Part shown: positions 1 to 40,644 of the stretch, one piece after another
Position numbering within the stretch: the stretch's first letter is position 1
Layout: each line of letters opens with the position of its first letter
NCBI GenBank assembly: GCA_003576795.1
Contig: QEVN01000004.1
Span: forward strand, 1 to 40,644
Direction: 5' to 3'
DNA from: Burkholderiales bacterium
Lineage (GTDB): Bacteria; Pseudomonadota; Gammaproteobacteria; Burkholderiales; Burkholderiaceae_E
Length of the DNA stretch: 40,644 nucleotides
Made by a program: the position numbers and the translations under genes
Notes under the pieces: model-generated
The model's database searches: none
What the model saw: the letters and a program-made list of their open reading frames with translations, nothing else
Told to the model about the DNA's origin: nothing

Positions 1-1
1 G

Positions 2-970
2 TACAAGCGCCGCTACGACGTCGACATCGATCCGTCCACCGAGGCGATCGTCACCATCGGCTCCAAGGAAGGCATCGCGCACCTGATGCTCGCCACGCTA
101 GATCGCGGCGACACCGTGCTCGTGCCGAACCCGAGCTACCCCATCCACATCTACGGCGCCGTCATCGCCGGCGCCGAGACGCGCCCGGTGCGCATGACGC
201 CGGGGGTGGACTTCCTCGAGGAGCTGGAGCGCGCGGTGCGCGAAACCTCGCCGAAGCCGAAGATGATGATCCTCGGCTTTCCGAGCAATCCCACCGCCAA
301 GTGCGTCGATCTCGCGTTCTTCGAGCGCGTGGTCGAGCTGGCGCGCGAGCACGACATCATCGTCGTGCACGACCTCGCCTACGCCGACATCGTCTTCGAC
401 GACTACCGGGCGCCTTCGATCATGCAGGTGCCGGGCGCGATGGACGTCGCGGTCGAGTTCTTCACGATGAGCAAGAGCTACAACATGGCCGGCTGGCGCA
501 TCGGCTTCATGGTGGGCAATGCGGAACTCGTCGCCGCGCTCGCGCGCATGAAGAGCTATCACGACTACGGCACCTTCACGCCGATCCAGGTCGCCGCCAT
601 CGCCGCGCTCGACGGTCCGCAGGACTGCGTCGAGGAGGCGCGCCTGAAATACCAGACGCGGCGCAACGTGCTCGCGCGCGCGCTGCACGAGGCGGGCTGG
701 GAGGTCGAGGTGCCCAGCGCATCGATGTACATCTGGGCGCGCATCCCCGAGCCGTATCGCGCGATGGGCTCGCTCGAGTTCGCGAAGAAGCTGCTCGACG
801 AGGCCAAGGTCGCGGTCTCGCCCGGCATCGGCTTCGGCGAGTACGGCGACGACCACGTGCGCTTCGCGCTGATCGAGAACGAGCAGCGCATCCGCCAGGC
901 GGTGCGCGGCATCAAGGAGATGTTCCGCAAGGACGGCCTCATCCGGATCGCGCGCCGCCACCGCGTCCTC
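2..970 (+). CDS. alaC: Alanine-synthesising aminotransferase AlaC (class I/II, PLP), 5'-partial
   Basis: The product is a fold-type I, PLP-dependent aminotransferase that makes alanine from pyruvate and glutamate, or a close relative. The start lies outside the window. The visible part covers most of the PLP domain, with the cofactor lysine in the motif [16 protein letters not shown] near bases 460-510 and the substrate-domain motif [13 protein letters not shown] near 850-890. Homologous sequence fades after KEMFRKDGL (about base 940). No stop codon follows in this frame before the end of thrC, so the 3' end given here is approximate. A member of this family precedes hom and thrC in many Burkholderiales. 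The family call is firm; the exact substrate (AlaC against other branches of the family) is inferred from gene order. Confidence 0.85.
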
Positions 971-986
971 CAACGGAAGACTCGGC

Positions 987-2309
987 CCGGTCCGCGTCGG
1001 CCTGCTCGGCATCGGCACGGTCGGCGGCGGCACCTTCGACGTTCTTCGTCGCAACCAGGACGAGATCCGCCGCCGCGCCGGCCGGCCGATCCAGATCGTC
1101 CAGGTCGCCGACCTCGACGTCGCCCGCGCGCGCGAACGCGTGGGCGAGGGCGTCGACGTCGTCGACGACGCGCGCCGCGTCATCGCCAATCCCGACATCG
1201 ACGTCGTCGTCGAGCTGATCGGCGGCTACGGCATCGCGCGCGAGCTGGTGCTCGCGGCGATCGAGCAGGGCAAGCACGTCGTCACCGCGAACAAGGCGCT
1301 GCTCGCCGTGCACGGCAACGAGATCTTCCGCGCCGCGTCGCAGCGCGGCGTGATGGTCGCCTTCGAGGCGGCGGTGGCCGGCGGCGTGCCGATCATCAAG
1401 GCGCTGCGCGAAGGGCTCACGGCGAACCGCATCGAGTGGATCGCCGGCATCATCAACGGCACGACGAACTTCATCCTCTCCGAGATGCGCGAGCGCAAGC
1501 TCGCCTTCGACGTCGTGCTCGCCGAGGCGCAGCGCCTGGGCTATGCCGAAGCCGACCCCACTTTCGACATCGAAGGCATCGACGCCGCGCACAAGATCAC
1601 CATCCTGTCGGCGATCGCCTTCGGCGTTCCCGTGCAGTTCGACAAGTGCCACGTCGAAGGCATCAGGCAGCTGCAGGCCGAGGACATCCGCTACGCCGAG
1701 CAGCTCGGCTACCGCATCAAGCTGCTCGGCATCGCGCGTCGGCGCGAGCGCTCCGACGCCAGCCCCGAGGGTTTCGAGCTGCGCGTGCACCCCACGCTGA
1801 TCCCGGCTTCGCGCCTGATCGCCAGCGTCGAGGGCGCGATGAACGCGGTGCTGGTCAAGGGCGACGCGGTCGGGCACACGATGTATTACGGCAAGGGTGC
1901 GGGCGCCGAACCCACGGCCAGCGCGGTCGTCGCCGACCTCGTCGACGTCGCGCGCATGTTCACCTCCGACCCGGGCAACCGCGTGCCGCACCTGGCCTTC
2001 CAGGCCGAGTCGCTGTCCGACCTGCCGGTGCTGCCGATCGACGCGGTGCAGACCGCGTACTACCTGCGCCTGCGCGTGGCCGACCGGCCCGGCGTGCTCG
2101 CCGACGTCACGCGCATCCTCGCCGACGGCGAGATCTCGATCGATGCGGCCTTGCAGCGCGAGCCGGGCGAAGGCGAGAACCAGACCGACATCATCCTGCT
2201 CACGCATCGCACGATCGAGCGGCGCATCGTCGCCGCCATCGAGCGCATCGAAGCGCTGGAAACCGTGCTTTCGCGCGTCGTGCGCATCCGTCTCGAAGAA
2301 CTGCAGTGA
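987..2309 (+). CDS. hom: Homoserine dehydrogenase, start codon missing
   Basis: The enzyme catalyses NAD(P)-dependent reduction of aspartate semialdehyde to homoserine, the branch step to threonine and methionine. An N-terminal Rossmann motif ([12 protein letters not shown], from about base 996) is followed by the catalytic domain, with TANKALLA and [11 protein letters not shown], and a C-terminal ACT domain ([18 protein letters not shown] onward) that usually mediates threonine feedback. The frame is open from base 873, just after a TGA at 870-872, but holds no ATG, GTG or TTG before the Rossmann strand; the first GTG is at 1140 and would remove that strand. The gene is therefore intact in content but lacks a normal start. 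Its stop overlaps the thrC start (GTGA). Confidence 0.88.
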
Positions 2310-3757
2310 AGTACCTGTCCACCCGCGGCGGCATGGAGCCGGCGCGCTTCACCGAGATCCTGCTCGGCGGCCTCGCCCCCGACGGCGGGCTCGTCGTTCC
2401 CGAGCGCTATCCGAAGATCGACGACGCGACGCTCACGCGCTGGCGCGCGCTGCCCTATGCCGAGCTTGCCTTCGAGATCCTGCGGCTGTACGCCGACGAT
2501 CTCCCGGTCGAGCAGCTGCGAAGGCTCTGTCGCGAGACCTACACGGCCGAGGTGTTCGGCAGCGACGAGATCACGCCGCTGGCGCCGCTCGAGCCGGGCC
2601 TCGCGCTGCTGAAGCTGTCCAACGGCCCGACGCTGGCGTTCAAGGACGTCGCGATGCAACTGCTCGGCGCGCTCTTCGAGCACGTGCTGCGCGAGCAGAA
2701 GAGCGAGCTGAACATCCTCGGCGCCACCTCGGGCGACACCGGCAGCGCCGCCGAATACGCGATGCGCGGACGCGCCGGCATCCAGGTGTTCATGCTGTCG
2801 CCCTACGGACGGATGAGCGCGTTCCAGACCGCGCAGATGTACTCGCTCACCGACGCGAACGTCTTCAACATCGCGGTCGACGGCGTCTTCGACGAGTGCC
2901 AGGACCTCGTCAAGGCGGTCTCCAACGACCTGATCTTCAAGCGGCGCCATTCGATCGGCACCGTCAACTCGATCAACTGGGCGCGCGTCGCCGCGCAGAT
3001 CGTCTACTACTTCAAGGGCTACTTCGCCGCCACGCGCCGCAACGACGAGCGCGTGTCGTTCACCGTTCCGTCGGGCAACTTCGGCAACGTGCTCGCCGGG
3101 CACATCGCGCGGCAGATGGGCCTGCCCGTCTCGCGGCTCGTCGTCGCCACCAACGAGAACGACGTGCTCGACGAGTTCATCCGCACCGGGCGCTATCGCC
3201 CGCGCGCGGCGCGCGAGACGCACCACACGAGCAGCCCGTCGATGGACATCTCGAAGGCGTCGAACTTCGAGCGCTTCGTCTTCGATCTCGCCGCGCACGA
3301 CGCGGGCCGCGTGCGCGAGCTGTGGTCCGCGCTGGAGCGCGACGGCCGGTTCGACATCACCGGCAGCGCCGAGGCCGGGCGCTTCCCGGCCTGCGGCTTC
3401 GCCTCCGGGCGCAGCACGCACGCCGACCGCGTCGCGACGATCCGCGCCACCCACGAACGCTACGGCGTCGTCGTCGATCCGCACACCGCCGACGGCCTGC
3501 ACGTGGCGCGCAACTGGCGCGAGCCGGGCGTCACGATGATCTGCCTCGAGACCGCGCAGCCGGCGAAGTTCGCCGACACGATCCGCGAGGCGATCGGCAG
3601 CGAAGCGCCGCGTCCGGCCGGCTACGAGGGCATCGAGGCCTTGCCCCAGCGCTACGAGCGCATGCCGGTCGACGTCGAGCGCCTGAAGCGCTACATCGCC
3701 GATCGCACCGACGCGCTGCCGTCGAGCGTGGACTGTCGCTGGCGCGCCGACGCCTGA
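2306..3757 (+). CDS. thrC: Threonine synthase
   Basis: This 483-residue PLP enzyme converts O-phosphohomoserine to threonine, the last step of the pathway begun by hom. It opens with MKYLSTRGG, the usual start of the long (yeast/E. coli-type) threonine synthases. The PLP-binding lysine is K113 in [11 protein letters not shown], and the phosphate/cofactor loop [12 protein letters not shown] follows. The substrate region [15 protein letters not shown] is also clear. The GTG start at 2306 overlaps the hom stop by four bases, so the two are translationally coupled. A weak hairpin follows the stop. Confidence 0.96.
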
Positions 3758-3759
3758 GG

Positions 3760-3776
3760 GTGCCCTCGCCGGGCAC
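3760..3776 (+). terminator. Possible weak hairpin after thrC
   Basis: A 6-bp stem (GTGCCC / GGGCAC) with a 5-nt loop begins 3 bases after the thrC stop. There is no T-run behind it, so intrinsic termination is doubtful; it marks a plausible end of the threonine operon before mobB. Confidence 0.3.
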
Positions 3777-3811
3777 GTGCCCCCGCCCGCTCGGGTATCC
3801 TCGATCCCGAC

Positions 3812-4333
3812 ATGAAAGTCTTCGGCTTCGCCGGTTATTCGGGCTCGGGCAAGACCACGCTGATCGAGCAGATCATTCCGCGCTTCGTGCTGCGCGGGCT
3901 GCGCGTGTCGCTGGTCAAGCATGCGCACCACCTGTTCGACATCGACAAGCCCGGCAAGGACTCCTACCGGCATCGCGAGGCGGGCGCCTCCGAAGTGCTG
4001 ATCACCTCCGACCAGCGCTGGGTGCTGATGCACGAGCTGCGCGGGGAGCGCGAGCCCTCGCTGCACGAGCAGCTGCAGCGCTTCTCGCCGTGCGACATCG
4101 TGCTCGTCGAAGGCTACAAGCACGCCCCGATTCCCAAGCTCGAGGTGCATCGCCCGTCGCTCGGCAAGGAGCCGCTGTACCCAAGCGACCCGAACATCGT
4201 CGCCGTCGCGAGCGATGCCGCGCTGGCCACGACGCTGCCGCGCCTGGACCTGAACGACCCCGACGCGATCGCCGAGTTCATCCTCGCGTATCTCGAAGGA
4301 ACGAATGAAACCCGCATTGCAGCCGTTCGATGA
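3812..4333 (+). CDS. mobB: Molybdopterin-guanine dinucleotide biosynthesis adapter MobB
   Basis: This 173-residue GTP-binding protein assists MobA in attaching GMP to molybdopterin. The N-terminus carries the P-loop GYSGSGKTT (residues 8-16), followed by the family's LVKHAHHLFDIDKPGKDSYRHREAGA region and the later VLVEGYKHAPIPKLEVHR segment. The length matches the family. The last 29 bases overlap the start of moeA in another frame, so the two are co-transcribed. mobA itself is not in this window. Confidence 0.94.
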   Translation: MKVFGFAGYSGSGKTTLIEQIIPRFVLRGLRVSLVKHAHHLFDIDKPGKDSYRHREAGASEVLITSDQRWVLMHELRGEREPSLHEQLQRFSPCDIVLVEGYKHAPIPKLEVHRPSLGKEPLYPSDPNIVAVASDAALATTLPRLDLNDPDAIAEFILAYLEGTNETRIAAVR

Positions 4334-5594
4334 GGCGCTCGCGGCGCTGCTGGCCAACGCGACGCCCGTCACCGAAACCGAGACCCTCGACACGCTCGAC
4401 TGCGACGTCCGCGTGCTCGCCGCCGACCTTCGCTCGACGCTGAACGTCCCGCCGCACGACAACACGCAGATGGACGGCTATGCCGTGCGCCGCGCCGACC
4501 TCTCGCAGGCGAGCGAACAGGCGCCGGTGCGCCTGTTGGTCGCGCAGCGCATTCCGGCCGGCCACGTCGGGCGTCCGCTGGCCGCGGGCGAAGCCGCGCG
4601 CATCTTCACCGGCGGGCTCGTCCCCGACGGCGCCGACGCGATCGTCATGCAGGAGCAGGCGAGCGTCGAAGGCGATCACGTCGTCTTCACGCGCTGTCCC
4701 GAACCGGGCGAGTGGATCCGCCGCCTCGGCGAGGACATCCGCGCAGGCAGCGTCATCCTGCCCGCCGGCACGCGCCTGTCGCCGCAGGCGACGGGCTTGG
4801 CGGCATCGGTCGGCCTGGCGCGTCTGCCGGTGCGCCGGCGCGTGCGCGTCGCGTGTTTCTTCACCGGCGACGAGCTGGCGATGCCCGGCGAGCCGCTGCG
4901 CCCGGGTGCGATCTACAACAGCAACCGCTTCGTGCTGGTGTCGCTGCTGCGGCGCCTCGGCTGCGTCGTGCACGACCTGGGCAACGTCCCCGATTCGCTG
5001 CAGGCCACGCGCGACGCACTGCGCCGCGCCGCGCGGGACAACGACCTCATCGTCACTTCGGGCGGCGTGTCGGTCGGCGAGGAGGATCACGTGAAGCCTG
5101 CGGTGCAGGCCGAAGGCGAGCTGCGCCTCTGGCAGATCGCGATGAAGCCGGGCAAGCCGCTCGCGTACGGCCGGGTGCGACGCGGGCCCCGGGGCGACGC
5201 CGACGGCAGCGACGGGTCGAAGGAGGCCGGCGGGCAGGGTGCCGGCAGCGACTTCGCCCACTTCATCGGACTGCCCGGCAATCCGGTGTCGAGCTTCGTC
5301 ACTTTCGTGCTGATGGTGCGTCCCTTCGTGCTGCGACTGCAGGGCGCCGACGACGTCGCGTCGCGCGCGATCGCGATGCGCGCCGATTTCGACTGGCCGA
5401 AGCCCGACCGCCGGCGTGAATTCCTGCGCGTCAGGGTCAACGAACGAGGCGGGCTCGAGCTTTTTCCCAACCAGAGCTCCGGGGTGCTGACCTCCACGGT
5501 CCGGGGCGACGGCCTGGTGGACAATCCCGCGCAGCACGCCATTGCTGCGGGGGACGTCGTTCGCTACCTGCCGTTCACGGCACTGCTGAACTGA
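4305..5594 (+). CDS. moeA: Molybdopterin molybdenumtransferase MoeA
   Basis: MoeA inserts molybdate into adenylylated molybdopterin. The 429-residue product shows the hallmark DNTQMDGYA (residues 52-60), TSGGVSVGEEDH (about 250-261) and GLPGNPVSSFVTF (about 322-334) motifs of the MoeA/gephyrin fold. Between the last two is a Gly/Asp/Ser-rich loop (about residues 294-316) that looks like a lineage-specific insertion and does not touch the motifs. GAAGGAACGA upstream is a good ribosome-binding site. The start lies inside the end of mobB, and moaD begins one base after the stop. Confidence 0.96.
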   Translation: MKPALQPFDEALAALLANATPVTETETLDTLDCDVRVLAADLRSTLNVPPHDNTQMDGYAVRRADLSQASEQAPVRLLVAQRIPAGHVGRPLAAGEAARIFTGGLVPDGADAIVMQEQASVEGDHVVFTRCPEPGEWIRRLGEDIRAGSVILPAGTRLSPQATGLAASVGLARLPVRRRVRVACFFTGDELAMPGEPLRPGAIYNSNRFVLVSLLRRLGCVVHDLGNVPDSLQATRDALRRAARDNDLIVTSGGVSVGEEDHVKPAVQAEGELRLWQIAMKPGKPLAYGRVRRGPRGDADGSDGSKEAGGQGAGSDFAHFIGLPGNPVSSFVTFVLMVRPFVLRLQGADDVASRAIAMRADFDWPKPDRRREFLRVRVNERGGLELFPNQSSGVLTSTVRGDGLVDNPAQHAIAAGDVVRYLPFTALLN

Positions 5595-5595
5595 G

Positions 5596-5853
5596 ATGCG
5601 CATCACGATTCTCTATTTCGCGGCGCTGCGCGAGGCGCTGGGCACCGGGCGCGAAACGGTCGAGCTTCCGGAGGGCATCGCCGATGCCGGCCGGTTGCGA
5701 GCGTGGCTGCGCGAGCGCGGGGGCGCGTGGGCCGAGGCGCTCGGCGAGCACCGCGCGGTGCGCATCGCGATCGATCAGGCGATGGCGCGTGCCGACGCCC
5801 CGTTGCGCGACGGCGCCGAAGTCGCCTTCTTTCCCCCGGTGACGGGCGGTTGA
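5596..5853 (+). CDS. moaD: Molybdopterin synthase sulfur-carrier subunit MoaD
   Basis: This 85-residue ubiquitin-like protein carries the thiocarboxylate sulfur used to build molybdopterin. It ends in the required Gly-Gly (FFPPVTGG), which is adenylylated and sulfurated before it enters the MoaE active site. It starts one base after the moeA stop. Its partner moaE is not the next gene: a CcdA/CcdB pair lies between them. Confidence 0.94.
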   Translation: MRITILYFAALREALGTGRETVELPEGIADAGRLRAWLRERGGAWAEALGEHRAVRIAIDQAMARADAPLRDGAEVAFFPPVTGG

Positions 5854-5864
5854 CGCGGCTCCCT

Positions 5865-5887
5865 CATGCGCGCAGAATATGCGCATG
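5865..5887. promoter_or_regulatory. Inverted repeat over the ccdA start, candidate CcdAB operator
   Basis: Two perfect 7-bp arms, CATGCGC and GCGCATG, are separated by 9 bases and overlap both candidate start codons of ccdA (5879 and 5885). CcdA/CcdB complexes are known to repress their own operons by binding palindromes near the promoter, so this is a reasonable operator candidate. Binding itself is inferred. Confidence 0.4.
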
Positions 5888-6151
5888 AAACATGTCGTTC
5901 GCGAACGCAGCGTCCTGTACGATGTCTCGGCGCCGAAGCGCCCGACGAACGTCACCGTCAACGCCGATCTGCTGCGTCGCGCCCGCGAGCTGGACGTCAA
6001 CCTCTCGCAGACCCTCGAGTCCGCGCTCGTCGTCGAGGTGATGCGTTGCGCTCGTGAGCGCTGGCTCGCCGAGAACCGGGCTGCCATCGAGGCCTACAAC
6101 GAGGACATCGAGCGGCACGGCTGCTTCGGCGATGCGTTGCGCGCTTTCTAG
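5879..6151 (+). CDS. ccdA: CcdA-family type II antitoxin
   Basis: The product has 90 residues (88 if the ATG at 5885 is used). An N-terminal ribbon-helix-helix region (KRPTNVTVNADLLRRAREL) is typical of DNA-binding CcdA, with DVNLSQTLESAL matching the second helix. The C-terminal toxin-binding tail contains the conserved RWLAENRAAIEAYNEDIERHG pattern (compare F-plasmid CcdA RWKAENQEGM). It should neutralise CcdB and repress the operon. There is no strong ribosome-binding site, so translation may be coupled to moaD. It sits inside the molybdenum cofactor operon. Confidence 0.92.
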   Translation: MRMKHVVRERSVLYDVSAPKRPTNVTVNADLLRRARELDVNLSQTLESALVVEVMRCARERWLAENRAAIEAYNEDIERHGCFGDALRAF

Positions 6152-6163
6152 GGTCCTGACGCC

Positions 6164-6478
6164 GTGGCGCAGTTCCACGTCTATCGCAATCTCGATCGCT
6201 CGTCGCGAGAACGCTTCCCGTTCCTGCTCGACGTGCAGTCCGATCTCCTCGAGTCGCTCGCCACGCGCGTCGTCGTTCCGCTGGGCGAAGCCGACGCGAA
6301 GCGCCCGCCGGTCGGCGGGCTCATGCCCGTGTTCGAGATCGACGGCCGCGCCGTGGTGATGCGCACGAGCGAAATCACCGGCATTGCCTGCCGCATCGTC
6401 GGCGAGCGGGTCGCGTCGCTCGAGCATCGGCGCCACGAGATCGTCGCGGCGCTCGACGTCCTGATCTCCGGTGTCTGA
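6164..6478 (+). CDS. ccdB: CcdB-family toxin (DNA gyrase poison family)
   Basis: This 104-residue protein starts with GTG 12 bases after ccdA. It aligns along its whole length with F-plasmid CcdB: MAQFHVYRN, LLDVQSDLLE, VVVPL, LMPVFEIDG, then IVGERVASLEHRRHEI. CcdB family members trap gyrase on DNA. F-plasmid CcdB ends in Trp-Gly-Ile, whose residues are essential for killing; here the end reads ISGV, so the tryptophan is replaced by serine. Chromosomal family members often vary here, so toxicity cannot be read from sequence alone. Confidence 0.9.
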   Translation: MAQFHVYRNLDRSSRERFPFLLDVQSDLLESLATRVVVPLGEADAKRPPVGGLMPVFEIDGRAVVMRTSEITGIACRIVGERVASLEHRRHEIVAALDVLISGV

Positions 6479-6530
6479 GACCGTGCGTGCCGATCCCGCA
6501 TCGTCGCACTGAGGAGGAGGCTCCCGCTTC

Positions 6531-6977
6531 ATGCCCGTCCGCGTACAGACCGAAGACTTCGACGTCGGCGCCGAAATCGATGCGCTGCGCGCCGGCAACC
6601 TGAAGGTCGGCGCGGTCGCTACCTTCGTCGGCACCGTGCGCGACGTCAACGAAGGCGCGGGCGTCGGCTCGATGACGCTCGAGCACTATCCCGGCATGAC
6701 CGAGCGCGCGCTCGAGGAGATCTGCGCGCAGGCGCGCAGCCGCTGGAACGTCTACGACACGCTCGTCGTCCATCGCTACGGGCCGCTCGAGCCGGGCGAT
6801 CGCATCGTGCTGGTGGTCGTCACCTCGGCGCACCGCGGCGAAGCCTTCGACGCCTGCGAGTTCATCATCGACTACCTGAAGACGCAGGCACCGTTCTGGA
6901 AGAAGGAAGCCACCGCGCAGGGCGAGCGCTGGGTGGAGGCGCGCGAAGCCGACGACCACGCAGCGGCGCGCTGGTGA
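6531..6977 (+). CDS. moaE: Molybdopterin synthase catalytic subunit MoaE
   Basis: MoaE with MoaD converts cyclic pyranopterin monophosphate to molybdopterin. The 148-residue protein has the family signature GAVATFVGTVRDVNEG (about 27-42), LEHYPGM, and the active-site lysines K117 and K124/125 in YLKTQAPFWKKE. A purine-rich ribosome-binding site (GAGGAGGAGG) lies about 11 bases upstream. It is separated from moaD by the ccdAB insertion but on the same strand, so read-through from moaD must cross the toxin genes or a separate promoter must exist. Confidence 0.96.
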   Translation: MPVRVQTEDFDVGAEIDALRAGNLKVGAVATFVGTVRDVNEGAGVGSMTLEHYPGMTERALEEICAQARSRWNVYDTLVVHRYGPLEPGDRIVLVVVTSAHRGEAFDACEFIIDYLKTQAPFWKKEATAQGERWVEAREADDHAAARW

Positions 6978-7008
6978 GCGCGCCGCACGCCCCCCGAGCG
7001 CGCCTGCG

Positions 7009-7398
7009 TTGATCGTCCCGCATTTCAGTCTCGCCGGCTTCCTCGCCGTCGGTGTCGGCGCCGTGCTGGGCGCGTGGCTGCGCTGGGCGATCGGCATCTG
7101 GCTGAACGTCGTCCATCACGCGCTGCCGCTCGGCACGCTGCTGGTCAACGTCGTCGGCGGACTGCTCGTCGGGGTCGCCGTCGCCTGGTTCGCGCGAAAC
7201 CCCGATCTCGTCCCCGAGTGGCGCCTGTTCGCGATCACCGGCTTCCTGGGCGCGCTCACCACCTTCTCCACCTTCTCGATCGAGTCCTTCGGCCTGATCA
7301 CGCGTGGCGCTTTCGGCTGGGCGTTCGCGCACAGCGCGCTGCACCTGTTCGGCTCGCTCGCCGCAGCCGCGATCGGCTATCGCCTCGCGGCCGGATGA
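7009..7398 (+). CDS. crcB: CrcB/Fluc fluoride channel
   Basis: This 129-residue, four-helix membrane protein exports fluoride as a dual-topology dimer. Family motifs are present: GAWLRW (residues 21-26), GTLLVNVVGG (42-51, with the pore asparagine) and TTFSTFS (84-90, with the paired Phe and the sodium-site Thr/Ser). The start is TTG at 7009, only 31 bases after moaE, leaving no room for a fluoride riboswitch. The stop overlaps the next start by four bases. Confidence 0.95.
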   Translation: MIVPHFSLAGFLAVGVGAVLGAWLRWAIGIWLNVVHHALPLGTLLVNVVGGLLVGVAVAWFARNPDLVPEWRLFAITGFLGALTTFSTFSIESFGLITRGAFGWAFAHSALHLFGSLAAAAIGYRLAAG

Positions 7399-8315
7399 TC
7401 GAAGCGCCGGCGTGGCTGTGGATCGCCTGCACCGTGGCGGGCAACGGCGTGCAGACGATCCGCAACACGATGCAACGCAGCCTCGTCGACTCGCTCGGCA
7501 CGGTCGGCGCCACGCACGTGCGCTTCCTCTTCGGCCTGCCGTTCGGACTGCTGTTCCTCGCCGCGATGGCGTTCTTCGTCGACCTGCGCGCGCTCGACGT
7601 CTCGTGGCGCTTCGTCGCCTGGGCCGCGATGGGCGGCCTCTTCCAGATTACCGCAACCGCGGCGATGCTCGCCGCGATGCGCGAGCGCTCGTTCGTCGTC
7701 GCGATCGCCTACGTCAAGACCGAGCCGCTGCAGATCGCGCTCTTCGGTTTCCTGTTTCTCGGCGAGCGGTTGAGCGTGCAGGCGACGCTTGCGATCTCGG
7801 TGGCCACGGCCGGCGTGCTGTTGATGTCGATGCCCGTGCGCGTGGTGCGGGAGGCGGCCGGGCCGCTGGTGCCGCGTGCCGCGCTGCTCGGCGTCGCCTC
7901 GGGCGCGATGTTCGCGCTGTCGGCCGTCGGCCTTCGCGGCGCCATCCTCGCGCTCGGGGAGGCGCCTTTCTACGCGCGCGCCACCGTCACGCTCGCCGTC
8001 TGCCTCTCGCTGCAGACGGCAGTGCTCACCGCCTGGCTCGCATGGCGCGAGCGGGCAGTGCTGCGCGCGATCTTCCGCATGTGGCGCCCGTCGCTGCTCG
8101 CCGGCGCCTCGGGCGCGCTCGCCTCGCAACTGCTGTTCCTGGCGTTCTCGCTGCAGACGGCCGCCGCCGTTCGCACGGTAGGCCTGTCGGAGATCCTGTT
8201 CGCACAGGCCGTGTCGCACCGGCTGTTCTCGCAGCGTACGACACGCCGCGAGGCGATCGGCATGGCGACGATGGTGGCCGGCGTGCTGTGGCTGCTGGCG
8301 ACGGCGCCTGTCTGA
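7395..8315 (+). CDS. DMT-superfamily (EamA-like) membrane transporter
   Basis: The protein has 306 residues and about ten hydrophobic helices in two repeats, the layout of EamA drug/metabolite transporters. Recognisable features are the first-repeat segment FLFLGERLSVQATLAISVATAGVLL and a matching second repeat ending GMATMVAGVLWLL. The substrate cannot be told from sequence. The ATG at 7395 overlaps the crcB stop (ATGA), so the genes are co-translated. It is followed by a half-size relative. Confidence 0.85.
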   Translation: MIEAPAWLWIACTVAGNGVQTIRNTMQRSLVDSLGTVGATHVRFLFGLPFGLLFLAAMAFFVDLRALDVSWRFVAWAAMGGLFQITATAAMLAAMRERSFVVAIAYVKTEPLQIALFGFLFLGERLSVQATLAISVATAGVLLMSMPVRVVREAAGPLVPRAALLGVASGAMFALSAVGLRGAILALGEAPFYARATVTLAVCLSLQTAVLTAWLAWRERAVLRAIFRMWRPSLLAGASGALASQLLFLAFSLQTAAAVRTVGLSEILFAQAVSHRLFSQRTTRREAIGMATMVAGVLWLLATAPV

Positions 8316-8320
8316 AGGCG

Positions 8321-8326
8321 AAGGAG
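8321..8326 (+). promoter_or_regulatory. Ribosome-binding site deciding the half-size EamA start
   Basis: AAGGAG lies 5 bases before the ATG at 8332 and only 2 before an in-frame GTG at 8329, favouring the ATG. Confidence 0.6.
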
Positions 8327-8331
8327 CCGTG

Positions 8332-8763
8332 ATGAAACCGCTCGCTCCCTGGCTGCTCTTCTCGCTCGGCTCGGCGTTCTTCGCCGGCCTCACCGCGATC
8401 CTCGGCAAGCTCGGCGTCGAGGGATTGAACTCGAACCTGGCGACGCTGATCCGCACCATCGTCGTCTTCCTCGTCACCGCCGCCATCGTCTCGCTGCGCG
8501 GCGAGTGGCAGATGCCGGCGGAGATCGCCCGCCGTCCGCTCGTGTTCCTGCTGCTCTCGGGCGTTGCCACCGGGCTGTCGTGGCTCTGCTACTACCGTGC
8601 GCTGCAGCTCGCGCCCGCGTCGCTCGTCGCGCCGATCGACAAGCTGAGCGTCGCCTTCGCCATCGTGCTGGGGGTCGTCGTGCTGGGCGAGCCGATGAGC
8701 TGGAGGCTGGCGCTCGGCGGGGCGCTCGTCGTGGCGGGGGCGTTGGTGATTGCGGGGGCGTAG
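8332..8763 (+). CDS. Half-size EamA-family membrane protein
   Basis: This 143-residue protein corresponds to one EamA repeat with about five hydrophobic helices (WLLFSLGSAFFAGLTAILGK at the start, SLVAPIDKLSVAFAIVLGVVVLGEP near 105-128). Single-repeat members are thought to work as dimers. It follows the full-length transporter by 16 bases. The ORF stop lies 11 bases before a 70-nt repeated element shared with the end of the HAD gene. Substrate unknown. Confidence 0.85.
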   Translation: MKPLAPWLLFSLGSAFFAGLTAILGKLGVEGLNSNLATLIRTIVVFLVTAAIVSLRGEWQMPAEIARRPLVFLLLSGVATGLSWLCYYRALQLAPASLVAPIDKLSVAFAIVLGVVVLGEPMSWRLALGGALVVAGALVIAGA

Positions 8764-8774
8764 GGGGCAAACCC

Positions 8775-8844
8775 GGGCTACAAGAACGAGCGTTTTCCGA
8801 CGTGGAACGCATTCCATAGCGCAAACGGCTACATCTGGTAGCCC
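8775..8844. repeat. Boxed 70-nt repeat element, copy A
   Basis: This stretch matches 38167-38236 at 47 of 70 positions without any gap. The matches fall in blocks: GCTACAA, AGCGTTTTC, CGTGGAA-N3-ATTCCA, and GCTACAT then GTAGCCC. Outer ends GGGCTAC/GTAGCCC are inverted, and the last 20 bases form a small hairpin (GGCTAC / GTAGCC). It lies between convergent genes, and the last codons and stop of the HAD gene fall within it. A bidirectional terminator or a REP-like mobile repeat are both possible. Confidence 0.7.
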
Positions 8845-9500
8845 AGCAACCTCTCGATCACCTCCCGCGCCTCCCCCAGGCTCCCCACCACGCAATGCGC
8901 CAGCCCCGCGTACTCCGGCCGCGGCGGTTGCATATCCGGCACCACGATGCACGCCAACCCCGCCCCGTGCGCCGCGCGCAGCCCGGTGTCCGAATCCTCC
9001 AGCGCAATGCAGGCGCTCGGCGCCAGACCGAGTTGCCCGACCGCCGCCAGATACACGTCCGGCGCCGGCTTCGTCTTCGGCACATGGTCTCCGCAGACGA
9101 TCGTCTCGAAGCGCCCGCGCAGGCCGGCCAGCTCGAGCTTCTCCATCGCCAGCTCGCACAGGGTCGAAGTCGCCACCGCCTTCGGCACGCCGCGCGCATC
9201 GAGCCAGTCGAGCAGTTCGACGATGCCCGGCTTCAGCCCGACGCCCTCGCCGCGCAGCCGTTCCAGGTAGCGCAGGCGCCCGCGCTTCGACACCTCGTCC
9301 AGCGGAAAACTCCGGCCGCCCGCATCGAGCAGCTTCTGGCGCGACGCGCGATGGTCGAGCCCGACCATCGCCAGGCAGGTTTCGCGCGAGATCTCCCATC
9401 CCGACACGCGCGCCGATTCGATCCAGCATTCGACCGCGATGCGCTCGGTATCGAGCATCAACCCGTCCATGTCGAGCACGACCGCGCGAAAGCCGCTCAT
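8829..9500 (-). CDS. HAD-superfamily phosphatase (beta-phosphoglucomutase-like)
   Basis: The 223-residue product is a HAD subfamily IA hydrolase. Motif I is LDMDGLMLDTE (nucleophile D10, acid/base D12), followed by a helical cap domain (about 18-85), the motif II region VATST, motif III lysine in VPKTKPAPDVYL, and motif IV in ALEDSDTGLRAAHGAG. The likely role is dephosphorylation of a small sugar phosphate or similar metabolite; the substrate is unknown. Its C-terminal residues (GYQM) and stop are encoded within the repeated element at 8775-8844, so the original 3' end may have been replaced. Confidence 0.88.
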   Translation of the reverse strand: MSGFRAVVLDMDGLMLDTERIAVECWIESARVSGWEISRETCLAMVGLDHRASRQKLLDAGGRSFPLDEVSKRGRLRYLERLRGEGVGLKPGIVELLDWLDARGVPKAVATSTLCELAMEKLELAGLRGRFETIVCGDHVPKTKPAPDVYLAAVGQLGLAPSACIALEDSDTGLRAAHGAGLACIVVPDMQPPRPEYAGLAHCVVGSLGEAREVIERLLGYQM

Positions 9501-9537
9501 GGCCGACGTCGTCCGTCGTTCCGCCTGCCGCCGCTCG

Positions 9538-10668
9538 TCACCGCTGCCCCTGCGTCGTATCCCCGAACAGTCCCCGATGTTCGCGCGGCTCGCTGCGCCA
9601 GTACTGCCGCGGCGCCTCCACCTTCGCGCCCAGCTCCGCCGCCGCGTGCCACGGCCAGCGCGGGTCGTAGAGCATCGCCCGGCCCAATGCCACCAGATCC
9701 GCCTGCCCGGAAGCGACGATCTCCTCGGCCTGCCGCGGCTCGGTGATCATCCCGACCGCCATCACGCGCGTATCGGGCACCTCGCGCCGGATCGCCTCCG
9801 CGAAGGGCAGCTGGTAGCCGGGCCGCAGCGCGATCTTCTGCAGCGGCGAGATGCCGCCGCTCGAGGCGTCGATCCAGTCCACGCCCAGCTGCGCGCAGGC
9901 GCGCGCGAAGACGATCGCGTCGGGCAGGTCGAAGCGCTGCGCGGCGGGCAGGTCGTCGCGCCAGTCGGTGGCCGAGATGCGCACGCCGAGCGGCTTGTGC
10001 ACGGGCCACGCCGCGCGCATCGCGGCGATCACCTCGAGGGGCCAGCGCATCCGGTTCTCAGGCGACCCGCCGTATTCGTCCTCGCGCAGGTTCGACAGCG
10101 GCCACAGGAACTGGTGCAGCAGGTAGCCGTGCGCGGCGTGCACCTCGATCGCGTCGAGCCCCAGCCGGTCGGCGCGGTGCACGGACTCGACGAAGCGCAT
10201 CTTCAGCGCGTCCAGCTCGTCGCGCGACAGCGCGTGCGGCGCGGGCTCGTCCTCGGAGTAGGAAGCCGCGCTGGGCGCCGCCCGTTGCCAGCCGCCCGCA
10301 TCGACGCCGATCAGCTTGCCGCCCTCCCACGGGCGCGCGCTCGACGCCTTGCGGCCGGCGTGCGCGAGCTGGATGCCGATCGGCGCCTGCGAGACGCCGC
10401 GCACGGTGGCCAGCGTGCGAGCGAGCGCCTCCTCGGTGGCGTCGTCGTACAGCCCGAGATCGCCCCAGGTGATGCGCCCGACCGGCTCCACCGCCGTCGC
10501 CTCGATCATCACGAGGCCGACGCCGCCCAGGGCGAGATGCCCGAGGTGCACGGAGTGCCAGGGTTGCGCGCACCCCTCCACCGCCGAGTACTGGCACATC
10601 GGCGAGACGACGATGCGGTTGGGGAGCACGAGCGAGCGCAGCTGCAGCGGAGCGAATAGCGTGGACAT
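9538..10668 (-). CDS. NADH:flavin oxidoreductase, Old Yellow Enzyme family (YqjM-like)
   Basis: The 376-residue FMN-dependent TIM-barrel enzyme reduces activated C=C bonds. It resembles the YqjM/thermophilic-like class: C25 and Y27 in SPMCQYSA, substrate-binding H177 and H180 in EVHAAHGYLLHQF, and DEYGGSPENRMRWPLEV. The C-terminal phosphate-binding part reads ADLVALGRAMLYDPRWPWHAA. The physiological substrate is unknown. It is divergent from clpB with about 150 bases between the two starts. Confidence 0.92.
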   Translation of the reverse strand: MSTLFAPLQLRSLVLPNRIVVSPMCQYSAVEGCAQPWHSVHLGHLALGGVGLVMIEATAVEPVGRITWGDLGLYDDATEEALARTLATVRGVSQAPIGIQLAHAGRKASSARPWEGGKLIGVDAGGWQRAAPSAASYSEDEPAPHALSRDELDALKMRFVESVHRADRLGLDAIEVHAAHGYLLHQFLWPLSNLREDEYGGSPENRMRWPLEVIAAMRAAWPVHKPLGVRISATDWRDDLPAAQRFDLPDAIVFARACAQLGVDWIDASSGGISPLQKIALRPGYQLPFAEAIRREVPDTRVMAVGMITEPRQAEEIVASGQADLVALGRAMLYDPRWPWHAAAELGAKVEAPRQYWRSEPREHRGLFGDTTQGQR

Positions 10669-10730
10669 GGCCGAGGGTAGGGAAACGATGATCCGAATAT
10701 AGCGTTTCGCGATTGCCGCGCCCGGCGACT

Positions 10731-10759
10731 CTTGAAACCGTCCGGGCTCCCCCTCAGAT
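10731..10759 (+). promoter_or_regulatory. Sigma-32 (heat-shock) type promoter of clpB
   Basis: CTTGAAA at 10731-10737 is followed, 13 bases after CTTGAA, by CCCCTCAGAT from 10750. This closely matches the RpoH consensus CTTGAA-N13/17-CCCCAT. It sits about 60 bases before the clpB ATG, as expected for a heat-shock chaperone. Confidence 0.65.
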
Positions 10760-10816
10760 AGGCGTCAGTTTCAGTGGCCCCTGGCCGCTCCCGCACATCC
10801 GGATCCCGAGGACCCC

Positions 10817-13432
<2,616 letters not shown>

Positions 13433-13437
13433 CGCGG

Positions 13438-13462
13438 GAGCCGGGGCGATGCGCCCCGGCTC
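13438..13462 (+). terminator. Strong hairpin after clpB
   Basis: A perfect 11-bp stem (GAGCCGGGGCG / CGCCCCGGCTC) with an ATG loop starts 5 bases after the clpB stop. No T-run follows, which is common in GC-rich genomes. It is the likely clpB transcript end or an mRNA 3' stabiliser. Confidence 0.6.
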
Positions 13463-13674
13463 CGGCAGGTTCGGGCGGCGTCGTCGAAGCCGCGGCAGCG
13501 GGGAGGGCGGTGTGCCGGCCTGTTGGCCGGACGCGTCGTCGCCCGTTGCGTCGGCGCGCCGTGTAGAGCTGCATTTCCTCTCGCGTAACGAACTGCGCGG
13601 TCGGAAGCGCTGCGTTATGCAGCGCGGGCAGGGGCTAGCGGAGGCGTGAGTTCCGAAGATATGGCGATGACGCG
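13463..13674. other. Non-coding spacer between clpB and accessory patch
   Basis: I see no convincing gene here. It holds two more perfect hairpins: CCGGCC-TGTT-GGCCGG at 13515-13530 and GCGCTGC-GTTAT-GCAGCGC at 13607-13625. The second is embedded in a longer imperfect inverted repeat from 13583. Confidence 0.5.
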
Positions 13675-13853
13675 CACGAACGCATCACCATTGATCCCGC
13701 GGTCATGCCGGGCGAGCCATCCTGCGCAAGCTCGCCGAGGGAGTCGCCGAGGCTGACCTGCTCGATGCGTATCCGAACCTCTGCGTGGGAGACATCCGCG
13801 CGGCGAGGGACGTTTGGCCTGTCAGGCTCTTCTTCGACGTGCAGGCTCGTTGA
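13675..13853 (+). pseudogene. Remnant of a DUF433-family antitoxin
   Basis: Two pieces of a DUF433 (VapB-like) protein are visible in different frames. The first (13675 on) reads HERITIDPAVMPGEPS, matching the family's N-terminal RITIDPxVMxGKP. The second (13719-13850, another frame) reads ILRKLAEGVAEADLLDAYPNL then GDIRAARD, matching the family's C-terminal half. The central CIRGTRxPV segment is missing and the frame is broken, so no full protein can be made. No start codon is evident. The 3' part overlaps the tail of the vapC gene on the opposite strand. Confidence 0.7.
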
Positions 13854-14298
13854 CCCGGTGCCGCCCCGGCGATTCGTCGCCGCCCGCCGCTTCCCACGGA
13901 TCGATCACGTCAACGCCGTAGAAGTCGAAGTCGCGCACATTACGTGTGACAACCCGAAGCTCATGGAACGAAGCCGTCGCCGCGAGCAGGCTGTCGATCG
14001 CCGGCGCCGGCCGCCCAAGCGCGGCCAGCAGCCGACCCCATCGATCGGCGACGCGACGATCGACGTCCAGGACACGACCTGCGAAGAATGCCGGCAGCTC
14101 ACCTTCGAGCCAATCGAGAAGCCTCGTCCGCAGCCGGCGTTCCGTCACGCGCTCGATTCCCTTGCGGATCTCGCCGAGGGTGAGCACGCTCACGAACAGC
14201 ATGCGCGCCGGTCGCTCCTCGAACCAACGAACGACGTTCCGATCCGGCGATTTGCGCCGCAGCTCGGACAGCACGTTCGTATCGACGAGATAGCTCAC
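13822..14298 (-). CDS. vapC: PIN-domain ribonuclease toxin (VapC family)
   Basis: VapC toxins are Mg-dependent RNases that usually cut tRNA or rRNA. The PIN acidic set is complete: D6 (YLVDTNVLSEL), E43 (TLGEIRKGIE), D102 (AIDSLLAATA) and N120/D123 (TRNVRDFDF). It starts with GTG overlapping the antitoxin end by four bases. The product is 158 residues; the PIN fold ends near VIDPWEA (about 136), and the last 20 or so residues are an Arg-rich tail encoded across the antisense of the DUF433 remnant, probably a replaced 3' end. The pair is intact. Confidence 0.92.
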   Translation of the reverse strand: MSYLVDTNVLSELRRKSPDRNVVRWFEERPARMLFVSVLTLGEIRKGIERVTERRLRTRLLDWLEGELPAFFAGRVLDVDRRVADRWGRLLAALGRPAPAIDSLLAATASFHELRVVTRNVRDFDFYGVDVIDPWEAAGGDESPGRHRVNEPARRRRA

Positions 14299-14549
14299 AG
14301 CGACGTACTCCGCACGGGCGACCTGTCGCGCGGAAAGTCGATCTCTTCGATTTCTCGCAACGGCGAGCGCTGCATGAAGTCGACGAGCGAGCGGCCGCCG
14401 ACGAGCCGGTCGAACTCCTCGCGCGACAGCAGGATCGCGACAGGGCGTCCATGAACGGTGATTTCCTGCGGTCCGTCGCTGGCGGCCTGTTTGACTAGTT
14501 CCGAGAAGCGCGCTTTTGCCTCCTGCAGTTGCCAGGATTGCATCGACAT
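14295..14549 (-). CDS. Phd/YefM-family antitoxin
   Basis: The product has about 84 residues. The N-terminal DNA-binding fold reads WQLQEAKARFSELVKQA, then ITVHGRPVAILLSREEFDRL, both typical of Phd/YefM. The C-terminal part should wrap the PIN toxin. Three in-frame ATGs are possible (14555, 14549, 14543). The first lies 2 bases from a palindromic operator, so 14549 or 14543 is more likely. It is translationally coupled to vapC. Confidence 0.9.
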   Translation of the reverse strand: MSMQSWQLQEAKARFSELVKQAASDGPQEITVHGRPVAILLSREEFDRLVGGRSLVDFMQRSPLREIEEIDFPRDRSPVRSTSL

Positions 14550-14557
14550 CACCATTG

Positions 14558-14578
14558 ATCTGACTATAATAGTCAGAT
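14558..14578. promoter_or_regulatory. Palindromic operator/promoter of the Phd-VapC operon
   Basis: Perfect 10-bp arms ATCTGACTAT and ATAGTCAGAT flank a single central A. The arms contain an AT-rich -10-like core, unusual in this GC-rich region, just upstream of the antitoxin start. Autorepression by the antitoxin-toxin complex is the family norm, so this is very likely the operator. Confidence 0.7.
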
Positions 14579-14643
14579 TGTAGCCTGATGGTCCGCACGC
14601 GCAATCGACCTGACGGATCGGCCGACCGGATGCCGCCCGCGCT

Positions 14644-15057
14644 TCAGTCCCGCGTCACCGACACCACGTCCGCTGCGCTGCCCGTCGCGTCGACCATCGT
14701 CACCGTGATCCGGTTGGCTCCCGGCGCGAGCGGTATCGCGCTGCTGTTCCAGGCGAGTCGATCGGCCGGGCAATCCCACACGGCGAAGACTTCTCCGCGA
14801 GTGCCGTTGGTGTCGTTGGTCCAGAACATCGAGAACGTCCCCGGTTGGCAGGTGACGGTCGGCTGGGTCGGCGTGCCGCCGGTGCGCACCGAGCCCGCCG
14901 GTAGGTCAGCGACTCCGCTCAGGATGATCACCTGCCCATGCGACCCCGGCGGCGGCGCGTTGATCGAGATCGACAGACGAAAGCCGATACCGCTGCCGCA
15001 GGCGGAGAGCGCCGCGACGAGCGCGCAGAAGGTGGCTGCGACGAATGCGGATTTCAC
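14644..15057 (-). CDS. Small putative lipoprotein, function unknown
   Basis: The 137-residue product begins with GTG. Its N-terminus is a lipoprotein signal with lipobox ALSAC, so C20 would be acylated. The mature part holds two predicted extracellular cysteines (VTCQPGT and VWDCPAD), and a beta-rich end (PGANRITVTMVDATG) resembling a small Ig-like or adhesin-type domain. I do not recognise a named family. It is divergent from the isochorismatase-like gene. Confidence 0.65.
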   Translation of the reverse strand: MKSAFVAATFCALVAALSACGSGIGFRLSISINAPPPGSHGQVIILSGVADLPAGSVRTGGTPTQPTVTCQPGTFSMFWTNDTNGTRGEVFAVWDCPADRLAWNSSAIPLAPGANRITVTMVDATGSAADVVSVTRD

Positions 15058-15098
15058 GATCGCGCTACGCTACACGGATCCTGCCATCCGGAGCACTG

Positions 15099-15680
15099 AT
15101 GAACACCGCGCTGTTGATCATCGACATTCAGAACGACTATTTCCCCGGCGGCGCGATGGAACTCGTCGGCAGCGACGCGGCGGCCGAATGCGCCGCGCAG
15201 GTGCTCGACGCGTTCCGCTCGAAGGGCCTGCCGGTCGTTCACGTCCAGCATCTGTCGACGAGGCCGGGTGCCACCTTCTTCCTGCCCGGCACGCGCGGCG
15301 CGGAGATCCACGAGCGCGTCGCACCGCGTGCGGGCGAGACGGTCATCAGCAAGCACTACCCGAATGCGTTTCGGGAGACGACGCTGCTCGAGCATTTGCG
15401 GGGACGCGATATCGGCCGGCTCGTCATCGTGGGGATGATGACGCACATGTGCATCGATACGACGACGCGCGCGGCGGCGGATCTGGGTTTCGAATGCGTG
15501 CTGGTGCACGATGCCTGTGCGACGCGCGATTTGTCCTTCGGCGGACGCACGGTGCCGGCAGCGACTGTCCAAGGCGCTTTCATGGCGGCATTGGACGGAC
15601 TGTTCGCTAAGGTCGAGTCGGCGCCGGAGGCGTGTACGCGACTGCACGATTCAGTCGAGCGCGCCGCGCCGCTGCGCTGA
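15099..15680 (+). CDS. Isochorismatase-like cysteine hydrolase
   Basis: The 193-residue product belongs to the isochorismatase/nicotinamidase superfamily. The catalytic triad is visible: D9 (LLIIDIQNDYF), K85 (VISKHYPNAF) and C118 (GMMTHMCIDTT). Members hydrolyse amides or ureido groups in small metabolites; the substrate cannot be assigned, and no linked pathway genes are present. The ATG at 15099 precedes the conserved strand by the usual distance. Its 3' end overlaps the end of a frameshifted PAP2 gene on the other strand by 74 bases. Confidence 0.9.
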   Translation: MNTALLIIDIQNDYFPGGAMELVGSDAAAECAAQVLDAFRSKGLPVVHVQHLSTRPGATFFLPGTRGAEIHERVAPRAGETVISKHYPNAFRETTLLEHLRGRDIGRLVIVGMMTHMCIDTTTRAAADLGFECVLVHDACATRDLSFGGRTVPAATVQGAFMAALDGLFAKVESAPEACTRLHDSVERAAPLR

Positions 15681-16453
15681 TAGCCGCGCCCGTCAACAGC
15701 GCGCCAGCGAAGGCATCGATGAAGTAGTGGCCTCCCTCGCTCGGTATCGATACGAGCACACCGAGGTTGACGACCAGCGTGGGCCAGAACAACCATGCGA
15801 TGCCTCTAGTCACCCAGACGAGAGTGAGAGCAATCGCAGTGTGGAACGACGGAAACGTGACGATCCCCAGTAGCGTGCCGGGCTCGAGGAACCCTGAGGG
15901 TGCCATTTCGAAGCGATTCGAATTGCGAAAGGTGATAAGCCTTTTCGAGCCCCATGTCGTATTGGATCCACGCACTCTGCGCGGGCAAGAACCCCGAGAG
16001 AACCACCATGGGAAACGATGTCGTGATCAGGAGCATGTTCAACTCGCGAGCGCGGTCTCTGCGGCCCAACAGGCCCAGTGCGAGCAGCAGGAGCACGATA
16101 TGTACCAAGGAAGATCGGTATAGCAACGCGAGAGCGGACTCGAGCGTCGGGAACGACGATACGAGCCGATACCAGGCCGGCCAGTCGAGGCCGACAAGGC
16201 GATCAAGTTCTGCCAACTGCGGATCTACGAGGGGCATTGCAACTGCGGCCAGGACGTAGCTCAACGACGCCACGACGGGCGCATATGCGGCCAGGATCGA
16301 AAGCTCCTCGAGCGTTTCGGCCAGACTGCCGTCGTCAATCCGGCGCCATCTCGAATAGAACCAGGAAAGCCCGGCGAGCGCGCATACAAGAATGCCGATC
16401 CCTATCCATCCGCGCGAGAGGATGGAAAAGCCGAGTAGCCGACCGACCAGCAC
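15607..16453 (-). pseudogene. PAP2-family (AUR1-like) phosphatase, frameshifted
   Basis: A membrane PAP2 protein is split over two frames. The first frame runs from an upstream helix set (GTG at 16453, reading frame open to 16510) to FESLRNGTLRV. The second continues as LEPGTLLGIVTFPSFHTA with the motifs PSFHTA and SEGGHYFIDAFAG of AUR1-like PAP2 domains. Removing one G of the pair at 15888-15889 (plus strand) restores a continuous protein. This is either a real inactivating insertion or a base-calling error. It is the third PAP2 gene in a row on this strand. The 5' start is uncertain; MHEALSVASAEAL in another frame just upstream might be the original start. Confidence 0.75.
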
Positions 16454-16567
16454 GTCGAACAGGAGGACCGCTGCGACGAGCGCCCAGTCGTACGACGGAA
16501 TCCAAGAGCTTCAGCGCTGGCCACCGAGAGCGCCTCATGCATCTGGCAGCCCCGTTCGTTGCATCGG

Positions 16568-17593
16568 TCAGGCGGGCCCGTCCGCGATGTTCAACAGGCG
16601 CACCGCCAGCACAACGGAAACGGCCGCGAGCGCGAGCCCGCCTGCGCCGTCGACCACGTAGTGCCAGCCCAGTACGACAGTTGAAGCCCAGACGAGCAGC
16701 ACCCACGGAACGGTGAAGAACAGCGTCCAGCGCGCCGCCCGGGAGAGCCAGTAGGCCGTTACTGCGACCATCGCGACGTGCAGGCTCGGCATGGCCGAGA
16801 CGCCGCCGAGCAGGATGCCGCCCGAGTGCAAGGCGTCCTCGGGGCGTGAGGCCATCACCTGCGCGACGACGCGCATCGCCTCTGCGGTCACGGATCCTTC
16901 GAGATAGGCGAAGACATCCGGACGAAAGAAGCCCGGGCCCATCACCGGGTTCAGCACGCCGAGCAGGCGTCCGAGATAGAAGAGAAGAATCATCGTGACG
17001 CAGTAGCGCAGCACGATGCGCGACCCGCGGCCGATGACGACGAGTGCGAATGCCGCTATCAGCTCGATGCCCCAGGCGCTGTGGTAGAGGCGGTCCCAAC
17101 TGGCCGTATCGATGGAAATGCCGGCGATACGCTGCAACAGCGCGCCTTCGATCTCCCAGAACAACGGATCTCTCCACCGGGTCGTGCTGCCCAGCAATTC
17201 GAGGTTCAGCAGCGTGATATTCGACGTGCCGAGAATCGCCAACGAAGTGGCCAGGAGCAGCACGATCGGCCCGGGACCGCAGGTGAAGAAGCGCTTTTCA
17301 TGCAACTTCTCGACGCTGAGCGGCGGGGCCCGGCCGTTCCGGATTCGTTTCCACAGCGTTTCGGTGACGAGTCCCAGCGAGACCAACGTGCCGTCCCAGA
17401 CGATCCCCATCAGCAGCAGGAGCGTGAGCACCGCGCCGAGCAGCAGCGGCGTGTCGCTGAACCATAGAACGAACGGCGAGCCCGCAGCAGCGGCGAACGC
17501 CCAGGTCAACAATGCGAACGCGACGTGGAGCAGGGCGATGATCGCGAGGCCGCGAAGCGGCGTGAGCGACTTTTGCGGCAGCGCGCTGTTCAT
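16568..17593 (-). CDS. PAP2-superfamily membrane phosphatase (AUR1-like)
   Basis: The product has 341 residues and several hydrophobic segments, with the PAP2 motifs near the C-terminus: AMPSLHVAMVA (about 265) and GWHYVVDGAGG (about 305). The spacing and form resemble the AUR1/inositolphosphorylceramide synthase-like branch, which acts on lipid-linked phosphates in membranes. The long N-terminal part (about 1-150) with three or four helices is not typical of small PAP2 enzymes. Its start overlaps the preceding PAP2 gene by four bases. Substrate unknown. Confidence 0.82.
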   Translation of the reverse strand: MNSALPQKSLTPLRGLAIIALLHVAFALLTWAFAAAAGSPFVLWFSDTPLLLGAVLTLLLLMGIVWDGTLVSLGLVTETLWKRIRNGRAPPLSVEKLHEKRFFTCGPGPIVLLLATSLAILGTSNITLLNLELLGSTTRWRDPLFWEIEGALLQRIAGISIDTASWDRLYHSAWGIELIAAFALVVIGRGSRIVLRYCVTMILLFYLGRLLGVLNPVMGPGFFRPDVFAYLEGSVTAEAMRVVAQVMASRPEDALHSGGILLGGVSAMPSLHVAMVAVTAYWLSRAARWTLFFTVPWVLLVWASTVVLGWHYVVDGAGGLALAAVSVVLAVRLLNIADGPA

Positions 17594-18162
17594 CCACGTT
17601 TCCGATTCGGAACATACCGTCGGACGGCCGCGGCGACTGCGATGGCGAGCAATGCGCCGGCCAGCACGTCGGCTGGAAAGTGCGCGCCCGTCGACAGCCT
17701 CGATACGCAGACCAGCAAAGCGAAGATCGCCAGCGCGATCTGCGCCGCGCGCGCGATGCCCGGCGCGAGGGAGGCTGCGACGAGGACTGCGAACGCGGCG
17801 TGTCCGGAGGGAAAGGAATGGGCTGCATCGGGCTTGCCGACGATCGTCACTACGTGTTCGCCGAGCACCGCGAGCGGCCGCGGAAAATCGAGCATGCCCT
17901 TCAAGACCGGTACCAGAACCATCGAGAGAACGACGTAGCCGATCGCGAATGTGGCGACGTTGCGCAGGGGGAGCGATGCGGGCCGCCAGGCGTTCCACGA
18001 CAGCGCGATCGCGAGGTAGAACGGGTATAGCTTCGGATGACCGAGCGCGGTGAGCGCGAGCGCGATCGAGTCGAGGGTCGGCCCGTGATGCCGGTTCACG
18101 AGAAGGAACATCGCCTCGTTCAGGCCGCCCCAGCCGTACAGTTCGCTGTCGCGCGTGAACAC
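17590..18162 (-). CDS. PAP2-family lipid phosphatase
   Basis: The 190-residue integral membrane phosphatase has a complete classical signature: KGMLDFPRP (88-96), FPSGHAAF (117-124) and SRLSTGAHFPAD (154-165). This form dephosphorylates lipid phosphates such as undecaprenyl pyrophosphate, phosphatidylglycerophosphate or lipid A phosphate; which one is not evident. The GTG start is 8 bases after the tadG stop, so it is probably transcribed with the Tad minor-pilin genes. Confidence 0.88.
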   Translation of the reverse strand: MFTRDSELYGWGGLNEAMFLLVNRHHGPTLDSIALALTALGHPKLYPFYLAIALSWNAWRPASLPLRNVATFAIGYVVLSMVLVPVLKGMLDFPRPLAVLGEHVVTIVGKPDAAHSFPSGHAAFAVLVAASLAPGIARAAQIALAIFALLVCVSRLSTGAHFPADVLAGALLAIAVAAAVRRYVPNRKRG

Positions 18163-18170
18163 CGGAGCGC

Positions 18171-19598
18171 TCAGAGTGTCAGGCGCAGGATCTCGCTCGC
18201 GATCGTGGAAAAGCAGCGGTCGAGATCGGTCGCCGTCGCTGCGTGGCAGTACAACCCCTGCGGCTGCGCGTCGTTGCGGGAATCGGAATCGGCCGAGTTC
18301 GCCAGGCGCTTCAGGATCGTCGAGCCCTTTTCGTTCGCCAGCGTGTAGCCGCAGTTGCCGCCCGAGAACGACGTTTCGAGCGTGTTCAGTGGATCTCCGA
18401 GCCCGATGGTGTAGATGCGGATATCGTCTCCGCGCGCAGTGTTCGCCACTCGCTCAACCATGTTCCGGGCGGCCTTGTTCACGTTGCAGCGCGTGTTCTG
18501 GTAAGGCGATCCGGTCAGCGTTCGCTTTCCGTCGAAACTCGCCAGCGGAATTCCGCCGGCGCCGGTGGACGGCAGGCTCGAAATGTTGGTGATCGTCGAT
18601 CCGGACCCGTCGGCATCGCCGGCGTAGTAGGCATCGTTGCGGGCGTTGTCGCGCCACATCCGGTCCGCTGCGCCGCTGCCGGATCCGCTGATGTCCGAAT
18701 ACAGGTTCCCGGTGATCGGATTCGGGCTTCCGCTGCTGCGCGGGAAGGTGCCGCTGACGAGGTTCGGCGCTCCATCGCTGAAGAAGAGAATGACGCGCAG
18801 GCTCGATCGCAGTGCGACCGGCACCGTATTCAGCTCATCGAGCCCCCTGCGCATGCCTTCGGCCGATGCCGTGGCCCCTCCGAGCGGCAGCGCGTTGATC
18901 GCGGCCTGGATCACGCCGCTGTCGAATCCTCGCGTCGCGTCGCGGTTGATCGGCACATCGAGCACTGCGCCCGACGAGAACGACACCAGGCCGACCCGAT
19001 CGCCGCCGGCTCCCGAGCTGAACTTCTTGATGAAGCCGTTGATCGCGGCGCTTTTCAGCGTGGGAAACGTCGATGCCGGACTGTAGGGCGGACCGAGTGA
19101 GCCGGAGGTGTCCATCACCAGCACCACGTCCAGATCGCGACGGATCGCCTCGCCGGCTGCCGCCACGCCGACGTCGGTGCGGCCGAGTACGCGGATGAAG
19201 CTCGTCGGCATGTTCGCGGTGGCCGATACCGAGACGCGCCATCGCCCGCTCGCCTCGCGCACCGCCGACGTGGTCGGCGCCGAGGGGGTCGAGCCGAGGA
19301 AATCGGCCGGGTAGTTCAGCTGGAAGAACCGCGCAGCAGCCGCCTGCGCGTTCGAGATCCGGGCGGCGTCGTCGGCGCCGACGGCCAGCGCGCGTGCGGC
19401 CGCGATCGAAGCCGCATCGACCGCCGCGTTCAGCCGCGCCCGTACGCCGTAGGCGCGGCCCGAATCGACTGCAAGTCCGACCGCGCCGATGAGGACGATC
19501 AGCGACAGCCCGAAGAGGATGAGGATCTGTCCGCGCTGGTGGATCGAGGACCGGAAACGGTAGCAGCCGGGCCGCAGGATACCGGGTCGTGAAGCCAT
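18171..19598 (-). CDS. tadG: TadG-like pilus assembly protein with von Willebrand A domain
   Basis: The 475-residue protein opens with a Tad-type N-terminal segment (QRGQILILFGLSLIVLIGAVG, residues 21-41) followed by AVDSGRAYGVRARLNAAVDAA, the standard TadG start. A vWA domain follows with the MIDAS motif DTSGS at 163-167 and the later DGAP. The role is probably that of a minor pilus component or surface adhesin of the Tad system. A Gly/Ser/Asn-rich stretch (about 285-330) lies inside the vWA domain. It is downstream of two tadE genes in one operon. Confidence 0.9.
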   Translation of the reverse strand: MASRPGILRPGCYRFRSSIHQRGQILILFGLSLIVLIGAVGLAVDSGRAYGVRARLNAAVDAASIAAARALAVGADDAARISNAQAAAARFFQLNYPADFLGSTPSAPTTSAVREASGRWRVSVSATANMPTSFIRVLGRTDVGVAAAGEAIRRDLDVVLVMDTSGSLGPPYSPASTFPTLKSAAINGFIKKFSSGAGGDRVGLVSFSSGAVLDVPINRDATRGFDSGVIQAAINALPLGGATASAEGMRRGLDELNTVPVALRSSLRVILFFSDGAPNLVSGTFPRSSGSPNPITGNLYSDISGSGSGAADRMWRDNARNDAYYAGDADGSGSTITNISSLPSTGAGGIPLASFDGKRTLTGSPYQNTRCNVNKAARNMVERVANTARGDDIRIYTIGLGDPLNTLETSFSGGNCGYTLANEKGSTILKRLANSADSDSRNDAQPQGLYCHAATATDLDRCFSTIASEILRLTL

Positions 19599-19599
19599 C

Positions 19600-20157
19600 T
19601 CAGAGGATCGTCAGCGAGTACAGCCGTGGATCGGTGCTGATCACGTAGCGCGTCAGCAGCGTGTAGTCGTAGAAACTCTCCACCGCATACACCGTTTCGC
19701 CGTCGAGCAGCGGTACGGTGAGCGAAATGATGGGGCGCGTCGCCGGCATCGTGCAGCTTCCGTCGGCGCGCCATGCGCCAGAGCAGCTCCACAACGTGCT
19801 CCCGAGTGCCCGCTTGCCGCCGACCGTTGGTCGGTACTGCTCCTCGACGCGCGCGCGTCCGTCGGGCTCGCCCACGAGTTTCGTGATGTACATCATGCCG
19901 TCGGTGTTCATCGTGAGCGGCGTCGCCGTGCTCATCAGCGTGCGCAGGATGTAGTCGGGCGGTTCGGTGGTGCGCGCGGCGAGATTGGCGCCTTCACGAG
20001 TCAGATGCACGAGAACGTTGTTGAACTGGATGGCGCGCGAGAGATCGATGACGCCGAGAACGAGCAGCAGCAGGATCGGCAACACGAGCGCGAACTCGAT
20101 CGTCGCGAGTCCGCTCGCGCGGACGCGCCGGCGTGCACGAGCAGGCGCGTTCGTCAC
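19600..20157 (-). CDS. tadE: TadE-family pseudopilin, second copy
   Basis: The 185-residue protein has the prepilin-type motif SGLATIEFALVLPILLLLVLG (about 15-35), where cleavage after the glycine by the prepilin peptidase is expected, and the Glu at +5. The following LTREGANLAARTT matches TadE/TadF proteins. It starts with GTG overlapping the previous gene by four bases. It is probably a minor pilin that sets pilus assembly. Confidence 0.9.
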   Translation of the reverse strand: MTNAPARARRRVRASGLATIEFALVLPILLLLVLGVIDLSRAIQFNNVLVHLTREGANLAARTTEPPDYILRTLMSTATPLTMNTDGMMYITKLVGEPDGRARVEEQYRPTVGGKRALGSTLWSCSGAWRADGSCTMPATRPIISLTVPLLDGETVYAVESFYDYTLLTRYVISTDPRLYSLTIL

Positions 20158-20657
20158 GGGAAAGCCTCGTTCTTCATCGTGGCGCTCACCGAGAATCGGT
20201 ATTCACCCGCAGTCGCGCTGAAGAAGGGTCGAACGAAGGGCGTGAGGGCGGCGACCTTGCTGTCGACCTGCACGATGATCAGCTGGTTCGCGCCATAGCA
20301 TGAACCGCTTCCCAGCGTGACGATGTTGCCGGCTGAGTCGATCGTCTTGAAGGTGGTGGTGGACAGGGAGCGGTCGTACATGCCCATCGACTGCTCACGG
20401 ATCTGCTGGCGCGCGGCGGCGCAGCGGTCGCCCGGGACGGGAGACAGATCGCTTCGTCCGGTGACGGCGTAGCGGGCGCCTTCGCGCACCGCATGCTGCA
20501 TGGAGAGATTCGCGAAGAAAAGATACGACCAGTCGATGATCGAAAAAAGCAGGGTGAAGAACAACAGGGCGACTAGGCCGAATTCCACGGCCGCAACGCC
20601 GTTCTGTCGCGTGCGCATGCCGGGAGGCCGGCGTGTTCCTTTCGACGGAGCGTTCAT
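20154..20657 (-). CDS. tadE: TadE-family pseudopilin, first copy
   Basis: The 167-residue product has the motif NGVAAVEFGLVALLFFTLLF, again with Glu at +5 after the cleavage glycine, then MQHAVREGARYAVTG. The frame is open further upstream, but the ATG at 20657 (MNAPSKG) or the later one before RTRQNG gives a normal short leader. It heads the minus-strand Tad operon, divergent from flp1. Confidence 0.88.
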   Translation of the reverse strand: MNAPSKGTRRPPGMRTRQNGVAAVEFGLVALLFFTLLFSIIDWSYLFFANLSMQHAVREGARYAVTGRSDLSPVPGDRCAAARQQIREQSMGMYDRSLSTTTFKTIDSAGNIVTLGSGSCYGANQLIIVQVDSKVAALTPFVRPFFSATAGEYRFSVSATMKNEAFP

Positions 20658-20954
20658 TCCGAGCGCAGTGTGTCCTTTTTCCGACGAACGGCGGCGGGGT
20701 TTTCTCTCATATGCCATTTTGACCCGAAAAAACCACCCTGAGTGTGGAAAAATCCTTCTCCCGCGGCGCGTTTCGTGAATTTCTTCCTGCAACGAGCAGG
20801 GTTCGCTGCCAGAGTCGCGTCAACGCCGGGCCGACGAACGGTCCTGCGGATCGGGATCCCGAGCAATCGCTGTCCGCCGGGAGAGAGGGTGGCCGTCCTT
20901 TCCGACGGCTGTTTTGTCTGCCGCCCTGGGTGCGGCTTCGTGGGGAGTTTCAAC
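20658..20954. other. Divergent control region of the Tad island
   Basis: This 297-base gap separates the two Tad operons and must carry both promoters. A TTGACC at 20719-20724 is -35-like, but I find no convincing -10 at the right distance. I see no clear sigma-54 site and no gene. Confidence 0.4.
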
Positions 20955-21134
20955 ATGGTGCGTTTCATCGAGGCGACGAGGCGTTTTGCCCAAGACGAAG
21001 AGGGCGTGACGGCGATCGAATACGGGCTCATCGCGGCGTTGATCGCGGTCGCGATCATTGTCGGCGCTCAGGCCGTCGGCACGAACCTGAACGGCTTGTT
21101 CAATTACATCGCGGGCAAGGTTGCGGCTCCCTGA
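20955..21134 (+). CDS. flp: Flp-type major pilin, copy 1
   Basis: The 59-residue prepilin carries the Flp motif DEEGVTAIEYGLIAALIAVA. Cleavage is expected between G17 and V18, leaving Glu at +5 and Tyr at +6 of the mature pilin, as in all Flp pilins. The mature part is about 42 residues, hydrophobic, without cysteine. GGGGAG lies 7 bases before the ATG at 20955. Confidence 0.95.
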   Translation: MVRFIEATRRFAQDEEGVTAIEYGLIAALIAVAIIVGAQAVGTNLNGLFNYIAGKVAAP

Positions 21135-21214
21135 TAGCCGATCTCAGCGGGCCGGCGTGGAAGCGATTTTTCAAGTCGCCCCTTGTCCGGTCTGCCCCCT
21201 GGGAGGCGCGGAAT

Positions 21215-21415
21215 ATGGGCAGGAACGCGATGAAGATCGTGTCGCGAATGCTCGTCGATGAAACCGGCGTCACGGCGATCGAATACGCACTTATTGCCGC
21301 GCTGATCGCCGTAGCAATCCTGAGCGGTGTTTCCACGCTCGGAATCGAGATCCAGGCGATGTATCAGGGAGTTTGTACGGCGGTGGTCGGAGCGATCAGC
21401 GGAGGCTCGTGTTGA
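21215..21415 (+). CDS. Flp-type pilin, copy 2, with two cysteines
   Basis: The 66-residue prepilin has the same signal (DETGVTAIEYALIAALIAVA; cleavage expected after G18). The mature part differs from copy 1 in its C-terminus, which contains C54 and a terminal C66 (QGVCTAVVGAISGGSC). GGGAGG lies 8 bases before the ATG. The downstream peptidase gene overlaps its stop. It may be a minor or alternative subunit. Confidence 0.92.
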   Translation: MGRNAMKIVSRMLVDETGVTAIEYALIAALIAVAILSGVSTLGIEIQAMYQGVCTAVVGAISGGSC

Positions 21416-22020
21416 CCGGATTCGCCTCGCCGGGCGGCCTCGAGTCGCTGACGCTCTGGCTCGTACGGGTGGTATTCGTCTCGGTTCTCGTTTTCATTTG
21501 CAAAAGCGATCTCCGTGAGCGGCGGATTCCGAACCGACTTGTCGGCGTCGGGCTCGCAGTTGCCTTGATGTGGCATGCATTCGCTTCCGCAGGTGCGGGA
21601 CTGTTCGACGCCGTCGATCCCGGGGCACTGGGTGTCGCCGCTTCCGCGATGGGAGCGCTTGCAGCGTTCGGGCTCTTCATCGTGCTGCATCTGTTCAGGG
21701 TAATGGGCGCCGGCGACGTCAAGTTGATGACGATGCTCGGCGCGTTTTTCGGCGTCGCGCTGCTGCCCCCGCTCGTCGCGGCCGTCTTCGCGGCCGGAGG
21801 CCTGCTCGTGCTGGTTCGCCTTCTCGATGGTGAACGTCGCCGGGCGGTCGCCGCCAATTTGCGCGTGCTCGCATTCGGCGGGCTCGCAGCACTCGCCGGG
21901 CATGCCGGCCCCCGCTTCGATGCAAAGCGCGACACGGCCGATCGTCTGCCCTTCGCGTTCGCCATTGCGGGGGGCGCATTCGCAGTGGCCGCACTGCAAT
22001 GGTACGGAGCGCTGGCGTGA
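21409..22020 (+). CDS. tadV: Type IV prepilin peptidase TadV/CpaA (A24 family)
   Basis: The product has 203 residues and about six membrane helices. It has both catalytic aspartates of the A24 family: D34 in CKSDLRERRIPN and D103 in MGAGDVKLM. It cleaves the Flp and TadE leaders. The start is GTG at 21409 or TTG at 21412, both behind GGAGG and overlapping the flp2 stop. It is longer at the C-terminus than many CpaA proteins. Confidence 0.93.
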   Translation: MLTGFASPGGLESLTLWLVRVVFVSVLVFICKSDLRERRIPNRLVGVGLAVALMWHAFASAGAGLFDAVDPGALGVAASAMGALAAFGLFIVLHLFRVMGAGDVKLMTMLGAFFGVALLPPLVAAVFAAGGLLVLVRLLDGERRRAVAANLRVLAFGGLAALAGHAGPRFDAKRDTADRLPFAFAIAGGAFAVAALQWYGALA

Positions 22021-22054
22021 GCGGGAACCGGACGCCGGCTCGAGGAGGCCGTGC

Positions 22055-23383
22055 ATGGTGAGCGAAGTGCTTCTCGCGCGCGCGGAGCCGGTGCGCATCC
22101 CGGTCGAGCCGATCCGGCCGCCGCAGTCGCTCGAGGCCACGGGCCTGTCCGACGCCGTCGTCTTCGATCTCGTGCTGAAGCACCTGCGTCGCCACGGCGA
22201 TTGCTCGACCGCCGAACTGGCAATGCTGATCGCGCTGCCCGTGCCGGTGCTCGACCGGCTCCTCGGTTTCCTGCGCACCGAGCGGCTCGTGGAAATTCCC
22301 GGGCGCGGAAATTTCGACGCCGATGTACGTTTCTCGCTCACCGATCTCGGCCGGGCGCGCGCCGAGGATGCGTTCCAGCGGAACCGGTACATCGGAGCGG
22401 CGCCGGTTTCGTTGGCCGATTACGTTGCCCAGGTGGGTCGCCAACGCATTTCCGGTGCACGCATTGCGCCGGACCGATTGGCGCAAGTGCTTCAGCCGCT
22501 CGTTCTGCCGCCGGAACTCATCGCCACGCTCGGCGCAGCGGTCAACTCTCAGCGGCCGATGTTCCTGTACGGCCCGAGCGGCGCAGGAAAGACCTGGCTC
22601 GCCGAGCACCTGGTCGACGTGATCGAAGGCGCGATCTGGGTGCCGCACGCGATCGAGGTCGACGGGGAGATCATCCAGGTGTTCGACCCGATCGTGCACC
22701 GTCCGATCGGCGCGTCGCACGCGGGCGGCTCCTTCGACCGCTCACGCCAGCCCGATGGACGATGGGTGCTCTGCGAGCGCCCGGTTGTCAAGCTCGGCGG
22801 CGAGATGACGCTTTCGATGATGGACCTCGAGCTCGATCCGGTCACGCGCTTCTACAAGGCTCCCGCACAGCTGAAGGCCAACAACGGAGCGCTCGTCTTC
22901 GACGACCTGGGGCGCCAACGCAGCTCGGCAAGCCAGATCCTGAACCGCTGGATCGTTCCGCTCGATCGTCGCGTCGATTATCTGTCGTTGCATACGGGTA
23001 CGAGCTTCGAGGTTCCGTTCGACGCGCTCGTGTTCTTCTCGTCGAACCTGTCGCCGGCGAGCCTGGACGATCCCGCTTTCGTGCGACGGCTCGGTTACAA
23101 GATCCGGCTCGATGCGCTCGACGAGGCCGCGTATCGCTGCGTCTTTCGCCAGGCGTGCGAGCGCGCCGACGTCGAGCACGACGAGAGCGCCGCCGATTTC
23201 CTGATCGACGAGCTGCATCGCCGTTCGGGCATGCCGCTGCTCGCCGCCTATCCGCTCGATCTCGTGCTGAAGATCCGCGACCGCGCGGTGTACGAGGGGA
23301 GCGTCGCACGCCTGACGCCCGAGGCGCTGAGCTGGGCATGGGCACTGTATTTCGCAGCGGAATCCGGCGCGGACGACGACTGA
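22055..23383 (+). CDS. Winged-helix plus AAA-type ATPase in the Tad operon
   Basis: The product has 442 residues. The N-terminal part (about 30-110) has a helix-turn-helix layout typical of winged-helix domains (HGDCSTAELAMLIALPVPVLDRLLGFLR, then an RYIG end). An ATPase follows: Walker A LYGPSGAGKTW (171-181), Walker B ALVFDDLGRQ (279-288) and a sensor-like FFSSNLSP (327-334). It is not one of the standard Tad proteins (TadA is separate downstream). It sits between the peptidase and cpaB in an unbroken operon, with GAGGAGG 6 bases before the ATG. The function is unknown; a regulator or remodelling ATPase of the pilus are possible. Confidence 0.75.
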   Translation: MVSEVLLARAEPVRIPVEPIRPPQSLEATGLSDAVVFDLVLKHLRRHGDCSTAELAMLIALPVPVLDRLLGFLRTERLVEIPGRGNFDADVRFSLTDLGRARAEDAFQRNRYIGAAPVSLADYVAQVGRQRISGARIAPDRLAQVLQPLVLPPELIATLGAAVNSQRPMFLYGPSGAGKTWLAEHLVDVIEGAIWVPHAIEVDGEIIQVFDPIVHRPIGASHAGGSFDRSRQPDGRWVLCERPVVKLGGEMTLSMMDLELDPVTRFYKAPAQLKANNGALVFDDLGRQRSSASQILNRWIVPLDRRVDYLSLHTGTSFEVPFDALVFFSSNLSPASLDDPAFVRRLGYKIRLDALDEAAYRCVFRQACERADVEHDESAADFLIDELHRRSGMPLLAAYPLDLVLKIRDRAVYEGSVARLTPEALSWAWALYFAAESGADDD

Positions 23384-23436
23384 CCCATCGGGAACGCGTT
23401 CACTCGGCCGAAAGAAAAGCATCACAGGGGAAGGAA

Positions 23437-24303
23437 ATGAAGGGCACACGGGCGGTGATCATGCTGCTGCTGTCGCTGATCGCAGGGGTCGCGGCGATGG
23501 TTCTGGCGGCACGCTGGCTGAACGAGCAGGGCGCATCTGCCGCCGCTGCGCAGGTCGCGGTGGCCACGCGCGACATCGAACTGGGTCAACCGCTGAACGC
23601 GTCGATGGTCGAACTCGTGCCGTGGCCGCCCGGTTCCGTGCCGGTCGGTTCCTTCGCGAAGATCGAGGCGCTCGACGGACGCGTATTGCGAACGCAGATC
23701 CTGAAGGGGGAGCCGGTGCTCGAGGCCAAGCTCGCACCGGTCGGTACCAAGGGGGGGCTTTCGGCGGTGATCGGCCAGGGCCGGCGCGCAATCACCGTGA
23801 AGGTCAACGAGGTGGTCGGCGTCGCGGGCTTCGCGCTGCCGGGCAACTACGTCGACGTGCTCGTGAACACGCAGGACGAACGCGACCGGCCAGTGTCCAA
23901 GATCGTGCTCGAGCGCATTCTCGTGCTCGCCGTGGCGCAGGAAGCGAGCCGCGACGACACGAAGCCCCGAGTGGTCAACGCGGTCACGCTCGAAGTCATG
24001 CCCGAGGAGGCCGAACGCATCGATCTCGCGCGCAGCGTCGGAACGCTTTCGCTGGTGCTGCGCAACCAGGTCGACCAGAACCAGGCCCGCACCGACGGCG
24101 TGCGCAAGTCCGACCTGCTCGGCGAGGCGTCGTTCACGCCACCGGCGGCGCCCGCACAGGTCGCGGCGGCGCCCGCAGTCGCACCCGCGGCGGCGCCCCG
24201 CCGCACGACGCGCGGCTCGCCGCGTCCGGCAGCAGCAGCGCCCGCTCAGAACGTTCGCGTCGAGGTCATCCGCGGCGTGCAGCGCTCGAGCACCGATCTG
24301 TAG
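23437..24303 (+). CDS. cpaB: Flp pilus assembly protein CpaB/RcpC
   Basis: The product has 288 residues, one N-terminal helix (about 7-25), then a SAF-like domain (ATRDIELGQPLNASMVELVPWP, about 43-64) and the RcpC core (TVKVNEVVGVAGFALPGNYVDV). A long Ala/Pro tail (about 225-270) is characteristic. CpaB lies in the periplasm and helps position or gate the secretin. AGGGGAAGG precedes the ATG. Confidence 0.94.
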   Translation: MKGTRAVIMLLLSLIAGVAAMVLAARWLNEQGASAAAAQVAVATRDIELGQPLNASMVELVPWPPGSVPVGSFAKIEALDGRVLRTQILKGEPVLEAKLAPVGTKGGLSAVIGQGRRAITVKVNEVVGVAGFALPGNYVDVLVNTQDERDRPVSKIVLERILVLAVAQEASRDDTKPRVVNAVTLEVMPEEAERIDLARSVGTLSLVLRNQVDQNQARTDGVRKSDLLGEASFTPPAAPAQVAAAPAVAPAAAPRRTTRGSPRPAAAAPAQNVRVEVIRGVQRSSTDL

Positions 24304-24317
24304 CGAGGGAAGAAAGA

Positions 24318-25907
24318 ATGAAGAAAAAAAGCTTCGCCGTGGCGACGGTCGCGCTGCTTGCCTCGGCAGCCTTCGCGCAGACGAGCGCGCCGCGCGCGCC
24401 CACGGTGATCAAGGGCACGACGCCCGCGAAACCCGTATTCACGCCGCAGATGCCCGCGCTGCCGGACGGCAACATGCCTACCGAGATCGGTCCGGCGATG
24501 GAGCTGGTGGTCGGCAAGTCGACGCTCGTGCGCCTGCCCGCCCCGATCGAGCGGATTTCGGTCGGCAATCCGGCAGTGGCCGACGTCACGCTGATCAGCG
24601 CTCGCGAGCTGTACCTACTCGGCAAGACTTTCGGCTCCACCAACGTGATCATGTGGCAGCGCAACGGCCCGACGACGATCATAGACGTCTCGGTGAGCGC
24701 CGACTCGGGTGCGCTCGAGCGGCGGATCGCGATGCTGATGCCGGGCGAGAACGTGAAGGTGCACGCAGCTTCCGATTCGCTCGTCCTCACGGGTCTCGTA
24801 TCGAGCGCCGTGAAGGCGGCGCAGGCGGTCGAGATCGCCGAGTCCTTCGTGCGCACCTATTCGCGCGGACTGCAGCTCGAGGTCGTCGCGGGCAACCAGA
24901 CGGCTCAGCAGGGTCAGGCGATTACCGTCGGACAGGCCGCAGTAACGGGCGGTGGCATGGGCGGCGGGCGATCACAGCAGCAGCAGCCGAAGGTCGTGAA
25001 CATGCTGCGTGTGGCACAGCCGCAGCAGGTGATGCTGGAGGTCAAAGTCGCCGAAGTCTCGAAGAATCTGCTCGACAAGCTCGGGGTCGGCATCGACGCC
25101 ACGCGCGCGAGCGGGAGCTGGCGCTATTCGATCATCAGCGACCTGCTGTCGGATTCATCCAGTCTGCTCGGGGCCACGAGAAACAACACGTCGATCGTCG
25201 CAGACGCCGAGCGACGCGACGGCCTGATCAAGGTGCTCGCGGAACCGAACATCGTTGCGATCAGCGGCCAGGAAGCGAGCTTCCTGGCCGGCGGCAAGAT
25301 CTTCATTCCCGTGGCGCGCGAGAACAGCGGGTTCGGCGGCGTGACGATCACGCTCGAGGAAAAGGAGTTCGGCGTCGGCCTGAAGTTCACGCCGGTCGTG
25401 CTCGACGGCGGACGCATTCACCTGAAGGTCGCGCCCGAGGTCTCCGAGCTGTCGCAGACCGGCTCGCCGTTCACGACGATCAACGGCGTCACGGCGGTTC
25501 TGCCCAGCTTTACTACCCGGCGAGCGCAGACCTCGGTGCAACTGATGGACGGGCAGAGCCTCGCGATCGCGGGCCTGATCAAGAACAACGTCACCGAGAC
25601 GGTTCGCCGCCTCCCCGTGCTCGGCGAGATCCCGGTGCTCGGCACGCTCTTCCGCAGCAGCGAGTTCCAGAGCGATCGCACCGAGCTGATGTTCCTGATC
25701 ACGCCGCGCCTGGTGAAGCCGCTGAGCACCGAGGTGGCGCTGCCCACCGACGCGTTCGTGCCGCCTTCGCGCGGAGAGTTCTTCGTCAACGGACAGCTCG
25801 AAGGCAGCGGCAGCGGCGACGTGCCGGCCGACCGGCCGTCAGCCGCGCCCGCTCCGGGCGCTACGCCCGCGGCTGCGCCGGCGGGCGGTGGCTTTCAGAT
25901 CAAATGA
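24318..25907 (+). CDS. cpaC: Tad secretin CpaC/RcpA
   Basis: The 529-residue outer-membrane channel protein has a signal peptide (cleavage near AFA-Q, residue 20), an N-terminal pilus domain (VRLPAPIERISVGNPAVADV), a BON-like segment (MPGENVKVHAASDSLVLTG) and a secretin domain with VLAEPNIVAISGQEASFLAGG. A Pro/Ala tail ends the protein. It forms the exit pore for the Flp pilus, working with CpaB and the following lipoprotein. Confidence 0.96.
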   Translation: MKKKSFAVATVALLASAAFAQTSAPRAPTVIKGTTPAKPVFTPQMPALPDGNMPTEIGPAMELVVGKSTLVRLPAPIERISVGNPAVADVTLISARELYLLGKTFGSTNVIMWQRNGPTTIIDVSVSADSGALERRIAMLMPGENVKVHAASDSLVLTGLVSSAVKAAQAVEIAESFVRTYSRGLQLEVVAGNQTAQQGQAITVGQAAVTGGGMGGGRSQQQQPKVVNMLRVAQPQQVMLEVKVAEVSKNLLDKLGVGIDATRASGSWRYSIISDLLSDSSSLLGATRNNTSIVADAERRDGLIKVLAEPNIVAISGQEASFLAGGKIFIPVARENSGFGGVTITLEEKEFGVGLKFTPVVLDGGRIHLKVAPEVSELSQTGSPFTTINGVTAVLPSFTTRRAQTSVQLMDGQSLAIAGLIKNNVTETVRRLPVLGEIPVLGTLFRSSEFQSDRTELMFLITPRLVKPLSTEVALPTDAFVPPSRGEFFVNGQLEGSGSGDVPADRPSAAPAPGATPAAAPAGGGFQIK

Positions 25908-25918
25908 GGGAGGCGAAC

Positions 25919-26227
25919 ATGAACAATGCGATCCGGCTCGCCGGCACGAGCATCGCCATCACGACGACCGCGGTTCTCCTGGCCGCCTGCTCTGCCCTAT
26001 CTCCGGTGGAAACGCGCGAGCTCGATGCGCGCTTCGGTGACGCGGTACGCCAGGCGCGGGCGCAGCAGACGCTGAACCCGGAAGCTGGTCGCAATACCGA
26101 TCCGGTGTCCGGCATCGACGGCGTCGCCGCGCAGAACACGATCGACGAATACCAGAAGAGCTTCAAGGAGCCTCCGCGCACCTTCAACGTTCTGGGAATC
26201 GGCGGCACCACCACCATCACCCCGTAG
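25919..26227 (+). CDS. Small lipoprotein of the Tad operon, candidate pilotin
   Basis: The 102-residue product has a lipobox at LLAACSA (C24). The mature part is charged and ends in ITP after a GIGG turn. It occupies the place where CpaD/RcpB, the secretin partner lipoprotein, is often found, but is about half the usual length and I see no clear CpaD signature. A pilotin role is inferred only from position. Confidence 0.6.
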   Translation: MNNAIRLAGTSIAITTTAVLLAACSALSPVETRELDARFGDAVRQARAQQTLNPEAGRNTDPVSGIDGVAAQNTIDEYQKSFKEPPRTFNVLGIGGTTTITP

Positions 26228-26257
26228 TCGAAATCCCGCAACGCTGCAGCAATCCGG

Positions 26258-27424
26258 ATGAGCCTCAAGCTAACGTTGTTCGCGTCGAGCCCCGAGGCGC
26301 TCGCCGAACTGTCCCTGAAATTGCCCCACGCCGACGACTCCACGGCCGTGTCGTCGGCGCTTGGTTCCGTGTCCGCGCTCGCGCTGGAAATCGAACGCGG
26401 CCGTCCGGACCTCGTCGTCGCGCAGACGGCCCCATTGGGCGATTCCGAGTTGCGCCAGGTCGAGAGCGCGCTGATCGCCTCGCCGGCGACCTCGATGATC
26501 CTGCTTTCGCCGGAGCGTTCGCCCGAATACCTGATTCGCGTGATGCGCGCGGGCGTACGCGAAGTTGTTCCCACGCCTCTCACCAACGGTGAGCTCACGG
26601 CTGCCTACGGGCGGCAGATCGAGCGCGTGCTGGCCCAGCGCGGCGGCGGCCGGGTCGGACGCGTGCTCGCATTCCTCCCCGCCAAGGGCGGAAGCGGCTC
26701 CACTTTCCTGTCGACGAATCTCGCGTACGCGCTGGCAGCCCGCGGACAGCGCGTCGCGCTGGTCGACCTGAACCTGCACTTCGGCGATGCGGCGCTGTTC
26801 CTCAGCGAAGCGAAGCCGGCACAGACGATCGCCGACCTCGCTCGCGAGGCCTCGAGGCTCGATCCGACCTTCGTCGAATCGAGCATGATGCCGGTCGCGC
26901 CGAATCTCACGGTGCTTGCCTCGCCCGATACGCCAGAAGGCGCGATGGACGTGACGCCCGAGGCGGTCGAGCGGATCGTGTCGATCCTGCGCGGGCGCTT
27001 CGACTTCGTCCTGCTCGACATGGGGCGGATCATCGACGCTGCTGGCGTGCGCGCCCTCGACCAGGCCGAGGCGGTGTACATCACGCTGCAGTTGACGCTG
27101 CCGTTCATTCACGACGCGAAACGACTGCTCACGCTGCTCGAGAAGCTCGGCTATGCGCGCGACAAGCTGCACGTGGTCGTGAATCGATGGGAGAAGGGCG
27201 GAGAGATCACGTCGGCCGACGTCCATCGCTCGCTCGGCGTGACGGTCGATCTCGAAATCCCGAACAGCTTCGCCGCGGTTGCGCATGCGATCAACCACGG
27301 CATCCCGATCCTGAAGAGCGCGCCGAAAGACGCCGTCTCGAAGGCGCTGCGCAAGCTCGCTGATCGGCTCGCGCCGGCGGGTGCAGAGGAGCGGCGCGGC
27401 TGGTTCGGTCTTTCGATCCGGTAG
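26258..27424 (+). CDS. tadZ: Pilus localisation ATPase-like TadZ/CpaE
   Basis: The product has 388 residues with an atypical receiver-like N-terminus (about 1-115) and a MinD/ParA-type domain with a deviant Walker [15 protein letters not shown] (about 140-153), then [14 protein letters not shown]. TadZ proteins place the Tad machine, often at a pole. The Asp expected in real receiver domains is not obvious at the right place, as usual for TadZ. Confidence 0.92.
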
Positions 27425-27432
27425 GGAAAACG

Positions 27433-28782
<1,350 letters not shown>

Positions 28783-28809
28783 TCCGACGGAATCGCAGAC
28801 GGAGCGACG

Positions 28810-29784
28810 ATGGACTGGGCCTTCGCGATATTCCTGCTGGTCTGCTTCCTGGCGGTGGTGCTGCTGCTCGAGGGGGGCTTCCTGCTGTGGAACGACACCC
28901 GCGGCGCGGAAGTGCGGCAGCTCGAGCGCCGGCTGCGCGCCCTGCAGGCAGGCGGCCGCGGCACGCAGGCGGCGTCGCTGGTCAAGGCGCGCGAGGCCGA
29001 CACCGTCGGCCTGCTCGGCAAGCTGCTGCTGCGGCTGCCGCGTGTCTCGATGCTGGAGCGCTCGCTGCAGCAGGCCGGAGTGACGATGCCGACGTCGCGT
29101 TTCCTGATGACGACCGGCCTGCTGACGATCGCGGTCGTTCTCGTGGCGCTTGCGCTGCGCCAGCCGCTGTGGCTTGCGCTCGTGCTCGGCGTGGGCTCCG
29201 CCCTGCTTCCGTTCGCCGGGCTGTCTATCGCGCGAACGAAACGCCTGAACCGCTTCCAGGCGCAATTGCCCGACGCGGTCGAACTCATCGCGCGAGCGTT
29301 GCGTGCCGGGCACGCATTCCCGCCCGCGCTGCAGATGGTGTCCGAGGAACTGCCCGACCCGATCGGCGGCGAATTCGCCACCGCCTTCGAGGAGGTCAAC
29401 TACGGCATCCCGGTCTCCGACGCGATGCAGAACCTGGCCACGCGCGTGCCGGTGGATGATCTGCGCTTCTTTGCCGTCGCCGTGATCCTGCAGCGCGAGA
29501 CAGGCGGCAACCTGGCCGAGATTCTCGACAACATCAGCAGGCTGATCCGCGAGCGTTTCAAGCTGCTCGGCACGATCCGCGTGCTGAGCGCCGAGGGCAA
29601 GCTCTCCGCCTGGATCCTCACGCTGCTGCCTTTCGCCACCGCGTTGATGATCAATCTCGTCAGTCCCGGGTTCATGGACGTCCTCTGGAAGGACCCGATC
29701 GGTTACCGGCTGATCTTCGTCGCGCTGTTCTCGATGGCGGTCGGCGTGTTCTGGATGTGGCGGATCATCAAGATCAGGGTCTAG
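28810..29784 (+). CDS. tadB: Tad inner-membrane platform protein TadB
   Basis: The 324-residue protein has an N-terminal helix, a central pair of helices, a T2SSF domain (QLPDAVELIARALRAGHAF, then REGGNLAEI-like LQRETGGNLAEILDN), and a last helix near VGVFWMWRIIKI. Together with TadC it forms the membrane platform on which TadA acts. Confidence 0.95.
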   Translation: MDWAFAIFLLVCFLAVVLLLEGGFLLWNDTRGAEVRQLERRLRALQAGGRGTQAASLVKAREADTVGLLGKLLLRLPRVSMLERSLQQAGVTMPTSRFLMTTGLLTIAVVLVALALRQPLWLALVLGVGSALLPFAGLSIARTKRLNRFQAQLPDAVELIARALRAGHAFPPALQMVSEELPDPIGGEFATAFEEVNYGIPVSDAMQNLATRVPVDDLRFFAVAVILQRETGGNLAEILDNISRLIRERFKLLGTIRVLSAEGKLSAWILTLLPFATALMINLVSPGFMDVLWKDPIGYRLIFVALFSMAVGVFWMWRIIKIRV

Positions 29785-29803
29785 CAGGCCGGGGAACGCG
29801 CCG

Positions 29804-30742
29804 ATGACACAGGAACTCTATCTGGCGCTCGCAGCGCTGTTCGTCGCCGTGGTTGGCGGCGTGTACAGCGTCGGCGCGCTGCTGTCTCGCGGTATGGGCG
29901 TCCGTGCGCGGCTGCGCGGCGTCGTCGGCAGCGCCGGCCCGGAAGGGGGTGAGACGCCCGAATGGCAGGCTCGCGTGCTGAAGGCGGCAGGCCCGGTCGC
30001 GCGGCTTGCCACGCCGGGCACCGACGAGGAGATCTCGAAGGTACGTGCGAAGTTCCTCCATGCGGGCTTTCGTGACGCCTCCGCGCCGGTGGTGTATTTC
30101 GCGCTCAAGGCGTTGCTCGCGATCGCGTTGCCGGTCGTCCTGTTTCTGCTCACCGACGTGCGCGCGCGGGACGGCAATCAGCCGATGCTGATCCTCTTTG
30201 CGGCAGCGGCGCTCGGCTACTACCTGCCCAACCTCGTGCTGTCACGGCTCACGTTCGTACGTCAGCGCGAGCTCTTCGAGGCTTTCCCCGACGCGCTCGA
30301 TCTGATCATCGTCTGCGTCGAGTCGGGTATCTCGCTCGATGCAGCGATCGCGCGCGCCGCGTCGGAGATCGAGCTGCGAAGCCCGAAACTTGCCGAGGAG
30401 CTGACGCTGGTCGGGCTCGAGCTGCGCGTGGGCGCTTCGCGGGAGCGCGCCTTGCGTAACCTGGCCGCCCGCACGGGACTGGACGAGGTGTCCAGCTTCG
30501 TCGCGATGATGCTGCAGGCCGATCGCTTCGGCACCAGCGTCGCCGATTCCCTGCGCGTGCACGCCGATTCGCTGCGTGTGCGGCGTCGTCAGCGCGCCGA
30601 GGAGCAGGCGGCGAAGATCCCGTTGAAGATGCTCTTCCCGCTGATCTTCTGCATCTTCCCGTCGCTGCTGCTCGTGCTGATGGGCCCGGCTCTGGTGCAG
30701 ATCTACCGGATCCTGTTGCCGACGATATCGGGCGCGGGGTAG
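29804..30742 (+). CDS. tadC: Tad inner-membrane platform protein TadC
   Basis: The 312-residue protein is the second T2SSF-domain platform subunit: FPDALDLIIVCVESGISLDAA and FGTSVADSLRVHADSLRVRRR are the familiar TadC motifs. It has helices at the N-terminus, centre and C-terminus (LLLVLMGPALVQIYRIL). It starts 19 bases after the tadB stop. Confidence 0.95.
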   Translation: MTQELYLALAALFVAVVGGVYSVGALLSRGMGVRARLRGVVGSAGPEGGETPEWQARVLKAAGPVARLATPGTDEEISKVRAKFLHAGFRDASAPVVYFALKALLAIALPVVLFLLTDVRARDGNQPMLILFAAAALGYYLPNLVLSRLTFVRQRELFEAFPDALDLIIVCVESGISLDAAIARAASEIELRSPKLAEELTLVGLELRVGASRERALRNLAARTGLDEVSSFVAMMLQADRFGTSVADSLRVHADSLRVRRRQRAEEQAAKIPLKMLFPLIFCIFPSLLLVLMGPALVQIYRILLPTISGAG

Positions 30743-30819
30743 GTCGAACATCGCGTCGACGGAGAGCGCAGGGGCGCGCGGCGCGGAATCTGACGAGAAC
30801 GAAGAACAGGGAGGGCGAA

Positions 30820-32127
30820 GTGAAGACGATCGGAAAGAACCGCTTCCATCCGATGGCGTTGGGTGCCTGTGCCGTCGCGCTCGTCACCGGTTGCGCCTCC
30901 ACGGGCACGGGGACGGTTGCGCTCGACGAGCGCAACACGCGCATCGAGTCGGTGTACCGCGTCCAGCAACCCGCCGGCACCGCCGCGGGCCAATACGCGA
31001 TCGGCCGGATGGACCTCGCCGAAGGCCGCGTCGATGCGGCGATCGAGCGCTTCCGCAATGCGCTGAAGCTCGACCCCGTCTACGTCGAGGCACACAACGG
31101 CCTCGGCGTAGCCTATGGGCAGAAAGGCCGCTTCGACGAAGCCGCCGATGCGTTTCATGCGGCGCTCGCATCCGGCCCGGCTTCCGCGCACGTTCTGAAC
31201 AACCTCGGCTTCGCGCAACTGAAGGCAGGTCGCCTCGCCGAAGCATGGACGTCGCTCGAGCGTTCGTTCGAGATCGATCCCATGAACCGCCACACTCGCG
31301 AGAATCTGCGCCTGCTCGCGCGATTGCAGCTCGCCGCAACGGCTGTCGCCAGGGCGCCTGTCGCAGAAGGCGAAGGCACGGCTTCGCCGGCTTCGGTCGT
31401 CGTGCAGCAGATTGCCGTTCGGGCAACTTCGGCACCGGTCGAGACCGCCCCCGCGCCCGTCGCGGCAGTGCCTCCGCCCCCGCCGCCCACGTATGAGGTG
31501 GCGCTGTCGAAGTCAGGGAGCACCGCGCTCGTACAGCTCTCGGCGAACCTCTATGAGTTGCGTGCCGCGTCGGCGACCGAAGGCGCGACGCGTCCGCAGC
31601 CGGCCGTGTCTGCCGCGGTTGCGCGCCCGCCTGTGGCGATGTCGGCTACGGGATCAACCACCGCGGCGCGCAGTGCGGCGTCGGTGCCCGTCGCCGTCGC
31701 GAAGGCTCCGCGCGCCGGCGGATCGGCGCCCGCGCAGCCTCGCTTGCAAACTTCGCTCGCCGCGCTCGATCGCTTCGAAGTCAGCAACGGCGCCGGCATT
31801 CACAGGCTCGCCGGCCGTACCGCGCGCGAACTCTCGCGGGTGGGCGCCGGAGTCACGCGGGTATCGAATTACGCATCCTTCGATCGAGTGCGCACCGAGA
31901 TCCACTACCGGAGCGGCTTCCTGGAAGAGGCAAAGCTCGTCCGGGACGCTCTGCCGGTCGATGCGGCGCTTGTGCGCACGCGCAATCTGCATCCGGACGT
32001 CAACGTGCGCCTCGTCCTGGGGCGCGACATGGCGACCGGACGCATCGCGTGGGCGATTCCGGGGGACGAGGAACCGAGCGTAGTCGCCCACGCCGGCGAC
32101 GCCCACGACGGTTGGCGGCACCTGTAG
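30820..32127 (+). CDS. tadD: TadD-like TPR lipoprotein with C-terminal LytR_C-like domain
   Basis: The product has 435 residues with lipobox LVTGCAS (C25). TPR repeats occupy about 55-165 (AIERFRNALKLDPVYVEAHN, then GRFDEAADAFHAAL). A long Pro/Ala/Val linker follows (about 200-310). The C-terminal part (about 318-405) reads FEVSNGAGIHRLAGR, then FRVRTEIHYRSGF-like and VNVRLVLGRDM, which resembles the LytR_C domain, a family often linked to cell-wall attachment. TadD lipoproteins help secretin assembly. The GTG start is preceded by GGGAGGGCGA. Confidence 0.8.
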   Translation: MKTIGKNRFHPMALGACAVALVTGCASTGTGTVALDERNTRIESVYRVQQPAGTAAGQYAIGRMDLAEGRVDAAIERFRNALKLDPVYVEAHNGLGVAYGQKGRFDEAADAFHAALASGPASAHVLNNLGFAQLKAGRLAEAWTSLERSFEIDPMNRHTRENLRLLARLQLAATAVARAPVAEGEGTASPASVVVQQIAVRATSAPVETAPAPVAAVPPPPPPTYEVALSKSGSTALVQLSANLYELRAASATEGATRPQPAVSAAVARPPVAMSATGSTTAARSAASVPVAVAKAPRAGGSAPAQPRLQTSLAALDRFEVSNGAGIHRLAGRTARELSRVGAGVTRVSNYASFDRVRTEIHYRSGFLEEAKLVRDALPVDAALVRTRNLHPDVNVRLVLGRDMATGRIAWAIPGDEEPSVVAHAGDAHDGWRHL

Positions 32128-32142
32128 AGGCGGGGGACGGAG

Positions 32143-32844
32143 TCACCGCCTGGCGTACACGAGGTACTGAGCGCCGAGCGGCAGCCAGTACAAGCTGCGC
32201 TCGAGCGGTCGCAGCGCGCGCGCGAAGCGCGGGAAGAAGACGCGGTAGCGAATCTTTGCGTCACGGAATCCCGCATCCCGGAACCGTGCGCGCATCGTAC
32301 GGGCGCCGATCAGGTGCGCGTTCGCGTCGAAGGGGCAGGTGTTCACCGCGCGCCGGGTCAACGGATTCACCGGATTGTGCTCGTAGATCATCAACAGCGC
32401 ACCCGGGCGCATCACGCGCCGCAATTCGGCGAGCTTCGCCACGTGCTCGCCGGCGTCGATGTGATGGAAGACGCAGGCGCACAGAACGCAGTCCACGGAC
32501 GAGGTCGCCAGCGGCAGCGCTTCGCCGTCGAACACGACCTGGCTTGCGTCGGGACATCGAGCCTGCGAGACGCGCAGGCTGCGTTGCGAGACATCGACGT
32601 TGACTACCAACGAGCCGGCGAACTCGCGCAACAGGAACTCGGTGCAGTTGCCGACGCCGCCGCCGAAGTCGAGAACGACCGCATGGCGGCCTGCCGGCAA
32701 GGAACCGTGCTCGACGGCGAGTCGCCGCAGATCGATCGCCTTGTACTCGGCGAAGTAGGACGGAGCTTCCCCCGATGCGCCGATGTTGCCCGCGTGGAGC
32801 GCCTCGTACTCGTCGGCGAACCTGTCGAACTCATCGCGCTTCAA
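32143..32844 (-). CDS. Class I SAM-dependent methyltransferase
   Basis: The 233-residue product carries the SAM-binding motif VVLDFGGGVGNCTEFLL (about 56-72), DVSQRSL and the post-motif region EALPLATSSVDCVLCACVFHHI. The overall layout resembles methyltransferases of the UbiE/type 11 group found in glycan and lipid gene clusters. It overlaps the end of the glycosyltransferase gene by 14 bases. The substrate is not evident. Confidence 0.88.
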   Translation of the reverse strand: MKRDEFDRFADEYEALHAGNIGASGEAPSYFAEYKAIDLRRLAVEHGSLPAGRHAVVLDFGGGVGNCTEFLLREFAGSLVVNVDVSQRSLRVSQARCPDASQVVFDGEALPLATSSVDCVLCACVFHHIDAGEHVAKLAELRRVMRPGALLMIYEHNPVNPLTRRAVNTCPFDANAHLIGARTMRARFRDAGFRDAKIRYRVFFPRFARALRPLERSLYWLPLGAQYLVYARR

Positions 32845-33904
32845 GCATGCCTCCGGCGGACTGACGAGGGTGGTTCCCGCCGCGCAACGCGTCGTGCAGC
32901 ACCGTCGAGGCGACCGAGTCTTCCACCACGTAACGCGGCCGCCTCTTTGCTTCGAGATAGATCTTCCCGAGGTACTCGCCCACGACGCCGATGCCGAGCA
33001 TCTGCATGCCGCCGAGCAGGAACATCGGCAATACCGTGGATGCCCAGCCGGGGACCACGGAGTTGCCGACGAAGCGAGCCCAGAGCACCCACGCGGAAAC
33101 GAGAACCGAGCCGCTGAAGATCACGAAGCCGAGCAGCGTGACGATGCGCAAGGGGACGACGGAAAAGCTGGTGATCGCCTGCCAGGCGAGCGCGAGCATC
33201 TTCGACAGCGGGTACTTCGACTCACCGGCGTGGCGGGCGCGGCGTTCGTATTCGATGCAGATGCTTCGCAGGCCGAGCAACGGAACGATGCCGCGCAGGT
33301 AGACGTTCACCTCGCGGAACTGCGCGAGCGCTCCGATCGCGCGCCGGCTCATCAGCCGAAAGTCCGCGTGTTCGGGCACGGTCTCCACGCCCAAGGCTTC
33401 GAGCAGCCGGTAGAAGGTCCGCGCCGAGCTTCGCTTGAACTTCGTATCGCAGGCGCGCGACGCGCGAACGCCGTACACGACGTCGAAGCCGCGCGCGTGC
33501 GCATCGATCATCGCTTCGACCGTCTGCGGGTCGTCCTGCAGGTCGGCGTCCATGCTGATCGTGACGTCCGTAGTCGAATGCTCCAGGCCGCACAGCAAGG
33601 CGTTCTGGTGGCCCCGGTTGCGTCCCAGCCGGAGGCCAGCGACCGGCAGTCCGCTTTCGGCGAAGCTCTCGATCCGGTCCCACGTGCCGTCCCGGCTGCC
33701 GTCGTCCACGAACAGCAGGTGGCTGCCCGGTGCGATCTTGCCTGCGGTTTCGAGCCGCCGCAGAATCGCGCACAGCTCGGCGCACGTCTGCGTGACCACG
33801 GCTTCTTCGTCGTAGCAGGGAATCACGATGGCCAGCGTCGGAACCGCCCGGGCGCCGATCGCATCCGGCGCGTCCTGCGGCCATGGCGTCGGAGGGCGTT
33901 TCAT
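32831..33904 (-). CDS. GtrB/dolichol-phosphate-mannose synthase-like glycosyltransferase 2
   Basis: The 357-residue protein has a GT-A domain (LAIVIPCYDEEAVV at about 23-36, FVDDGSRDGTWD, SMDADLQDDPQ), then two C-terminal helices (about 240-300), the pattern of enzymes that move a sugar to a polyprenyl phosphate at the inner membrane. The ATG at 33904 gives a normal start before the IPCYDEE strand. It is coupled to both neighbours by short overlaps. Confidence 0.9.
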   Translation of the reverse strand: MKRPPTPWPQDAPDAIGARAVPTLAIVIPCYDEEAVVTQTCAELCAILRRLETAGKIAPGSHLLFVDDGSRDGTWDRIESFAESGLPVAGLRLGRNRGHQNALLCGLEHSTTDVTISMDADLQDDPQTVEAMIDAHARGFDVVYGVRASRACDTKFKRSSARTFYRLLEALGVETVPEHADFRLMSRRAIGALAQFREVNVYLRGIVPLLGLRSICIEYERRARHAGESKYPLSKMLALAWQAITSFSVVPLRIVTLLGFVIFSGSVLVSAWVLWARFVGNSVVPGWASTVLPMFLLGGMQMLGIGVVGEYLGKIYLEAKRRPRYVVEDSVASTVLHDALRGGNHPRQSAGGMLEAR

Positions 33905-35454
33905 CGCGGATGCGGCAGCGAGGGTGGCGCAACGACGTCGCCCAGGTCGGGTCGGCGTCCGTCGTTCCGGATGAGGACGCCGAAGTACGGGTCGGCGTAC
34001 ACGAGCCGGAAGCGCGACGACGCGATCAGTGCCTGCGAGAACGCGAGCCCGGGCGAGCGCGTCAGGATCACATCGACCCGATACCGGTCGATCGTGTCGA
34101 GCCAACCGGCGCCCAGTTGCCTCAGGCGTTCGTAATCGGCGATCACGTCAGGGGCATAGGGGTTGTACCGCCCGTCGACGAACACGCGCTGCTTGGGGTA
34201 CAGCCGATGGATCAGGTAGCCCCCGGCCTCATAGTCGTTGAGGATCCGGCCCTGCAGATCGCTGGCTACGAGGAAGCGCGTTGCCTGTACCGGCACGATC
34301 GATGCGACTCTCGCGTCGCGCCAGGCGGCGATCGCGGGCGCCGCCAGCAGCAGGCCGACCACCGCCACCGCGGTCAGCGACCAGTTGAGCGCGTGGACGC
34401 CGTCGCCGAGATCGTGGCCTGCACTGCGGCGCAGCGCAATGGGAAGGCGTTCGCTCCAGCGGTTTTCCCAGGGCAGCACTGCCCAGCCGGCAAGCGCGCG
34501 TGCCATCAGTGGGGCCATCGCGATCGAGGCGAGTGGCATATGGCGCATCGAATACAGAGCGGCGCTCGTCATCGCGGCGAGCAGGACGATGTCGAGCCAG
34601 TCGGCGGCGGTCCGGCTCATCGTGCGCGCGACAACCGTCAAACCGGCGACGGCGAGGAAGGCCTGCGCTCCTGGCAGTCGGAAGTCCGGGCTGTGCCATT
34701 CGATCACTCCCGATGCGCTGTTCGTGCCCGTCATGTTGATCGTCGTCGCGACCACGTCGTACCCGATCGGATTCAGACCCAGTGCGGCCACGCTCGCGGC
34801 GATCAGAAGCAGGCAACGCAGCGGGGTCAGGGAGCCCTTCGCCGTCGACGCTCCGTCGATCGGCATCCAGCGGGAGAGGAAGTCGGCTACGCAGGTCAGT
34901 ACGATGAGCCCGAGACCGGTCACGAAGCCGAAATGCAGGTTGACCCAGACGGCCATCACGGGCGGGATCGCCATCAGCCAGCGCGCGTGACCGCTGCAGC
35001 GGTATTTCAGGAGCAGAAAAAGCGTCAGCGCGAAGCCGAGCAGCGTGGCGGCCACGGGCCTGGCGACGAAGAAGGTCGCTGCGCCGGCAGCGCTGAGCAG
35101 CGTGATTGCCAGTGCCCGCGAACGGTCGGCAACGAAGAGCCGCACGCTTGTCTGCACGACCGACCAGGTGGCGAGCAGCCATGCGACGAAGAACGCACGC
35201 ACGCCGGTATCGCCGAAGCTGCGGTGCACCCACGCCGTACACAGGTCGAAGAGCCAGCCCTGCACGACCCAGGGCTGTCCGGCCGCAGTGAACGAAAACG
35301 GATCCGTAGTCGGGATCGAACCGGTTTCGAGAATCAGGTATCCGGTTCGCAGATGCCAGAAGTAGTCGTAGTCGCTCAGAGGGAACGCGAGTACGCCGAA
35401 TCCGCAGGCCAGCAGGGCCGCCACGGCGGGCAGTTCGAGTCGGGGTACGCGCAT
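33901..35454 (-). CDS. Multi-span membrane protein, probable GT-C-like transferase
   Basis: The 517-residue protein has roughly ten to twelve hydrophobic helices. Near the N-terminus, LSDYDYFWHLRTGYLI and the nearby SIPTTDPFSFTAAGQPW form the kind of acidic loop seen in polyprenyl-phosphate-sugar dependent GT-C transferases, and a soluble C-terminal part starts near FLVASDLQGRIL. I do not recognise the exact family. It heads the three-gene operon, and downstream overlap with a GtrB-like enzyme supports a role in sugar transfer to a cell-surface target. Confidence 0.65.
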   Translation of the reverse strand: MRVPRLELPAVAALLACGFGVLAFPLSDYDYFWHLRTGYLILETGSIPTTDPFSFTAAGQPWVVQGWLFDLCTAWVHRSFGDTGVRAFFVAWLLATWSVVQTSVRLFVADRSRALAITLLSAAGAATFFVARPVAATLLGFALTLFLLLKYRCSGHARWLMAIPPVMAVWVNLHFGFVTGLGLIVLTCVADFLSRWMPIDGASTAKGSLTPLRCLLLIAASVAALGLNPIGYDVVATTINMTGTNSASGVIEWHSPDFRLPGAQAFLAVAGLTVVARTMSRTAADWLDIVLLAAMTSAALYSMRHMPLASIAMAPLMARALAGWAVLPWENRWSERLPIALRRSAGHDLGDGVHALNWSLTAVAVVGLLLAAPAIAAWRDARVASIVPVQATRFLVASDLQGRILNDYEAGGYLIHRLYPKQRVFVDGRYNPYAPDVIADYERLRQLGAGWLDTIDRYRVDVILTRSPGLAFSQALIASSRFRLVYADPYFGVLIRNDGRRPDLGDVVAPPSLPHPR

Positions 35455-35548
35455 GGGAGCCGAAATGGGAAACTGCGAAGCGACGCATCGGATGGTGCAA
35501 CACCCGAGCCACGGCGCCTGTGACTAATTCGCCACGCCTCGCCGTTCG

Positions 35549-35632
35549 ATGGAGCCACGCAATCCTGTCGTTGCGCCGTGGACAGACGACTACGGCAACC
35601 TGTTCGACGTGCTCGAGCCGCGGCGACAGTAG
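35549..35632 (+). pseudogene. Possible C-terminal gene remnant (WTDDYGNLFDVL)
   Basis: A 27-residue open frame ends APWTDDYGNLFDVLEPRRQ. WTDDYxNLxxVL endings are, as I recall, common at the C-termini of some membrane-bound spermidine-synthase-like proteins, and the fragment lacks anything upstream (a stop at 35524). It may be the leftover end of a deleted gene, or chance. Confidence 0.25.
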
Positions 35633-35680
35633 CCTGCATGGCAGAATCCGCGCCTTCGCATCCGCGTTGCAGAAGCACTC

Positions 35681-38101
<2,421 letters not shown>

Positions 38102-38166
38102 GGGGCGGGGTCCGGTGCGGTCGGTCGGCCGTGCCGCTTCATAAGGCCTTCGGCGCGTCGTGATTC

Positions 38167-38236
38167 GAGCTACAAACTGAAGCGTTTTCGCTCGTGGAAT
38201 CGATTCCACGAGCCGAGTCGCTACATTTCGTAGCCC
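38167..38236. repeat. Boxed 70-nt repeat element, copy B
   Basis: This is the second copy of the element at 8775-8844, with the same length and block spacing. Here the inner part CTCGTGGAATCGATTCCACGAG is a perfect 22-base palindrome, and GCTAC-ATTTC-GTAGC forms a terminal hairpin. It lies between the convergent ends of tex and vapC. Confidence 0.7.
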
Positions 38237-38299
38237 GAGTTTTCGTCGATTTGCCGGCGTCACGCTGCGGGCGCATTTCGGCGCGGGCTTTCCTTGGGC

Positions 38300-38710
38300 T
38301 CAGACCTCGATGGTCTTGCTGAACGGATTTCTGATCTCCAGACTGCGCTCCACGATGAGACCGTCGTGCATGTCCTCGGACCAGAGTCGCGTGCAGCCAC
38401 TAACCAGGGCCGCTGCGACGATCATGCTGTCGTAGACGGACAGCCGGTATTTCTCGCCGAGCGCAGCGCCGACGTCGTGCATTTCGATGGTGAGATCGAC
38501 GACAGCGCACAGTTTCCGAATCCCGTGAAGGAATGCGCCCGCTTCCCGCCAGGACATACCGGCCTTGCGGACGCAGTTGACCAGCGTCTCGTTCAGAACC
38601 TGCACGCTGATGACCCCGCCTTGGGTCAGCAGCTTTTCTGCACGGTCGGCTTTTTTGCCGTTGTCGAGCAGGTAAAGAATGACATTAGTGTCGAGGAAGT
38701 CAGCGGGCAT
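38300..38710 (-). CDS. vapC: PIN-domain ribonuclease toxin (VapC family)
   Basis: The 136-residue PIN toxin has acidic residues D7 (FLDTNVILYLL), E41 (VLNETLVNCV), D94 (SVYDSMIVAAAL) and D113/D116 (WSEDMHDG). The set is complete, so it is probably active as an RNase. It overlaps its antitoxin gene by 11 bases. It differs from the PIN toxin at 13822-14298 in length and in its antitoxin type. Confidence 0.92.
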   Translation of the reverse strand: MPADFLDTNVILYLLDNGKKADRAEKLLTQGGVISVQVLNETLVNCVRKAGMSWREAGAFLHGIRKLCAVVDLTIEMHDVGAALGEKYRLSVYDSMIVAAALVSGCTRLWSEDMHDGLIVERSLEIRNPFSKTIEV

Positions 38711-38927
38711 TCGCCTCGTCCCTGTTGAGGCGTTCCGCTGCCGGCAGACGCCCCCGGAATTCGCGCAGTGATTTCAACGTTTCCTCCGGAGTCGGAGGGC
38801 GAACCACCCCGAGAGCCCCGTTGAGCGGGCGCAATTCGATTCGGTCTCCGGCCTCGAGACCCATTTCCTCAACCAGCTTCTTTGGTAGCCGGACCGCCAG
38901 CGAATTTCCCCATCGGGCGACTTGCAT
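38700..38927 (-). CDS. vapB: AbrB/MazE-family antitoxin
   Basis: The 75-residue antitoxin has the swapped-hairpin DNA-binding motif VARWGNSLAVRLPKKLVEEMG (near the start) and GDRIELRPL, followed by a charged toxin-binding tail. AGAGG lies 8 bases before the ATG. An inverted repeat lies just upstream. Confidence 0.93.
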   Translation of the reverse strand: MQVARWGNSLAVRLPKKLVEEMGLEAGDRIELRPLNGALGVVRPPTPEETLKSLREFRGRLPAAERLNRDEANAR

Positions 38928-38943
38928 AACTGGCCTCTTGATA

Positions 38944-38969
38944 GATATACATCTCAGTAGAAGTATATC
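38944..38969. promoter_or_regulatory. Inverted repeat upstream of AbrB-VapC, candidate operator
   Basis: GATATAC and GTATATC, perfect 7-bp arms, are separated by 12 bases. On the minus strand, TATACT within it looks like a -10 box. The right arm runs into the last codons of panE. Binding by the antitoxin complex is inferred. Confidence 0.5.
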
Positions 38970-39981
38970 ATCTGGCCACCGACCGCTCCAGCAGCCGCAC
39001 CAGCGTCGTCAGCACCCGGTTCGCCGGCGTTGCCACGCCGAGCGCCGCGCCGCGGCCCACCACGTAGCCGTTCAGCGAGTCGATCTCGGTGCGCCGGCCG
39101 TTGGCCAGATCCTGTTCCATCGACGAGCTGGCTTCGCGCATCGCTTCACCCAGCCGCAGGGCGGCGTCGTAGTGCGCGGAGGCCTCCGCAAGAGGCACGC
39201 CGTCGGCCCTCGCCACCGCCACGCACTCCTCGATCGTCTCGCGCATCAGTGCGCGCACGTCGGCGTCGTCGACGATGGCGCCGTAGCGTGAGCGGCCCAG
39301 CGCCGAGATCGCGTTGTACGCGCAATTCATCACGAGCTTGTCCCACAGGGCAGGGCGCACATCGGCCTCGACGCGGCAGGGAACGCCGGCGCCTTCGAAG
39401 AGGCGCGCGATCTCCAACGTGCGCGGGGAGGGCGAAGCTTCAGGAGTTTCGGCTTTTGCGGACGCGGCGCCCGCGCCCGGTTCGAGCGGTTGCCGGCCGC
39501 ATTCGCCGACCACCAGGTCGCCGCGCCCCGAGTGCCGCAGGTGCCCGAGTCCCGTCATCGCGGCGGCGACGTAGACGACCGCGCCGAGCGCGTCGATTCC
39601 GCTGTCGCGCATCCGCTCGACGTTGTCGACGCCGTTCTGCAGGCTCACGATGACGGCGCCGGGGCGCAGCAGCGGCGCGACCTGCCGGGCCGCTGCGTCC
39701 GTGTCGCGCGTCTTCACGCAGAAGAGCACGACGTCGGCATCGCGTACGGCCTCCGGCCGCGTCTCGGCGTCGATGCGGATGCGCCGCTGCGCGCCGGCGC
39801 TCTCGAAGAGCAGTCCGTCGCGGCGGATCGCATCGACGTGCGCCGCGCGACCGATCAGCGTGACCGGCGTGCCGGCCTCCGCCAGCTTCGCGCCGAAATA
39901 ACAGCCGACGGCGCCGGCGCCGTAGACCGCCACGCTCGGCGGTCGATCGTCGGAAGGATTCGAAAGGGGCAAGGTATTCAC
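38968..39981 (-). CDS. panE: 2-dehydropantoate 2-reductase (ketopantoate reductase)
   Basis: The 337-residue enzyme reduces ketopantoate to pantoate with NADPH in coenzyme A synthesis. The N-terminal Rossmann motif is VAVYGAGAVGCYFGAKLA (near 17-34). Further motifs are LFCVKTRDTDAA, LQNGVDNVE and the catalytic lysine in WDKLVMNCAYNAIS. A Glu/Ser/Pro/Ala insertion (near 165-185) is unusual. The GTG start at 39981 is uncertain; a longer frame runs to 40080. Confidence 0.88.
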   Translation of the reverse strand: MNTLPLSNPSDDRPPSVAVYGAGAVGCYFGAKLAEAGTPVTLIGRAAHVDAIRRDGLLFESAGAQRRIRIDAETRPEAVRDADVVLFCVKTRDTDAAARQVAPLLRPGAVIVSLQNGVDNVERMRDSGIDALGAVVYVAAAMTGLGHLRHSGRGDLVVGECGRQPLEPGAGAASAKAETPEASPSPRTLEIARLFEGAGVPCRVEADVRPALWDKLVMNCAYNAISALGRSRYGAIVDDADVRALMRETIEECVAVARADGVPLAEASAHYDAALRLGEAMREASSSMEQDLANGRRTEIDSLNGYVVGRGAALGVATPANRVLTTLVRLLERSVAR

Positions 39982-40176
39982 TCCGTCGGGCAATGGTCGC
40001 AGCGCACATGGTGCCGCCGTCGGGCGGGAATCGTAGCCGGGCAAGTCGGCCTTCCGCCGCTCCCGTTGCGCCTCCGGCACGGCCCGGCCGATTTCCGCCG
40101 CCCCCGCGCCTCCCCGGTCTTATGATTCACGCCTCGCGCACCGCCCCGTACCCCCGCACCCCGAAGGCCTCAACCG

Positions 40177-40644
40177 ATGCAATTCCGTTTCCCCATCGTC
40201 GTCATCGACGAGGACTGGCGCGCCGATTCCGCCAGCGGCCTGGGCATCCGCGCGCTCGCCAAGGCGATCGAGGAGCAGCACTGGGAGGTGGTGGGCGGCT
40301 TCACCTACACCGACGTGTCGATGGTGGCCAACCAGGCGGCCCGCGCCTCCGCCTTCATCGTGTCGATCGACGACGAGGAGCTGGGCGAGGATCCCACCGT
40401 GGAGCCGGCGGCGGTCACCGAGTTGCGCAAGTTCATCACCGAGACGCGCCGCCGCAACGCCGACATCCCGATCTTCCTCTTCGGCGAGACGCGCACCTCG
40501 CAGCACATCCCGAACGAGATCCTGCGCGAGCTGCACGGCTTCATCCACATGTTCGAGGACACGCCGGAGTTCGTCGCGCGCTACATCATCCGCGAGGCGA
40601 CGAACTACCTGAATTCGCTCGCGCCGCCGTTCTTCAAGGCGCTG
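40177..40644 (+). CDS. Orn/Lys/Arg decarboxylase, N-terminal part, 3'-partial
   Basis: The first 156 residues match the N-terminal wing domain of the large PLP-dependent ornithine/lysine/arginine decarboxylases: FPIVVIDEDW, GLGIRALAKAIEEQ, then SRASAF-like ARASAFIVSIDDEELG, and HIPNEILRELHGFIHMFEDTPEF. The catalytic PLP domain lies beyond the window, so the substrate cannot be told. The ATG is at 40177. It diverges from panE. Confidence 0.92.
   Translation, partial: MQFRFPIVVIDEDWRADSASGLGIRALAKAIEEQHWEVVGGFTYTDVSMVANQAARASAFIVSIDDEELGEDPTVEPAAVTELRKFITETRRRNADIPIFLFGETRTSQHIPNEILRELHGFIHMFEDTPEFVARYIIREATNYLNSLAPPFFKAL

Follow-up and report, generated by a model that had tools for sequence, protein, structure and literature searches.

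The window, i.e. the whole 40,644-nucleotide stretch of DNA that was analyzed, belongs to a MAG (G000) of 2.59 Mb in 209 contigs, which is 83% complete. It contains two 70-nt boxes, copies A and B of a palindromic element, and a third, degenerate match to the same element. Together with the genes that flank the two boxes these are disposed as follows:

8329..8763, + strand: EamA-type transporter ORF (PF00892), left neighbor of copy A
8775..8844, + strand: copy A of the palindromic element; palindrome core 8777-8842, GCTAC...GTAGC; 60.9 bits, E 4e-10 in its own genome
8829..9500, - strand: HAD-superfamily phosphatase (PF13419), right neighbor of copy A; stop at 8829-8831
13556..13625, - strand: third, degenerate match; 28 bits, E 0.007 in its own genome
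35681..38101, + strand: tex, Tex family S1 RNA-binding protein (PF22706, PF16921, PF00575), left neighbor of copy B
38167..38236, + strand: copy B of the palindromic element; core 38169-38234; 83.4 bits, E 5e-15
38300..38710, - strand: PIN-domain gene (PF01850), right neighbor of copy B

An earlier note on this DNA had described the two boxes as being of equal length and identical at 47 of 70 positions without gaps, which is reproduced here; their placement between convergent genes likewise holds, copy A lying between the EamA ORF and the HAD phosphatase gene and copy B between tex and the PIN-domain gene. As the note had also stated, copy A provides the HAD phosphatase with its final codons and TAG stop, as read directly from the DNA. 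When the window is scanned with copy A on both strands, the highest score elsewhere is that of copy B (47 matching positions on the + strand and 42 on the - strand), and the next unrelated place scores 35/70. Copy A and its reverse complement are identical at 48 of the 70 positions, indicating an imperfect palindrome, and the folding of both strands that the note had advised gave, for copies A and B alike, structures more stable than those of dinucleotide-shuffled sequences (z -2.3 to -6.8). The degenerate match lies 123 bp past the stop of a gene at 10817-13432 (+), its right-hand neighbor being uncertain. No Rfam family reaches its gathering score in the window, and around copy A there are chance-level matches only.

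Anatomy and distribution of the element

A blastn search with copy B recovered 22 rows in the window's own genome. A covariance model (R1) built from 13 copies aligned without gaps gave, with the two strands counted separately, at least 67 rows at E<=1, which correspond to at least 38 distinct places after merging of strands, and at least 29 distinct places at E<=0.001; these own-genome counts are lower bounds, since scoring covered 150 of 962 candidates and a later scan recovered one further place (C109:2033). Thus, the genome-wide profile scan envisaged by the earlier note confirms that further copies exist.

For the analysis of anatomy and covariation we used 70 copies scoring at least 43 bits from eight genomes and one further contig, the set left of 177 strand-wise matches once weaker copies, overlapping loci and duplicates on the reverse strand had been removed; several of these copies are closely related (e.g. 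those from G009 and WYBR01000091.1, identical at 66/70 positions). The usual skeleton in this set is a 66-nt imperfect palindrome, in which a GCWWC box, a 5-nt spacer and a GWWGC box are followed by about 36 nt around GTGGAANNNNTTCCAC and then by a repeat of both boxes. The element is thus one continuous palindrome with a center of about 4 nt and with the box present four times, and conservation drops within about one base of the 70-nt ends (69 copies). In the consensus of each genome the boxes shift together, being GCTAC/GTAGC in the window's own genome and GCAAC/GTTGC in G005 and G009. Across the 70 copies long-range pairing of the boxes is seen in 93/140 cases against a shuffled mean of 45, and local pairing in 77/140 against a shuffled mean of 40. 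A fold with three hairpins (clover-leaf), which the 13 initial copies had suggested, was set aside upon finding that a single long hairpin pairs at least equally well on the 70 copies; given these two counts we claim no preference between the folds. The copies have a mean G+C of 55% as against 68% for the window.

A GT[AG]G tetranucleotide at the inner foot of the hairpin on either strand, the mark of canonical GTAG REPs, is found in 17/70 copies (15/23 in the window's own genome), so that the family as a whole falls outside the canonical GTAG REPs; the commonest foot overall is GTTG or GATG.

The distribution of the element is narrow. R1 has matches in 8/18 genomes of the genus, the window's own included, none in the 56 other genomes of the family (74 searched), and none in 368 other genomes drawn from the class (369 searched) in a less sensitive scan, wherein 13 candidates were scored per genome and the window's own genome gave 13 rows; the larger searches were in general less sensitive. 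A distant blastn search with copy B recovered no copy on plasmids, and the exact degenerate core was not found in viral contigs. Outside the genus the element is present on one contig, WYBR01000091.1, from a MAG binned as Vicinamibacteraceae. This contig encodes a RAYT that is 95% identical to that of G009, with copies of the element on both sides, pointing to either misbinning or a recent transfer. By their contig titles the RAYT-bearing relatives are Burkholderiales or Burkholderiaceae MAGs.

Position relative to genes and differences between relatives

The position of the copies was assessed against home-made gene calls based on codon-position G+C, which missed some genes, including a RelB/ParE pair at C100 and a RAYT in locus L062. 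In the window's own genome 35 copies were considered, leaving out C120:4732, C75:16947 and C131:5987 (E 0.01-0.49) as well as C109:2033. Convergent genes surround 25 of these, co-directional genes 5 and divergent genes 2, with 3 at contig edges. Of the 32 copies that could be classified, 25 are thus convergent, as compared with 20 of 130 gene pairs in a control taken from 20 contigs (about every tenth number, with two picks shifted by one) among those without a listed copy, a choice that may understate the convergent share of the genome. The 25 convergent copies occupy 22 intervals (two each in C100, C203 and C135), so that not all are independent, and their number may be 24 of 32, since the missed RelB/ParE pair makes C100:1874 probably co-directional. 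Where both neighbors lie within 250 bp, 9/12 copies are convergent and none divergent. Similarly, of 40 gene ends close to a copy 35 are 3' ends, as against 60% for control positions (p 1.5e-4). None of the 35 copies lies wholly inside a called gene, and two extend 16 bp into the end of one.

A different picture emerges from regions of G005, G009, G011 and G017, where 25 of 35 copies lie between co-directional genes, 5 between convergent and 2 between divergent ones, with 1 intragenic and 2 at an edge. These regions are largely islands near a RAYT, with genes that by eye resemble those of exopolysaccharide synthesis. Hence, the position bias noted earlier for the two boxes extends to convergent junctions and gene 3' ends across their own genome, and does not carry over to the islands of the relatives. 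The repeat is thus dispersed, mainly extragenic and palindromic; it is an insert that is tolerated where genes end, and its preference for convergent junctions is limited to the window's own genome.

Clusters of copies were observed at G005:C1:2080001-2180000 and G009:C42:8000-27999 in islands judged exopolysaccharide-like by eye, each containing some genes of toxin-antitoxin type and a RAYT gene, which in G005 is split. Among the ORFs near copies (150/178 scanned) the best 25 of 73 families are ordinary and nearly all single-member. Pfam analysis of ten further proteins near copies, picked by eye, placed eight in toxin-antitoxin-type or HTH families and one in PIN_3, and gave nothing for the remaining one. 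At G000:C100:1874-2727 two copies in the same orientation, identical at 69/70 positions, bracket genes for a RelB/PaaA2 antitoxin and a ParE toxin; this RelB/ParE interval measures 962 bp versus 586 bp in G017 and also differs in sequence. Possibly, these copies and the gene pair moved or were duplicated as a unit.

Comparison with the two nearest relatives, G017 and G011, showed both to be without copy A at its site. From the stop of the EamA ORF to a common CAGCAA there are 13 nt in G017 versus 80 nt in the window, i.e. 67 bp less, and there is no evident target duplication; in G011 the site has a short unrelated stretch and no element. Among 14 HAD loci fetched from other genomes none has an R1 match at E<=1, with the HAD-EamA synteny being seen in G011 and G017 only. 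The PIN-side flank of copy B has no contiguous match in the relatives, so that it offers no clean empty site. This polymorphism, resolved cleanly at one site (copy A), is consistent with mobility of the element. A further copy, C45:10383, is common to the window's own genome and G017, where it is degenerate (27.8 bits), and some copies have therefore simply been inherited. The corresponding place in G011 (G011:C1:189145-191800) has about 1.4 kb of other sequence, and hence this junction seems to receive different insertions in different species.

RAYT genes associated with the element

A RAYT gene was first noticed among the copies of the G009 cluster, and G000:C45 and G011:C28 proved to have similar ones. 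With a subfamily profile built from these three proteins, members were recovered in five genomes of the genus, namely G000 (1), G005 (1), G009 (1), G011 (3) and G017 (2), making with WYBR01000091.1 nine loci in total; a more distant match, G017:C46, was left out. These proteins are about 325 residues long and display HVH and RYIHLNP motifs. They match the NCBIfam profile REP_Tyr_transpos (NF047646) with E 5e-11 and 42.6 bits, which is below its cut-off of 80; the Pfam Y1_Tnp model matches two of the three proteins below its cut-off (E 2.7e-4 and 1.4e-3) and has no match in the third. The predicted structure (mean pLDDT 78.5) shows additional C-terminal helices, and its best Foldseek match is 4er8, a RAYT bound to a REP hairpin (probability 1.00, E 3.8e-3), no fold match reaching E 0.001. 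Taken together, the motifs, the NCBIfam profile and the fold match characterize the encoded protein as a predicted HUH/Tyr RAYT, in which the C-terminal helices could represent an HTH extension.

At five of the nine loci (G009, G005, G011:C28, G017:C82 and WYBR01000091.1) copies of at least 43 bits are present on both sides, at distances of 60-160 bp from the matched RAYT stretch. The other four are not bracketed by strong copies: at G011:C5 and G017:C21 the nearby R1 matches are weak (22-31 bits); the G000:C45 gene is next to a different palindrome, X, with two X copies on its 3' side and the nearest R1 copy about 650 bp upstream; and the G011:C1 gene has a palindrome 190 bp downstream that by eye is X-like. 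A tree of the RAYTs, from which the split G005 gene was left out, groups the six R1-type and R1-like proteins at 89/91 and pairs G000:C45 weakly with G011:C1 (83/77). Thus, the G000:C45 gene, the only RAYT of the subfamily found in the window's own MAG, belongs to another branch. The search for a RAYT gene that the earlier note recommended hence found genes bracketed by copies in several related genomes, and an unbracketed one in the window's own genome.

Element copies are present in 5/5 RAYT-positive genomes of the genus versus 3/13 of those without a RAYT (Fisher p 0.0065), and in 4/4 versus 4/14 (p 0.023, computed by hand) if only R1-type or R1-like RAYTs are counted (G005, G009, G011, G017), both statistics ignoring phylogeny. 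Three genomes, G012, G013 and G014, have copies of the element and no RAYT detected by the subfamily profile. The R1-type RAYT of G011 and G017 occupies the interval between two genes identified by eye as sucC and recX, next to recA, and the same flanks are 219 bp apart in G005 and 126 bp apart in G015, with no room for a RAYT. The R1-type RAYT is therefore itself site-variable, present there in G011 and G017 and absent there in G005 and G015. In the window's own genome contig C141 starts at the 3' end of recA and there is no match to the sucC side, so that this locus is unassembled and failure to find an R1-type RAYT in the MAG is uninformative. The adjacency of gene and element, the differing partners of the RAYT branches and the co-occurrence of RAYT and element collectively suggest a link between the element and the RAYT.

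Probable origin and comparison with known repeats

The above observations indicate that the element is, with high probability, a miniature mobile palindrome of the REP/TIR kind that is non-autonomous and presumably mobilized by a RAYT. Of the three candidates offered by the earlier note, a RAYT-moved REP is the one favored by the dispersed copies, the bias to 3' ends and convergent junctions in the window's own genome, the RAYT genes bracketed in related genomes and the site that is empty in close relatives; the other two, a bidirectional terminator and a protein-bound site, are not borne out. Published TnpA-REP/RAYT biochemistry provides the basis from which we infer the likely steps. In single-stranded form, for example on the lagging-strand template, the element would fold into a hairpin, which the RAYT might recognize by its GTWG-like foot boxes, cutting and rejoining beside the hairpin to copy or move the element. 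As each strand of the palindrome carries a foot, either of the two could serve as the substrate. Copies would also build up near the RAYT gene, and those at convergent junctions could be tolerated and kept because they disturb neither promoters nor operons. The element may in addition have a secondary effect on transcript ends.

A more elaborate version of this scenario, which we consider rather unlikely, posits a strand-symmetric RAYT, a concerted switch of the foot and insertion where transcription converges. Here, a RAYT with an extra C-terminal domain would use either strand of a single palindrome with a foot box on both; the foot would have switched in concert among sister species (GTAG in the window's own genome, GTTG in G005 and G009), with all four boxes of the consensus changing together; and converging transcription would itself expose the target, making it the preferred site of insertion.

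Alternatively, the element might be a bidirectional terminator or a stabilizer of mRNA 3' ends that is selected for between convergent genes, its spread being incidental. In keeping with this proposal, copies in the window's own genome strongly favor convergent junctions and the 3' ends of genes, both strands form a stable hairpin, and both long-range and local box pairing exceed shuffles in the 70 copies. We nevertheless judge it improbable, as a pattern scan of the sites of copies A and B found no T-tract terminator hairpin around either of them, and the junction of copy A is without the element in G017 and G011. Moreover, the element was found in one genus only, in 8 of its 18 genomes, its copies in the regions from the relatives lie mostly between co-directional genes, and it brackets a transposase gene.

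Still less probable is a protein-binding chromosomal site, such as an operator or a nucleoid or terminus site. The dyad center of the element, GTGGAATCGATTCCAC, is highly conserved and may resemble a dyad operator, and many of the copies in G005 cluster at about 2.085-2.19 Mb of contig C1. Against this, the four central bases are variable (TCGA, TGCG, CGCA and others), and the boxes vary with matching changes, a pattern that fits a hairpin better than a fixed site for a protein. The patchy, lineage-specific presence of the element, with no match in 10/18 genomes of the genus, also disfavors a conserved protein-bound site. The G005 cluster starts at a RAYT gene, and most of it is in DNA of lower G+C. 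A chromosome-terminus site, considered on account of this cluster and a change of orientation in it, was rejected given that start and the near-palindromic nature of the element, which defines orientation only weakly.

The least credible proposal is that the copies are integron-like (attC-like) recombination sites between gene cassettes: the runs of copies in G005, many with spacings of 0.3-3 kb, and the RelB/PaaA2-ParE pair bracketed by two direct, 69/70 identical copies in the window's own genome are compatible with it, but attC core sites have the form RYYYAAC ... GTTRRRY, whereas the consensus ends of the element are GTAGCNC or GTTGCG, not GTTRRRY, and the repeat is tied to a RAYT.

Returning to the RAYT-mobilized palindrome, comparison with known systems places it close to the TIRYTs or TIRtrons, in which RAYT-like genes are flanked by long terminal repeats, some of them self-complementary and dispersed (Di Nocera et al. 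2013, PMC3733652). As in these, a RAYT-like gene is here flanked by long, self-complementary inverted repeats other than GTAG REPs, which are also dispersed. The per-genome consensus of the element does not contain the GGGGWSAS sequence that some TIRs have in common. It further differs from TIRtrons in its sequence, which is new in the searches made, in its restriction to one uncultured genus and in its strong convergent bias in one genome.

With the GTAG REPs and REPtrons the element shares the bracketing of the RAYT by inverted palindromes and the gathering of copies near the RAYT gene, which is described for REPs of the betaproteobacterium Thauera (Nunvar et al. 2010, PMC2817692). Likewise, REPs adjoin gene 3' ends and often supply a TAG stop, as copy A does, and arrays of GTAG repeats are found beside exopolysaccharide genes in Thauera (both PMC3733652). 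Recognition by TnpA-REP is reported to be strand-specific, with GTAG in a guide role (PMC8266576). The element departs from GTAG REPs in its foot, which is mostly GTTG or GATG and present on both strands, and in its longer palindrome; its RAYT, of about 325 residues, departs from those of the GTAG REPtrons in its extra C-terminal helices. Double-foot REPs (TnpA-Y1 subclass 2.4), described along with RAYT subclasses without identified REPs by Quentin et al. 2018 (PMC6006769), resemble the element in that both ends of a single palindrome carry a GT[AG]G foot together with its complement. The element differs from them in having the box four times, with the two middle bases variable. REPINs consist of two REP hairpins joined by a spacer, and differ in this from the element, which is one continuous palindrome with a center of about 4 nt. 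REPINs (PMC3116915) are short mobile palindromes that depend on a RAYT, as the element probably is as well.

Five core strings of the element are absent from the papers searched, and the family was not found in the literature searched on RAYT/TIRYT/REPtron systems and on Burkholderia repeats. Thus, the element is a real RAYT-associated palindromic repeat family, new in the searches made and of a kind already known. It adds a RAYT-linked palindrome family from an uncultured Burkholderiaceae genus, in which related RAYTs are accompanied by palindromes with matched substitutions in their foot boxes (GTAG, GTTG, GATG, GAAG), offering natural material on how RAYTs read their repeats, while the excess at convergent ends in one genome, and not in the islands of the relatives, provides a case for distinguishing target choice from selection.

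The palindrome X encountered next to the G000:C45 RAYT represents a second dispersed palindromic family of about 74 nt, with the arms GACTTGTCC... and ...GGGCAAGTC. Its two copies near that gene lie at L104:928-1001 and 1260-1333, and others are present at G000:C113:9747-9819 and C109:1877-1952, on G011:C1, C5, C8, C13 and C16, and on G017:C1 and C86. Two of these X copies occur near R1 copies, on C113 (9747, with R1 at 9883) and on C109 (1877, with R1 at 1503 and 2033).

Follow-up and report, generated by a model that had tools for sequence, protein, structure and literature searches.

A gene within the Tad pilus operon of a Burkholderiales bacterium (hereafter gene X) encodes a winged-helix ATPase that, judged from its sequence and predicted fold, is a member of the AAA+ superfamily with intact core motifs. 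With a probability of roughly 55%, we consider it to be an accessory AAA+ ATPase of one broad subtype of Tad (type IVc) system, which would remodel or activate a Tad component as a ring. Across many phyla gene X travels with one broad Tad type, whereas the type known from work on Caulobacter lacks it; it is therefore probably an overlooked part of the Tad machine. The features of the locus, numbered from the first nucleotide of the window (the whole 40,644-nucleotide stretch of DNA that was analysed), are as follows.

20943..21415, + strand: two Flp pilin genes, 20943–21134 and 21236–21415 (PF04964)
21373..22020, + strand: CpaA/TadV prepilin peptidase, ORF taken from the first start codon (PF01478, E 1.5e-16)
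22042..22048, + strand: ribosome-binding site of gene X, GAGGAGG, spacer 6 nt (read directly from the sequence)
22055..23383, + strand: gene X, winged-helix AAA+ ATPase, 442 aa (ORF with ATG start, homologues, predicted structure)
22151..22384, + strand: MarR-like winged helix, residues about 33–110 (AlphaFold2 models; MarR/AspA matches by structure and profile)
22505..23362, + strand: AAA+ domain and lid, residues about 151–436 (AlphaFold2; folds of Lon, sigma-54 activators and NorQ)
22571..22594, + strand: Walker A, GPSGAGKT, residues 173–180 (G173, G176, G178 and K179 invariant in 56/56 homologues)
22895..22918, + strand: Walker B and signature, VFDDLGRQ, residues 281–288 (D283, D284, G286, R287 and Q288 invariant)
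23437..24303, + strand: CpaB/RcpC (PF16976, E 5.5e-31; SAF)
24318..25907, + strand: CpaC/RcpA secretin (computed start; homology to annotated secretins at the same position in Burkholderiales loci)
26258..27424, + strand: CpaE/TadZ, MinD/ParA-like, separate from gene X (NCBIfam MinD/CpaE models)
27433..28782, + strand: CpaF/TadA motor ATPase, separate from gene X (TIGR03819, E 6e-105; PDB CpaF structures, E 2e-138)
28810..29784, + strand: TadB platform protein (gene order, homology to annotated loci)
29804..30742, + strand: TadC platform protein (gene order, homology to annotated loci)

Gene X is separated by 34 bp from the prepilin peptidase gene and by 53 bp from cpaB. The 442-residue ORF, its strong ribosome-binding site and its place between these two genes had been put forward in the original prediction and were all borne out, the neighbours being identified by the PF01478 match on one side and by PF16976 and SAF on the other. 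The Tad operon is complete in the window, with a small lipoprotein-like ORF between cpaC and cpaE/tadZ. Genes for TadE, a TadE-like protein and TadG are divergent (18171–20792, − strand), and TadG contains a DTSGS stretch resembling that of von Willebrand factor A (vWA) domains. The Walker A motif of CpaE/TadZ is deviant (KGGSGST), with Ser where Lys is usual. Overlapping small ORFs at 13822–14555 (− strand) resemble a Phd/YefM-type antitoxin and a PIN-domain toxin when their translations are inspected by eye. A simple scan detected no promoter-like sites, and terminator-like sites were rarer than in shuffled sequence. Comparison of gene X with six copies from the same genus gave dN values of 0.17–0.20 and dS values of 0.67–1.02, indicating purifying selection; given this, and since the genome collection contains at least 592 relatives, gene X is not a chance ORF. 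Two ATPases of the same operon were considered as possible identities and ruled out: for TadA/CpaF only a VirB11 P-loop match was obtained (E 0.16), and for TadZ/CpaE the MinD/ParA match was absent. These proteins are of the VirB11/PilT and MinD types, respectively, whereas gene X is of the AAA+ type, and both are encoded separately downstream, so that the description of gene X as a non-canonical member of the operon, neither TadA nor TadZ, was upheld.

The AlphaFold2 model of the gene X protein, built on an alignment of 56 diverse homologues from which five plasmid-record rows were excluded, had a mean pLDDT of 91.3 and consisted of an N-terminal winged helix followed by a full AAA+ domain with lid. 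Walker A and B are intact, as had been predicted: the catalytic Lys of Walker A (K179) and the acidic pair of Walker B (D283–D284) are present in 56/56 homologues, the second residue of the pair being Asp where Glu is usual. Sensor-1 N331 and the Arg-finger candidates R344/R345, whose roles are assigned from the alignment and the predicted fold, are also found in all 56, and within this alignment the DDxGRQ and NRW signatures are identical across phyla. A sensor-2 Arg in the lid is common in AAA+ proteins, though not universal. Position 401 is Arg in 45/56 homologues and Leu in the window protein, which indicates that, as far as the alignment tells, the sensor-2 arginine is lost in the window's own lineage, the AAA+ fold and core motifs being kept. 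Structural matches of the model were AAA+ proteins (8p49, Lon, NtrC1/FleQ and NorQ) at Z 13.9–17.4. The closest, at Z 17.4 (254 residues, 2.9 Å), was PDB 8p49, the uncharacterised AAA+ protein Q8U0N8 from Pyrococcus furiosus, for which no paper was found in the open-access literature; at 15% identity, the likeness seen to gene X is that of the AAA+ fold. The fold is also shared with Lon (Z 15). No family in Pfam, NCBIfam or PADLOC exceeded the cut-off, P-loop stretches alone being matched below threshold, and only generic AAA or AAA+ proteins were returned when the PDB was searched by sequence and viral proteins were searched with Foldseek.

The N-terminal winged helix, also part of the original prediction, was modelled with high confidence, its best match being a MarR-type wHTH (Z 12.6 over 78 residues, 1.7 Å). 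By fold it resembles MarR regulators and the centromere-binding protein AspA (Z 11–12.6), and at the profile level it is weakly similar to both (E 2e-5). These resemblances speak for gene X regulating transcription of the tad operon in an ATP-dependent manner, in which case the MarR-like winged helix would bind DNA and the AAA+ ring would set the oligomeric state; the AAA+ fold is common to AAA+ regulators such as FleQ/NtrC, and orphan copies of gene X, which lie away from tad genes, could work in trans. However, across the homologue alignment the winged helix averages a net charge of −1.6 and its recognition helix one of −0.9, and acidic residues occupy recognition-helix positions 67 (40/56 homologues), 68 (29/56) and 76 (43/56). 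Some winged helices are known as protein binders rather than DNA binders, and the acidic charge favours protein binding by that of gene X, short of proof; since the recognition helix is acidic, a role as protein adaptor is more probable than one as DNA-binding regulator. Sigma-54 activators (NtrC1, FleQ and FlrC) share the AAA+ fold with gene X (Z 14–14.6), but their HTH is C-terminal and of the Fis type, whereas in gene X the winged helix is N-terminal and the window protein lacks the GAFTGA loop for sigma-54 contact. A fixed position within a structural operon is also less typical of a regulator, and we regard regulation of the operon as unlikely. The idea of a DNA-binding ATPase, which had been offered together with that of a subunit-binding one, is thus weakened by the charge of the winged helix, and subunit binding or remodelling appears to be the better one.

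The MoxR family (NorQ, CbbQ) also shares the AAA+ fold, and its chaperone-type members are encoded beside the machine they serve. By analogy, gene X could be a MoxR-type chaperone of the TadG vWA domain, as NorQ is for NorD: the model matches NorQ/CbbQ (Z 13.9 for NorQ), the TadG of the window has the DxSxS vWA-like stretch, and the bpMoxR profile matched 22/56 homologues, the window protein not among them, at E ≤0.01, with a best value (2.4e-5) that is still below threshold. Unlike MoxR proteins, however, gene X has no above-threshold Pfam match to that family, carries an N-terminal winged helix and has DD in Walker B where MoxR usually has DE; no NorD-like partner of gene X was identified. 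TadG is an exported protein whose vWA domain should lie outside the cytosol, while the alphaproteobacterial gene X adjoins tadC, not tadG. In the excerpted text of a 2026 in situ study of Caulobacter (PMC13170226), CpaL also has a vWA domain, yet the CpaF of Caulobacter falls in a clade without gene X, as described below. A chaperone function of this kind therefore seems improbable.

Of 398 evenly drawn Pseudomonadota genomes, 52 carried gene X at E <1e-100, far removed from the P-loop noise at 1e-7. When the neighbourhood was inspected in 51 of these, window included, 44 homologues were located in Tad loci; 21 had the order cpaA-X-cpaB, 22 lay some kb downstream of tadC, one lay directly after tadC and seven were orphans. 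The cpaA-X-cpaB order is beta/gammaproteobacterial. Gene X comes after tadC in Rhizobium and in one large alphaproteobacterial-type family, which disproves the supposition that homologues always neighbour cpaA/cpaB. Annotated Paraburkholderia, Burkholderia and Rhizobium plasmids have both arrangements, and on them the product is labelled merely "ATP-binding protein" or "AAA family ATPase". Gene X mostly lies away from tad genes in Myxococcota, Acidobacteriota, Chloroflexota, Planctomycetota, Nitrospirota and Melainabacteria. The linkage to Tad loci thus stood in Pseudomonadota and failed in most homologues of other phyla, though CpaB is encoded elsewhere in 34/39 orphan-X genomes, many of which are MAGs and may be incomplete. 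Neighbours of the orphans vary (e.g. genes for an ilvE-like aminotransferase and a Fic-like protein, named from sequence by eye), and their clustering revealed clade-specific neighbours only, with no partner common across phyla. Several unusual copies were observed: in one Pseudomonadota genus, tandem duplicates that lie outside its Tad locus (L143 and L145); a gene X in two overlapping halves in different frames, through a frameshift or sequencing error (L014 and L018, genome G005); a relative of the same family at 30% identity without the DDxGRQ and NRW signatures, likely a degenerate copy (L015, genome G035); and second Myxococcota copies of about 600 aa in total with a long proline-rich N-terminal extension (L180 and L181).

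CpaB was found in 50/52 X-positive and 116/346 X-negative Pseudomonadota genomes (Fisher p 4e-19), and in 44/44 X-positive and 22/53 X-negative Myxococcota genomes (Fisher p 4e-11), the latter counts including a few weak matches; both p values are overstated, because the genomes share ancestry and the test ignores it. Comparative genomics thus supports the link of gene X to Tad well. A general function in the cell that has nothing to do with pili, with tad merely a frequent neighbour, would suit the mostly orphan copies with varied neighbours in Myxococcota, Acidobacteriota, Chloroflexota, Planctomycetota and relatives, but it is highly improbable, as the orphan-X genomes nearly always carry Tad elsewhere and their CpaF groups with X-linked CpaF in the tree.

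That tree covered CpaF motors of four origins: loci linked to gene X, Tad loci in genomes without it, second Tad loci in genomes that carry it, and genomes in which gene X is an orphan. The 105 motors of systems with gene X (73 X-linked, 32 orphan-X) all fell outside two CpaF clades lacking gene X, and these clades contained 27/30 motors from X-less genomes, along with 4/4 of the second loci in X-bearing genomes. The exceptions, L206, L217 and L230, are X-type motors from X-less genomes. An IQ-TREE rerun with 74 rows recovered both X-less clades with support of 99 and placed the CpaF of Caulobacter, taken from the PDB alignment, inside one of them. The existence of two long, well-supported CpaF clades without gene X is firm. 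X-type CpaF may form a single clade: it occupied one side of a FastTree branch with support of 84, although the quick IQ-TREE analysis did not clearly show this split. Placement in the CpaF tree indicates that gene X follows the Tad subtype, even when it is unlinked or when a genome has two Tad types. The genome of the window (G000) also carries a second CpaF homologue of 50% identity (contig 177, 12127–13311; L268), the tree placement of which is not firm, and a second CpaB match, yet gene X is present as a single copy.

As an accessory ATPase of the Tad machine, the gene X protein would form an ATP-driven hexameric ring, as MoxR/NorQ, sigma-54 activators and Lon do, and its N-terminal winged helix would serve as a protein adaptor, not as a DNA reader. 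By the same analogy, it may remodel or activate a cytosolic or inner-membrane Tad component while the machine assembles, the likeliest partners being the motor CpaF and the prepilin peptidase CpaA. Partial correlations of protein distances were calculated over 39 complete cpaA-X-cpaB loci using the neighbouring genes. The values for gene X were weak, the highest being with CpaA (0.49, jackknife s.e. 0.10), followed by CpaF (0.41, s.e. 0.14), and the value with CpaB was negative; the CpaA and CpaF correlations give a weak hint at the partners.

The genes around gene X correspond to published Tad components, and a AAA+ protein of its kind is absent from the excerpted texts of both sources compared (PMC6668835 and PMC13170226). 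In the excerpts of Denise et al. (PMC6668835), the Tad model extends the key components already known by tadD, rcpB and rcpC, and a separate AAA+ protein like gene X is not mentioned. As excerpted, the in situ Caulobacter study (PMC13170226) places CpaF and CpaE as the only cytosolic ATPases and describes the Tad pilus as run by one bifunctional motor, CpaF, with help from CpaE. Within the open-access literature, no name was found for the gene X family or for a AAA+ component of Tad. The family is widespread and nameless. Tentatively, and at somewhat less than even odds, gene X may be an ancestral part of Tad that serves it as a second, dedicated cytosolic component of motor type, kept in many phyla including the myxobacteria and lost in the clades containing Caulobacter, in which case Tad models would be incomplete for a large share of organisms. 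If many Tad systems need a dedicated AAA+ ATPase, models based on Caulobacter would not transfer to them, and annotation tools would be missing a marker that distinguishes Tad subtypes.
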